The notes beneath the pieces are model-generated. The model saw only the letters and a list, made by a program, of their open reading frames with translations, did not search any database and was not told the DNA's origin. Shown piece by piece: positions 1 to 43,246 of a stretch of DNA of 43,246 nucleotides (within the stretch, counting starts at the first letter, position 1; each line of letters opens with the position of its first letter). The stretch spans positions 1 to 43,246 of IMG/VR virus record IMGVR_UViG_3300036839_000041; one strand, written 5' to 3'. This DNA is from a virus. A program made the translations under genes and the position numbers.

Positions 1-87
1 AAAGGGGTTAGGGTAGGGAAAGATCCCCGAGGATCTAACTCAGTCTAACAAGAAGGTTCAACTGGCAGAGACTAGAGGAAGGTCAAC
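1..87 (+). promoter_or_regulatory. Structured leader element, copy 1 (left side cut by window edge)
   Basis: This is the untranslated stretch before the first tail gene. It carries GGAAAGATCC, then GGATCTAAC and AGTCTAACAA, matching closely and in the same order the leader of the leftward gene that starts at 32209. In that other copy the TCTAAC part is the 3' arm of a long stem whose 5' arm would lie left of this window. The role is unknown; a transcription-control or 5' UTR element is inferred from its position ahead of operons. Confidence 0.5.
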
Positions 88-534
88 ATGCCACTCGCAG
101 TAGTAATGGGCAAGCCTGAGCGAAAGGAACTCAGGACCTGCCCTGACGGCTACGTCATGATCCGTCGTATGTCTTATGGCGAGAAGCTCGAGCGCCGTAG
201 GTTCAACTCCAAGATGGAGATGAAGCTACAGCGTGGTAGCAGAGACGCCACGAGCATCATCGACATCTTCAAAGAGGAGATGGAGCTCTACGACTTTGCA
301 CGCTGTATCGTAGCGCACAACCTGACGAAGCTGGTCGACAAGTTCGGTCAGCCGTGTGACGCAGACGATCCCGACGCAAAAGAGGTCCCGCTCGACTTCA
401 CGAAGGTTGCAGACGTCAAGCTGCTTGCTGGTCAGATCGCAGAAGAGATCGGCAAGTACATCGACGAGCTGAACAACTTCGAGGAGGACGAGGAGGTAAA
501 AAACTCGAGTGGCGCGTCCGCGCCCACGTCGTAA
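88..534 (+). CDS. Tail assembly chaperone (short, zero-frame product)
   Basis: A 148-aa protein directly ahead of the tape measure gene, which is the standard place for the G-type tail assembly chaperone of siphoviruses. It is rich in charged residues and ends in an acidic stretch (NNFEEDEE) just before a slippery site at 498-504. Such chaperones bind the tape measure protein while the tail tube polymerises and are absent from the virion. The ATG at 88 is preceded by an AGGAAGG Shine-Dalgarno sequence. The call rests on gene order and on the frameshift rather than on a sequence motif. Confidence 0.8.
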   Translation: MPLAVVMGKPERKELRTCPDGYVMIRRMSYGEKLERRRFNSKMEMKLQRGSRDATSIIDIFKEEMELYDFARCIVAHNLTKLVDKFGQPCDADDPDAKEVPLDFTKVADVKLLAGQIAEEIGKYIDELNNFEEDEEVKNSSGASAPTS

Positions 535-758
535 CGGACCGTCCGTTCGAGTTTTGGGACGACGACGGTCCGGCAGTGATGAACCTTTTGCACGTATGCA
601 AGTCGTTGAAGGCGCTTCCAGTGGCTGGCGGTGTATTAGACCAAGACAGCTTCTTCATCTACATGTGGCAGGTGTTCAACAACGCACTAGCCGAGCGTGA
701 AGCACTAGAAGCGCAAAGGGCTAAGACACGACAGCAACAGCAACAGGCCGCACGATGA
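88..758 (+). CDS. Tail assembly chaperone, -1 frameshift fusion product
   Basis: Ribosomes that slip back one base at A AAA AAC (498-504) leave the zero frame and read an open frame to the TGA at 756-758. This adds about 84 residues (beginning LEWRVRAHVV) to the first 139, giving about 223 aa. The -1 frame is open from the slippery site through to 758, and no good separate start precedes that part. This is the GT-type fusion known from lambda and most long-tailed phages, where a fixed G:GT ratio is needed for tail assembly. The extension ends in a glutamine-rich tail 15 bases before the tape measure start. Confidence 0.8.
498..504 (+). other. -1 ribosomal slippery heptamer A AAA AAC
   Basis: The heptamer sits exactly in the X XXY YYZ register of the upstream frame (codons GTA AAA AAC). 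A-AAA-AAC is among the most slippery heptamers in bacteria. It lies 30 bases before the zero-frame stop, inside the overlap of the two tail chaperone frames. Confidence 0.85.
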
Positions 759-773
759 GAGGAGGAGGAGAAG

Positions 774-3383
774 GTGGCCGCATCAACGCGTGAGGTGTAT
801 CTCCTCCTCCGTGCACGCGACGAGGCTTCTCGTGTCGTACGAGGGTTTAGTTCGGAGCTCATGCGTTCTGCAGCGGCTGCAGCAGCCGCTGCTCGAAGGG
901 CCGAAGCTGAGACGCACAGGCAGACGGCAGCAACGTTGCGTGCTGCAGGAGCTACTCGACAGCAGGTGCAAACACACCTTAACCTTGCACGTGCACTAGA
1001 GCAGGAAGCTCGCCAGATCGAAGACAACGAGCGCAGAGTTCGACGTTTTGCTCAATCGATCGGTGCAGTGTCTAGCAGTCTCGAAACCCTTGGCATAGGT
1101 CTGGCCATTGTTGGCGGAGCGACTATAGCCTTCGTGGTCAGTTCTGCCAAGCAGTGGGCAGAGTACGAGCGACAGGTTGCACTGACGCACACGCAGATTG
1201 ACGGCTTCACAGCCTCTCTGCAAGACGTAGGTGCAATAGGAATGGATATTGCCCGCAGGCTTCCGGTTGCGTTCGAGGAGATCCAACCAGCGCTGTTCGA
1301 CATCTTCTCTTCGACCAGCGCGAACTTGGAGCAGGCTAAGATCCTTCTAGAAGGCTTCAGCAAGGCTGCTGTTGCTGGTCAGACAGACGTTCAGACAGCC
1401 GCTCGTGGTACAATCTCCATCATGAACGCGTACAACATCCCATTTGAGAACGTGAACAAGGTACTCGACATTCAGTTCGAGCTGGTCCGTAAGGGTGTTG
1501 GTACGTACGAAGAGTTCGCAGCCGTCTTCGGTCGAGTGGTCCCCGCGGCTACTCGTGCCGGTCAGAGCTTCGAAACTATCGCTGCGATGCTCGCGTTCAT
1601 GACTCGTAACGGTCAGAGTGCCGCGATGGCTTCGACGTCAGCTGCGCGTGCCCTTGAAGCGCTTACGAACCCCAAGACGGTGAAGCGCCTGGAAGAGATG
1701 GGCGTTAAGGTTCGTGACGCTAAGGGCAACTTCCTACCGCTCATTGATGTCCTCACTCAGCTTCGGGAGAAGATCCTCAAGCTTCCGCCGGCCGAACGAG
1801 TAGAGGCTCTGTTCGAGCTCCTCAAGGGCGCAGGCGGTACGATTCAGGCAAGGCGATTCATTGAACAGATCCTGCTGCGTGAAGGTGAGCTCGAGAACTT
1901 CCGTGACCTGTTGGAGTCAATGGGTAATGCTTCAGGTGTCATGGAGGAAAAGTTCGGTCAGATGGCCGACACCACAGCTTCAAAGATGCAGTTGCTGTCA
2001 AACAGATGGCAGGTCCTACGACTAGCGATCGGTGAAGCTGCGACACCAATACTGTTGGAGATCGTAGATCTCTTCAGCAGGCTATTGGAGTGGTTTAACA
2101 GACTTGATCCAGGTACAAAGAAAATCATCACTCAGTTCTTGATCTGGGGTGGTGTCATTGCAACCGTAGGTGGCTTGCTTCTAGCCTTCCTTGGTTTCAT
2201 GGCTGCTCTGGTTGCCGCCTTCACTTTTGCTGGCGCAGAAATTTTGGTGGTTGTTGGTGTCGTGAGTGGGCTCGTAGCAGCGCTGGGTGCAGCTGTCGCG
2301 ATCATAGTATCGCTGTGGAAGAACAGCGAGTCGTTCCGCTCAGCAATCATACGGCTCAAGAATGCGGTCACGGACTTCTGGAAGAACGCCTTCATGCCTG
2401 CGTGGCAAGAGATGGTGAAGTTCTTCGAAGAACGCGTTATGCCTGCAGCCCGCGAGGTGTGGGAGTTCTTCAGTGGCTCGTTGGCAAGCGCGATCAAGAC
2501 CATAGGCGACATGATTCAAAATCACCTCGTGCCATTCCTAAAGCAAGCAGTGGAGTGGTACAAGGAAAACAAGACACAGGTTGACCGGGCCGTTGGTGTG
2601 CTCATCGAACTTGCTAAGTGGATTGGCATAATCGGTGCAGCGATGTTTGCAGTGTTCGTTGTGATCATCGGTGGGGTGGTCATAGCAAGCATCATGATCT
2701 TCGTTAATGCAGTCCTATTCGCAGTTCAGATATGGACGAACACCGTCAACTTCATCATTGCTGCGGGTAAGTTCCTTGAGAAGGCCTGGAACGCAACTTG
2801 GGATAACATTGGCAAGTTCTTCAAGAACATGTGGAGCTCCATGGTTACTAGTGTTAGTAACCATTGGCAGATGATCATGACAGCTGTCACGAACGGAATT
2901 GAGAGGGTCAAGACATTCTTCTCCAATGCCAAGACGTGGTTACTTGACGCCGGTCGCAACATCATCATGGGTCTCATCGAAGGCATCGAGTCCAAAGCGA
3001 ATGCACTGTTCGACAAGATGAAGGGCATCACTCAGAAGGTTCGCGACTTCTGGCCGTTCTCGCCAGCTAAGACAGGACCGCTGTCAGGTAGTGGCGACTT
3101 GTTCTTTGCAGGCGCTGAGGTAGCCAATCGTGTAGCACAGGGTATGGTCAGCAACACCAGTGCAGTGTCAGCGGCATCTGCAGAGCTAGCACGTCAGGCT
3201 TCCGTAGGAACCGAACTCGGTATGCCGAACCAGTTTGGCTTTGGTCCTGGAAGGCCTCGTGACCCAGGTGTAGGCGGTCCGTCAACCGTGAACGACATTG
3301 ATATCACGATCAACACGCAGGAGATCGACCCACGTATAACCGGCACCGAGCTTGGGTGGGAGCTCGCGGGCAGACTGTCATGA
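774..3383 (+). CDS. Tape measure protein
   Basis: At 869 aa this is the longest protein in the window. It sets tail length and is threaded inside the tail tube. The N-terminus is an alanine-rich coiled coil, residues ~110-380 resemble the TP901-type tape measure core, and hydrophobic blocks lie near residues 107-125, 455-515 and 619-655. The C-terminal part (NIIMGLIEGI, then WPFSPAKTGPLSGSGD) is typical of phage tape measures. It starts with GTG after a strong GGAGGAGGAGAAG site, 15 bases after the frameshifted chaperone. By the usual ~0.15 nm per residue, the tail would be about 130 nm. Confidence 0.93.
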   Translation: MAASTREVYLLLRARDEASRVVRGFSSELMRSAAAAAAAARRAEAETHRQTAATLRAAGATRQQVQTHLNLARALEQEARQIEDNERRVRRFAQSIGAVSSSLETLGIGLAIVGGATIAFVVSSAKQWAEYERQVALTHTQIDGFTASLQDVGAIGMDIARRLPVAFEEIQPALFDIFSSTSANLEQAKILLEGFSKAAVAGQTDVQTAARGTISIMNAYNIPFENVNKVLDIQFELVRKGVGTYEEFAAVFGRVVPAATRAGQSFETIAAMLAFMTRNGQSAAMASTSAARALEALTNPKTVKRLEEMGVKVRDAKGNFLPLIDVLTQLREKILKLPPAERVEALFELLKGAGGTIQARRFIEQILLREGELENFRDLLESMGNASGVMEEKFGQMADTTASKMQLLSNRWQVLRLAIGEAATPILLEIVDLFSRLLEWFNRLDPGTKKIITQFLIWGGVIATVGGLLLAFLGFMAALVAAFTFAGAEILVVVGVVSGLVAALGAAVAIIVSLWKNSESFRSAIIRLKNAVTDFWKNAFMPAWQEMVKFFEERVMPAAREVWEFFSGSLASAIKTIGDMIQNHLVPFLKQAVEWYKENKTQVDRAVGVLIELAKWIGIIGAAMFAVFVVIIGGVVIASIMIFVNAVLFAVQIWTNTVNFIIAAGKFLEKAWNATWDNIGKFFKNMWSSMVTSVSNHWQMIMTAVTNGIERVKTFFSNAKTWLLDAGRNIIMGLIEGIESKANALFDKMKGITQKVRDFWPFSPAKTGPLSGSGDLFFAGAEVANRVAQGMVSNTSAVSAASAELARQASVGTELGMPNQFGFGPGRPRDPGVGGPSTVNDIDITINTQEIDPRITGTELGWELAGRLS

Positions 3384-3393
3384 GGGAGGTGAC

Positions 3394-4257
3394 ATGGCAC
3401 TAACAGAAGAACTCACGTTTCGGCTGGGTGATACAGGAACCATCCTGAACACGGACTCCACGTCCATACCCTTCGTTGACGTGGATGAAGTAGTTGGTTT
3501 GGATAACGCTCCGTACCGTGAGACCCATCGGGACCACGAGGGTGCGGATGGTGGCTTTATAGACGCCGAGTTCGAGAGAGGTCGTGACGTTATACTCAAT
3601 GGCACGATCATAGCTAACTCCAGTACCATGGAAGCCTACTTGGACACGCTGAAGGCCGAGTGGGCTCCGAGCCCTGTGCTCTTGCCGTTCTACCTCAAGG
3701 CTCCTGGTGTGGTCGAGCGTGTCTTGTTCGTAAAGCCGTTGGGTTGCAAGTATAACTGGACGAGGCTTCGTAGAACTGGTCAGTCGCCTGTACAGTTCAG
3801 AATGTTTGCTGAAGACCCACGACTCTACGATGCCACTGCAACGAACGTGGTGATCCCCTTCACCAGTGGTGGCACTTCGGGCTTCGGCTTCAATCTTGGT
3901 TTCAGTTTCGGCTTTGGCGGTTCTGGCTCAGGCATTGGCGGAGCGTTTGTGACGAACTCTGGCAATCGCCCGACGCCACCAATCTTCGTCATAACCGGTC
4001 CGTGTGATACACCTTCGATCGCTGACGACACTTACGGACACTCGTTGTCGTTTACAATCGTGCTTGGTGCTACTGACACGCTCACGATCGACGTCGCCAA
4101 TCGTACCGTGCGATTGAACAACAGTGTCAGCCGCCGCAACACACTCGTCAATCCTGATTGGTTCTTCTTGGAGCCTGGACAGACGTTCATTCGTTACAAC
4201 GCAGTATCAGGTGTCGGCAGCAGCCTAAGTGTGACCTTCCGATCGGCTTGGAGATGA
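3394..4257 (+). CDS. Distal tail protein (Dit-like)
   Basis: A 287-aa protein directly after the tape measure, where the Dit hub of the baseplate is encoded. The stretch around residues 115-145 (WTRLRRTGQSPVQFRMFAEDPRLYD) is characteristic of siphovirus distal tail proteins, which form the ring joining the tube to the tip. Residues ~160-190 are a run of Gly and Phe likely to be a flexible insertion. The ATG at 3394 is chosen because GGGAGGT lies just before it; an upstream in-frame start would overlap the tape measure. Confidence 0.8.
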   Translation: MALTEELTFRLGDTGTILNTDSTSIPFVDVDEVVGLDNAPYRETHRDHEGADGGFIDAEFERGRDVILNGTIIANSSTMEAYLDTLKAEWAPSPVLLPFYLKAPGVVERVLFVKPLGCKYNWTRLRRTGQSPVQFRMFAEDPRLYDATATNVVIPFTSGGTSGFGFNLGFSFGFGGSGSGIGGAFVTNSGNRPTPPIFVITGPCDTPSIADDTYGHSLSFTIVLGATDTLTIDVANRTVRLNNSVSRRNTLVNPDWFFLEPGQTFIRYNAVSGVGSSLSVTFRSAWR

Positions 4258-4258
4258 C

Positions 4259-5443
4259 ATGGCAATACTAAATCCGCCGGGCTGGTTGCAGAATGCTGGA
4301 GCCACCCACACGGCGTTGCAGTTCAGGCAGTATCACTCATTGTTCCACGCAGGTAACAGTAGCGTCGGAGCTGCATCCCTCCATGGTCGGGGCGGCGTGC
4401 ATCCGACTCTGGGTGGTGAGCTAGCTGTCACCCAAGCAGGTTCGCCCAACATGACTGTGCTGGTCGACTCTGGCGTTTGCACCATCGCCGGAACAGAGGG
4501 CAGCACGCAGGGCAGCTACATCGCCACCAACGATGCTTCGGCTACGTTGGCAGTCACAGCAGCGCATGGCAGCTTGCCGCGCATCGACATCGTTGTGGTC
4601 AACATCCGCGACAGCTTCTACAGCGGTGGAAGCAACGATGCACAGCTTCAGGTGATTGCTGGTACAGCTGCTGCATCACCAGTCGCACCTTCGCCTCCTG
4701 CGAACGCACTCATCTTGGCACAGATTGCCGTCGGTGCAGGCGTTACATCCATCGTGAACGCCAACATCACTGACATGCGTGACTACTTCGCTGCTGCTGG
4801 CGGTGTCATAAACGTTCGTAACCTAAGTGTTGCGCCCAGCACGACACTCATTGCCTCGGGCCAATTGTTGTGGTCCATGGCTGGTGCCAGCCTCCACGTT
4901 CATTCAGCAGGAGTCAACAACCAGATCTACCCAGGCTACAACAAGATTGCAGAGAGCATCCTAGGCTCGCCAGCAGCCAGCGTTACGTTCTCATCCATCC
5001 CGAGCACGTGGCGACACCTAGAGCTGGTCATCTCTGCTCGTGGCGACACGGCTGCGACGCTCACTGCAATGAGCCTTCGCTTCAACGCTGACAGTGGTGC
5101 CAACTACGACGCACAGCAGCTGGCAGGTAACGCAGCCATTACGGCGGCAGGAGAGTTCATCAATCCCACCAGCGCGCAGATCGGTGAGTGTGCAGCAAAC
5201 ACAGCGAGCGCCGGTGCTGCTGGAATCGCGACCGTGTTCATTCCGTTCTACGCTGGTACTGCCTTCTGGAAGCTGTTCACCAGTAGCCACCAGTTGCGCA
5301 ACGGTACTGGTACTACCACCATTCACACTAAGCACTGGGCGGGTACGTGGCGTAACACGGCCGCGATCACATCGGTCCAGATCCTTCCAGGCGCAGGCAA
5401 CTTCAACACCGGTTCGAGCTTTGCGTTGTATGGGAAGCCCTAA
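4259..5443 (+). CDS. Minor tail / baseplate protein
   Basis: A 394-aa protein between Dit and the Gp37-like tail protein. It is rich in Ala, Gly, Ser and Thr, with a repetitive beta-structure look (for example residues 60-110 and 250-390), as in baseplate upper proteins and receptor-binding tail proteins. It begins two bases after the Dit stop and its TAA overlaps the next ATG (TAATG), so the tail genes are translationally coupled. The exact role, host binding or structural collar, cannot be told from sequence alone. Confidence 0.65.
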   Translation: MAILNPPGWLQNAGATHTALQFRQYHSLFHAGNSSVGAASLHGRGGVHPTLGGELAVTQAGSPNMTVLVDSGVCTIAGTEGSTQGSYIATNDASATLAVTAAHGSLPRIDIVVVNIRDSFYSGGSNDAQLQVIAGTAAASPVAPSPPANALILAQIAVGAGVTSIVNANITDMRDYFAAAGGVINVRNLSVAPSTTLIASGQLLWSMAGASLHVHSAGVNNQIYPGYNKIAESILGSPAASVTFSSIPSTWRHLELVISARGDTAATLTAMSLRFNADSGANYDAQQLAGNAAITAAGEFINPTSAQIGECAANTASAGAAGIATVFIPFYAGTAFWKLFTSSHQLRNGTGTTTIHTKHWAGTWRNTAAITSVQILPGAGNFNTGSSFALYGKP

Positions 5444-6516
5444 TGGCAGATGTCACGTACGTCTTCGGCGACGTCATAACAGGACAGATCCTACAGGAGA
5501 TTCCTCTGTACGGCGTGTCGATGACGCGTGGGCTTGGTAGGGGCGACTTTCGCGCATCCTTCCAGCTTGACCAGACAGGCAAGGACAACAGAGACTTGAT
5601 CGCTGCTACGCTTGAGGGTCGTTGCTACGTAGTCTGCGAGCGCGGCGGGCAGCCTGTCTGGGATGGGTTCGTTGTCACGCGTACGTACCAGAGTCAAGCG
5701 AAGGTGTTCCAACTCTACTGCAAGTCGTGGGAGCACTACCCTGAGTACCGACTGATGCGTACTGACTTCGAGGCCATCGATGAAGAGCAGCGGAACATCT
5801 TCCGCGACCTCTGGCTAGACCTGATGTCCACTCCGAACACGCCACAGATAACGATCCCGTCGTCGTTCGATACGGTCGTGACGAAGTCTATAGACGTGAA
5901 GAGCTTCGAGTACAAGGACTACCGTGCACCCATGGATGCAATTGCCAACGGCTTCGACGGTTTCGATTGGACAATCGATACGGCTAGGGTGGGTGGTGCG
6001 TACCAGCGCTCGCTTCGAATCGGCTATCCAGCGTTGGGCGCGACCATTGGCATAAACTTGGAGTACCCCGGAAACATCTTGAACTACTGGCAGAACGATT
6101 CGCTGAGCGGTCGTGGAACGAATATCTACGGAATCGGTGCAGGCGAGGGTTCAACGATGCTAGTTCAGGAGGTCATACACTCGGACCTCCTCAGCGGCGG
6201 GTTTCCCAGGTTCGATGTCAAGTACAGCTTCAAGTCTGTAAACGACGCAGAGCTCCTTGCGGATCTGACAATGCAAGCGGCCATCGTTGGTAAGGCAACA
6301 GTTCCTACGTTGACAGTCGAGCTCAAGGCCAATCTGGAGCCAGAATTCGGTGGCTACGGTTTGGGAGACGCTGCGCAGATCTACATCGACGATCCGCGGC
6401 ATCCCGATCCCGTCGACAGAACGTTCAACACACGCATCATCGGGTGGGAGTACTATCCACCGTCATCTGAGAAGACTGAAGAGGTCAGACTAGCATTCCA
6501 AGGAAGTGACTTGTGA
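5443..6516 (+). CDS. Minor tail protein, siphovirus ReqiPepy6 Gp37-like
   Basis: A 357-aa protein resembling the Gp37-like family first named from Rhodococcus phage ReqiPepy6, common in actinophage tail modules. It is thought to be the tail-associated hub protein (gp27/Tal fold) at the tail tip. Family-like features are an early strand-rich domain with GRGDFRASFQLDQ, the central WEHYPEYRLMRTDF segment and a C-terminal domain with GLGDAAQIYIDDP. It overlaps the previous gene by one base in a TAATG. No peptidase motif was recognised. Confidence 0.7.
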   Translation: MADVTYVFGDVITGQILQEIPLYGVSMTRGLGRGDFRASFQLDQTGKDNRDLIAATLEGRCYVVCERGGQPVWDGFVVTRTYQSQAKVFQLYCKSWEHYPEYRLMRTDFEAIDEEQRNIFRDLWLDLMSTPNTPQITIPSSFDTVVTKSIDVKSFEYKDYRAPMDAIANGFDGFDWTIDTARVGGAYQRSLRIGYPALGATIGINLEYPGNILNYWQNDSLSGRGTNIYGIGAGEGSTMLVQEVIHSDLLSGGFPRFDVKYSFKSVNDAELLADLTMQAAIVGKATVPTLTVELKANLEPEFGGYGLGDAAQIYIDDPRHPDPVDRTFNTRIIGWEYYPPSSEKTEEVRLAFQGSDL

Positions 6517-6540
6517 TTGTGCTCAAGGAGGAAGGCACAC

Positions 6541-7281
6541 ATGACAGGCACAAGCAGATACGCATCCAGGCCAGAGCGCCTAGCTGGCAAGCCTGATATC
6601 CAGGAGTACGTACTCGAACTGTTCAGACGCATCGGAGCAGGCGAAACGTCTCTGCAGATCGGACACACGGCGATCGAAGACGGTGATCTCATTGTTCGCA
6701 ATGGCGACATCGTAGTCAGCGAGTCGGATGACTCAATCGTCCTGAAGATCCTTCACGGCTTCACGCCTGAGATAAGGTTCTGGCCCTTAGGTGTGAACGA
6801 CACCCACAGAGTCGCTATCTTCGCGTTCGATGCCGGATCAGCAGAGAATCCTGATCAGGCGCTTGAGATCGTGGTGGAAGAAACCGATGCTACGGCTGAC
6901 GGCGGTAAGCTGCTTCTATTCCGAGGCGGAGCTGTGCTCAGCCACATGCCCGACGGAGTTGGTGGCGAGGAGAGCTACCTCTGGCTTAACGCATACGGAG
7001 ATCAGATTGCTGACTACCGTGGGCGGTGGACGAACCAGCAGCAGTCGGACAACAACCAGGGCCTCTACATGGGCGGGTTCACAGCTTCGGCTGGCGTGAG
7101 CACTTGGACGCACTCGTACTTCTCCACCTTTGCAACAGGCATTTTTCCTGTGTGCACGGTTGGTAGAAGCGGATCCACACTTGAGTGGGTACTGGACGGC
7201 TTTAACACGTCGTCCTTCACTCTCCGCTTCAGCACGACCACAGGCGACAAGGCCGTCACCTTCTGGAACTTTAGGGTTTGA
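6541..7281 (+). CDS. Minor tail protein (fibre-like)
   Basis: A 246-aa protein. The N-terminal ~60 residues (IQEYVLELFRRIGAGETSLQIG) look like an attachment segment, followed by a repetitive LIVRNGDIVVSESD stretch as in actinophage tail fibres. The C-terminal 80 residues form a compact Thr/Ser/Phe-rich domain that may be the tip. The ATG at 6541 is chosen over an upstream TTG because AAGGAGGAAG precedes it at good distance. It is followed after one base by the next gene. Confidence 0.6.
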   Translation: MTGTSRYASRPERLAGKPDIQEYVLELFRRIGAGETSLQIGHTAIEDGDLIVRNGDIVVSESDDSIVLKILHGFTPEIRFWPLGVNDTHRVAIFAFDAGSAENPDQALEIVVEETDATADGGKLLLFRGGAVLSHMPDGVGGEESYLWLNAYGDQIADYRGRWTNQQQSDNNQGLYMGGFTASAGVSTWTHSYFSTFATGIFPVCTVGRSGSTLEWVLDGFNTSSFTLRFSTTTGDKAVTFWNFRV

Positions 7282-7282
7282 C

Positions 7283-7951
7283 ATGAAGAGTATGGATGTG
7301 CTTTCGGCGAGGCTCAACGAAACCTCAGGCCGCATCGAGGTCATAAAGGCCATCACCAACGACGATGATACAGTGGAGTACAACGGCCACTCGTTTCATC
7401 CGGAGACACCTGAGTGGCGCGCAGCAGAACTAGGCCTTGACAACCTTGACGATGCAATCGAGGCCGTGTTATTCGAACCCTTCATCGAACCTGTCGAGCA
7501 CCTAAAGATGACGACCGAAGAGGTGCGCGCTGAACACCTACGGCGCATTGGTGCTGCGAAGGCAAAGCTCACGCGCAAGAACGGTAGAGTGAGTTCGGCG
7601 CAGGCCAAACAAGGCTTGCTGCAGGCAGGGCTCCCTAAGGTGTTCGTGGACGCGTCTGACAGAGACCCACGTCAAGTAATAAAAGAACACTGCCGCTTCG
7701 AAGACGACGTGTTGGACGTCAAGCGCGAATACCTCGATCGCCTTCGGAAGGTGGAACGCGAGAAAGCTGTAAGGCCTAAGCAAAACAAGACACGCGTTGA
7801 GCACATACGCGAACAGCTCACCGGCTCGCCCAAAGGTAGCAGGCTTACACCTGCCACCAGTAACGGGAGTAAAGCCGTCACACGTACCAGCAAGAGTGGG
7901 ACGAGAGGCAAAGCTGGGGGTGAGTTGCCCCCCATCGTTCTTGGTAACTAA
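7283..7951 (+). CDS. Hypothetical protein in the tail module
   Basis: A 222-aa protein with no recognised family. The first 90 residues are acidic, the middle is helical and charged (EEVRAEHLRRIGAAKAKLTR), and the last 50 are basic and low in complexity (Lys, Arg, Ser, Gly). It starts one base after the preceding stop and is followed by the lysis module, so it could be a tail-tip accessory protein. No stronger statement is supported. Confidence 0.6.
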   Translation: MKSMDVLSARLNETSGRIEVIKAITNDDDTVEYNGHSFHPETPEWRAAELGLDNLDDAIEAVLFEPFIEPVEHLKMTTEEVRAEHLRRIGAAKAKLTRKNGRVSSAQAKQGLLQAGLPKVFVDASDRDPRQVIKEHCRFEDDVLDVKREYLDRLRKVEREKAVRPKQNKTRVEHIREQLTGSPKGSRLTPATSNGSKAVTRTSKSGTRGKAGGELPPIVLGN

Positions 7952-7965
7952 TCACGGGAGTTACT

Positions 7966-8433
7966 GTGGGGCTTCTGAAGAGGGCGAGAGATGTGATCGT
8001 CGTTGGCGGTACAGAGGGGCGTAACCCGTTCGAGGTACTAATGCTCGTATGGTCGTTCCTCGTTGGACTTCTCCTGCTTGCTTCAGGTGCGTTTGCTCCC
8101 GACACAGTTGAAGCGCTACTAGATGCGTGGATGGTGACTGGATGGTACATTTTTCTATGCGTCGGTGGTTTAGTTGGGCTCGTAGGAGTGTGGCTAAGGA
8201 GTCCGATTCTGAGTCTGGGGGTGGAGCGAGGCGGAATGTTCGTCTTGGCACCGGCAGGACTCATATATGCGGTGGCACTGTTCTTGTTCGGTGGTGCTCA
8301 AGGCGTTTATCAAGCACTTGCCGTGCTCGCTTTTGCGGCTTCGGCGTTCTGGAGGGCGGTGCGCATCACCAACCAGATCGCCCGAATGCGGAAGCAGTTA
8401 CAAGCGCTCTCGGATGCGGCGGATAAGACGTGA
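7966..8433 (+). CDS. Membrane protein with about four transmembrane segments
   Basis: A 155-aa protein with four hydrophobic stretches, roughly residues 27-45, 56-75, 88-107 and 111-125, and a charged C-terminal tail. It begins with GTG after CGGGAG. Its last four bases (GTGA) are the start of the coiled-coil membrane protein downstream, and the endolysin follows. Position suggests a role in lysis or membrane depolarisation, but it is larger than a typical class I or II holin. Identity is unproven. Confidence 0.65.
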   Translation: MGLLKRARDVIVVGGTEGRNPFEVLMLVWSFLVGLLLLASGAFAPDTVEALLDAWMVTGWYIFLCVGGLVGLVGVWLRSPILSLGVERGGMFVLAPAGLIYAVALFLFGGAQGVYQALAVLAFAASAFWRAVRITNQIARMRKQLQALSDAADKT

Positions 8434-8819
8434 ACCTTGCGACTGCGCTATCCATACTTGCCGGCCTGGGTGGGCTGGCTGGCATTGTTTCCGTGTTCAC
8501 CATTCTTCCGACCTACAAAAAGATGCAGGCGGAAGCAAGAAAGACAGGCGCAGAGGCTTCTCAGGTCGTAGCTACAGGTGCGATGCTACTCCTACAGCCA
8601 TTGCAAAATCGTGTCAGCGACCTGGACGCGGAGGTGACCAAGCTGCGTGCCACGGTCAGGAGCCTTGAGACAACGCTCGAAGCTGAACGTGACGCTTCAA
8701 GGCGAGAGCGCGCAACGACACAAGCTGTCATACGCGACCTTGAGGGACAAGTAGCTGCACGCGACACAATAATTCAACAGTTAGGCGCTGGTCCTAATAC
8801 AGGACCACTGCACAGGTAG
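8430..8819 (+). CDS. Membrane-anchored coiled-coil protein (possible lysis accessory)
   Basis: A 129-aa protein with one N-terminal transmembrane segment (residues ~5-27, LSILAGLGGLAGIVSVFTIL) followed by a long predicted coiled coil to residue ~115 containing heptad-like Leu/Val and many Arg/Glu. One anchor plus an extended coil is the layout of i-spanins (Rz-like) and of some tail-associated membrane proteins. It starts at a GTG overlapping the previous TGA and lies just before the endolysin. A spanin would be unexpected in hosts without a typical outer membrane, so the function is left open. Confidence 0.55.
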   Translation: MNLATALSILAGLGGLAGIVSVFTILPTYKKMQAEARKTGAEASQVVATGAMLLLQPLQNRVSDLDAEVTKLRATVRSLETTLEAERDASRRERATTQAVIRDLEGQVAARDTIIQQLGAGPNTGPLHR

Positions 8820-8868
8820 GGAGGCAGCACAAAACCTGCATGCCTATGAAGCATGAGAAGGAGGACAG

Positions 8869-9819
8869 ATGGCTTCGTACGCAGAGCTGGAAGCCGAGCC
8901 GTGGTGGGACCGTGAGATCGTCACCTCCCAACTAGACTGGTTGGGCGATGAGCTATGTTGGCGCACCGGTCAGCCGCGGTCGTCATACGGCTCCAAGGGC
9001 AACAATAGCCATCTCAATGGCGGACACCGCTCCCAAGAGTGGATCAAGAACTCAGAGTACTGCACCAACCGAACCTACACAGTGCAGTCGGGCCTCAGTA
9101 GCGAGCAGCTGCGGCACATCGCTGCTGCAGACTTCGTTCCAGGCGCCTGGGGTACATCCAACAACCGCGCACTGATGGCTGAGCAGACCTCACGCCTGTT
9201 CGCCGCGGGCCGAGCCGGCAAGCTCAAGGGCGTCACGCAGATTCAAGGTACGCTCGACGGTAAGGTCACGGCGGGCATAAACTTGCCTTCGGGTTCAACG
9301 TATCGGCCCGACAGCTCGCACCTAGACCACTGGCACCTGACCTTCGACCGTCGATACATGCGCGACACGGCACTCATGCAACGCATTCTCGATGTAGTAC
9401 TAGGAGGAGAAGACATGTCATACGTACTCGTCAAGGGAGCACCCGGCGTCGACCCGGCCGGCCAGGATCGGGTGTATCTGTCCGATGGTATCACTCGCCG
9501 ACTCGTTCCGGATCAGCAGGGCCTAGATGATGTTCGCTACTTGGCTAGCACCGGACAGATCCCGTCGCTGTACGAGAACGGTGCAGTGCAGGAAGTCAAC
9601 AACCTCGCCGCATACGGAATCGAGGTCAAGCCGGCTACGACCGTCGAGCTCGACCCTGAGGACCTGCAGGCCATCGTCGATGGTGTCACCACAGCCGTCC
9701 TGGAAGCACTGGAGAACCTGCCGAGAGGTGCGACGGAGGAAGAGGTGCGCGATGCCATCGCCGACATGGCCGAGGGCGGCGTGCCCGAGGTTCGTGCAGA
9801 CGCAGACGGAAACCAGTAG
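8869..9819 (+). CDS. Endolysin (putative metallopeptidase domain plus C-terminal domain)
   Basis: A 316-aa two-domain lysin. Residues 1-175 hold the likely catalytic part, with a histidine cluster at H48/H53 and a second at H151, H154 and H156 (SSHLDHWHL), which resembles the zinc ligands of M15-type D-Ala-D-Ala or L-Ala-D-Glu peptidases. Residues ~183-316 form a separate domain, probably cell-wall binding. The start ATG follows AAGGAGGACAG. A second strong ribosome site and in-frame ATG lie between the two domains (9415). It acts on host peptidoglycan at the end of infection. The peptidase class is inferred from the His pattern only. Confidence 0.75.
   Translation: MASYAELEAEPWWDREIVTSQLDWLGDELCWRTGQPRSSYGSKGNNSHLNGGHRSQEWIKNSEYCTNRTYTVQSGLSSEQLRHIAAADFVPGAWGTSNNRALMAEQTSRLFAAGRAGKLKGVTQIQGTLDGKVTAGINLPSGSTYRPDSSHLDHWHLTFDRRYMRDTALMQRILDVVLGGEDMSYVLVKGAPGVDPAGQDRVYLSDGITRRLVPDQQGLDDVRYLASTGQIPSLYENGAVQEVNNLAAYGIEVKPATTVELDPEDLQAIVDGVTTAVLEALENLPRGATEEEVRDAIADMAEGGVPEVRADADGNQ
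9402..9417 (+). promoter_or_regulatory. Internal ribosome binding site and start inside the endolysin gene
   Basis: AGGAGGAGAAGAC lies directly before an in-frame ATG at 9415 (endolysin Met183), exactly at the predicted domain border. Translation from here would give a free 134-aa C-terminal domain. It matches the best ribosome sites of separate genes in this window. Confidence 0.6.
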
Positions 9820-9831
9820 AGGAGGAAGGCA

Positions 9832-10155
9832 ATGGAAGAGAACACTTTCTGGTGGCGATTAGTCCACCTCGACCCGGCGCTACTGCGCGGCCTGATCATG
9901 GCTGTCATCTTCGCGCTGGCGTCGCTAGGCATCATTGTCACTCCGGCACTTCCAGATTCGCTCATCACACTCGTGGGCGCCGTGTTCGCAATCATTCAGG
10001 CGCTCTGGACGAAGCCGGCAGTAGTGCCCAACGCCAAGGTGGTGACGTACCTGGAGGACCCGGCTCAGCCGCGCGTCATCAGTCCGGGCGAAGCGGTAAC
10101 CACAGCCTCAGACAGCGCAATCATCGCCGCTGCAAGGGAGTCTGGAAAGGAGTAG
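9832..10155 (+). CDS. Holin-like membrane protein
   Basis: A 107-aa protein with two hydrophobic segments (about residues 18-37 and 44-58) and a hydrophilic C-terminal tail, encoded 12 bases after the endolysin behind GAGGAGGAAGGCA. The segment ALWTKPAVVPNAKVVTYLED closely resembles the small membrane proteins next to lysins in many actinophages, which are annotated as holins. A holin forms inner-membrane lesions that release or activate the lysin. Two other small membrane proteins sit nearby, so the assignment among them is tentative. Confidence 0.65.
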   Translation: MEENTFWWRLVHLDPALLRGLIMAVIFALASLGIIVTPALPDSLITLVGAVFAIIQALWTKPAVVPNAKVVTYLEDPAQPRVISPGEAVTTASDSAIIAAARESGKE

Positions 10156-10159
10156 TACC

Positions 10160-10312
10160 ATGGGACTGATACTAGTCGTCTTGGGAATCGTCCTGATCAT
10201 CATCAGCGCCTTCTGGTCCCCGCCGCGAGTTAGCTTGTGGAACCTCGGTTGGGGTCTCGTGCTAGCCGGACTGCTCCTCTTCGGAGGAGTGGGCGCTGGC
10301 CTTAACACATAA
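10160..10312 (+). CDS. Small two-segment membrane protein
   Basis: A 50-aa protein starting MGLILVVLGIVLIIIS, with two hydrophobic stretches (residues ~2-19 and 31-48) joined by a short loop (WSPPRVSLWN). It begins five bases after the holin-like gene, with GGAAAGGAG upstream, and ends just before the operon terminator. It may be a second holin or an antiholin. Confidence 0.65.
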   Translation: MGLILVVLGIVLIIISAFWSPPRVSLWNLGWGLVLAGLLLFGGVGAGLNT

Positions 10313-10316
10313 CCAC

Positions 10317-10374
10317 ACAGAGCTGGCCCCCACCTTCGTCTGCTAAGACCTTCCTCCGGGGTGGGGGCCTCTGT
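10317..10374. terminator. Bidirectional terminator between convergent operons
   Basis: ACAGA-gct-GGCCCCCACC (10317-10334) pairs with GGTGGGGGCC-TCTGT (10360-10374), a 15-bp stem with a 3-base bulge, lying between the last rightward gene and the last leftward gene. This is where two converging transcripts must stop. Confidence 0.75.
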
Positions 10375-10378
10375 TTGC

Positions 10379-10861
10379 CTACGGGCGCAACTGCTCGAAT
10401 AAGGTCTTGTCGTCGAGTATGAACACGCGGTGATATAGATAGTGACGAGTGGCGTCCATGGCATGCTTACGCCCAGGAACCCACAGGGCAAGTTTTTTCA
10501 CCTTATCATCGCTGAAGAAGCCTTTTGCCTGAGCAGCCTTCTGCATGTACAGGGTGATTCGGTGTAGGTGGCAGAAGAGCTTGGCCACGCCAATGTACTC
10601 TCGTGGTATGTAGTTAATGTAGTCACGGTGCATTTCGGTGCGGCGGAACTCGAAGCTCTCGCACACGATGTGTAGCTTCACCTTGTGCTCGTAGGACTCT
10701 GCTAGCGTCTCGGTCAGCATGTTCCACAACTCGATGTGGTGATCACTGCTTCCGTCCCCTAGCTCCTCTACCTCAGTGGTGTTCCGAATTGGATTGTAGA
10801 GGCACACGCCTGTTGTGCCGCCGGGATCGAGTGCGAGTATCATCGGTAGGTCTATAGTCAT
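10379..10861 (-). CDS. RuvC-like Holliday junction resolvase
   Basis: A 160-aa protein of the RuvC/RNase H fold as found in many actinophages. It has the first catalytic Asp in ILALDPGGTTG (Asp12), the Glu in IVCESFEFR (near residue 69), and a C-terminal Asp in HAMDATRHYLYH. It would cut branched DNA formed during replication or recombination before packaging. The start overlaps the upstream ATPase stop by four bases (ATGA). It is the last gene of the leftward block. Confidence 0.8.
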   Translation of the reverse strand: MTIDLPMILALDPGGTTGVCLYNPIRNTTEVEELGDGSSDHHIELWNMLTETLAESYEHKVKLHIVCESFEFRRTEMHRDYINYIPREYIGVAKLFCHLHRITLYMQKAAQAKGFFSDDKVKKLALWVPGRKHAMDATRHYLYHRVFILDDKTLFEQLRP

Positions 10862-11199
10862 GTGGCAACCTCGCCGGTTACTGTAGCAAAGGAAATGTTC
10901 TGTGCAATACCGAGCAGTCGTGGTAGGATCACATCTGCGTCGTCGACACCTACTTCAGAGATATCCAAGCCACGAAAAGCTTCGTGGTCTCGCACCATTC
11001 CGATCGTGGCAATGCGCTGTGTGTAGTACGTGAGCAGTATGGACGGGCGCTCCTTATACCGCAAGCGCTGGACAATGCCGAGCAGATGCTGCTTCGATCG
11101 CATGTCATTTGTAATGAGCACCCTTCGCTCATCCTGAAGCAACCACTCTACTGCTACCGTACTCTTTCCCTCTTGTCTGCCTGCAACGAAGATCTTCAT
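10858..11199 (-). CDS. Small P-loop NTPase
   Basis: A 113-aa protein starting MKIFVAGRQEGKST, which is a Walker A-like GxxxxGKS loop after a first beta strand. No clear Walker B was recognised, although the segment SEVGVDDADVIL has acidic residues in a suitable place. The ATG at 11199 is chosen because GAAGGAGG sits in front. It could be a small terminase-like or DnaC-like ATPase. Its coupling to the RuvC-like gene suggests a DNA-processing role. Confidence 0.6.
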   Translation of the reverse strand: MKIFVAGRQEGKSTVAVEWLLQDERRVLITNDMRSKQHLLGIVQRLRYKERPSILLTYYTQRIATIGMVRDHEAFRGLDISEVGVDDADVILPRLLGIAQNISFATVTGEVAT

Positions 11200-11225
11200 G
11201 GGCCTCCTTCGGTCGGAGCAAAACC

Positions 11226-11250
11226 CCAACGCCCTGTGGGGGATTGAATC
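11226..11250 (+). repeat. Dispersed CCAACGCCCTGTGGGG repeat, copy A
   Basis: CCAACGCCCTGTGGGGGATTGAATC is nearly the same as copies near 27.3 and 37.5 kb. Similarity with two of them continues on the right into AATGTAGCG-like sequence near 11270. It lies in the leader of the P-loop gene. Read leftward it could form a short CCCCA/TGGGG hairpin followed by TTTT. Confidence 0.6.
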
Positions 11251-11282
11251 TTGCGGCGATGGCTGAGCAATGTAGCGAGTGA

Positions 11283-11365
11283 TAAGACTGAGAGAGACAA
11301 GCGAAGATCTTGCGTGTATTTAAGGTATTTAACCTGCTAAGTCCTTCTGTCTCTCTCAGTCTTAA
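11283..11365 (-). promoter_or_regulatory. Structured leader element, copy 2 (17-bp stem)
   Basis: TAAGACTGAGAGAGACA (11283-11299) is a perfect inverted repeat of 11349-11365. The 49-base loop, read leftward, holds AAGGACTTAGCAGGTTAAA and later AAGATCTTC, the same blocks in the same order as in the leader at 32227-32305. There is no U-run after it, so it is not a simple terminator. It precedes the P-loop ATPase and RuvC-like genes. Confidence 0.6.
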
Positions 11366-11377
11366 GCGGGTTAGAAC

Positions 11378-11704
11378 TTATAGAGACTTTGCTGCGCGCT
11401 CTCTATCAAGCTTGGCTTGAAGGTGGTCGCGTTCAGCAGTGAGCTCTCGGATCTTGTCGTTGAGGGTTGCGATCCTGCCAGCGAGGGACGTCTTACGCGT
11501 GGTGACGTTCACGTTCTCGGGCTTCAGGTTGGTGCGATCACCATCTTTGAAGCGTACGGTCTCGTCAGGCTGGAGGGGGCGTCCAAGTACTTGCTCTGCA
11601 ATGATGTGGTGCGTCAGACGGTTCTTGCCGTCCACCTTGGTGTAGTGATAGCCGTTCTTAGCGATGTAGGTGTGCCCATCTGCGGCTGTCTGTCCTCTAG
11701 GCAC
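11378..11704 (-). CDS. HNH homing-type endonuclease
   Basis: A 108-aa protein with the pattern of phage HNH nucleases: YHYTKVDGKNRLTHHIIAEQ (the His-His of the first strand), LQPDETVRFKDGDRTNLKPENV (the Asn-containing middle), and a C-terminal leucine/charged coiled coil. Such enzymes nick DNA and often behave as selfish genes. A GTG at 11704 overlapping the upstream stop is chosen, with GAGAGG in front; an ATG at 11764 would add 20 residues that look unlike protein. It is followed by the structured leader. Confidence 0.75.
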   Translation of the reverse strand: MPRGQTAADGHTYIAKNGYHYTKVDGKNRLTHHIIAEQVLGRPLQPDETVRFKDGDRTNLKPENVNVTTRKTSLAGRIATLNDKIRELTAERDHLQAKLDRERAAKSL

Positions 11705-11996
11705 CGATCTGTTTCCTCTCTGGGATAATCTCCCCCTCGATGACGCCGCCGACGAACACAGCACGGAAAGGTTCGTTCTCTTGGGTGGGTCGGATGATCC
11801 GAACCTCTTGGTCGTACTTCATCAGCCACTGACAGGCTAGGCCCAGCAGGTACGACTCGAAGAGCAGCAGCGTGCTTCGTGTGGCAACTATTTCCTCGTC
11901 CGGGATGAATGCTTCCACCACTCGATTGTCTCTTCGAAGCTGTACGGTTAGGCCGTCAGCCGTGACGTTACGGTACGTTCGTACTGACAGGTCCAC
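11697..11996 (-). CDS. Hypothetical protein
   Basis: A 99-aa protein of unknown family, with alternating strands and a hydrophobic helix (LLLFESYLLGLACQWLM, residues ~44-60). Its GTG start has a very strong GGGAGGAGGAGG site and lies inside the end of the gene upstream. Its stop overlaps the HNH start. Conserved coupling argues that it is expressed. Confidence 0.6.
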   Translation of the reverse strand: MDLSVRTYRNVTADGLTVQLRRDNRVVEAFIPDEEIVATRSTLLLFESYLLGLACQWLMKYDQEVRIIRPTQENEPFRAVFVGGVIEGEIIPERKQIGA

Positions 11997-12123
11997 CTGC
12001 CTCCTCCTCCCTGAGCATCTTCCGGACCTCTGACAGCATACGCATTAGCGCATTGCCAAGAGGCGTGTTGCCGGCTCCGACTGTTCCGGCTCGAAGGATA
12101 CGTTCTAGGTCCTTGAGTGTCAT
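11968..12123 (-). CDS. Small hypothetical protein (51 aa)
   Basis: It starts MTLKDLERILRAGTVGAG and contains an amphipathic helix ALMRMLSEVRKMLREEE. AGGA precedes the ATG at six bases. A second frame begins at 12130 with a 4-base overlap of the upstream stop, but its translation has no protein-like pattern, so this frame is preferred. Confidence 0.5.
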   Translation of the reverse strand: MTLKDLERILRAGTVGAGNTPLGNALMRMLSEVRKMLREEEAGGPVSTNVP

Positions 12124-12126
12124 ATG

Positions 12127-12318
12127 TCATCCTATAAAGTTGTTGAACCCTGCGATGACGAGGTTGTCCTCTTCGTCGGCGACTTCCGGCTGATGCAGAC
12201 GCCGCACCGCCCGGGTGAGCGCACTGTCCTGCCGGGCGAGGACATCGGCGAGTGACGCCTCGGCCAAGTTCGGCAGTAGCGCTTCGACGTCACGGTCGCT
12301 TGTGGCTTGCGTGGTCAT
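12127..12318 (-). CDS. Small protein resembling FxSxx-COOH RiPP precursors
   Basis: A 63-aa protein. From memory, its pattern (LAEASLADVLARQDSALTRAVRRL, then an acidic spacer and the C-terminal end AGFNNFIG) recalls actinobacterial FxSxx-COOH cyclophane precursor peptides, which have an L-x-x-V-x-L-A-x-L leader, an AL-x-R-A-x-x-R motif and an aromatic C-terminus. The ending here is FNNFIG, not FxSxx, so it is a variant at best. No SPASM-type radical SAM enzyme lies next to it; the only radical SAM protein in the window is QueE. It has GGAGGAAGA in front and a 4-base overlap with the upstream gene. Confidence 0.45.
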   Translation of the reverse strand: MTTQATSDRDVEALLPNLAEASLADVLARQDSALTRAVRRLHQPEVADEEDNLVIAGFNNFIG

Positions 12319-12593
12319 TCTTCCTCCACAATGCACATGTCGTAGATACATGGAGTCGTATGTGCTACCAATATCTCAGCAATCTTTCGTGCACCGTCAG
12401 GTAGCACTGGTCGTACAGGGCTGTATGCAGGAGTCCCAGGTATGACACCCACCATACCGTCCTTGGCAAAAACGATGTCGTACCGGTCCTTGACGGGATG
12501 GTGCGGCTGCAAGGTGAGTTCCACCTCGCCGGCAATGACTGTGTTGACGATGACTGTCATGCTCGCTGGCATAGTTGCTCTGACAATTTTCAC
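12315..12593 (-). CDS. Hypothetical protein
   Basis: A 92-aa protein of beta-rich character with no recognised family. It starts at a GTG that overlaps the polymerase stop (GTGA) and its own stop overlaps the next start (ATGA). An internal ATG at residue 8 has no better ribosome site. Tight coupling to the polymerase suggests co-expression during replication. Confidence 0.6.
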   Translation of the reverse strand: MKIVRATMPASMTVIVNTVIAGEVELTLQPHHPVKDRYDIVFAKDGMVGVIPGTPAYSPVRPVLPDGARKIAEILVAHTTPCIYDMCIVEEE

Positions 12594-15022
12594 AGGTCAC
12601 CCCAACTCTTGCCGAAGCTTAGGTCAGTTGTGAATGGAACGTAGTCGGTGTAGCGACGTCCAGCGGCTTCCATTTCCTCCACGAGTATTGAAGCAACCTC
12701 GTCTTTCCTACTCTCCGGACACTCAGCAGTAAGCGCGTCGTGAATGGTAAGTCGGATGAAACCCAGACCACGCAGTCGAGGTCGCACGCGAGTAAATGCA
12801 TCGAGGCAGATATCTGACGAAGTGGACTGTGGCAAGAAGGACAAAGCTTCATTGAGTACATCCTTTTGGTTCTGTTCGGTAATGAGCCAAAAGCGACGAC
12901 GGCGTCCGAAGGGTGTGATGAGATCTTGTCCGCTTAGGACTCTGCTGCGCACGTCCTCTTGCCAAGCGACGATGCCAGGGATGAGCTCTAGGAACTCTGA
13001 ATACCGTCGCTCCGCTTCCCTCGGTGACATATTGTACTCAAGTGCGATAGAGTACGGCTCTCGACCGTAGCCGATGCCGTAGAAGAAGGCCTTGGTACGA
13101 ATGCGCTCGACTTCCTTGCGCCAGTTGCCTTTGCCGTACAGTTGGTCTGACAGCTCGTCAAACATGTCGACGGTCGGGTCGCTGAAGATCCGCCTCAGGT
13201 ACTCATCTTGAGCCATTGTCGCCATGACTCGTCCCTCGGCCTGTTTGAAGTCGGCCTGGATAAGGATGTTTTCTGGTTTTGATACAGCAAACTGCCGTCG
13301 GATCGTCTTATCACGAACAATGTTTTGCAGGTTCGGATTGCGAGATGCAAGGCGCCCGGACGTTGTGCCATGGAGGAGGTAAGTAGTATAAACACGTCCA
13401 TGGTACATCCGTTTCCTAATACCCTCCACGTATGTAGAGTAGAGCTTTTGCTGCCGTCGGTGATGAAGGAGCGTTTTGAGGAACCGGATAATCGGAACGT
13501 CTTCAAGCATGCCCCGTCGCACTTGCAGATATTCCAGCGTCCTCTCGAGCGTGTCCTGGTTGGTCGATTCGACATTGATCCCCTGGTCATGGAGGAACTC
13601 CTTGATCTGTTTCGGCGACCTGGGATTGATCGTTATCTTTGCATTGGCAAGTTCCGACTCAACTGTTTCTGGGTGGTTGATGTGGAACGCGTCGGTGACG
13701 ATCTGATTGAGCTGTTCTTCGATGTCGTCGAGGCGTAGAGCGAACTCGCCTCGCAGCTGGTTCATGTACGCTCTGTCGATCGTGATGCCGTTGAGCTCCA
13801 AGTACATCAGCTGATTCGACGCTGCGACCATGAAGTCGTGCACCCGACGAACATCTTCTCGTTCGAGTTGCTCTTGGAACAGCTCGAACAGTTCCCACGT
13901 GCACGCGACGTCATAGGCATTGTACTTGTACAGAATCGGTCGGGGAATGTTAGCGTAGTTACCTCCTCGAGGAATGAATTGGAGGATCTCCAAGTCGTAC
14001 TGAGGGGCTCCCAGCCGTTCAACGGCGAGTACCTTAAGGCCATGGTTTCCCGGTCGCTCGTCCAGGCAGTAGGACGCGAGCATAGTATCAAACCAGAGTT
14101 CCTGTCCACCGATATGTGGATAAAGTCCACCCAGGTCAAACTTGCCATTGTGAGCAATGATTCGAGTCTTGGAAAAGAGTCGCTTGAGTCCATCCAAAAC
14201 TCCCCGGTCCCTAAGTGCAGTTTCCCCAAGGACCACAACTTTCCCTCTTGCGTAACCGAGTCCCACAGAGAGGAGGTCATACTCATTTGGGTGACCAAAG
14301 TCGGCGTCCTTCTCAATGCCGACTTCAATATCGACGACGAGATGTGTTGCAACTGCTTCAAGTTCCAAGAGTACTGCGGTCGCGCTATCAACATCGTCAT
14401 AACTTCGCCACGCAGGTGGAGTCCAAGCACTTCTGTGTCCGTCCTTTAGCTTTCCGATGTCCGATACGAGTGCCGGGAACGCATCTGCTGTTCGTAGACA
14501 ATATGCGGGATGCCAGGTTGGGACGACTCGACGAACACTTGAACCTGCAAGACCGCTAGTCGGTTGCTTTGCTGGTCCAATACGAGTCTTTGTGATGGCT
14601 CGCGTATCATCCACCAGAGCTGCAGCAGCTGTCCCACCAAGTGCAACCACATCAGTGACACCAGAAGCTCGTAGCTCGTCAAGGAGCCTTGGGCGGCACG
14701 CTGCAATAGCTGCTCTAGGTGGAGGGACATTAGCTTTACCACGTGGCGCTGGAGGGCGACAGAGGCATACATTGGTTAACAACACCTCACTTCGTGGGTA
14801 TCCGTGGTGTTGCAGCACTTGGTCTAGGAGCTGCCCCGAAGGGCCGACAAAGGGTCGGCCCTTCGCTCGCTCGTATCCACCTGGTGCTTCGCCGACCACT
14901 GCTAGTCGTGCGTTGTTTGGTATCTCGCTGGGGACGAACGAGTCAGCATCAAACAGCGGACATGTTTCGCACTTTGCGAGCGGATGCTTCCTCTGCATCT
15001 CTGGATCTTGTATCGGTTGCAT
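12590..15022 (-). CDS. DNA polymerase I with N-terminal uracil-DNA glycosylase domain
   Basis: An 810-aa fusion. Residues 1-200 match family 4 uracil-DNA glycosylase: Cys18/Cys21 and Cys86-109 as Fe-S ligands, GEAPG at 44-48 and HPAY at 171-174. Residues 225-390 are a DnaQ-like 3'-5' exonuclease (D231/E233 in DIE, N292/D296, Y367/D371). Residues 400-810 are the family A polymerase: TTSGRLASRNPNLQNI, motif A with D591, motif B around R642/K644, motif C at H761-D762. Motif C reads HDA rather than the usual HDE. There is no 5'-3' exonuclease. It is the phage replicase. The start is uncertain: it overlaps the upstream gene by 74 bases and a second Met lies at 14998. Confidence 0.93.
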   Translation of the reverse strand: MQPIQDPEMQRKHPLAKCETCPLFDADSFVPSEIPNNARLAVVGEAPGGYERAKGRPFVGPSGQLLDQVLQHHGYPRSEVLLTNVCLCRPPAPRGKANVPPPRAAIAACRPRLLDELRASGVTDVVALGGTAAAALVDDTRAITKTRIGPAKQPTSGLAGSSVRRVVPTWHPAYCLRTADAFPALVSDIGKLKDGHRSAWTPPAWRSYDDVDSATAVLLELEAVATHLVVDIEVGIEKDADFGHPNEYDLLSVGLGYARGKVVVLGETALRDRGVLDGLKRLFSKTRIIAHNGKFDLGGLYPHIGGQELWFDTMLASYCLDERPGNHGLKVLAVERLGAPQYDLEILQFIPRGGNYANIPRPILYKYNAYDVACTWELFELFQEQLEREDVRRVHDFMVAASNQLMYLELNGITIDRAYMNQLRGEFALRLDDIEEQLNQIVTDAFHINHPETVESELANAKITINPRSPKQIKEFLHDQGINVESTNQDTLERTLEYLQVRRGMLEDVPIIRFLKTLLHHRRQQKLYSTYVEGIRKRMYHGRVYTTYLLHGTTSGRLASRNPNLQNIVRDKTIRRQFAVSKPENILIQADFKQAEGRVMATMAQDEYLRRIFSDPTVDMFDELSDQLYGKGNWRKEVERIRTKAFFYGIGYGREPYSIALEYNMSPREAERRYSEFLELIPGIVAWQEDVRSRVLSGQDLITPFGRRRRFWLITEQNQKDVLNEALSFLPQSTSSDICLDAFTRVRPRLRGLGFIRLTIHDALTAECPESRKDEVASILVEEMEAAGRRYTDYVPFTTDLSFGKSWGDL
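14837..14865. repeat. Perfect 12-bp stem inside the polymerase gene
   Basis: CGAAGGGCCGAC and GTCGGCCCTTCG flank a 5-base loop within the codons for the AKGRPFVGPSG motif of the glycosylase domain. It may be a coincidence of codon use or an mRNA structure. Confidence 0.5.
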
Positions 15023-15767
15023 TTGCCCACCCTAGCAGCGTTACGATGTTCCTACGGACGATGCTGATGTCGACGGAGCGCGACCAGTCGTTCTCGAAGT
15101 ATCGCTTCGGCCTAGTGATGACCCGTTCGCTGGTAGCGAGCTCCTCACTCGCCAGAGCATAATTGAAGGGCATCGAAGTGTCGACCGATCGCACGTGTGA
15201 TGCGTACTTGCTGGCGTGGTGTACTTCCATCTTCCACACCGGATTGGTTCCGAGGAAGTGCAGGCTGAACCTCTTCGGAAACTTGTCATCGATCCAGTTG
15301 GCAAGATCGATGCGACACGCCTTGGCATCGAGCGTCTCCAGCATGTGCCGGGGGATGCCGACGGTCCTGATCTCCTTGATGCCTGCGAACTCGTTGACAC
15401 AGAACTTGAAGTCGTCCATCTTCTCGCCTTGTGCAACGGCCATGTGCGGGATTGGTGGCACCCCGTCGCCTGCGAAGTACTTACGCACCACACGTACGGT
15501 TGCCTGTGCGTCTCGCATAATGTCCAATGCTACGAGCTCGTTAGCATTGACGTACTCCGCGTATGCACGAAGCCGATCCATCGGGCAGGGTAGACCTTCT
15601 GCTATGCCGTTATCCAGTATGAGAAAGTCGCCCAGCTTGACGGCACGCTTGTACATCCCACCATACGCTCGCCGATCCATCAGATCCGGGATGGCTAGCG
15701 CTAGGTGGAACTTGGATCGAAGGGCCAAGTTCTCCAGGCCCCTCGGAGGAATGAGACCCACTTTCAC
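14949..15767 (-). CDS. dpdA: DpdA-like DNA guanine transglycosylase (7-deazaguanine insertion)
   Basis: A 272-aa protein that appears to be a phage DpdA: a tRNA-guanine transglycosylase fold adapted to put a 7-deazaguanine into DNA. FLILDNGIAEG (Asp52) takes the place of the DSGGFQ catalytic segment of Tgt, LVALDIMRD (Asp82) follows, then IPHMAVAQGE and TVGIPRHMLE as in a TIM barrel. It is shorter than tRNA Tgt and lacks its zinc site. The GTG start overlaps the upstream stop (GTGA) and follows AGGGAGGAC. It lies next to folE, queD, queE and queC homologues, which supports the call strongly. Confidence 0.8.
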   Translation of the reverse strand: MKVGLIPPRGLENLALRSKFHLALAIPDLMDRRAYGGMYKRAVKLGDFLILDNGIAEGLPCPMDRLRAYAEYVNANELVALDIMRDAQATVRVVRKYFAGDGVPPIPHMAVAQGEKMDDFKFCVNEFAGIKEIRTVGIPRHMLETLDAKACRIDLANWIDDKFPKRFSLHFLGTNPVWKMEVHHASKYASHVRSVDTSMPFNYALASEELATSERVITRPKRYFENDWSRSVDISIVRRNIVTLLGWANATDTRSRDAEEASARKVRNMSAV

Positions 15768-16156
15768 TGTGTCCTCCCTATTGCTGAGATGAAGGCGTCC
15801 TTCCCCAACATCTCCTTGCCTGCGATGGGAGTATTCGTGGTCTTGTCGGTGCCGAGACCCTCCTGCATGAGTCGAAGTTTGAGGTACGTGTACCGTATGT
15901 AGTTTGCCATGTCGATGAGCTCCTCGATGCACGACTCGAGCGTGTCTACGTTCAGCCACGTACCCTCGCCGTACTTCTGGGCTCCCATCGTGTGTCGGTC
16001 TTGGCACCTCTTGTCAAACTCCTCGGACAGCTCCTGCAGCAGGCCTACCAGCTCGCCGTCAGTAGTACCCGTGGCTTGCGGGGTCACCGTAGTCTGGGAA
16101 GATGCGGGCGCCGTCGACTCGGGGGTCGCCTCCGGGCCTACTGAATCGGAGCTCAT
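15764..16156 (-). CDS. MazG-like nucleotide pyrophosphohydrolase family protein (tentative)
   Basis: A 130-aa protein. The first 35 residues are a low-complexity Ser/Thr/Pro/Ala tail. The rest, with KYGEGTW, then LESCIEELIDMANYIRYTYLKLRL, has the E-x-x-E-E-x-x-D helix pattern of all-alpha NTP pyrophosphohydrolases such as MazG. In phages with altered bases, such enzymes cleanse the dNTP pool. Its first 98 bases overlap the end of the preceding MazG gene in another frame. The ATG at 16156 has only a moderate ribosome site, GAAGAGG. Confidence 0.6.
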   Translation of the reverse strand: MSSDSVGPEATPESTAPASSQTTVTPQATGTTDGELVGLLQELSEEFDKRCQDRHTMGAQKYGEGTWLNVDTLESCIEELIDMANYIRYTYLKLRLMQEGLGTDKTTNTPIAGKEMLGKDAFISAIGRTQ

Positions 16157-16436
16157 TCTTTTGCCTCTTCTCTTTGTAGACGTCAACAGGATCGACACCC
16201 AACACTGCGAACAGGTTGAGTAGGTAGATAAGCACGTCGACGGCCTCTTCGCCGATCGACGCTCTTGCTTCGTCCAACGTGATGCTGCCGCGGTGGACCT
16301 TCTTGACCTGGTTGGCTAGCTCTCCAGCCTCGCCGGCGATGGATAGTGCGTAGTGCACATGATCGTCTGCGACCGCTGGGAACCAACGCTTACTGTCCCT
16401 GTGACACTGCTGAACTAGTCCACGCAGGTCGTTCAT
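16059..16436 (-). CDS. MazG-family nucleotide pyrophosphohydrolase
   Basis: A 125-aa protein. It contains HYALSIAGEAGELANQVKK (the metal-binding EAGEL segment) and SIGEEAVDVLIYLLNLFAVLG (the E-x-x-D helix), both hallmarks of MazG. These enzymes hydrolyse (d)NTPs to the monophosphate. The ATG overlaps the FolE stop by four bases (ATGA). The C-terminal ~33 residues, rich in Gly, Asp and Pro, are in the stretch shared with the next gene. Confidence 0.8.
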   Translation of the reverse strand: MNDLRGLVQQCHRDSKRWFPAVADDHVHYALSIAGEAGELANQVKKVHRGSITLDEARASIGEEAVDVLIYLLNLFAVLGVDPVDVYKEKRQKNELRFSRPGGDPRVDGARIFPDYGDPASHGYY

Positions 16437-17020
16437 TGCTTTCCTCCGTTGATGCGCTGTAGGAACTCGGCTTTCGCCGTGCGCTCGTGGTCGTTGAAGA
16501 AGCCACGCATGACCGCTGTGTACGTCATGGTGCCGGGGGACTGCACACCACGAATGGTCATACACATATGTTCGGCTTCCAAGACGACCGCAAGGCCTTT
16601 CGGTTTGAGTCGCTCTTCGAGGTAGTCGGCGATCTGCTCCGTCAGCCGCTCCTGCACTTGTAGCGACCTAGCAAAGAAGTGCACGACGCGGGCGAACTTG
16701 CTGAGTCCAGCCATCCGTTCGTCGGGAATGTAGCCGATATCAGCCTTTCCAACGAACGGAATCACATGGTGGTTGCAGACGCTGACGAACGGGATGTTTC
16801 GAATGATGATCATCTCGTCCTTGCCCTTAGCATCGAACATCTTGAAGTCGACAGACTGGGCCGTCGTCAGCTCGCGCAACATCGCGACGAACCTCTTCGG
16901 TGTATCGATACCATGCTCGTCGGGCATAAGTCCGCAAGCACGCTCCAGCAGGTACTTGGCTGCATACTCCTCGCTCACAAGTCCCGACAAGTTGGCTGCT
17001 TCCTCGTCACTTATTGCCAC
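16433..17020 (-). CDS. folE: GTP cyclohydrolase I
   Basis: A 195-aa enzyme that converts GTP to 7,8-dihydroneopterin triphosphate, the first step of 7-deazaguanine synthesis. The zinc site is visible: Cys82 in VSVCNHHVIPF with His84/His85, and Cys153 in EHMCMTIRG. The length is normal for bacterial FolE. GAAGGAG lies seven bases before the GTG at 17020; a GTG two codons earlier (17026) is too close to the ribosome site. It is followed by MazG with a 4-base overlap and is clustered with QueE, QueD and QueC. Confidence 0.93.
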   Translation of the reverse strand: MAISDEEAANLSGLVSEEYAAKYLLERACGLMPDEHGIDTPKRFVAMLRELTTAQSVDFKMFDAKGKDEMIIIRNIPFVSVCNHHVIPFVGKADIGYIPDERMAGLSKFARVVHFFARSLQVQERLTEQIADYLEERLKPKGLAVVLEAEHMCMTIRGVQSPGTMTYTAVMRGFFNDHERTAKAEFLQRINGGKQ

Positions 17021-17034
17021 GGTCACACTCCTTC

Positions 17035-17046
17035 GCCCTGTGGGGG
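17035..17046 (+). repeat. Dispersed GCCCTGTGGGG repeat, copy E
   Basis: GCCCTGTGGGGG, the core of the dispersed repeat, in the 5' leader of folE just before its ribosome site. The flanking bases agree less with other copies, so this may be a core-only match. Confidence 0.35.
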
Positions 17047-17075
17047 CGTGTAGTTGGATGCTTGCGCATTGAAGA

Positions 17076-17267
17076 TCATGAGTTGCTTGACGCTTCCAGC
17101 AACGCCTTGGACATTGCGATCATGCACTCAGCCATTGCGTCCATGGGCGTGTAGCCACAACCGTCGTACCCCGGCTCCGCGTAGCAGTACCAGTATCCTG
17201 TTGTGTATCGGCCACTTGGCTCTGGGCTGTACTCCAACTTGAAGTACTCCCAAGGCTTCTTGTCCAT
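17076..17267 (-). CDS. Hypothetical protein between QueE and FolE
   Basis: A 63-aa protein starting MDKKPWEYFKLEYSPEP, rich in Tyr, Gly and Cys in the middle (TGYWYCYAEPGYDGCGY) and ending in a short helix. It starts two bases after the QueE stop. No family is recognised. Its place inside the deazaguanine cluster hints at a link to that pathway. Confidence 0.6.
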   Translation of the reverse strand: MDKKPWEYFKLEYSPEPSGRYTTGYWYCYAEPGYDGCGYTPMDAMAECMIAMSKALLEASSNS

Positions 17268-17268
17268 G

Positions 17269-18051
17269 TTATCTGCCCCTATGTATCTTCGGCCACAGGA
17301 GGACGTGCGAGCGGAAGCTGATACCGTAGCCACGACTAATGGCGTCGTCGGCGAACTTGCGTGCGAGTTCGATATTGTCTTCGACGGACGACCCTTCAGG
17401 CATGATCATCACGCGTCCCGGAGCGATCTGCTGGTTCAGTATCATCTCGTCCACTTCGATGAGATCGCTCGGCTTCGTGACGACGAACTTGAACCAAGCG
17501 TTCAGCTTCCGAGCGAACTCCTGCAGCACCACCGGCTTGTATCGCTTGCCGACAATGTTGCCGCTGTGTGACAGCTTCGGTGACACGTTGAACTGTGTCA
17601 CGAGGCCGTCGAAGTTCAGCTCTTGTCTCTTTCCGGATATCGTGGTGAACTGAATGTTCCTGCGGGGTGCTATGGTACCGGCTGTCTCGATATGCACCTG
17701 GTTTCCCGCCATGCTCAGCTCATACAGCAGTGGCATGAGAGCCTCTTGCTGCATCATGGGCTCACCGCCTGAGATGACGATGACAGTTGGTGCGTCGTAG
17801 AAGTCCCAAAGGTCGTACAGCTCCTCGAGGACGTGGTCAGCTGCCATCTCCTTCAGGTTCTCTTCGCGGTTGTGCACGACACCCGTACGGTGCTTGGCAG
17901 CCTTCTCCTCCGTGAAGGCCCAAGTGTAGTCGGTGTCACACCACGTACACTCCAGGTTGCAGAGTGCCACTCGAACGAAGAGACAGTGCCTTCCAGCAGC
18001 TGCGCCTTCACCTTGGATGGTGGGACCAAAGATCTCGTTGATCTTGATCAT
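17269..18051 (-). CDS. queE: 7-carboxy-7-deazaguanine synthase (radical SAM)
   Basis: A 260-aa radical SAM enzyme that turns 6-carboxytetrahydropterin into 7-carboxy-7-deazaguanine. It has the family start INEIFGPTIQGEG, the cluster-binding Cys31-x3-Cys35-x2-Cys38 in LCNLECTWCDTDY, the VISGGEP SAM motif, and HIETAGT. An insert after the cysteine loop (residues 42-68) makes it somewhat longer than short-form QueE. The ATG at 18051 follows AGGAG. It acts third in the pathway and needs an iron-sulfur cluster, presumably loaded by host systems. Confidence 0.92.
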   Translation of the reverse strand: MIKINEIFGPTIQGEGAAAGRHCLFVRVALCNLECTWCDTDYTWAFTEEKAAKHRTGVVHNREENLKEMAADHVLEELYDLWDFYDAPTVIVISGGEPMMQQEALMPLLYELSMAGNQVHIETAGTIAPRRNIQFTTISGKRQELNFDGLVTQFNVSPKLSHSGNIVGKRYKPVVLQEFARKLNAWFKFVVTKPSDLIEVDEMILNQQIAPGRVMIMPEGSSVEDNIELARKFADDAISRGYGISFRSHVLLWPKIHRGR

Positions 18052-18059
18052 GTATGCTC

Positions 18060-18254
18060 CTAGTGTAGCTTCGGCGGTGAAGCTGCATCCTTGAGCGCAG
18101 CTATGAACTCGCGTGTTCCCTCTGACCACGTACCGTCGTTGATGGCATGGGGGTTGGTCAGGTCGTCCAGGAGGTTTTCGGCCTCCTTTGGAGACAGGAA
18201 CACAATGGTTAGTGTTACTGGTGCGTTACCGCGCAATGTCTTGTAATCAGCCAT
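18060..18254 (-). CDS. Hypothetical protein between QueD and QueE
   Basis: A 64-aa protein (MADYKTLRGNAPVTLTIVFLSPKEAENLLDDL) with a strand-helix pattern and no recognised family. The ATG overlaps the end of queD by eight bases. It has no cofactor motif. Confidence 0.6.
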   Translation of the reverse strand: MADYKTLRGNAPVTLTIVFLSPKEAENLLDDLTNPHAINDGTWSEGTREFIAALKDAASPPKLH

Positions 18255-18732
18255 AGAAGCCACCACCCTTTGCCGGTCGTGCACTGTAACCGGCGGCGTT
18301 GACTGCTGTCTCGTGGACGATGACGTCGGCGGGCAGCTGGAACATGTCGACCGACCACTCTGCGATCCGCTTGGCGAGGTTCTCCGTCGTGGGGTCGCCG
18401 TTCATCGTTTGAAGTCCCGGCAGCGTAACAGGCTTGTAATCAGGGTGGCTCTCTCCAGTCGCATAGTGTCCTTTGTCGCGATACAGTATGCCGGCGAACG
18501 GATCGCGCTGGTTGAGTAGCAGCTGGTGGTCGTACGTTCCGTCTAGGTAGTCACGGAACAGCCGCTTGACTTCGGCGAAGTCCCAGCCGTCAAGAATACC
18601 CTTCTTATTGATCTGTCCATGCAGCTTGAGCTCCACCCACATTGAGTGGCCGTGAATGTTCTCACACTTGCCGGTCAGTTCGAAGAGTCGGTGTGCAACC
18701 TCCATGTTGTGCCGCACTATGATGAAGCTCAA
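18247..18732 (-). CDS. queD: 6-carboxy-5,6,7,8-tetrahydropterin synthase
   Basis: A 161-aa enzyme of the QueD/PTPS fold, second in the path to preQ0. It shows zinc ligands His14, His27 and His29 (EVAHRL, NIHGHS), the catalytic Cys23 in GKCENIHGH, DHQLLLN, PTTENLAKRI and HETAVNAAGY. It begins with TTG, overlapping the upstream stop (TTGA), behind GGGAGG. A loop near residues 84-110 is longer than in E. coli QueD. Confidence 0.92.
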   Translation of the reverse strand: MSFIIVRHNMEVAHRLFELTGKCENIHGHSMWVELKLHGQINKKGILDGWDFAEVKRLFRDYLDGTYDHQLLLNQRDPFAGILYRDKGHYATGESHPDYKPVTLPGLQTMNGDPTTENLAKRIAEWSVDMFQLPADVIVHETAVNAAGYSARPAKGGGFYG

Positions 18733-18899
18733 TGTCCAACCTCCCTAGCCATTCGAGCGGCCTCGCGCCATACGGCGATGACGGCGTCGTTGTGTTCACG
18801 GGCACAGATACTAAATCTGTGCCCTTCATCCTCGCAGCGCTTTATGCGCTTCTCGGCCGCGTCGGCCTTCATGTCGTACTGGACTGACAGCTTGTTCAC
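18729..18899 (-). CDS. Small hypothetical protein between QueC and QueD (56 aa)
   Basis: An Arg/Lys/Ala-rich helical protein (KADAAEKRIKRCEDEGHRF, then AVIAVWREAARMAREVGH) with two cysteines. It starts with GTG overlapping the QueC stop and its stop overlaps the QueD TTG, so it is a coupled link in the operon. Confidence 0.6.
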   Translation of the reverse strand: MNKLSVQYDMKADAAEKRIKRCEDEGHRFSICAREHNDAVIAVWREAARMAREVGH

Positions 18900-19822
18900 T
18901 GCTTAGCCCCCCTCACCGCCACCTTCCAGAACTCGGTGTCCTCGTACTCGGTCATGTCCTCCGCGTACGTGTCGCTGTTGTTGCTGATCGCGAGGCGGAT
19001 GGCAGCGTCGATGGCCTCGAGGCGCTCAACGCAGGTGCCACATCGGCCGCAGTGCTTCTCGTTGCCCTTGTAGCACGACCACGTCATGTGCAGCGGGACG
19101 CCGAGCTGCAAGGCGCGGTAGGCGATCTCCTCCTTCGTCCAGTGGAGGAAGGGTGCGAGGACAGCTTCGTCGTTGTACTTGAACGAGCCGAAGCCTTCGT
19201 TGCCGATCCACACAGCTTGCGACGTAGCAGAAATGAAGGCTGGGCGGCAGTCGGGGTAGATGAAGTGGTCGCCAGCGTGGACTGCTGTTGCGACGAACTC
19301 TGCCTCACGGTTCACGGCGATACCGGCGGCGATGGCGAGCATGATCATGTTGCGGTTGGGTACGACGGTTGCCTTCATGTTCTCTTCGGCATAGTGACCG
19401 TCAGGCACTTCGATCTCCCGGTCCCACCGCTTGTCGGACTCTTGGGCCTTCGGGCGGTGGCGCGTCGACGTGAGGGCGCTGTTGCTGATGAGGTGGGTGA
19501 GGCCGCGCAGGTCGACGATGTCATGCGTCAGGTGCAACTGCTTGGCGATGGCGACTGCAAACTGCAGCTCCTTGCGATGCCGTTGGCCGTAGTCAAAGCT
19601 GACGAGGTCAAGCTGGTGCCCATCGTTCAGCATGTGGTAGATCATCGTGGTGCTGTCAAGTCCTCCGCTGACGACTGCGATACCCTTCATGGGATAGGCT
19701 CTCCTTCTAAGCATGTTCTGGATGTCTTGCAGTGGGTTGGCACAAGAAGAGTCCCAGGGCACCTCTTGCGTTTGCCCTTCAACGTGTTGCTTGTTGAAGC
19801 CTGGTGAGTCGTGTTCAATCAT
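18896..19822 (-). CDS. queC: 7-cyano-7-deazaguanine (preQ0) synthase
   Basis: An ATP-dependent enzyme that makes preQ0 from 7-carboxy-7-deazaguanine and ammonia. It has the PP-loop VVSGGLDSTT, then FDYGQRH, VVPNRNMIMLAIAAG, and the zinc-binding Cys-x8-Cys-x2-Cys-x2-Cys in WSCYKGNEKHCGRCGTC. The long form (308 aa) starts at an ATG overlapping the primase stop (ATGA) behind GTGGAG and adds 44 residues before the normal QueC start. A shorter 264-aa form could start at 19690 behind GAAGGAG. No glutamine amidotransferase domain is fused, unlike the Gat-QueC of archaeosine-making phages. Confidence 0.93.
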   Translation of the reverse strand: MIEHDSPGFNKQHVEGQTQEVPWDSSCANPLQDIQNMLRRRAYPMKGIAVVSGGLDSTTMIYHMLNDGHQLDLVSFDYGQRHRKELQFAVAIAKQLHLTHDIVDLRGLTHLISNSALTSTRHRPKAQESDKRWDREIEVPDGHYAEENMKATVVPNRNMIMLAIAAGIAVNREAEFVATAVHAGDHFIYPDCRPAFISATSQAVWIGNEGFGSFKYNDEAVLAPFLHWTKEEIAYRALQLGVPLHMTWSCYKGNEKHCGRCGTCVERLEAIDAAIRLAISNNSDTYAEDMTEYEDTEFWKVAVRGAKQ

Positions 19823-22041
19823 TCTGACTCCACTGTCACTGGGCTGTAGGTTGTGCCCTTGCCGAACTTTGTTGCTGTGATCAAGCCGCGCTGCTCCAAG
19901 GTCTGGAAGACGGCGTCGGCGTTCCTTGCTGTTAGGTGGTAGCCTTGCATGAGGGACGAGCGACTGATGCCAGGTTGCCTCTTGATGGCATTATAGACGC
20001 GCTCCAGCTCTCGTTCTCCTTGTGTCATGCCAACACCGTTGATGATGTCGATGGCATACTCTCGCCACTTGGCTGCGTACGAGATGGCATGGATGATGTG
20101 CAGCTCTTCAACTATGACTTCGTCCTCACGCTGCTCAGAAGCGGCGATCAGGACTGCAGCCTTTAGTGCTGACACACCTAGTCGTGCGTACACAGGTGTC
20201 ATGAGATCAGGTCTGTCCGACTTGACACCAGCATCTAGGAGCGCCTTCTCGAATATGCCGTAGCGCTCCCAAGCTTCGTTGGAGAGCTTCGCAAACCACT
20301 TTCGCGGGACACCAAGGCTGATGCCTGTGTTGTCTACGCTGACGTTATTCACCTGCGTGTAGTATCCGTATAGCTCACGGATCTCCGATAGCAGATTCTC
20401 TCGTGCCGTCATGTCTCGTGTGATCGGTGGTCCTAACGGACGGACCCTCGACACATCTGACTCGGCGGTCAGGAAGATGAACCTAGGCATGAAGCCTGAC
20501 GAGATGTGGTCGAACGTTAGAAGCTGTTGCGTCTTCGCACGAATGCCTCCTGCGAACAGGATTAGAATCGGATCGCGAATTTCGATGATGTCCTTTCGCA
20601 GCATCCGCTTCTGGAACTTGCCGTCGTACAGCTTCGTAAACGTTTCGGCCAAACCTGCCAGATAGTCCTTGCGCGTCATGGCTTCAAGCAGCCCTGTGAA
20701 CTCGTCGCGGAGGAAGATCGATGGCCTCCTAGGACGTGTCGATAGACCTTCCATCAGTCCTTCAACAGAACCATCAGTCGCCATAATGGCATCAGGATCG
20801 ACCTCAATCAGCAGGTCCGTTGCTATGTCCATCGACGTCGACTTCCTTGTCAGCGTCGTGTCCGCTAGGAGCATGAACCACAGGTTCGGTATCATGTTTC
20901 CGAACGAGGTAGGTAGCGAGACTGTTCCAGACAGCAGCGCTGATAGGATCACAAACGCCCCAGCCTGGTGGTATTGAGGAGCGGCGTCGCCCAGGTCGGT
21001 AGCCCATTGGACGTATCTCTCTATGAACGTGTGATGTTGGCGTACACGTGCTTCCTCTTCAGGCGTGATTAGCGACACCTGTTCGAGTTCTGGCACTACT
21101 ACTGCTTTGATGTCTTCCATGTGCTTGATGTACGCTCGGCACACGTCGTCCCAGAGGTGTTTATCTGGTCTGCCGTCTCGCTCGTACTTGTTGCATGCAG
21201 CCTGCTTGGTGACCACGAACACTTCCTCACGGCTGCAGCCACCTTCGAACAGCAACATCATTAGCTTCCAGAGCGGCTCACTCCACGAACCTTCTTTGGG
21301 TTCGTCAGTGAATAGTCTGAACACGTCGCTGTTGAGGAACTTTCTACGCTCCTGCATGAAGTCGATGGGATCTTGGATCTGAGGGAACTCTTCGACTTCA
21401 GGCATCGGAATGCCACCGCCGGTCCGCCTAGACGTTTCAGGATAGACCCTGAAATCCTCCATGCGATACCGCGTTCTGTTACTCGCTACCACACCTATTC
21501 TGGGTGAACGGTTGTACTTGTAGTTGTACGTGTAGGGAAACCGTAGCAGCTGCGTCAGATCCCAACCTGATCTATCTGCACCATCCGGGATGTGATGGTA
21601 GGCGATGCGACGGGACACATCTTCAGCGATCGGAGGATCCTGTGGTTCCTCAAGAATCCACAGGGCCTGATATCTCCCGGGTGAACTTTCTACGACAATA
21701 GAGGCTTCTACTAGAAGCTGGTCGGGCCTGCATGTGTCTAGGTCGGCCCATGCTACTGTACAGATCTTGATGTTCTCTTTGACTCTTGGTCCCTTGCCGT
21801 CGGTAGACCTCCTGAAGTTGACATCTTCGAGCAATTGAGGACAGTAATACACGTTTACACTGTCCTCTACGCTTTCAACAAAGTCGACTATGTCGTCCAA
21901 TCTCTCAGGCCAGCTGAAGTAGTGCTCTTCCAGCTTCCTTGAACCGGGTGCGATTGTTGCAATGCATACAAAGCCTCCGCGGATTGGTCCAAAGACTGAC
22001 CTGAGGAAAGCCGCTCGTGTGATTATGGCCGCGTCGTTCAA
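19819..22041 (-). CDS. Primase-helicase (AEP-type primase plus DUF3987-like ATPase)
   Basis: A 740-aa replication protein. The N-terminal ~220 residues look like an archaeo-eukaryotic type primase (D100/D102 in VAWADLDTC, SSPGRYQALWIL, GWDLTQLLRFP). Residues ~330-640 are a P-loop ATPase of the DUF3987 type with a Walker A-like ADTTLTRKST (K400) and Walker B SIFLRDE (D446/E447). The C-terminus is a winged-helix-like tail. It probably primes and unwinds at the fork. The TTG at 22041 with GAGGAGG in front is preferred; an ATG at 22098 lies inside a strong hairpin. Confidence 0.8.
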   Translation of the reverse strand: MNDAAIITRAAFLRSVFGPIRGGFVCIATIAPGSRKLEEHYFSWPERLDDIVDFVESVEDSVNVYYCPQLLEDVNFRRSTDGKGPRVKENIKICTVAWADLDTCRPDQLLVEASIVVESSPGRYQALWILEEPQDPPIAEDVSRRIAYHHIPDGADRSGWDLTQLLRFPYTYNYKYNRSPRIGVVASNRTRYRMEDFRVYPETSRRTGGGIPMPEVEEFPQIQDPIDFMQERRKFLNSDVFRLFTDEPKEGSWSEPLWKLMMLLFEGGCSREEVFVVTKQAACNKYERDGRPDKHLWDDVCRAYIKHMEDIKAVVVPELEQVSLITPEEEARVRQHHTFIERYVQWATDLGDAAPQYHQAGAFVILSALLSGTVSLPTSFGNMIPNLWFMLLADTTLTRKSTSMDIATDLLIEVDPDAIMATDGSVEGLMEGLSTRPRRPSIFLRDEFTGLLEAMTRKDYLAGLAETFTKLYDGKFQKRMLRKDIIEIRDPILILFAGGIRAKTQQLLTFDHISSGFMPRFIFLTAESDVSRVRPLGPPITRDMTARENLLSEIRELYGYYTQVNNVSVDNTGISLGVPRKWFAKLSNEAWERYGIFEKALLDAGVKSDRPDLMTPVYARLGVSALKAAVLIAASEQREDEVIVEELHIIHAISYAAKWREYAIDIINGVGMTQGERELERVYNAIKRQPGISRSSLMQGYHLTARNADAVFQTLEQRGLITATKFGKGTTYSPVTVESE

Positions 22042-22067
22042 GCAGTGCCTCCTCACGAAGCGATAAG

Positions 22068-22115
22068 GTGACCTGCGAAGCCGTAATACCCCTAGCACTC
22101 AGCTTCGCAGGTCAC
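22068..22115. repeat. Perfect 14-bp inverted repeat before the primase-helicase gene
   Basis: GTGACCTGCGAAGC (22068-22081) and GCTTCGCAGGTCAC (22102-22115) enclose a 20-base loop, in the leader between the ssDNA-binding gene and the primase. There is no U-run on either side. It could be an RNA control hairpin, an operator, or part of an origin. Confidence 0.65.
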
Positions 22116-22122
22116 GGCCTAC

Positions 22123-22662
22123 TTACGGCAGGATCGAAGTGTTTCTGGTAGCCGTACCGGCTTCCGCGGTTGCCTTCTTCGGTGCCTTGTTGGGGTCCCA
22201 ATTCTTGGGCGACATGAAGCCCTTGATCTCGGCGCGCTCGTCGTACTCCTTGCCGGTCTTCGGGTCCTTGCGCTTGCCGACCAGCTTGACGCGGCAGACG
22301 AACTGCTTCCCCATCCAGTACTCCGGACCGGGAATCTCGTTGACGGCGAAGCCGGGCACCTGGAACTCAGCAGAATCGCCGACCTCCTTGATGTCGACGC
22401 CCTGGGCCTTGATCATCTGTGCGATCGAGTACAGCGCACCGTCGAACAGCATGACGTTGGTCCACGCCTTGCGGTTCTCGTAGTCGCCGTCCTGAACGGT
22501 GAGCTCGACCTTGAACATGTCCTTGCCGGGGTTCTTGCTGTCCGGCCCACACTGGTCCAGGTCGATGTCGGTGATCGCCATCAGGTAGTGGCCGGAAGGA
22601 AGCGGCTCGAGCGTAGTACTCTTGCCTTCCTTGCCGGTCATGTTTACGCGAATACCATCCAC
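22123..22662 (-). CDS. Putative ssDNA-binding protein
   Basis: A 179-aa protein with a single beta-rich domain (residues 10-150) and a Lys/Ala/Thr-rich tail ending NTSILP. The pattern LEPLPSGHYLMAITDIDLD, then FKVELTVQDGDYENRKAWTNVML resembles the DUF669-like single-strand binding proteins found beside Sak4-type ATPases and phage nucleases. It starts with GTG behind AAAGGAG. It lies between the ATPase and primase-helicase, which supports a DNA-binding role. Confidence 0.65.
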   Translation of the reverse strand: MDGIRVNMTGKEGKSTTLEPLPSGHYLMAITDIDLDQCGPDSKNPGKDMFKVELTVQDGDYENRKAWTNVMLFDGALYSIAQMIKAQGVDIKEVGDSAEFQVPGFAVNEIPGPEYWMGKQFVCRVKLVGKRKDPKTGKEYDERAEIKGFMSPKNWDPNKAPKKATAEAGTATRNTSILP

Positions 22663-22683
22663 GTTACGAACTCCTTTTTTGGT

Positions 22684-23502
22684 TTACTCGTGAACAGAAC
22701 TGGTGCTAGGGTCCTTGGTTGTGTCGGTGGAACCGACGATCAGCGGATAGATCAGAGCCATCGGCGCCTGAACGTCCGGAGTGGGCACGTCGAGGATCGG
22801 CGGCAGCTTGTCCGAGCCCCGATTCTTGGCAACAGTGTTGGTCATGGCGGTCGACGCTACCACTCGCCGTTGGCTTCCTTCGTTCTCGATGATCGTGTAG
22901 TACAAGACTACGTCGAACAGTGCCGCCACTCGGTGCGCCTGCTTGCCTGGAAGATCAGGAAGCTTCATGACCACGCCAGTCTTGGGGTCCTTGTCCTCCT
23001 TCATGAGCGCCGTGAAGATGACGTTCATCGGCAGGTCGCGGAACGCTCGAATGAGACGCTTGACCTGCTTCTCGCTCTTGTTCCACTCGTACATGCCGGG
23101 CACGTCAGGGTCACGCTCAAGGTTGTCCGGATCCTCCTTCATCTGCCGCATGATCTCACGCATGCAGAGTTCCTGAATCTCTGTGAGAGAGTCCAGGATG
23201 ATTGTCTGGTAGTCGTGGTTGCCAGCTAGGAGTGCTGGGTATAGATCGCCGAACTGCTGGTAGTCTGTGATGCGAATTACGTCTACGCCGCCGTAGTCGG
23301 TCTTGCGAAGCGACAGCGTTCCACCTTCCACATCGACAAATAGCACCTTGCGCATTGCAGGCACGGCATCAGCTGAGCCTGCGAGCGTGGTCTTGCCAAC
23401 CGAAGATCGACCGTACACTAACATGTTGATGTACGGCGTTTGCGTCCTAGGCTTCTCGACCGTGAGGCCGGCGAACGACGTCGGCGTCAGCACCTGTGTC
23501 AC
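22684..23502 (-). CDS. Sak4-like RecA-fold ATPase (recombination)
   Basis: A 272-aa protein with Walker A in YGRSSVGKTTLAG (31-39), Walker B-like YQTIILDSLTEI, and sensor region MNVIFTALM, as in phage AAA_24/Sak4 single-strand annealing ATPases. Sak4 proteins anneal or recombine single strands together with an SSB, and the next gene downstream is a putative SSB. The GTG start overlaps the upstream stop (GTGA). The C-terminal ~40 residues are Thr/Ser-rich and probably disordered. Confidence 0.8.
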   Translation of the reverse strand: MTQVLTPTSFAGLTVEKPRTQTPYINMLVYGRSSVGKTTLAGSADAVPAMRKVLFVDVEGGTLSLRKTDYGGVDVIRITDYQQFGDLYPALLAGNHDYQTIILDSLTEIQELCMREIMRQMKEDPDNLERDPDVPGMYEWNKSEKQVKRLIRAFRDLPMNVIFTALMKEDKDPKTGVVMKLPDLPGKQAHRVAALFDVVLYYTIIENEGSQRRVVASTAMTNTVAKNRGSDKLPPILDVPTPDVQAPMALIYPLIVGSTDTTKDPSTSSVHE

Positions 23503-23852
23503 TTGTTAATCTCCTCGAGCCACTTGTCGGCGTGGATGCCTAGTTGGAAGGCGCTAATTTCGGTTTGGACGACACCGGCGTACTTGGTTGCCCACCGATC
23601 GTACATTACGTTGTCCGCGACGGCGGCCTTTGCCTTGGTGTTAGTCGTCAAGGCTATGTCGAGCTCAGCACCACGAAGCCCTTCGACCTCTCTGTACTCG
23701 TCTCGAATCTTGTAGAAGGTGTCGCGAGCACGTTCCGACTCCCGGAGGCACCTACGCATCTCGATCAGGTTCGTCCTGATCCGTGCGAGGTGCCGTTTCT
23801 GCTCGCCGGTCAGTCGTTTCTGACCGTCTAATACTGTTTCTGATTCAAGCAT
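23499..23852 (-). CDS. Hypothetical coiled-coil protein
   Basis: A 117-aa helical protein, highly charged (RTNLIEMRRCLRESERARD), located between the nuclease and the Sak4-like ATPase. The ATG follows AGGAG. No family is known; its location suggests a recombination accessory. Confidence 0.6.
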   Translation of the reverse strand: MLESETVLDGQKRLTGEQKRHLARIRTNLIEMRRCLRESERARDTFYKIRDEYREVEGLRGAELDIALTTNTKAKAAVADNVMYDRWATKYAGVVQTEISAFQLGIHADKWLEEINK

Positions 23853-23881
23853 ACGAACTCCTGTCTACGAACGGTAGGAAG

Positions 23882-25312
23882 TCATCGGCCACCCTTGGTG
23901 TCGGTGCTAGGCACTCTGTCTTCCCAGTAATGTTTTGTGCGTTTTTCGAACAGTGTATTGAGCGTGTATACGTAGTCTTCGCCCTTGTTCTTCATCAGGC
24001 AGGGCTCCCTGTAGGCACAGAAGCCACAAGCGTACCGACCCGGAGAAGGGTAGATGCGCAACTCAGGGTTCGTCATCTCGCACGCTTCGTGCCAAATGTT
24101 GATGCCTGCGTTGGACAGCTCAACGTGCGAGCGGTAGATCTGGTGCCTAATATGAAACTTCGGTCCCTCGTCTGATCTTAGGTATGCAATGAAGTCGTTG
24201 TACAGACCGTCTTCGTATGCAATCGTGTCACCCTCTGCTACCGTCCGCTCGTAGATGTCAGCCGTCGTGGCGATCTGCTTGTTGACAGAGTACCACCTAC
24301 CCTTACGCTGCACCTTATTGGGCTCGGGCTCTTCAGGCACAGCCTTCTTGATCTCGGCGTACACGAAGCCGGCAATCGGAAAGCCAAGCTTCCAGAGCGC
24401 CCAGCAGTACGAGGTGATCTGGTCATCGAGGTACATGAAGTCGTCGTCTGTGTTAGCGTCTTTGCCTGCAAGGCGAGCCGCAGTCTTCCAGTCGAAGATC
24501 CAGTACCGACCAAGTTCGTCCTGCGCCAGCATGTCAATGCGACCGCCATATGTGATCGGCAGTCCAATCCATTCGGACCAATCCATCGAAGCTTCGATGT
24601 CGGACGACATGTCGTTACGCTCGTTGACGATGCGTTCGTGCCAGTCGATCGGGTAGCTCTGCGGTTCTTGCCGTTCTGGTTGCCTTAGCACCCATGCATT
24701 CCACCGAAGGCGACACTGCTCACACTTGCAGAACATGTAGCCGCCGTCTGGGTCTGTGATCGGAACCTCAAACTCGATCTCGACCTTGACTGGTGTAAAG
24801 TTGGTGTCGTAGATCGGAGAGACCCACTTGGTGTAGTACTTGAGCATACCGATGCCGAGGACGATGCGTTCGTCGTAGTCCTTCTTCATCTCAGGATCGA
24901 TGTTACCCTTGTTCAGCTTCAAGTACCTACTGTACTGCTGCTTGCACTCATCGACGAACGACGCTTGTGCGAGCGCTGCGGCCGTCTCCTTGTCGTGCCA
25001 AGTCATCGGGTCGTAGTACTTCTCCATCGCCTTGTGGAAGGCGGAACCGAACTCTAACGGCCTTGGCGTTACCAGGGGGTAGTACATCTGGCGCGTCGAC
25101 CAATCCCACCGACGACGGCATCCTCGGAACGACATGCGCGTCGAGGTGTGGATGCTGTGCACCAGGTTTTGGCCAATGTGCCAGTTAACCAGATCGTGGC
25201 GCCTCTGCACGTCCTTAACGCGCTCCTCAGCGTATCGCCTTTGTGCATCGGGCGACCAGTCTACGCCACCACGTTTGATCTGGATTTCCGGTATAGAACT
25301 GAACGGATGAAT
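23882..25312 (-). CDS. PD-(D/E)XK exonuclease, RecB/Cas4-like
   Basis: A 476-aa protein with the nuclease core GGRIDMLAQDEL and YWIFDWKTAAR (the D and the D-x-K), preceded by FGSAFHKAMEKYYD, and a C-terminal Cys cluster ACGFCAYREPCLM as in Fe-S RecB-family (Cas4-like) nucleases. Two more CxxC-like cysteines occur in MFCKCEQCR. It would resect DNA for recombination with the Sak4/SSB pair. The start is unclear: a promoter sits on the upstream ATG, and the only ribosome site (GGAGG) precedes an in-frame ATT at 25312, which is used here. Confidence 0.8.
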   Translation of the reverse strand: MHPFSSIPEIQIKRGGVDWSPDAQRRYAEERVKDVQRRHDLVNWHIGQNLVHSIHTSTRMSFRGCRRRWDWSTRQMYYPLVTPRPLEFGSAFHKAMEKYYDPMTWHDKETAAALAQASFVDECKQQYSRYLKLNKGNIDPEMKKDYDERIVLGIGMLKYYTKWVSPIYDTNFTPVKVEIEFEVPITDPDGGYMFCKCEQCRLRWNAWVLRQPERQEPQSYPIDWHERIVNERNDMSSDIEASMDWSEWIGLPITYGGRIDMLAQDELGRYWIFDWKTAARLAGKDANTDDDFMYLDDQITSYCWALWKLGFPIAGFVYAEIKKAVPEEPEPNKVQRKGRWYSVNKQIATTADIYERTVAEGDTIAYEDGLYNDFIAYLRSDEGPKFHIRHQIYRSHVELSNAGINIWHEACEMTNPELRIYPSPGRYACGFCAYREPCLMKNKGEDYVYTLNTLFEKRTKHYWEDRVPSTDTKGGR

Positions 25313-25346
25313 AGTACACCTCCAGCTGTTTTCCGGCTTCTTATCT

Positions 25347-25375
25347 ATTATATAGGATTCCACAAGATTCCACAA
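25347..25375 (-). promoter_or_regulatory. Sigma70-type promoter, class 1 copy 1
   Basis: Read leftward: TTGTGG, 17 bases, then TATAAT. The 17 bases from GAATCC through TATAATAGAT are identical to the promoter at 33436-33464. It lies 35-60 bases before the nuclease ribosome site. Confidence 0.75.
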
Positions 25376-25416
25376 GACGTCAACGCTGTGAATTTTTTAG
25401 TTGATCGATCACTGTG

Positions 25417-25487
25417 TGGGTCTAGTGGGAGTCGAACCCACGTCGTTGCCTCTCGGAGGGAATCCAACGACCTTACCCAGTAGACCC
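25417..25487 (-). tRNA. tRNA-like gene with non-canonical anticodon arm
   Basis: The acceptor stem GGGTCTA/TAGACCC (7 bp) and the T arm GTGGG-TTCGACT-CCCAC are perfect. The 39 bases between them do not fold as usual: GTCGTTG pairs with CAACGAC over a 16-base loop that itself holds CCTC-CGA-GAGG, no D stem is evident, and no loop has a U33-anticodon-purine37 pattern. An amino acid cannot be assigned. It may be a damaged tRNA or a tRNA mimic. It lies between the nuclease promoter and a small gene. Confidence 0.5.
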
Positions 25488-25493
25488 CACCTA

Positions 25494-25673
25494 TTACCTT
25501 CGTTGGTACGTTCTCAGTGTACGGTTTCTCATCGCACGTTTTGGATCCAGTACGTACTTCTCGTTCACCTTGACTAGGATACCCCTACGCAGCATGCAGA
25601 ACATAATCAGATCCACATCGCTTGGCCCTTGCACGAACCCATGATCGCATAGTTCGTGTGTACAAATCTCCAT
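25494..25673 (-). CDS. Small hypothetical protein (59 aa)
   Basis: It starts MEICTHELCDHGFVQG with three early cysteines, then a helix (VDLIMFCMLRRGILVKV) and a basic tail. GGGGAGGTAG precedes the ATG. It resembles a small DNA-binding or zinc-binding protein, but no family was recognised. Confidence 0.6.
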   Translation of the reverse strand: MEICTHELCDHGFVQGPSDVDLIMFCMLRRGILVKVNEKYVLDPKRAMRNRTLRTYQRR

Positions 25674-25688
25674 TCTACCTCCCCGTTT

Positions 25689-26114
25689 CTAACGAACCAT
25701 GTGGCTCGGTTTTCCCTTGTCGGCAGGACTTGGCTCCGGCCACCGCTTGGTACCCTCCCGGACGCTGAGACGCACCTTGACCTCGCGGACATCCGTACCC
25801 TCTGGGTAGACGAGGTTCTTCGGTGCTGACTGGATGCTACCACCGTCTGGCTTGAGGCACTTGTCGTGGACGTAGAGTCCGTACTTGGCGCCGCGAACGT
25901 ACTTGAACTCCTTGCCTTCGAACGGACACTCGCAGAACGAATTAGGCTTCGCGAAGATGCCGCTGACACGGACCTCGTCTGGGTTGATGTGTGTGAAGTG
26001 CTCATCGGCTCCTTGGAAGAACACCGAACCCTCGACCTTGAGCGCAGCTACAAACTGCTCGGCGGCGTTAACGTCATCGAAGGTCACAACGACGTGCCGA
26101 CCCATGGTGCCCAA
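25689..26114 (-). CDS. Hypothetical protein
   Basis: A 141-aa protein. The N-terminal ~50 residues have a strand-helix-strand look (VVVTFDDVNAAEQFVAAL), and a Cys pair (FCECPFEGKEF, later HDKCLKPDGG) in the middle could bind metal. A TTG start behind AGGAG is preferred over the ATG nine bases later because of spacing. No family was recognised. Confidence 0.6.
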   Translation of the reverse strand: MGTMGRHVVVTFDDVNAAEQFVAALKVEGSVFFQGADEHFTHINPDEVRVSGIFAKPNSFCECPFEGKEFKYVRGAKYGLYVHDKCLKPDGGSIQSAPKNLVYPEGTDVREVKVRLSVREGTKRWPEPSPADKGKPSHMVR

Positions 26115-26123
26115 TGCTTGCTC

Positions 26124-26297
26124 CTATTCTGAAAACCTGTGGTAGTCGACATTGTGCCTGCGAGCCGCAAGCTTCAATTCGTTCTCGAACGACTCAAAGT
26201 TATGCCCGCCGACCGTCACACCTCGACCCGCCTTCCAGACGTCACGGAACCAACCAGGATTCCGAATGGCCGTCCAGATGAACTTTAAGAACCACAT
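26124..26297 (-). CDS. Small hypothetical protein (57 aa)
   Basis: It starts MWFLKFIWTAIRNPGWFRDVW, an amphipathic aromatic N-terminus that could touch a membrane, followed by a charged half. The ATG overlaps the upstream stop (TGATG), behind GGAGG. Confidence 0.6.
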   Translation of the reverse strand: MWFLKFIWTAIRNPGWFRDVWKAGRGVTVGGHNFESFENELKLAARRHNVDYHRFSE

Positions 26298-26524
26298 CAC
26301 GTCACCTCCTCGACTACGACCGTAACCTTGAACTTGCGGTCGGGATGGATTCCAAAGGCGAAGTCTTGCACGACGTACGTGCCGTCGTCCCAGAGCACAA
26401 CTCTACGTTGCCGCTCGTCGGATAGGTGCTCGCTGTAGCTCTTGTTGAGCCACTCTTGCAGTGTTCCGACGGCCCAGTCGCGTACCATCTCAGCGGTAAG
26501 TGGATCCGGATCTCCTTTGGCCAC
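26297..26524 (-). CDS. Hypothetical protein (75 aa)
   Basis: It starts at a GTG (MAKGDPDPLTAEMVRDWAVGTL), has GAGGAGG upstream and overlaps the previous stop (TAGTG). A helix is followed by strands (RRVVLWDDGTYVVQDFAFG). No family is known. An upstream extension in the same frame looks non-coding and overlaps the neighbour. Confidence 0.6.
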   Translation of the reverse strand: MAKGDPDPLTAEMVRDWAVGTLQEWLNKSYSEHLSDERQRRVVLWDDGTYVVQDFAFGIHPDRKFKVTVVVEEVT

Positions 26525-26712
26525 TACGTCCTCCTCTGCGCCATGTGCTGCTCGATGAGCCTGATCTCCTCCTCGGCGGACTCCTCGGAATCTGCCGCTA
26601 CGGCAAGCATCCACCGCTCTACAGCATTGGGGAACGTCTCTGGTGCTCTGAAGACGTAGTCCTTTCCGTGCACAGCCTTGAAGTACCTGTCGATCTGGCT
26701 AGCGATGTCCAT
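26524..26712 (-). CDS. Small acidic helical protein (62 aa)
   Basis: It starts MDIASQIDRYFKAVHGKDYVF, and the second half is a Glu-rich helix. AGGAGGGCG precedes the ATG. The function is unknown. It is coupled to the genes on both sides. Confidence 0.6.
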   Translation of the reverse strand: MDIASQIDRYFKAVHGKDYVFRAPETFPNAVERWMLAVAADSEESAEEEIRLIEQHMAQRRT

Positions 26713-26714
26713 GT

Positions 26715-26879
26715 CTACGCCCTCCTCTGCGCGCGCGAGCCATTCTCCTGCGCGGTTGTTGGCTTGTGCTGACAGTCACAGAACGTCCCGCCCTTGCACT
26801 TAGCATGCAGCTCCTTAGCTGTCTCAAGGTCAACGTCCTCGGACAGTTGGGCCGCTTCCTTACATGTCTGACAGATCAC
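26715..26879 (-). CDS. Small zinc-finger-like protein (54 aa)
   Basis: It starts MICQTCKEAAQLSEDVDLE and has a Cys-x2-Cys early and Cys-x5-Cys-x-Cys late (KCKGGTFCDCQH), a likely metal site. It starts with GTG overlapping the upstream stop (GTGA), behind GGGGAG. Such mini zinc ribbons are common in actinophage accessory regions. Confidence 0.6.
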   Translation of the reverse strand: MICQTCKEAAQLSEDVDLETAKELHAKCKGGTFCDCQHKPTTAQENGSRAQRRA

Positions 26880-27067
26880 CAGGTACTCCCCTGTGTAGGC
26901 TTGGGAACACTTGAGCGTAGATGGATGTGCAATTCGTACTCGCCGGGCTGCTCAGTCGATACGTACTCGACGGCAACGATGATGACCGGCATCTTTCTGT
27001 CGGTTGCCACGTGCTCCCAACGTATAGGAGCACCATCAGCATCCTGTATAAAGTACTTGACCTTCAT
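26876..27067 (-). CDS. Hypothetical protein (63 aa)
   Basis: A beta-rich small protein (MKVKYFIQDADGAPIRWEHVA, then MPVIIVAVEYVST). Overlaps of four bases on both sides show operon coupling. No family was recognised. Confidence 0.6.
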   Translation of the reverse strand: MKVKYFIQDADGAPIRWEHVATDRKMPVIIVAVEYVSTEQPGEYELHIHLRSSVPKPTQGSTW

Positions 27068-27258
27068 TCCTCGTGCACCTTCCCTTGGGCCTTACATGGC
27101 GTCTGAGATGGATCGTTGCGGTCGTAGATGCCCGCGTCCGTCGACTCTCCACAGTAACAGCATGGCACCCTAGGGTCGCCCAGCACTCTTGTCGGCTGCT
27201 TGTCAGGGTGCCGACGGGTGAAACACGATCTACACACTGCATGCGTCCAACTACTCAT
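27064..27258 (-). CDS. Zinc-ribbon protein (64 aa)
   Basis: It has Cys-x2-Cys (AVCRSCFTRRHP) and Cys-Cys-x-Cys (VPCCYCGESTD) plus a later Cys (SQTPCKAQG), a pattern for one or two zinc sites as in HNH-associated or restriction-alleviation-like small proteins. The ATG at 27258 is picked because AAAGG lies seven bases upstream; two earlier in-frame starts are worse spaced. Confidence 0.6.
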   Translation of the reverse strand: MSSWTHAVCRSCFTRRHPDKQPTRVLGDPRVPCCYCGESTDAGIYDRNDPSQTPCKAQGKVHEE

Positions 27259-27294
27259 ACTCATGCCTTTCAATGCGCGTCGTTACGATACAAA

Positions 27295-27362
27295 TCCCCA
27301 CAGGGCGTTGGCTTCTTGACGTGGCAGGTTTTGCAACGCTAAGACAAAAGGCCCTGTGGGGA
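27295..27362. repeat. Dispersed repeat pair, copies B1 and B2, as a 12-bp inverted repeat
   Basis: TCCCCACAGGGC (27295-27306) and GCCCTGTGGGGA (27351-27362) form a perfect inverted repeat 44 bases apart between two leftward genes. Read leftward, copy B2 is followed by CTTTTG and may end the upstream transcript. Both halves match the copies near 11.2 and 37.5 kb. Confidence 0.65.
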
Positions 27363-27405
27363 CCTGTACTAGCAACGGTGCGTGATCAATGTAGCGGACT
27401 CGCTG

Positions 27406-27753
27406 CTACAGCTCGGTGGCCTCGAAGAGGTTGCCGTCGGCGTCTTGGATCACGGTCGTGCCGCGCTTGGTCTTGCCGACTTCCTCGAACATGGCCTTGT
27501 TGTTGGCGGTGGCCGCAGGCTTGTTGGGACGGTGGACCCAAATCTGGCCCTTCTGGTGGACCTCGATCGGGAAGTCGATCTTGCCCTTACGCGCGTCTGT
27601 AGCCAGGTTGTTAATGTTGCTCTGAACCTGCTCGGGGGTGAGCTTGGTCTCCTTGGCAATGTCGTTCAGGAAGACGTGCTCGCCGACGTGCTTGATGAAG
27701 TACTCCATCAGCTTGGGACGGATACCCTTGTTCATACGGATACCCTTGTTCAT
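27406..27753 (-). CDS. Winged-helix-like protein with duplicated start
   Basis: A 115-aa protein. Residues ~13-60 (MEYFIKHVGEHVFLNDIAKETKLTPEQVQ) look like a helix-turn-helix domain, followed by basic and strand segments. The first 12 residues are MNKGIRMNKGIR because an 18-base unit is tandemly repeated, so there are two possible ATGs 18 bases apart, each with an AAGG-type ribosome site. A DNA- or RNA-binding regulator is plausible. Confidence 0.65.
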   Translation of the reverse strand: MNKGIRMNKGIRPKLMEYFIKHVGEHVFLNDIAKETKLTPEQVQSNINNLATDARKGKIDFPIEVHQKGQIWVHRPNKPAATANNKAMFEEVGKTKRGTTVIQDADGNLFEATEL

Positions 27754-27785
27754 ACGGACTCCTTGTGTGAACTGAACAGAACTGG

Positions 27786-27989
27786 TTATGGGTTATAGTA
27801 CGGACCGTTTGGTGTAGTGCCGTAGTCAGGGTTGTAGTAGTAGTCGTAGGCTAGGCAGAGTTCGCTAACCCAGAAGTGCAAGCTTGGCTTTGGCTGCCTC
27901 GAACCAACTATTTGGTGGCACCATGAGCAGCGACCATACGCGTCCAGCGGACTGTGCTCACTCGTAGACTCTGGACACTTGCTGCGCAT
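27786..27989 (-). CDS. Small Cys- and Tyr-rich protein (67 aa)
   Basis: The start at MRSKCPESTSEHSPLDAYG is chosen for AAGGG upstream. It has Cys-x2-Cys (GRCSWCHQ) and a C-terminal tail of Tyr, Asn and Pro (LAYDYYYNPDYGTTPNGPYY) that looks disordered. Zinc binding is possible. The function is unknown. Confidence 0.55.
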   Translation of the reverse strand: MRSKCPESTSEHSPLDAYGRCSWCHQIVGSRQPKPSLHFWVSELCLAYDYYYNPDYGTTPNGPYYNP

Positions 27990-27996
27990 GGCACCC

Positions 27997-28086
27997 TTAT
28001 CCCTTGATGATGGCAACGACGATGATTATTGTCACGCACACTATCGCGAGTGCGCATAACAGGTTGTCTGCCGTAAGTACTGGCAT
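27997..28086 (-). CDS. Tiny single-pass membrane protein (29 aa)
   Basis: MPVLTADNLLCALAIVCVTI continues into a run of Ile and Val and ends IIKG. It is one transmembrane helix and little else. It starts three bases after the upstream stop with AAGGA in front. Phages often encode such peptides to act on host membrane processes. Confidence 0.5.
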   Translation of the reverse strand: MPVLTADNLLCALAIVCVTIIIVVAIIKG

Positions 28087-28089
28087 GGA

Positions 28090-28932
28090 CTACTCGTCCT
28101 TGTCGCCGTGGCCCGGCATGTCGCCGTCGGTCGTAGCCTCGAGCTCCTGCTTGGCCAGCAGTGCGTTCTCCTTGGCCTGCACGTAGGCCTCCAGGCTCAT
28201 GCCCTCGTACATGACGACGATCTCGCCGGCGTGTTCACCCAGCCACTCGGTGAACTGTCCCCAGGTAGCACCCTGGAGCGTGCGGTGGCTACCGCCGGTG
28301 AGGTACCAGTGGTCCTGGACTCGCAGTGCTGCGTAGGTGTACCTGCCGCCGTCGACGTCCTGGACCTCTTCCCAGCTGGCACCGAAGACACGCTCGAACA
28401 TTAGCACGGTGCCGTCCTCGAACGGATCCCTCTTCGGGAATCGGTCCAGAATCGCCAGCTCCTTCTGGAGGGCCCTCAACTGCCTCTCGATAACTTCCCT
28501 GCGATCCATGCGTTGTTCTCTTTCTGTGTTCGGTTTGATGGATTGTATTGGCGGTTTGTGGCTAGTGGTTCGGCCCGTTGGTAAGCCGTACACTGCTGCC
28601 ATGATCGAAAAGTCTGTCGCGGCGTACTTCGGTAACGTTGGTGTTTCGTACCCGAAGTCTATACTGACTTCGTGGTCGTTCTGCCACTTAGCTGGGCGCG
28701 GCAAGTCGATGTAGAGTCCCTTTTGCTGCAGCTCACGTAGCCGCACCTGAAGGCGCTGCTCGATCTCTGTGAGCCGAAGGTGCAGATTGGCTGATTCGTG
28801 CATTGGACATAGTTGTGCCAGGTAGGCGTATCTGCTTCTGATGTCGCGCGCATACTTGCAGTTGCCGTTGCAGTTGCTCTCGTCCCAGATGGCGCTGACG
28901 TTGATATTGACGTGCTCAGGCATCTTTGCCAT
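28090..28932 (-). CDS. Hypothetical protein, possibly two fused modules
   Basis: A 280-aa protein. Residues 1-75 hold two cysteine pairs (CNGNCKY, LCPMH) and a coiled coil. Residues ~75-135 are low in pattern. From residue ~142 (MDRREVIERQLRALQKEL) a second unit begins with a coil and then a domain DGTVLMFERVFG, YTYAALRVQDHWYLTGG, TWGQFTEWLG. That last domain often occurs alone in actinophages, so this gene may be a fusion, or an internal start may be used. Confidence 0.6.
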   Translation of the reverse strand: MAKMPEHVNINVSAIWDESNCNGNCKYARDIRSRYAYLAQLCPMHESANLHLRLTEIEQRLQVRLRELQQKGLYIDLPRPAKWQNDHEVSIDFGYETPTLPKYAATDFSIMAAVYGLPTGRTTSHKPPIQSIKPNTEREQRMDRREVIERQLRALQKELAILDRFPKRDPFEDGTVLMFERVFGASWEEVQDVDGGRYTYAALRVQDHWYLTGGSHRTLQGATWGQFTEWLGEHAGEIVVMYEGMSLEAYVQAKENALLAKQELEATTDGDMPGHGDKDE

Positions 28933-28939
28933 AGCTCAC

Positions 28940-29311
28940 CTACCCTTGCGGGTTGTCTTTGATCGGCCGGCTGGGGAAGTTGCTGCCCTTGAACTGCTCA
29001 GTCGCGGCAGTGAAAGCGAAACCTGTCGTCTCGCCCGGATCGATTGACAAGACTGCCGGTTCGGTGGGAGACTCGACGGGCGGTTCAGCTGTAATAGTGA
29101 CCGGTCCTCCAAGGTCGATGACGGCCATCTGCAGGGTTGACATACCCATAGAGACGGCACGCGTGAGGTCCTCCTGCTGCGTAGCGAAGCTAATCAGCTC
29201 GACGGACTTCTTGTCCTTGCTGCCGTCCTCCTTTGTCACCTCGAACACCTGCACGCGTACCGTGTAGTGCTTCTCCTCTGGCTTATCGGTGTTGCGTCTG
29301 TAGTTCACCAT
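28940..29311 (-). CDS. Hypothetical protein
   Basis: A 123-aa protein with a beta-rich first half (YTVRVQVFEVTKEDG), a helix near residues 48-65, then a Pro/Glu/Ser-rich segment and a FAFTAATEQFKGSNFPSRP tail. The ATG follows GGGAGGAC and overlaps the upstream stop. The function is unknown. Confidence 0.6.
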   Translation of the reverse strand: MVNYRRNTDKPEEKHYTVRVQVFEVTKEDGSKDKKSVELISFATQQEDLTRAVSMGMSTLQMAVIDLGGPVTITAEPPVESPTEPAVLSIDPGETTGFAFTAATEQFKGSNFPSRPIKDNPQG

Positions 29312-29784
29312 GTCCTCCCAAGGCTGTCTCGGTGCTCACCAGGCTTGCCGGTGACGGGTACGAGGTCGAGTCCGAAGCGTAGCTTGGTATGGCGCTTCAT
29401 GCCGTGGTCGACGACGCACGGGTAGGCGTACGCGAAGTAGCGGGTCACTGGGTGGTCACTAGGACCTGCGGTGTCGACTTCCTCCGACCAGGCAACGAGC
29501 GTGCGTGGGCATCGACCCATTGCGCCGACGATACGGATGCCACCGACGTTGGGGAACCATGCCGTTGGCGTCTGCGGCTTGAAGGCTCCAGCGAACACAC
29601 CCTCGATGTCCTGTGCACGAGCGGTGTGGTTCGGCTTAGACATTTGGGCGGAGTCGCGGCCGCGGTAGCCTACGACCACGCCGTGGACATAGTCCTTGAA
29701 CTGTTTACGCTTGCGCGCATCACCGCGACGTTTGAAGCGTGCCGCGTACTGCTCAGTAGCATCCGGCCTGCCCTTGATTCTCAT
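29305..29784 (-). CDS. Hypothetical basic protein
   Basis: A 159-aa protein. The first 40 residues are strongly basic (ARFKRRGDARKRKQFKDYV), suggesting nucleic acid contact, followed by a mixed domain with IRIVGAMGRCPRTLVAWSEEVD. GAAGGGCG precedes the ATG. No family was recognised. Confidence 0.6.
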   Translation of the reverse strand: MRIKGRPDATEQYAARFKRRGDARKRKQFKDYVHGVVVGYRGRDSAQMSKPNHTARAQDIEGVFAGAFKPQTPTAWFPNVGGIRIVGAMGRCPRTLVAWSEEVDTAGPSDHPVTRYFAYAYPCVVDHGMKRHTKLRFGLDLVPVTGKPGEHRDSLGRTW

Positions 29785-29807
29785 TTATGCGCCCTTCCTA
29801 CCCAAGG

Positions 29808-30014
29808 TCACTCGACCTCCTTGGCGGTCACCGTTGGGACGTCGATGTCCTCGTCGATGTCGGCGTTTTCGTACCGGTTCTCCAGGCCCTGCGTGATCCA
29901 GCTCTCGAGCCAGTCTAGGAAGCGCTGCCTCGACGTTAGCGTCTCGTCGCCGTCCTCCGTGATGTCATCGAGAACCTCTTCAATCTCGGGGCCGATCGTG
30001 AGTTCGAACTTCAT
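29808..30014 (-). CDS. Small acidic protein (68 aa)
   Basis: MKFELTIGPEIEEVLDDITED starts a protein with about one third Asp plus Glu. Such acidic small proteins often mimic DNA or block host DNA-binding proteins, but that is only a possibility here. GGAGGGTGAG precedes the ATG. Confidence 0.6.
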   Translation of the reverse strand: MKFELTIGPEIEEVLDDITEDGDETLTSRQRFLDWLESWITQGLENRYENADIDEDIDVPTVTAKEVE

Positions 30015-30265
30015 CTCACCCTCCTGTTTTGTAGCTTGATTTCAACTAGACTACGTGGTGAGTGCTCTGGGTGCTTGACCGCGTTGACCTCTTCGGCTGT
30101 CGCCGTCCAGAAGTCCCTGCGGCGCTCCAGCTCCACAAAGAGGTACTGCTCGTGTGTGCATGAACGGGCTACGAGCATCTCGTCGAAGGCGTTAGGACCC
30201 ACGATAGTACCTGGTTCTGCTGCACTCTTCATGCAGCCTCGGTAGAACGAGGCTTCTGCTGTCAC
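30011..30265 (-). CDS. Hypothetical protein (84 aa)
   Basis: It starts with GTG overlapping the helicase stop (GTGA) and ends overlapping the next ATG. It begins MTAEASFYRGCMKSAAEPG and contains VARSCTHEQYLFVELERRRDFW. The two-sided coupling is strong evidence for expression. The family is unknown. Confidence 0.6.
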   Translation of the reverse strand: MTAEASFYRGCMKSAAEPGTIVGPNAFDEMLVARSCTHEQYLFVELERRRDFWTATAEEVNAVKHPEHSPRSLVEIKLQNRRVR

Positions 30266-31794
30266 TTGCACTCTCCCTGCGTGTCGCCTAGAATCTCCTT
30301 GAGCCATCCCCACTTGAGTTCGATCTTCTCGTTCCGGCGGGGCTCAACTGTGTTGCGGCCGATAATGTTGATTATGTGTACAGCGTTCTGCTGCCCGATG
30401 CGATGGAGTCGATCCTCGGCTTGTCTGTTCTTAGACGGACTCCAGTCACGATCGAGGAAGATGCACGTCGAAGCTGCAGTGAGCGTGATGCCCTCACCGC
30501 CAGCCCTAATTGTAGCACCGAACACTCGATAGTCACCACGTTGAAACCTTGCTACCAGATCGTCGCGCTCTCCCGGTTGGTTGCCTTGCGGCGTGTCACC
30601 AGTCAATATGGCGCTCGTGATCCTCCGTTTTTCGAGCCGTCGCTGCAGCATGTAGATCATCTGCTTGCTCTGACTGAATACCACGATCTGCTTGTTGGGG
30701 TTGTCGCTGATGATTTCCATGACGGCGTCGAGCTTGGTGCTCGGCTCCTCAAGGAGCAACTGGTCTACCCAGTGCCCTGTGCATTTGTTAAGGCCGAACT
30801 TACCTGCGAGGCAAAGCTTGCAGTCCTTCTTCTTGCGGAAGGCTTGGGTGATTCGTCCGTATGCTCCACCAAATTGCTGAAGCCGTTGCAGCTGCGAAAT
30901 CACCACAGGGGCTGCAATGGGTTCGTTCTCGTGCTTTCCAACCCATGCAAGCATGTGCTTCTTCATCTCGTTGTAGGCGCGGCGCTGTGCCGGTGCCAAG
31001 TCGACGTAGACGTCTTCGTAGTACTTGTCAGGCAAGTCCTCCAGTACGTCTTCCTTGAGGCGGCGGGTGTAGAAGAATTCGATCCGCTGCATGAGCTCCT
31101 CGACATGTGCACAACCGAGGATCTCATCCCAAGCCTTCTCGTGCCACTTGTCGCAGCCGCAGTTGTTGCCCTTATCGTGGCGCTTGATGAGCAAGTGATA
31201 GTTCCTGAAGCGCCAGAACGAACTGAACTCCATTGGCCAGAGCCAGTTCAAGACGCTCCAGAAGTCGTCTGGACGGTTGTCGGCAGGGGTACCTGACAGA
31301 GCCAGTTTGTTGGTAGTCCAAAGACGCTTGAGCGCCAGAGACTGTTGCGCCTTCCGGTTCTTGATTCTGTGCGCTTCGTCGGCAATGATGTGGAACCACA
31401 TGATGTTCCGCAGTCCCTCTATCAGCCGCATCGCTTCCCAGTGGCAGATGAAGACGTCTGCTTCGCCCTGCCGGACGGCTTCTAGGAAGCCGTTCCTGTT
31501 CTTGGGGTCTATAGTGTACGTCTTCAGTTCTGGTGCCCACTTGGCGTAGTGCTTCTGCCAGGACCCCGTTACTGTAAGGGGCGTCACCACCAACGTGAGG
31601 GGCTTGCCCTTGTGCTTGGCAATGAAGTCCTTGGCAAAGCGCTTTCGCTTGCGACGGTCGATCTCGATGGCCTCGATCGTCTTGCCGAGGCCCATGTCGT
31701 CGCCGACGAGCGTGTTCGTAACCTCGACGTGCTTCGTGACTAATGCTTCCTGGAAAGGATACAGCTCCAACTTGTTGACGAGGAGATCAGTCAC
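30262..31794 (-). CDS. SNF2-family DNA helicase/translocase
   Basis: A 510-aa superfamily 2 ATPase. Motif I is GDDMGLGKTIEAIE (31-44), motif II is IIADEAHRIKN, motif III is LALSGTPADN, and the C-terminal lobe has VVFSQSKQMIYML, GGEGITL and QAEDRLHRIGQ (motif VI). This is the Swi2/Snf2 type seen in many phages, probably moving on dsDNA in replication, repair or protein removal. A long insert between the lobes has Cys/His (NCGCDKWH and CKLCLAGKFGLNKC) that may bind zinc. The GTG start lies inside the upstream gene's end, behind GGAGAAGG. Confidence 0.92.
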   Translation of the reverse strand: MTDLLVNKLELYPFQEALVTKHVEVTNTLVGDDMGLGKTIEAIEIDRRKRKRFAKDFIAKHKGKPLTLVVTPLTVTGSWQKHYAKWAPELKTYTIDPKNRNGFLEAVRQGEADVFICHWEAMRLIEGLRNIMWFHIIADEAHRIKNRKAQQSLALKRLWTTNKLALSGTPADNRPDDFWSVLNWLWPMEFSSFWRFRNYHLLIKRHDKGNNCGCDKWHEKAWDEILGCAHVEELMQRIEFFYTRRLKEDVLEDLPDKYYEDVYVDLAPAQRRAYNEMKKHMLAWVGKHENEPIAAPVVISQLQRLQQFGGAYGRITQAFRKKKDCKLCLAGKFGLNKCTGHWVDQLLLEEPSTKLDAVMEIISDNPNKQIVVFSQSKQMIYMLQRRLEKRRITSAILTGDTPQGNQPGERDDLVARFQRGDYRVFGATIRAGGEGITLTAASTCIFLDRDWSPSKNRQAEDRLHRIGQQNAVHIINIIGRNTVEPRRNEKIELKWGWLKEILGDTQGECK

Positions 31795-32209
31795 CCTTCT
31801 CCTCCGTTTCCTTCTGCACCAACTCAAACAGCTCCGTGTCAGAAACTGTTCCGCACTTGCACTGCGTGAAGTCGGCGTACTTGACGCCTTGTGCCACACA
31901 CCACTGACCGAAGCGGAACATCGTGTCTCCGTACGATGCGATATTGGCCAATGCCAACTTGGCGGCCAACGTTGCACGTTGTGTTGGTCTAACGAACCCC
32001 AATAGCGGCAAGAGCGGCGAGTGGTCAGTGAGCAACACACTGTAGACCGATGCTAGCGCTGGAGGCGTGTGCACGGATAAAGCCTGGTCGCCGTCGAACA
32101 ACTGCGCGATGTACACATTCCACAACTCGGTAAGCCGTTCGATTTCCTTGGCGATAGTCGCAGCCTCTTCGCCGCTGAATTTGTGCTCCTCAGGCATCGT
32201 GTTAGACAC
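31787..32209 (-). CDS. Hypothetical protein upstream of the SNF2 helicase
   Basis: A 140-aa helical protein (FSGEEAATIAKEIERLTELW). It contains one Cys-x-Cys (TQCKCGTVSD) near the C-terminus, so a small metal site is possible. The GTG follows AAAGGAGG, directly after the structured leader. It may be a helicase partner. Confidence 0.6.
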   Translation of the reverse strand: MSNTMPEEHKFSGEEAATIAKEIERLTELWNVYIAQLFDGDQALSVHTPPALASVYSVLLTDHSPLLPLLGFVRPTQRATLAAKLALANIASYGDTMFRFGQWCVAQGVKYADFTQCKCGTVSDTELFELVQKETEEKGD

Positions 32210-32226
32210 TTTGCACCTCCTTTGTT

Positions 32227-32305
32227 AGACTCAGTTAGACCTCAGAGGATCTTTCCGGTATGATAGCCCTTTAACCTACTGGACGCCTTTGTCTAACAAG
32301 AGTCT
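32227..32305 (-). promoter_or_regulatory. Structured leader element, copy 3
   Basis: Read leftward, AGACTC-tt-GTTAGAC pairs with GTCTAAC-t-GAGTCT (13 bp around a small internal loop), enclosing AAAGGCGTCCAGTAGGTTAAA and GGAAAGATCC. The loop blocks are shared with the copy at 11283-11365 and the 3' half with positions 1-56. The ribosome site AAAGGAGG follows at once, so the structure could also affect translation. Confidence 0.6.
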
Positions 32306-32357
32306 AGTATGGTCTTTGCTAGTTCTCTGAGCTAGCTTACCGCTAAGCTTTCAGCTA

Positions 32358-32678
32358 TTAGCCGCGACCGCGAATCTCGCCACCTTCCTTGCTGGTCTCT
32401 TGCGCCAGTTGGGCTTGGAGGCCTTGAAGCGTCCTCCCGCCGTCGTCCGGGAGAGGTCTGAACTGCTTCGGCCGCTGGAGCGTGATGGGAATCGTTCCGT
32501 TCGCGCTCACTTGCACCGGCCACACAGTGTTGTACCATCGGCACCTGCTGTTCATGCAAGTGAACTCCAGTATCTTTCCGCTGCCGGACGTTACGGGTCG
32601 TTGGCCGGTCTGCTTGCCGGGTTCGCCACACCTCGAGCAACGGCTAGCTTCTTCCAGAGTGGTTTGGGATTCGGTCAT
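32358..32678 (-). CDS. Zinc-ribbon protein
   Basis: A 106-aa protein with Cys-x2-Cys (SRCSRCGEPGK) and Cys-x4-Cys (FTCMNSRCRWYN) about 25 residues apart, a clear zinc ribbon, followed by a disordered Gln/Arg/Gly-rich tail. It overlaps the upstream gene by four bases (ATGA). A role in nucleic acid binding is likely, but the target is unknown. Confidence 0.65.
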   Translation of the reverse strand: MTESQTTLEEASRCSRCGEPGKQTGQRPVTSGSGKILEFTCMNSRCRWYNTVWPVQVSANGTIPITLQRPKQFRPLPDDGGRTLQGLQAQLAQETSKEGGEIRGRG

Positions 32679-33160
32679 GCTGACACCTTCTCTAGTTGTT
32701 CCATATCGTGCAGCTTGGATAGGATGGATCCCATGGCTGCCTTCATGTTATCCAACGTCGACTCAGCCGCAAGGAGACGCTTGTTTATGTCTCGCAGCTG
32801 CTGCTCCATGACTGCCGTCTTGCTTGTCTTGGAACGGTTTATCGACTCGATGGACTTGTAAGCGTCCTCGTCGGGTTCGCGAAGCAAGCGCCATCGACTT
32901 GGAGCGTTACCGCCACCCCGCTGTAGCTGTTCTACACAAGCCATCGCCTTTAGGTGCCGCATCACCGTTGTGTAATACGGTGTGGCGATTTTGTGCTGAG
33001 CGAACACTTTGGTTAGGTGACCTTCATACACCATACCCAAGTCGGGTTCCTCGCGGGCCTGCAAGAGCATCTCGTCGTAGATGTTCTTGCAATGGTCGAA
33101 CACTACCGACGTAGGGCGCTCTTCGACCGGCTCTTCCGCAGACTCAGGGTTGTTGTCCAT
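32675..33160 (-). CDS. Winged-helix protein with C-terminal coiled coil
   Basis: A 161-aa protein. Residues ~25-95 (IYDEMLLQAREEPDLGMVYEG, then TPYYTTVMRHLKAMACVEQL and WRLLREP) look like a winged-helix domain, and residues 115-160 a coiled coil for dimers. It may be a transcription regulator or a replication-initiation-like protein. The ATG follows AGAGGGGGTG. Confidence 0.65.
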   Translation of the reverse strand: MDNNPESAEEPVEERPTSVVFDHCKNIYDEMLLQAREEPDLGMVYEGHLTKVFAQHKIATPYYTTVMRHLKAMACVEQLQRGGGNAPSRWRLLREPDEDAYKSIESINRSKTSKTAVMEQQLRDINKRLLAAESTLDNMKAAMGSILSKLHDMEQLEKVSA

Positions 33161-33161
33161 T

Positions 33162-33404
33162 TCACCCCCTCTCGCACAGACTCATGGCGTCCTTGAGTGC
33201 TTGGATGCGACGCTGCTGGCTAGCAATCAGATTGACGTAGTTCTCAGCAGCCTCGCTAGTTGTTTGAACCTCGAACAGCGGTGGCTCTTCGCTCTTGTGC
33301 CGTTCAAGTACCTCTTCAGCCTCGCCTAACGCGGCTTCCAAGGCCTCGAAGACAAATCCGATCTCCTCGTCAGAGAAGAGGTCGCTAAGCTTGCAGACGT
33401 GCAT
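33162..33404 (-). CDS. Hypothetical acidic coiled-coil protein (80 aa)
   Basis: MHVCKLSDLFSDEEIGFVFE begins a mostly helical protein, ending in LIASQQRRIQALKDAMSLC. GGAGGCGGC precedes the ATG, and a strong promoter lies about 35 bases upstream, making it the first gene of this transcript. The function is unknown. Confidence 0.65.
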   Translation of the reverse strand: MHVCKLSDLFSDEEIGFVFEALEAALGEAEEVLERHKSEEPPLFEVQTTSEAAENYVNLIASQQRRIQALKDAMSLCERG

Positions 33405-33435
33405 GCCGCCTCCGTTGTTTTGTTGTATACTATCT

Positions 33436-33464
33436 ATTATATAGGATTCCCTTTGGACTATCAA
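33436..33464 (-). promoter_or_regulatory. Sigma70-type promoter, class 1 copy 2
   Basis: Read leftward: TTGATA, 17 bases, TATAAT, near consensus, 32 bases before the ATG at 33404. The stretch GAATCCTATATAATAGAT is shared with the promoter at 25347. It would fire toward the helicase genes. Confidence 0.8.
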
Positions 33465-33489
33465 GGGGTCCATTGTTGGTTCTTTTTCG

Positions 33490-33560
33490 TGGCTCCGGCA
33501 GGAATCGAACCTGCGACGTCTCCGGCAACCCGGGCGATTCTTTACCACTATGACAGAGCC
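33490..33560 (-). tRNA. tRNA-like gene with non-canonical anticodon arm
   Basis: The acceptor stem GGCTCTG/CGGAGCC (one G-U) and the T arm GCAGG-TTCGATT-CCTGC are intact. The 39 bases between contain a D-loop-like AGTGGTAA but no D stem, and GCCCGGGTTGCCGG where an anticodon arm should be, which fits no 5-bp stem with a 7-base loop. The amino acid is unassigned. It is the last member (in transcription order) of the structured RNA array. Confidence 0.5.
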
Positions 33561-33572
33561 GATGTGGAAGAC

Positions 33573-33644
33573 GAAAGCCCTCCACCATATCGCTGCCATG
33601 TCCGCCGTTAACAGACATGATAGGTCATATGATGAAGGGCTTTC
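33573..33644 (-). ncRNA. Long hairpin RNA with G-U-supported 18-bp stem
   Basis: Read leftward, GAAAGCCCTTCATCATAT pairs with ATATGGTGGAGGGCTTTC. Two positions are G-U pairs in leftward RNA but would be A-C mismatches in rightward RNA, so the leftward transcript is the structured one. Inside, CATGTC pairs with GACATG. It lies 13 bases before the tRNA-like gene at 33560. Confidence 0.55.
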
Positions 33645-33694
33645 ATCTCCTCCAAGGAGTCGTGACCAAGGCGCCAACGGCCCCCCAGGTGTTA

Positions 33695-33777
33695 CGGAAG
33701 TGGCACCGCCCTGATGTCGGTTCACCAGTAGCTGCGACGAGCGACTTACGCTTGCAGTCCAGGCGGTGTCACTGCCG
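33695..33777 (-). ncRNA. Structured RNA element of tRNA size
   Basis: Read leftward, CGGCAGTGACACCGCC pairs with GGCGGTGCCACTTCCG (16 positions, two mismatches). Inside is a smaller arm, CTGC-a-AGCG-taagt-CGCT-cgtc-GCAG. It has no T arm. It abuts the tRNA-like element at 33778-33880 with no gap. Confidence 0.45.
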
Positions 33778-33880
33778 TGGGGTGGGGAGGACTCGAACCT
33801 CCGCCGGCCGTCTACCCGCTGCGACGCCTGGGCCCTTGACGTCAGACTATCGAGTCCCTAATGCGAGCAGGTTCCACCCC
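33778..33880 (-). tRNA. Long tRNA-like element (103 nt)
   Basis: The acceptor stem GGGGTGG/CCACCCC and the T arm GGAGG-TTCGAGT-CCTCC are perfect. Between them are 71 bases instead of ~41 (or ~56 in long-arm tRNAs): a possible 3-bp D arm (CCT/AGG), GACT-CGAT-AGTC, then GACGTC-AAGGGCCCA-GGCGTC. The last is a 6-bp stem with a 9-base loop around the palindrome GGGCCC. No readable anticodon is seen. It could be a tRNA with an insertion or a tRNA mimic. Confidence 0.45.
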
Positions 33881-33888
33881 ATGTTCAG

Positions 33889-34383
33889 TTATACGCTTGT
33901 GCCAAACAGGGCAATCTCGTAGTCGACAGCGCTGCCAGAGCCATTGGCGAGGCGTAAGACGTTGCCTGTGACCGGCGTGACAGGATAGCCAGCGTTGGGA
34001 GCGACTAGGAACTGCATGCCCCCGGGCTGGACGTTTATGGCATCGCCGCCCGCAGCTACCCAGCCGACGAACGGACTCGCACTGCCGCCGACAACGATCG
34101 TGTTCACGTTGGCGGGGAGAGAGTAGATGTGCATGATCTTGATCTTGGCGAAGCTGATCGGTCGATCGCCCAGCATCAGGTTGTCGAGATCGAGGTCGTC
34201 GTTTGTGGAGATCGGGATAGTGCGACTGTCGAACCACATGACGTCGCACTCTCCGTCGTCGGTACCGTTCGCCAGGACGATTGCCTTAGCAATCGACAAC
34301 GCCACCTTGGACTCGGATGATAGATCCAAGGAGTCGAGCAGCGTCGCACCTATGTTGAGGTCGATCCGGGTGTTGAGTGACAT
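33889..34383 (-). CDS. Hypothetical protein, possibly a virion component
   Basis: A 164-aa beta-rich protein alone among the RNA elements. It starts MSLNTRIDLNIGATLLDSLD and ends in a strand-rich half (NTIVVGGSASPFVGW, GGMQFLVAPNAGY, VDYEIALFGTSV). It resembles small phage proteins of likely structural role that are usually hypothetical in annotations. AAGGGGGAG precedes the ATG. Finding a virion-like protein in the leftward block away from other structural genes is unusual. Confidence 0.65.
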   Translation of the reverse strand: MSLNTRIDLNIGATLLDSLDLSSESKVALSIAKAIVLANGTDDGECDVMWFDSRTIPISTNDDLDLDNLMLGDRPISFAKIKIMHIYSLPANVNTIVVGGSASPFVGWVAAGGDAINVQPGGMQFLVAPNAGYPVTPVTGNVLRLANGSGSAVDYEIALFGTSV

Positions 34384-34407
34384 CTCTCCCCCTTAGTGAA
34401 GTTGTAC

Positions 34408-34499
34408 GAGTGGCGCCCTGATGTATATACATCAGATTCACAGTCGGTGTCGGTGGTGGAAGTACTGATCGCCGGAGAAGGTTTGACCCGGCGCCACTC
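34408..34499 (-). ncRNA. Structured RNA closed by a 10-bp stem, containing an 18-bp palindrome
   Basis: GAGTGGCGCC/GGCGCCACTC closes a 92-nt unit. Next to the 3' arm lies CTGATGTATATACATCAG, a perfect 18-base palindrome that would fold as a 7-bp hairpin in the place where a tRNA has its T arm. It is three bases from the tRNA-like element at 34503. Confidence 0.5.
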
Positions 34500-34502
34500 T
34501 AG

Positions 34503-34571
34503 TAGGGGTGCCAGGACTCGAACCTGACTTGTCGTAGGGCGCCTTACGACTGACAAATGCCCATCACCCCT
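34503..34571 (-). tRNA. Short tRNA-like gene (69 nt) with palindromic anticodon-position loop
   Basis: The acceptor stem AGGGGTG/CACCCCT and T arm TCAGG-TTCGAGT-CCTGG (one G-U) are intact. The central hairpin is GTCGTA-AGGCGCCC-TACGAC, a 6-bp stem with an 8-base loop containing palindrome GGCGCC, and the D region is only 12 bases. No U33 or readable anticodon is present. It may be a degenerate tRNA or a mimic. Confidence 0.5.
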
Positions 34572-34574
34572 TTG

Positions 34575-34648
34575 GTACGACCTCCTGTAGACCCAGACTC
34601 CCGAAGCGTTCCCTTACGGACGATTCGCTCGTTTGCAGGAGGCCGTAC
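34575..34648 (-). ncRNA. Structured RNA closed by a 13-bp stem
   Basis: Read leftward, GTACGGCCTCCTG pairs with CAGGAGGTCGTAC along its full length (one G-U). The 48-base interior holds weaker pairings (CGAG, CGCTTC). It is three bases from the tRNA-like element at 34571. Confidence 0.5.
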
Positions 34649-34863
34649 GCATCATATCATTGTGGCCGGTTAGGTTCACGCGCGGTCTAGGTGTTCCGCA
34701 ATCCCCCGCCGGTCCGAGTACGTCTACCCTTATTCAAGATGGTCGTTCCAAGCTGATCCGCACATATCACATGTTTGTTTGGATCCAACGGGACTTGCGC
34801 CTTAACGTGAATTAGCGCCGTATGCCGCGCTTGGGCGCACCACCAACCTTACCTAGTCGGTCG
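34649..34863. other. Gene-free stretch with possible weak RNA structures
   Basis: No convincing gene. Read leftward there are possible stems GCGCC/GGCGC around AGCGC/GCGCT, GATCC/GGATC around ACAT/ATGT, and GCGG/CCGC. No T-arm consensus and no promoter were seen. It may hold further members of the RNA array. Confidence 0.35.
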
Positions 34864-34939
34864 TTGCGGCGACTGGATTCGAACCAGCGATCTCTGGCTT
34901 ATGAGGCCAGCGGGAACAACCGAGCTTCCCTACACCGCA
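34864..34939 (-). tRNA. tRNA-Met (CAT)
   Basis: A full cloverleaf: acceptor TGCGGTG/CGCCGCA, D arm GGGA/TCCC, anticodon arm CTGGC-CTCATAA-GCCAG with anticodon CAT, and T arm GCTGG-TTCGAAT-CCAGT. The mismatched 1-72 pair of an initiator is absent (T-A pair), so it is an elongator Met or, if C34 is modified by host TilS, an Ile-CAU tRNA. It is the only canonical tRNA in the window. Confidence 0.9.
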
Positions 34940-34943
34940 CCGT

Positions 34944-35003
34944 GCGACCGCCGAGTCTCGCTCTCGGATGCTCCGTCAGGTAGCCTGTACGGTTCACGGT
35001 CGC
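34944..35003 (-). ncRNA. Three-arm tRNA-like RNA without T-loop consensus
   Basis: Read leftward, GCGACCG pairs with CGGTCGC like an acceptor stem. Next to the 3' arm is a 5-bp, 7-base-loop hairpin CCGAG-AGCGAGA-CTCGG in the T-arm position but without TTCRA. A second arm is CCGT-a-CAGG-cta-CCTG-ACGG. It is four bases from tRNA-Met. At 60 nt it is too short for a tRNA. Confidence 0.45.
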
Positions 35004-35121
35004 GAATCATAGTTTTACGTCGTAGACCCTTCGGACGCCTAGTGTCACGACATTACCTTCGGGCTGTTAACCTGGGGAGGTGTCGGGGACCCGACGGAAG
35101 CGGTCGCACACTAGTGTTTTT
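35004..35121. other. Gene-free stretch between RNA elements
   Basis: No gene. It contains a small hairpin GTCGG/CCGAC and the 10-base palindrome ACACTAGTGT followed on the + strand by TTTTT (35107-35121), which could stop rightward transcripts. Confidence 0.35.
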
Positions 35122-35175
35122 GTGTCCGTGTGGTAGCCAACCTTTTATGCCCAGGGGGGCACGGACACTCCCCCT
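35122..35175 (-). ncRNA. H-type pseudoknot, copy 1
   Basis: Read leftward: stem 1 AGGGGG/CCCCCT, one-base loop, stem 2 GTGTCCGTG pairing with CACGGACAC 22 bases after stem 1, with the linker GGGCATAAAAGGTTGGCTACCA. Stem 2's 5' arm lies inside the stem 1 hairpin loop, which is a classic H-type fold. The linker GGTTGGCTACCA is shared with copy 3. Confidence 0.65.
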
Positions 35176-35206
35176 CTCCAACCCTCTGCGGCCTCGCAGA
35201 AGCTTT

Positions 35207-35257
35207 GCCCGAGTGACTTGTCTGTCTTCGCCGTCCCCAGGGGCTCGGGCTCTCCCT
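35207..35257 (-). ncRNA. H-type pseudoknot, copy 2
   Basis: Same architecture as its neighbours with different bases: stem 1 AGGG/CCCT, loop AGA, stem 2 GCCCGAG pairing with CTCGGGC. The linker (GGGGACGGCGAAGACAGACA...) is diverged. Both stems are kept by compensating changes. Confidence 0.6.
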
Positions 35258-35272
35258 AGACGGTACGTTTGT

Positions 35273-35323
35273 GCCCACGTGGTAGCCAACCTTTCTTCCC
35301 CAGGGGGCGTGGGCTCTCCCCTG
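35273..35323 (-). ncRNA. H-type pseudoknot, copy 3
   Basis: Stem 1 CAGGGG/CCCCTG, loop AGA, stem 2 GCCCACG pairing with CGTGGGC. The linker GGGAAGAAAGGTTGGCTACCA ends with the same 14 bases as copy 1. It is the first of the three in the leftward transcript. Confidence 0.65.
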
Positions 35324-35442
35324 TATCCTGCAATGAGCGAAGGTCAATGGGAATGAAGTTTGGGTGTCGGCCTAACCTCTCCAATACCGACTTGGCGAAC
35401 TCCTCGAGTCAGTCACAACTCGTGTTGCCTTCCCCACTGCGG

Positions 35443-36060
35443 CTACTCGGCCTCTACGACCACGCCGGTCGGAGGGGCGTCCTCGGCTTCCGCCGGCGCC
35501 TCGGCCTTCTTGGCGTTCTCCGCCTTCTTGTCGGCTTTGACCTTGGCGTTGGCCTTGCGCTCGGAGACGCGAGCGTCCTTGTCCTCCCACCACTTGATCA
35601 CCTCAGCGACCTTGACGACGCACTCTCGGCCGCCGGTGAGCTCGGGATCGGTGTAGCGCGGCAGGGGGTTCTTGCTGTCGGGACCGTTGTTCTTGATGTA
35701 CGAGTACATCACCTGGGGCTTGATCTCGATCTCCTGATCGGCTCCGATCAGCCCAGCTTCTCGACCCTTGATGGTCAGGTGCTCGGAGAGCCTCTTCGCG
35801 GCCTCGACGGGCGCGACGTAGCCCTCGGCGACAGGCTTGCGGGACGACGTGGTCTTGGCCGCACCGACCTGTTTGACGTTCTTGACCGGCGGGGTGGCCG
35901 GCGCCTCTTCGGTCTCGTCGTCGGCGGTAGCGTTGCTGTCGACGTCCACATCAGCGTCCGGCTCTTCGGTCTCGACCTCGTCTAGGTCGGTGACGTGCAC
36001 CGGTTCTTCAGTGGCGACAGCCGTGGTGGCGGGCTCTTCGCCGTCGAACGGGTTTCCCAT
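35443..36060 (-). CDS. DNA-binding-like protein with acidic N-terminus and Lys/Ala-rich tail
   Basis: A 205-aa protein. Residues 1-60 are acidic and disordered; residues ~78-160 (EGYVAPVEAAKRLSEHLTIKG, IKPQVMYSYIKNN, PLPRYTDPEL, VVKVAEVIKWWED) look like an excisionase/MerR-type winged helix-turn-helix with a WW-containing last helix. The C-terminus is Lys/Ala-rich. It has its own promoter (36118-36147) and GGAGGAAACG before the ATG. Phage regulator or nucleoid-type protein are both possible. Confidence 0.65.
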   Translation of the reverse strand: MGNPFDGEEPATTAVATEEPVHVTDLDEVETEEPDADVDVDSNATADDETEEAPATPPVKNVKQVGAAKTTSSRKPVAEGYVAPVEAAKRLSEHLTIKGREAGLIGADQEIEIKPQVMYSYIKNNGPDSKNPLPRYTDPELTGGRECVVKVAEVIKWWEDKDARVSERKANAKVKADKKAENAKKAEAPAEAEDAPPTGVVVEAE

Positions 36061-36117
36061 TTTCGTTTCCTCCTGTTGTAGTATCCTTGCTTGAGCTTCT
36101 TCTGCTCTGCTATCTCA

Positions 36118-36147
36118 ATTCTACAGCAGAACCAATGTTCCTTTCAA
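36118..36147 (-). promoter_or_regulatory. Sigma70-type promoter, class 2 copy 1
   Basis: Read leftward: GCGCCCCCTTGAAA, 18 bases, TAGAAT. The flanks (AAGCGCCCCCTTG upstream, GCTGTAGAATTGA at -10) match the promoter at 38673-38702. It lies about 57 bases before the ATG at 36060. Confidence 0.75.
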
Positions 36148-36186
36148 GGGGGCGCTTGCAAGATCTTTTGGTTCTACACGCGGTCT

Positions 36187-36477
36187 TTACTTGCGCGTGG
36201 TGCGTCCGGTCTTGGCTCGCGTGTCAGTCTTGGTCGGCTTCGGCGTAACCGGCGGCTTCTGAGCAACGTACACGCCGTCGCCCTGCTGGCCGACGATCCA
36301 ACCCTCGGTCCGAAGGATGATGTAGACACCACGAAGGGTACCGTACTTCAGCGTCAGTCCGTACTCGCCGGACTCCCACTGTGCCTGCGAGGGCAACTTG
36401 TGACCGGGAGGCCACTCGCCGGACTCGATCTTCTCGCGGATGAACTTGCAACCCGCGATGTACTTCGGCTCACTCAT
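36187..36477 (-). CDS. Winged-helix (GntR-like) regulator
   Basis: A 96-aa protein. Residues 8-70 (CKFIREKIESGEWPPGHKLPSQ, then WESGEYGLTLKYGTLRGVYIIL, RTEGWIVGQQGDGVYVA) follow the GntR winged-helix pattern, with the final beta wing G-x-G-x-Y-V-A. There is no effector domain, only a basic Pro/Thr/Lys tail. It is preceded by two hairpins and GGAGG. It probably regulates phage or host promoters. Confidence 0.75.
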   Translation of the reverse strand: MSEPKYIAGCKFIREKIESGEWPPGHKLPSQAQWESGEYGLTLKYGTLRGVYIILRTEGWIVGQQGDGVYVAQKPPVTPKPTKTDTRAKTGRTTRK

Positions 36478-36497
36478 GAAGCTTCCTCCTTCATCAT

Positions 36498-36554
36498 GAA
36501 CGCCTCTGGGTCTGGCGTTCGGGAACGTACCTATCCTTCCTCTCGATAGGTACG
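36498..36554 (-). promoter_or_regulatory. Two hairpins in the leader of the GntR-like gene
   Basis: CGTACCTATC/GATAGGTACG (10 bp, 9-base loop) and GAACGCC/GGCGTTC (7 bp, 9-base loop) stand in tandem just before the ribosome site of the gene at 36477. There is no U-run. They may be operators or an RNA control structure. Confidence 0.55.
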
Positions 36555-36581
36555 AATCCGACAGCCAGCGTCTAGACTCGC

Positions 36582-36917
36582 TCAGCGCGGTGTACGTGGA
36601 GCTGTCGACCGCGGTGCGGCCATGCTCGGTGGTGTAGACGGACGTGTTGTGGACCTGAGGCCGCCGCCACCTCCGCCAGTGTGTCCTCCGGCATCAGGAC
36701 TCACCCATGGCGATGATGCCGGCTGAGGCGACCCACGCGTGGGGACGGGTGCTGCCGATGGAGTACGGGTAGTTGGTACGCTGGCCTCAGCCGACGGCGT
36801 CGCGTCCACGTGTACAATGTCAAACTGCGGGGGCGTGCTGCCACCTGCAGTGGCAACGGCCAGGCCAGCACTTACGGCCACCGCAGCCATGATGCTTGTG
36901 AGTAGTGCCTTCTTCAA
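36582..36917 (-). CDS. Secreted Pro/Thr/Ser-rich protein
   Basis: A 111-aa protein with a signal peptide (MKKALLTSIMAAVAVSAGLA, then VATAGG) and a mature part made of Pro, Thr, Ser, Ala, Gly and Arg with no cysteine. It starts with TTG behind GAGGAG. Once exported it would be disordered and wall-associated. Phage-encoded exported proteins often act in superinfection exclusion, but no homology was recognised. Confidence 0.6.
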   Translation of the reverse strand: MKKALLTSIMAAVAVSAGLAVATAGGSTPPQFDIVHVDATPSAEASVPTTRTPSAAPVPTRGSPQPASSPWVSPDAGGHTGGGGGGLRSTTRPSTPPSMAAPRSTAPRTPR

Positions 36918-37016
36918 CTTGTCTCCTCGTAGTGGGTGGGGCGCCCATCCGTTGGCCACGAATGTTACCTGGTCGTTTAAGCCTGAGCGTTTCTGACGCA
37001 AGGCCCCCGGTGAATG

Positions 37017-37427
37017 TTACAGGTAGTCGGTGCGCGAGTGACGGCCGAGGTCGGCTGCGTCCTCGCCGGAGCGGTCAACGTGCTCGTACGTGGTGCCCGT
37101 CGCCTCGGCTTCTGCCTTGGCAGCGTTCTCCGCCGAGCTGTTGCGCGACTCGTCTTCAGGCGTGAAGGGATTGTCGACGGTCGGCTGCTGGTCGAAGGGG
37201 TTGGTCTGCGGCTCCTCCACGACCTCGTACCTCACAACAGTGTCCTCGTGGTCGAGGACGTCGTCGATGCCATTGACACCGTCGTCGAAGAGGTGCTGCT
37301 CGTAGGCAGCGATCTCTGCCGGATCGGTGAGCACTCGCGCATCCGTACCTACGGGCCACTCGACGTCTACGTAGTTGGCCGGGTCGACTTCGAACTCGCG
37401 GGTTGCCACGAGACGAATCTTCGCCAT
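37017..37427 (-). CDS. Hypothetical acidic protein
   Basis: A 136-aa protein beginning MAKIRLVATREFEVDPANYV, beta-rich at first and acidic throughout (many Asp and Glu), with a disordered C-terminus. It uses an ATG with AGGAG seven bases upstream; a GTG one codon earlier is less well spaced. The family is unknown. Confidence 0.6.
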   Translation of the reverse strand: MAKIRLVATREFEVDPANYVDVEWPVGTDARVLTDPAEIAAYEQHLFDDGVNGIDDVLDHEDTVVRYEVVEEPQTNPFDQQPTVDNPFTPEDESRNSSAENAAKAEAEATGTTYEHVDRSGEDAADLGRHSRTDYL

Positions 37428-37465
37428 CACTGTTCTCCTATTCTCTACCGCCAGCGTCCGCTAGC

Positions 37466-37512
37466 TTGCATTGCGCTCGTCTGTGGCGGAGACACCTACG
37501 AGCGCAATGCAA
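37466..37512. repeat. Perfect 15-bp inverted repeat
   Basis: TTGCATTGCGCTCGT (37466-37480) and ACGAGCGCAATGCAA (37498-37512) around a 17-base loop, between the lipoprotein terminator and the gene at 37427. There is no U-run. It is possibly an operator or leader hairpin. Confidence 0.6.
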
Positions 37513-37531
37513 ACTGTCGAACGGTCAAAAC

Positions 37532-37548
37532 AAAAAGCCCCTGTGGGG
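37532..37548 (-). terminator. Terminator after the lipoprotein gene (repeat copy C)
   Basis: Read leftward: CCCCACAGGGGCTTTTTG, a 4-bp GC stem with a 3-base loop and a U-run, nine bases after the TAG. It contains the dispersed CCCTGTGGGG repeat. Short stem, so moderate strength. Confidence 0.5.
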
Positions 37549-37556
37549 ATGTGAAT

Positions 37557-37715
37557 CTACGTTGCGGGCGTGATCGATGGAGTCGGAACGATGTCCGTCT
37601 GAAGGCAGTGTTCACCCAGGTTGCAGGGGGACGGTTGGGGATTGGCGGACGGACAACTAGCTGCGCTGAGCATGATCGTCAGAGCAATCATAATTGCTCG
37701 GGCGGTCCTTGACAT
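37557..37715 (-). CDS. Small lipoprotein (52 aa)
   Basis: It starts MSRTARAIMIALTIMLSAASC: a basic N-region, a hydrophobic core and a lipobox-like SAASC with Cys21 as the likely lipidation site. The mature part is about 32 residues with two more cysteines and many Pro. TGGAGG lies eight bases before the ATG and is itself part of repeat copy D. Phage lipoproteins of this size are known to block superinfecting phages, which is inferred, not shown, here. Confidence 0.65.
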   Translation of the reverse strand: MSRTARAIMIALTIMLSAASCPSANPQPSPCNLGEHCLQTDIVPTPSITPAT

Positions 37716-37724
37716 AGTGCAAAC

Positions 37725-37736
37725 CTCCACAGGGCG
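37725..37736 (+). repeat. Dispersed repeat, copy D (variant)
   Basis: CTCCACAGGGCG, in the opposite direction to copy C; together they bracket the lipoprotein gene. In the leftward mRNA it provides the ribosome site. Confidence 0.45.
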
Positions 37737-37742
37737 TTTGGG

Positions 37743-37925
37743 TTATGACGTGCCCCGATTGATGTCGGAGAACACGTAGGTGTACGTCACCGCGACGAAC
37801 ATGGCTGTTGTTAGGATCCAAGTCGACGGGCGTAGCCACGAGGGTACGTAGTCGCGGAACCTAATGGGGACGTAGTTCCACCTGCCGCTGAGGCGGTGGC
37901 GTGCTTTGTGATTACGTACCCGCAT
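37743..37925 (-). CDS. Small single-pass membrane protein (60 aa)
   Basis: A very basic N-terminal 25 residues (MRVRNHKARHRLSGRWN) followed by one transmembrane segment (WILTTAMFVAVTYTYVF). An in-plane anchor with a positively charged cytoplasmic part is likely. It is followed by the lipoprotein. The function is unknown. Confidence 0.55.
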   Translation of the reverse strand: MRVRNHKARHRLSGRWNYVPIRFRDYVPSWLRPSTWILTTAMFVAVTYTYVFSDINRGTS

Positions 37926-37967
37926 GACTAAACCTTTCGACTCGTAGGGGCGGGTTGCTTGTGGTAA

Positions 37968-38633
37968 CTACTTGCCGCTCGCAGGAGTTTTGACGGCGCT
38001 TGGCTTGAGCTTGACGACGACGTTCTCGCCGGTGGTAGCCTTCATGGGTGGAAGTGCCGCCTCTTGGCGCTCGGTCTTTTCGACCTTGTCGACAAGGTCG
38101 AAAAGCGACTTCTGACCGTTGGCTGCGGCACCGACCAGCCGTTGCTGCTCTGCATCCAGTCTGGCGAGCGTCTCCTCGTCCAGCTTCCCCATGAGGCTGG
38201 TATCGACCTTACCCTGCTCCTCGCGGTAGGCCGCCTCGCCCTTGATCTTGGCGAGCTGCTTGCTGGCGTCGCGGGCGTCGTACATGTTGCGACCGGTGGG
38301 GTTGGCTCGAATCCACCTGCTCTGGGACAGCGCATCCAACAGGCGGCCCATTTGGGTGAAAAGGTACGAGAGGTCCTCTGTGCAGTCGTGCGGGTGGAAG
38401 CCAGCTTGGCTGGCTCCTTCGATCGAGCCGTAGGTGGTGACCAACCACTCGTTGCGTAGCTGGCAGAACTGCCCTGACCGAAGATCGCAACCGTTGTGGT
38501 GCTCGATGGTTAGTTGCGTACGGTCAACTTGGGTGAGAAGTCCCTCCTCCACGCACAGGAGCATGGTCTCGTCCAGCTCCATGGTGTAGTGGTTGGGCCG
38601 ACGGACATCGGGACGGGTGACTCTGGTATCCAT
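37968..38633 (-). CDS. Hypothetical protein
   Basis: A 221-aa protein. The first 90 residues are mixed and contain Cys and His (ETMLLCVEEG, NGCDLRSGQFCQLR, GFHPHDC) that might bind metal. The middle is helical (SKQLAKIKGEAAYREEQGK), and the tail is Lys/Pro-rich. It is the first gene after a class 2 promoter, behind GAAAGGTG. No family was recognised. Confidence 0.6.
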   Translation of the reverse strand: MDTRVTRPDVRRPNHYTMELDETMLLCVEEGLLTQVDRTQLTIEHHNGCDLRSGQFCQLRNEWLVTTYGSIEGASQAGFHPHDCTEDLSYLFTQMGRLLDALSQSRWIRANPTGRNMYDARDASKQLAKIKGEAAYREEQGKVDTSLMGKLDEETLARLDAEQQRLVGAAANGQKSLFDLVDKVEKTERQEAALPPMKATTGENVVVKLKPSAVKTPASGK

Positions 38634-38672
38634 TGTGCACCTTTCGGTTTTGGATTTGCAGCGCCTAATTCA

Positions 38673-38702
38673 ATTATACAGCGGAACACTTTTAGCACGC
38701 AA
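38673..38702 (-). promoter_or_regulatory. Sigma70-type promoter, class 2 copy 2
   Basis: Read leftward: TTGCGT, 18 bases, TATAAT, flanked by GCGCCCCCTTG and GTATAATTGAAT as in the 36118 promoter. It lies about 40 bases before the ATG at 38633, overlapping nothing. Confidence 0.75.
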
Positions 38703-38712
38703 GGGGGCGCTT

Positions 38713-39135
38713 TCAGGAATTTTTAACCGACTGCTCAGGCTGCTTGCCGAACGTTCTCACGACTTGGTCGTCTAGGATGGGGTGGAGCACGTCTTCCAAC
38801 TCTTGGCCTTCAGCGCTCTCCAGGTCATCGATGAACTTGTTCCGGTAGTAGTTGAGGACTAGGTGCTTGATGGCCTCGAACGGTATGTAGAGGCGCACCA
38901 TACCTTCGCCGTTGGGGCCTGCATGGTGTACGTGCTCAGCGTCTGCGACCCAGTTCGCCAAGTAGAAGTGCACGTTGCCGTCCGTGGGGTCGTAGTCGTG
39001 GTGCATAGTGATGGTGGTTTCTCGTGGCTGACGGGCCGCTCTTGCTTCGGGCGACAACGGCCCGGGCACTTTCGGTGCTGGTGTCCAGTCACGTGCGGGC
39101 TGCACCTTGCCTGTCCACCTAGTCGTGTGGCTCAT
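38713..39135 (-). CDS. Hypothetical protein
   Basis: A 140-aa protein with a Pro/Ala/Arg-rich first third and a beta-plus-helix remainder (GNVHFYLANWVADAEHVHHAG, RLYIPFEAIKHLVLNYY). The ATG overlaps the upstream stop (ATGA). The function is unknown. Confidence 0.6.
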   Translation of the reverse strand: MSHTTRWTGKVQPARDWTPAPKVPGPLSPEARAARQPRETTITMHHDYDPTDGNVHFYLANWVADAEHVHHAGPNGEGMVRLYIPFEAIKHLVLNYYRNKFIDDLESAEGQELEDVLHPILDDQVVRTFGKQPEQSVKNS

Positions 39136-39377
39136 TCGAGCTCCTTAAACTTGGCTCGCTCCTTGGGCGCTAGCGGCAACGCTAGCTGAATGGTTGGGGC
39201 GGGCGATGCGATTGGCACGTTGCGAAGCAGCTCGACGTTGCTGTCGGTGACATCTACGAACGCTACACTACTAAAACATCCACAGCAGCCGCTTTCGGTG
39301 GTTACTTCGAGGCTGCAGGCTTCGGGGTGCGCCTCTCTAGCGTTGGCTAGAGCGACGATCAGTTCATCAAGTGTCAT
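39132..39377 (-). CDS. Hypothetical protein (81 aa)
   Basis: An N-terminal helix (TLDELIVALANAREAHP) is followed by a Cys cluster (GCCGCF) and strands. It overlaps both neighbours. It may bind a metal through the Cys-Cys-x-Cys. Confidence 0.6.
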   Translation of the reverse strand: MTLDELIVALANAREAHPEACSLEVTTESGCCGCFSSVAFVDVTDSNVELLRNVPIASPAPTIQLALPLAPKERAKFKELE

Positions 39378-39552
39378 TGTTGTCCCTTCTGAACACGATC
39401 ACCTGATAGTCGGCACGGTCCTTGTACCGATCGACTTCGGTTGCGAGATCTTCCTCGTCGTACGTGTAGTACTCTGACCAGAGTACTCGGTCGCTGATCA
39501 TTTGTTTGCGACCCACGAAGACGATGGCGAATACGTTTTCAATCTTGGCCAT
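39367..39552 (-). CDS. Hypothetical protein (61 aa)
   Basis: MAKIENVFAIVFVGRKQMIS, then a Tyr/Glu/Asp-rich helix and a final strand (YQVIVFRRD). A small alpha/beta fold. The 11-base overlap with the next gene shows coupling. Confidence 0.6.
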   Translation of the reverse strand: MAKIENVFAIVFVGRKQMISDRVLWSEYYTYDEEDLATEVDRYKDRADYQVIVFRRDNNDT

Positions 39553-39555
39553 CGC

Positions 39556-39915
39556 TCACCACCAGTAGCCTTGGGCGCGGAGCTCGGTGTCGGTTAGGTT
39601 GTTGGTGGGTGCCCAAAGTATCTCTCTGCCGACCGCTGGACGGCCGCTCCACTGGGTAACGCCGAAGTCCTCATCGCAAGACCAGAACTCAACAGGTACT
39701 GCACCGATGTTGCCACCGTAGTACTTGCACCGTGTGTTTGGCTTGCCGCACTTGCATCCGCGGAGGCGCTCTCGTTCGTTCCTCGCACGCCAACGCTCGG
39801 TAGCTGCCTCATACTCCTCGTCAGACATGTATACAGGTCTGACCGTCCTACTCTCGGTTTGAGGGGGCGTATCTGACATGCGCCACCAGTCGACGATGCG
39901 CTTAAACAGGTTCAT
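39556..39915 (-). CDS. Hypothetical protein with Cys cluster
   Basis: A 119-aa protein. A basic helix with many Arg and Glu (AATERWRARNERERLRG) precedes CKCGKPNTRCKYY, a likely metal site, and a Trp-rich C-terminal half. It starts at a TAATG overlap. Confidence 0.6.
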   Translation of the reverse strand: MNLFKRIVDWWRMSDTPPQTESRTVRPVYMSDEEYEAATERWRARNERERLRGCKCGKPNTRCKYYGGNIGAVPVEFWSCDEDFGVTQWSGRPAVGREILWAPTNNLTDTELRAQGYWW

Positions 39916-40199
39916 TAATCACCTTCCAGTTTGCGGTCGCCGTAGTTGCCTAGCGCGGCGTCGAGCCTGTGGTCGATGTCACGCTCTTGATTCCAGACCT
40001 GCTTCATCTCAAGGGCTATGGCCCAGGGGTGCTCAAGTACTGGAGGCAGTGCACCAGTCGGATGGCTGGTACGGTGTGACGCAAAGCGTACCTCCCAGTA
40101 CTGTAGGTCGCCCTCGTCCACGTAGATCTCGGCGTCGTCCGGCAGGTCCTTGGTTGCCTCCCGAAACTCACCGAGCGTCAGTGTGTAGTTGTACGCCAT
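39915..40199 (-). CDS. Hypothetical protein (94 aa)
   Basis: MAYNYTLTLGEFREATKDLP, then DDAEIYVDEGDLQYWEVRF, a common pattern of small actinophage proteins of unknown role. GAAGGAG precedes the ATG. Confidence 0.6.
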   Translation of the reverse strand: MAYNYTLTLGEFREATKDLPDDAEIYVDEGDLQYWEVRFASHRTSHPTGALPPVLEHPWAIALEMKQVWNQERDIDHRLDAALGNYGDRKLEGD

Positions 40200-40284
40200 A
40201 CTACTCCTTCCAGGTAGTCATGTAGGTGCAAGGGCTAACAGCCAGTGGGGATATTGTGGCTGTGTATACCTTGCACCAACAAAG

Positions 40285-40650
40285 CTACTTGGTGCGGCAG
40301 TTTGCAATGCCAATCTGCAACGTGTTCGGCTCGGGCAGCGGAGGTAGGTTGTTCGGCTTGACTCGCGTGCCGATGGAGAAACCTTTGTCGTCGGTGTACG
40401 TGGTCTCAGTCGCCTCCTTAACCAGACTCCCGTTGGTGTTGTGCGTGGCAGCGCCGTACTCGTGACAGAAGTACGCCATGCCATACCTGCGGTACTCCAC
40501 GGCCAACACTTCGGCGATGCGCCCGTAGCTAAGCGGGAGCTCGTCTTGGTGTATTGCCGAGGTACGCAGGAGTAAGGTCTCCCACTCCATGATCGAGTAG
40601 CGGTGTACAACGTCGTCGTCCAGCGTTACGGTGATGGTGTGCTTGTACAC
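40285..40650 (-). CDS. Hypothetical protein (121 aa)
   Basis: It begins MYKHTITVTLDDDVVHRYSI, and a mixed alpha/beta domain with IAEVLAVEYRRYGMAYF follows. The GTG with AAAGGAGG is preferred because the upstream gene ends at 40667. No family is known. Confidence 0.6.
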   Translation of the reverse strand: MYKHTITVTLDDDVVHRYSIMEWETLLLRTSAIHQDELPLSYGRIAEVLAVEYRRYGMAYFCHEYGAATHNTNGSLVKEATETTYTDDKGFSIGTRVKPNNLPPLPEPNTLQIGIANCRTK

Positions 40651-40666
40651 CCCGTGCCTCCTTTGC

Positions 40667-41020
40667 TTATGTGATCCAGCGAACCTCTTGTCGAAGTTGC
40701 CCGTGCCAAATGGTGTTGATGACACGTATGTGGACGCGAATGCCTACGAGCATCTCGGCAAGCTGTTGCGCCTTGTGGTAATAGTCGTCAGGTGCAACGA
40801 GCCTACGGTCCTCGACGCCCAAGATGGACCACTCGATCGGTCCAAGCAAGCTCTTGGCGACGGTCTTCCAGTAGCTCGTCCTGGGCGATACCAACAAGTA
40901 CGCCCACAGCTTGTCCTCGGCAACTATGCCCAACGTTGGCTTGAGCGCCACTTTGATGTAGAAGTCACCCATGCGACTGATATGCACGGATGTGTCTGTG
41001 ATTGTGGCCGTCGCCTCCAT
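40667..41020 (-). CDS. Hypothetical protein (117 aa)
   Basis: It begins MEATATITDTSVHISRMGDF with a beta-rich first half and a helix (YYHKAQQLAEMLVGIRVHI). TAGGAGGGG precedes the ATG. Confidence 0.6.
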   Translation of the reverse strand: MEATATITDTSVHISRMGDFYIKVALKPTLGIVAEDKLWAYLLVSPRTSYWKTVAKSLLGPIEWSILGVEDRRLVAPDDYYHKAQQLAEMLVGIRVHIRVINTIWHGQLRQEVRWIT

Positions 41021-41028
41021 CGCCCCTC

Positions 41029-41247
41029 CTAGACCTTTGGTCCGGTACCGCGCAGGATGGGCTTGGGCGGGTCTAGCTGGTTGGCCAATGAGCGCAACGC
41101 GTCGGCGACAAGCTTGCCTGTGCCCTCCACGTGCGCTATGTCCTTCCAGCTCTCCTTGTAGTTTCCAGCTGGCGTGTCCGACCTAGGATCGGGAACGAAC
41201 CTCCAACTGTTTTCCTCGATGCGAACGCGATACGTCTTGTCAGGCAT
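41029..41247 (-). CDS. Hypothetical protein (72 aa)
   Basis: It begins MPDKTYRVRIEENSWRFVPD and ends DPPKPILRGTGPKV, with a helix ADALRSLANQL between. GGGGAGGAG before the ATG at 41247 fixes the start; an upstream extension is unlikely. Confidence 0.6.
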   Translation of the reverse strand: MPDKTYRVRIEENSWRFVPDPRSDTPAGNYKESWKDIAHVEGTGKLVADALRSLANQLDPPKPILRGTGPKV

Positions 41248-41257
41248 GGCTCCTCCC

Positions 41258-41479
41258 CTATGTGGCGTGTGCGTAGAAGTAGCCCGACCAGACATGGGCA
41301 AAGCACTTCTCCTCAGCCGTCAGCTTGTTCGAGTCATAGATGACCTTTTGTGCTTGGGCCATCGCGTTGCCGTCGGAGGGGTCGAACCGAACGACCTCCT
41401 CTTCGGTGTCTCGGTGGAAGAGAATGACCACTCCGTCGATCTGTTGAATCAACCAGTTCTCGCCTGGCAGCTGTGCCAT
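41258..41479 (-). CDS. Hypothetical protein (73 aa)
   Basis: MAQLPGENWLIQQIDGVVIL with strands and one helix (NAMAQAQKVIYDSNKL). It looks like a single small domain. AGGAGGTAAT precedes the ATG. Confidence 0.6.
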   Translation of the reverse strand: MAQLPGENWLIQQIDGVVILFHRDTEEEVVRFDPSDGNAMAQAQKVIYDSNKLTAEEKCFAHVWSGYFYAHAT

Positions 41480-41487
41480 ATTACCTC

Positions 41488-41727
41488 CTATAGTGACCAG
41501 TAGCCCTGGTCGTCTCGGCGCATCTCTTGCTCGTCGAGCGACTGTTGAAGTATCACATGGTCTGCGCCGATGTGACCGCCGAACATATACATGAGTATGT
41601 CCTTCACGTCGACATACTCGATCGCGATGGGTGTCGGGTCGTCTAGTGTGTCGATGTCACGGACGGCCTGCCGCAGTTGTTCTACGGTCCAGTCGGGTAC
41701 GTCGATCGTTATTTGCAGTCTCGCCAT
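41488..41727 (-). CDS. Hypothetical protein (79 aa)
   Basis: MARLQITIDVPDWTVEQLRQ is followed by ADHVILQQSLDEQEMRRDDQ, a strand-helix-strand small protein. AGGAGGAGAC precedes the ATG at 41727. Confidence 0.6.
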   Translation of the reverse strand: MARLQITIDVPDWTVEQLRQAVRDIDTLDDPTPIAIEYVDVKDILMYMFGGHIGADHVILQQSLDEQEMRRDDQGYWSL

Positions 41728-41735
41728 GTCTCCTC

Positions 41736-41894
41736 CTATCCGAACATCGCTACGAGCAGTGAGACTGCTGCGAGCGTGAATGCCGCGCCGGCGAGCAGGA
41801 TCGAGATGGTTGACCATCTTGCAGCGTCCTCGGCAAGATGCCTTGCCTCTTTGGCAATCTCTTCGTCGGACACGTTCTTACGGTGTGTTGCCAT
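41736..41894 (-). CDS. Small membrane protein (52 aa)
   Basis: An N-terminal charged helix (RKNVSDEEIAKEARHLAED) and a C-terminal transmembrane segment (ISILLAGAAFTLAAVSLLVA) make it a tail-anchored protein. AGGAGGTAAC precedes the ATG at 41894. Confidence 0.6.
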   Translation of the reverse strand: MATHRKNVSDEEIAKEARHLAEDAARWSTISILLAGAAFTLAAVSLLVAMFG

Positions 41895-41902
41895 GTTACC
41901 TC

Positions 41903-42067
41903 CTACTGTCCGTGTGCACAACTGTTGAGCCACGCGTGGTCACGCCAGTGTATGTAGGCTTCTTTGTATTCGTCGAGTGATTGTGGATCACTAAGCGCCG
42001 TGCAGTCAATAGAGTCACACTGCACGTGTACGTCACAGTGGTCAAGGTTTGCTGTCTCGACGCACAT
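41903..42067 (-). CDS. Small Cys/His-rich protein (54 aa)
   Basis: MCVETANLDHCDVHVQCDSI carries five cysteines and several His, likely zinc ligands, followed by an aromatic helix (LDEYKEAYIHWRDHAW). AGGAGGTGAAT precedes the ATG. Confidence 0.6.
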   Translation of the reverse strand: MCVETANLDHCDVHVQCDSIDCTALSDPQSLDEYKEAYIHWRDHAWLNSCAHGQ

Positions 42068-42091
42068 ATTCACCTCCTATACGTCCAAGAA

Positions 42092-42132
42092 GGTACTCAT
42101 GCTAGAGTGGCTGTGCTTGGCGCATGAGTACC
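42092..42132. repeat. Perfect 11-bp inverted repeat between genes
   Basis: GGTACTCATGC (42092-42102) and GCATGAGTACC (42122-42132) with a 19-base loop. In the leftward RNA it is followed by TTCTTGG, a poor U-run. A processing or weak termination signal is possible. Confidence 0.55.
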
Positions 42133-42150
42133 AACTTTGTCGTACGGCGG

Positions 42151-42447
42151 TTAGAACACCTTGTTGGCGTTGCGGATGTGCAACTGAATGTCCTTGCCGT
42201 CGGAGCTGTCGACGGCCGTGATCTTGAACTCCAAGTTCGGGTTCCTGAGCAGCTCGGCAATCGTGTCCTTCTGCAGGTCGGTCAGGCCGTCGATGACGAC
42301 CACGACCTCGGGCTGCGGCTTCCGCGTGCGAACCTCGTTTCTCACCTGAATGAGCGCGCCGGTCACCTCGCGGTAGTTCATGCCAACCTTAACTTGAAGG
42401 GCCGCCTCACGCTGTCGCTTGCTCATGACAACGGTATCGTCGTTCAT
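42151..42447 (-). CDS. Hypothetical protein (98 aa)
   Basis: MNDDTVVMSKRQREAALQVK is followed by PEVVVVIDGLTDLQKDTIAELL and FKITAVDSSDGKDIQLHIRN, an alternating alpha/beta pattern. AGGAGGAAGAC precedes the ATG. No family was recognised. Confidence 0.6.
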   Translation of the reverse strand: MNDDTVVMSKRQREAALQVKVGMNYREVTGALIQVRNEVRTRKPQPEVVVVIDGLTDLQKDTIAELLRNPNLEFKITAVDSSDGKDIQLHIRNANKVF

Positions 42448-42635
42448 GTCTTCCTCCTAGAATTCCTGTAGAACCATTTACCGTTATGACCTATGGCACC
42501 ACAGGCGCACCGTTGAACGTAACTTTCGCCCGCCAGCGCGCCCGCGGTCCAAGCCTTACACCTGTGCCACCTACGCGGCAGCGGTGCATCATACCACGGT
42601 ATGCCGTCTCTGTGGACGATGTTAGGTGTTGCCAC
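42444..42635 (-). CDS. Small Trp/Arg-rich protein (63 aa)
   Basis: It starts with GTG right after the upstream TAG and ends overlapping the next start. RWHRCKAWTAGALAG and RCACGAIGHNGKW hold three cysteines and one or two His, as in a zinc knuckle. It is coupled on both sides. Confidence 0.6.
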   Translation of the reverse strand: MATPNIVHRDGIPWYDAPLPRRWHRCKAWTAGALAGESYVQRCACGAIGHNGKWFYRNSRRKT

Positions 42636-43019
42636 CTACGCCTGCCGTCCCCGAGTGCTGCTGTTCGGGTCGTACCACTGCCGAACGTCGAGCTTGAGCT
42701 CGTCGCTGCTGGTCAGGATGACCGTGACGCGGTACTCGCTGCCCTGCCACTCGATGCCCTTGTGAATCTTCTTGCCGAAGCTGTCCTTGGTGAAGGACCA
42801 GCGAAGCTCTTCGGCCTGCTCGTCGTCGTCCACGAGCTCGGTCTTGAGCTGCTTGAACAGGTTCTCAGCCTGATCGTTGTCCAGCAACTCGTTGAGGTCC
42901 CGAGTCCCCTCCTGAGTAAGGACGTCGTAGATGGCGCCCACCGCTGAGGTAACGAAGCCGAGCACGTCGCCGTTCAGGTGCAAGAACGCACCCTTACCAG
43001 GCATGAGCTTAGTACCCAT
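42636..43019 (-). CDS. Hypothetical protein (127 aa)
   Basis: MGTKLMPGKGAFLHLNGDVL begins a mixed protein with a helix (AENLFKQLKTELVDDDEQAEEL) and strands (WQGSEYRVTVILTSSDEL). CAAGGAGGG precedes the ATG. The function is unknown. Confidence 0.6.
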   Translation of the reverse strand: MGTKLMPGKGAFLHLNGDVLGFVTSAVGAIYDVLTQEGTRDLNELLDNDQAENLFKQLKTELVDDDEQAEELRWSFTKDSFGKKIHKGIEWQGSEYRVTVILTSSDELKLDVRQWYDPNSSTRGRQA

Positions 43020-43038
43020 TATATACCCTCCTTGGGGG

Positions 43039-43179
43039 TTATGGGATTGTTGGGCTGAGTTGCCCAGACCTACCTACGTATACGGAGTAGGCTACGTGCT
43101 CTGCACACGCCGTTGTGTGCGAGTAGCTGGCGAGGTACACGTAGCCCACTTCGAGTACGTAGGTAGGCTGCACATTCAT
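43039..43179 (-). CDS. Small beta-rich protein (46 aa) with palindromic coding sequence
   Basis: MNVQPTYVLEVGYVYLASYS reads as alternating Val and Tyr strands. The ATG overlaps the stop of the gene entering from the right (ATGA). Its DNA folds into a three-tier inverted repeat (43069-43167), so the start of this reading frame and a structure in the mRNA overlap. Whether the protein or the structure is selected is unclear. Confidence 0.5.
   Translation of the reverse strand: MNVQPTYVLEVGYVYLASYSHTTACAEHVAYSVYVGRSGQLSPTIP
43069..43167. repeat. Three-tier inverted repeat
   Basis: CCTACCTACGTA/TACGTAGGTAGG (12 bp), GGCTACGTG/CACGTAGCC (9 bp) and GCACAC/GTGTGC (6 bp) are nested in order over 99 bases. 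It lies within the small gene at 43039-43179. Confidence 0.65.
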
Positions 43180-43246
43180 ACCTTGTTGCTGGCTGGCGGC
43201 ATCTCCAGTATGCCCCATGGTGTGTTGTTTAGGATGCCGACTGTCA
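43176..43246 (-). CDS. C-terminal end of a gene running in from the right edge (partial)
   Basis: The last 22 residues (TVGILNNTPWGILEMPPASN...) and a TGA overlapping the next ATG are visible. The rest lies outside the window, so no function can be given. Confidence 0.5.
   Translation of the reverse strand, partial: TVGILNNTPWGILEMPPASNKV

Follow-up and report, generated by a model that had tools for sequence, protein, structure and literature searches.

Tandem pseudoknots and phage tRNA clusters

Tandem pseudoknots are known as nuclease blocks of eukaryotic viruses and as antitoxins of bacteria. Small non-tRNA RNAs of unknown role, the stable RNAs C and D of T4, lie inside a phage tRNA cluster. 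A limited literature search found no pseudoknot array described at the head of such a cluster. Bacterial RNase J1 is likewise halted in vitro by flaviviral xrRNAs, which are pseudoknotted and sometimes tandem, and whose resistance is due to a ring around the 5' end rather than to stability alone (PMC5760640). Among the type III antitoxin RNAs, CptI comprises two coaxial duplex stems, an L1 of a single base and a long loop rich in A (PMC5086642), and PhiTE evades ToxIN by expanding its copies of pseudo-ToxI (PMC3475682).

The locus described here consists of three paralogous H-type pseudoknots in tandem (the trio), each with an additional hairpin in loop 3, and lies in a non-coding stretch flanked by a protein gene and a tRNA array. 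This identification is well supported.

Genomic setting

The trio belongs to IMG/VR record IMGVR_UViG_3300036839_000041, which was analysed over its entire length of 43,246 bases (the window) and carries tape-measure, DNA polymerase, primase and helicase genes. Isolate phages are remote, the helicase being only ~30% identical to those listed. The nearest record found is L001/L002, a single 29.6-kb contig with a helicase ~70% identical to that of the window and with synteny extending through the tRNA array. A further route to relatives was the family of the gene upstream of the trio (35443-36060), through which 31 IMG/VR loci were reached.

The trio sits between the stop codon of this gene, 120 nt downstream of it, and a tRNA-Met, which agrees with its placement at the head of an RNA array by the sequence-only reading that preceded this analysis. 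The surrounding features, in the order of the transcript, are as follows.

36118-36147, minus strand: promoter-like sequence TTGAAA-18-TAGAAT, candidate driver of the gene, the pseudoknots and the array; L001 has the counterpart TTGAAG-18-TATAAT at the matching place
35443-36060, minus strand: upstream protein gene, 205 aa, function unassigned, probably co-transcribed with the trio; relatives at the 31 IMG/VR loci
35366-35391, minus strand: leader hairpin GUCGG/CCGAC with loop UAUUGGAGAGGUUAGG, just upstream of the trio at the 5' edge of the putative insertion (alignment with L001)
35039-35114, minus strand: long-stem element (CUAGUGUGCGAC.../...GUCGUGACACUAG) directly downstream of the trio at the 3' edge of the putative insertion; common to L001 1203-1280 (plus strand), by alignment and by folds of both
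34863-34939, minus strand: tRNA-Met (CAT), first recognised array tRNA downstream of the trio (ARAGORN; Rfam tRNA, 59.1 bits)

The 205-aa upstream protein has no PHROG, Pfam or PADLOC match, its predicted structure (from a three-sequence alignment, pLDDT 69) has no fold match in the PDB, and a search of bacterial genome contigs returned no prophage relative. Because the promoter-like sequence has its counterpart in L001, the upstream gene, the trio and the tRNA array probably form a single leftward transcript. A small protein with a GntR-type DNA-binding domain (36187-36477, minus strand; Pfam PF00392, E-value: 7.5e-7) adjoins the candidate promoter of the array operon. ARAGORN gave no tmRNA match, and tRNA families alone reach the Rfam gathering score in the window, with no match to GOLLD or ROOL.

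The alignment with L001 is unbroken through the upstream gene to 35374 (blastn match 35374-36456) and resumes at the long-stem element (35114-35039). At the site of the trio, L001 has ~16 nt where the window has ~250 nt, so that the trio is absent from L001 and the surrounding leader is otherwise kept. Since L001 aligns on both flanks, the trio appears to be either an insertion in the lineage of the window or a loss in that of L001.

Several other elements occur in both genomes. The leader hairpin (35391-35366, minus strand; L001 ~1167-1190, plus strand) has a conserved loop, UUGGAG(A/U)GGUU, and stems that are paired in both genomes (GUCGG/CCGAC and GGCG/CGCC). The closing stems of the long-stem element just before tRNA-Met also differ between the window and L001 yet pair in both (z-scores of -2.8 and -5.8), with ACCUCCCCAGGU conserved inside. 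An inter-tRNA module (window 34411-34525, L001 2948-3054) is 72% identical, contains GGGUCAAACCU and a GAUGUAUAUACAUC-type hairpin, and may serve in processing. Some tRNA-like stretches, with odd bodies but recognisable acceptor and T-arm signatures and uncalled by ARAGORN, occur at ~34505-34575 and 33780-33880 of the window (minus strand) and at 1390-1520 of L001 (plus strand).

Architecture of the three copies

All three copies are built alike. They lie on the minus strand (35323-35122), and the transcript would run through copy 3, copy 2 and copy 1 in that order. Each consists of S1 (6 bp), L1 (1-3 nt), S2 (7 bp, or 9 bp in copy 1), L2 (a single C), the S1' arm, L3 (21-23 nt), the S2' arm and an A-rich tail. 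L3 is made up of a purine-rich joint of 9-10 nt, a hairpin of 3 bp (P3) and a single A before S2'. Segment lengths are nearly constant across the copies (6-3-7-1-6-9/10-3-5/6-3-1-7); the cores measure 51-54 nt and the units are spaced 64 and 84 nt apart. Interleaved helices, a short L1, an L2 of 1 nt and an L3 that spans S1, the hallmarks of the H-type, are present in all three copies.

35273-35323, minus strand: pseudoknot copy 3, nearest the 5' end of the transcript; S1 CAGGGG/CCCCUG, L1 AGA, S2 GCCCACG/CGUGGGC, L2 C, L3 21 nt; scan -30.6 kcal/mol, second on the minus strand
35281-35291, minus strand: P3 of copy 3, GGU-UGGCU-ACC, within L3, one A ahead of S2' (pair table); this sequence occurs exactly twice in the window
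35207-35259, minus strand: pseudoknot copy 2; S1 CUAGGG/CCCUGG, L1 AGA, S2 GCCCGAG/CUCGGGC, L2 C, L3 23 nt; scan -27.3 kcal/mol, third on the minus strand
35215-35226, minus strand: P3 of copy 2, GAC-AGACAA-GUC, compensated relative to GGU/ACC (pair table)
35184-35202, minus strand: plain hairpin UCUGCG/CGCAGA separating copies 2 and 1 (from sequence; paired in the minimum-energy fold of 451 nt)
35122-35175, minus strand: pseudoknot copy 1; S1 AGGGGG/CCCCCU, L1 A (or AGU with a 7-bp S2), S2 GUGUCCGUG/CACGGACAC, L2 C, L3 22 nt; scan -33.6 kcal/mol, best in the window
35132-35142, minus strand: P3 of copy 1, GGU-UGGCU-ACC, the same sequence as P3 of copy 3 (pair table)

These minus-strand cores (35323-35273, 35259-35207 and 35175-35122) lie where the sequence-only reading had located three pseudoknots. 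That reading had given S1 of copy 2 as AGGG; the stem stands, and its length is corrected to the 6 bp found in the other copies (CUAGGG/CCCUGG). The linker GGTTGGCTACCA, which had been recognised as common to copies 1 and 3, is indeed shared by them and additionally forms the small GGU/ACC hairpin that is compensated in copy 2 (GAC/GUC). This hairpin (P3) and its compensated change had escaped the sequence-only reading.

Statistical support and covariation

A mechanical scan for H-type pseudoknots, in which scores are stacking sums, was run over both strands of the whole window. The trio comprises the top three minus-strand pseudoknots (-30.6, -27.3 and -33.6 kcal/mol for copies 3, 2 and 1). 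The best single pseudoknot in 24 shuffles of the whole window scores -30.7. Of 6000 dinucleotide-shuffled versions of 35001-35445, 45 contain a single pseudoknot at or below -27 and none contains two; the real sequence has three. On the plus strand of the trio region the best knot reaches only -19.4. In H-type geometry an L1 of 1-3 nt crosses the deep groove of a 7-bp stem and an L3 of ~22 nt crosses S1. The minus-strand arrangement alone fits this geometry, which is consistent with the promoter-like sequence and with gene direction.

All 16 pairs (6 in S1, 7 in S2 and 3 in P3) are standard in every copy. Pairwise comparison of the copies, which were hand-aligned to the proposed structure so that the counts are tilted towards it, gives 18 two-sided changes, 7 of them in S1, and no one-sided change. 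If the differences in the 3' arms were randomly placed, the probability that all pairs would be standard is ~0, 6e-4 and 6.5e-5 for the three comparisons, which are not independent. A pair-count tool applied to a MAFFT alignment (A3) finds S2 and two P3 pairs 100% paired, with two-sided changes at four pairs, against 18-48% paired in slid controls. The claim of a tandem trio of H-type pseudoknots whose stems covary is thus upheld by the scan, the shuffles, the change counts and the random-placement probabilities. The accompanying claim that every arm change is matched in its partner holds in that no change is one-sided; part of the change in S1 is a shift of register or length in the G- and C-runs and not plain substitution.

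The change in S1 is indeed mostly one of length. G-runs of 4, 3 and 5 nt stand opposite C-runs of 5, 4 and 6 nt in copies 3, 2 and 1, and the G-run following the U (4, 4 and 3 nt, respectively) does not track the C-run. This bears on a nested three-way junction, in which S2 would enclose a CCC-CUGG-GGG hairpin and P3, and the 5' G-run would be unpaired. Such a junction is the minimum-energy nested fold of each copy and retains the covariation of S2 and P3. However, it pairs the second G-run and leaves unexplained both the tracking of the C-run by the 5' G-run and the six of six standard S1 pairs with seven two-sided changes. The length correlation therefore favours S1, and the junction is very unlikely.

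A DNA-level repeat (an iteron, or a recombination or transposition site) or a chance likeness of three repeats would be suggested by the presence, outside coding sequence, of three GC-rich inverted repeats that interleave. Chance is excluded by the shuffles, all loop lengths are kept, and protein-binding DNA repeats would not be expected to change on both sides of interleaved stems and of P3, which makes this explanation highly improbable.

With three paralogues from one genome, the covariation is strong although it is not phylogenetic. The RNA element is almost certainly real and under selection, and the view that the fold was maintained by selection as the stems diverged in sequence is well supported.

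The units are 53-76% identical to each other (31-44 of 58 columns). Copies 1 and 3 differ at 5 positions per set of arms, or 10 bases, at 3 of the 10 joint positions and at 1 of the 3 in L1, and are identical in P3, the P3 loop, the single A, L2 and the tail. Copy 2 is an exception in that its P3 loop differs. The faster change of stems than of loops suggests that the loops may be read by something or be engaged in tertiary contacts.

Folding energy and stem orthogonality

Nearest-neighbour folding without pseudoknots places the copies no better than shuffled sequences (z-scores of 0.3, 0.35 and -0.6; -0.01 for 451 nt). As nested folding gives no signal, the case is built on covariation and topology. 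By a crude estimate (the stack sum plus a pseudoknot penalty of 9.6 kcal/mol, compared with the best nested fold), the knot has -21.0 against -18.2 kcal/mol in copy 3, -17.7 against -17.6 in copy 2 and -24.0 against -20.9 in copy 1; that is, the knot is favoured by ~3 kcal/mol in copies 3 and 1 and has no advantage in copy 2. The 5' arms of S2 favour their own partners over those of the other copies by 5-10 kcal/mol, as is expected for tandem knots obliged not to cross-pair; S1 is less orthogonal.

Search for homologues

In Rfam 15, no family matches the trio at the gathering score or down to an E-value of 10 (33400-35450 searched), in keeping with the earlier statement that it matches no RNA family. 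This includes the riboswitch families, and a metabolite riboswitch of a pseudoknot type (preQ1-, SAM-II- or guanidine-III-like) is scarcely probable. The H-type topology is shared, and the long loop of preQ1-II also carries an extra hairpin. However, neither an expression platform nor a coding gene lies directly downstream of the trio, the next gene being a tRNA, and three divergent serial copies would be unusual. Among the three roles raised by the sequence-only reading (block, decoy or switch), the switch looks the least likely. A frameshift signal is also unlikely.

Queried by blastn against 50,697 phage records, the 256-nt region gave one trivial match of 27 bases (E-value: 3). In IMG/VR, the exact pattern with the shared linker has no match and the S1-L1-S1' pattern has 16 loci, none of which forms the knot. 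S1'-P3 patterns have 18 matches in IMG/VR and 35 in bacterial genomes, none with matching S1 and S2. These patterns demand near-exact sequence and would miss copies as divergent as copy 2.

A covariance model (R1) was built from S2 and P3, the pseudoknot itself not being representable; the three copies, which are its training set, score 69-76 bits, and the next best score, in relatives, is 13.5 bits. A search of related phages for further copies by such a model, as proposed in the sequence-only reading, was run with R1 and gave no significant match in 29 other phage records searched whole (30 with the window). Among 395 sampled genomes of the class of a Streptomyces (G030), the lone R1 match (26.2 bits, E-value: 0.0077 for one genome) is ascribed to chance because the sequence reads as coding DNA, probably tsaD.

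Strong knots in the relatives, from a descriptor scan of most of their sequence, are mostly inside long open frames and were judged compatible with chance, without a matched shuffle. An apparent knot in one relative (L003, 5349-5387) is a long perfect hairpin of ~20 bp (5347-5393, plus strand; z-score of -6.6) and probably a terminator. This hairpin follows a homologue of the gene at 35443-36060, and no tRNA was found in L003. In a distant relative (L164 8792-8846, plus strand; record G026), a possible H-type pseudoknot with a loop-3 hairpin lies between a tRNA-like 3' end and a tRNA-Lys, with a competing hairpin present. It could be a functional counterpart or a chance match, the chance of such a match near tRNAs being estimated, and not computed, at ~1 in ten.

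Because no homologue was found in Rfam, isolate phages, the IMG/VR patterns, the 30 phage records or the 395 bacterial genomes, the trio appears to be an orphan motif of three divergent paralogues. This distribution bears on a cis-regulatory role as a protein- or RNA-binding site, either for autoregulation by the product of gene 35443-36060 or for regulating the processing of the tRNAs or the passage of transcription through the array. The trio directly follows that gene, conserved leader hairpins flank it on both sides, and T4 gene 32 provides a precedent for pseudoknot-mediated autoregulation. Nevertheless, the gene is present in L001 and ~30 other phage loci, yet R1 found no trio in the 29 other records, and the trio is 120 nt past the stop codon and not at a ribosome-binding site. 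A cis-regulatory role is unlikely.

Proposed function

A nuclease roadblock ranks first among the proposed functions, but weakly, and is put forward as a tentative choice. It is favoured because of the place of the trio between a gene and a tRNA array that need cutting apart, the tandem layout and the orthogonal stems; the stopping of RNase J1 by xrRNAs is a precedent. The proposed mechanism is as follows. The knots would act as mechanical barriers within the array transcript. Host or phage ribonucleases would mature or attack this polycistronic RNA, and the serial GC-rich knots would stall exonucleases. These could be 5'-to-3' enzymes like RNase J that move towards the tRNAs, or 3'-to-5' enzymes that reach the upstream messenger by way of processing sites. 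Copies in series would give greater stopping power, and divergent stems would let each copy fold on itself and not with its neighbour. The structure, covariation, stem orthogonality and insertion site in this proposal are computed. We infer the transcription of the trio, its nuclease resistance and the identity of the protected RNA.

Several observations stand against a roadblock. A 5'-end ring of the kind that gives xrRNAs their resistance cannot be inferred for the trio, and copy 2 gains no energy by forming the pseudoknot instead of the nested fold. The array can do without the trio, as the corresponding array of L001 shows. Copies 1 and 3 have changed in their stems yet are identical in P3, the P3 loop and the tail, which hints at sequence-specific recognition and not at a purely mechanical role.

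The same pattern of conserved loops and tails with changed stems suits recognition by a protein, as in an RNA decoy or antitoxin mimic. The knots, released or in tandem, would then occupy a host RNA-binding enzyme, as phage pseudo-ToxI does the ToxN ribonuclease. The likeness to type III antitoxins (tandem H-type pseudoknots with single-stranded tails), the resemblance to CptI in its short L1, coaxial stems and A-rich loop (PMC5086642) and the multiplication of pseudo-ToxI by PhiTE to escape ToxIN (PMC3475682) also speak for a decoy. However, the cited ToxI repeats are 34-36 nt long and near-identical, and the trio, at spacings of 64 and 84 nt with 31-44 of 58 columns identical, is not a set of near-identical short tandem repeats. 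There is also no Rfam family match, even a loose one, and the P3 loop of copy 2 differs. A scan of the record for ToxN gave no match but carries no weight, its controls being equally silent, and the neighbouring proteins tested have no PADLOC or Pfam match to a ToxN, CptN or TenpN toxin. A decoy is possible but doubtful. Roadblock, decoy and cis-regulatory site are inseparable by sequence alone.

Comparison with known systems

The riboswitches preQ1-I, preQ1-II, SAM-II and guanidine-III share the H-type topology, and preQ1-II also a loop hairpin; the trio differs from them in its lack of an Rfam match and of a downstream metabolic gene, and in its three serial copies before tRNAs. GOLLD and ROOL are, like the trio, structured, pseudoknotted non-coding RNAs near phage tRNA genes, but they are hundreds of nucleotides long and have their own Rfam families, neither of which the trio matches. 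Flaviviral xrRNAs resemble it as compact pseudoknotted RNAs, sometimes tandem, in non-coding viral RNA. Whereas an xrRNA is built on a three-way junction and forms a ring about its 5' end, the trio is made of plain H-type knots with P3 and has no Rfam xrRNA match.

The type III antitoxin RNAs (ToxI and CptI) and the pseudo-ToxI of PhiTE have, like the trio, tandem H-type knots with a short L1, a long A-rich loop and single-stranded tails, and pseudo-ToxI is also phage-borne and intergenic. Their repeats, however, are near-identical short units that precede a toxin gene or mimic its antitoxin, whereas the trio has divergent cores of 51-54 nt at a spacing of 64-84 nt, an extra P3, a place beside tRNAs and no recognised toxin.

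The trio raises the question of whether roadblocks to nucleases are a feature of phage tRNA operons, or whether such an operon offers bait to the RNA-cleaving defences that tRNA arrays presumably counter. Since the covariation of three paralogues fixes the fold from one genome, direct tests are possible. It is conceivable, though the balance is against it, that the trio represents a new family of phage non-coding RNA, in which pseudoknot-plus-hairpin units would act in trans as decoys or be the bacterial equivalent of xrRNAs, guarding the tRNA array from RNA-cleaving host defences.
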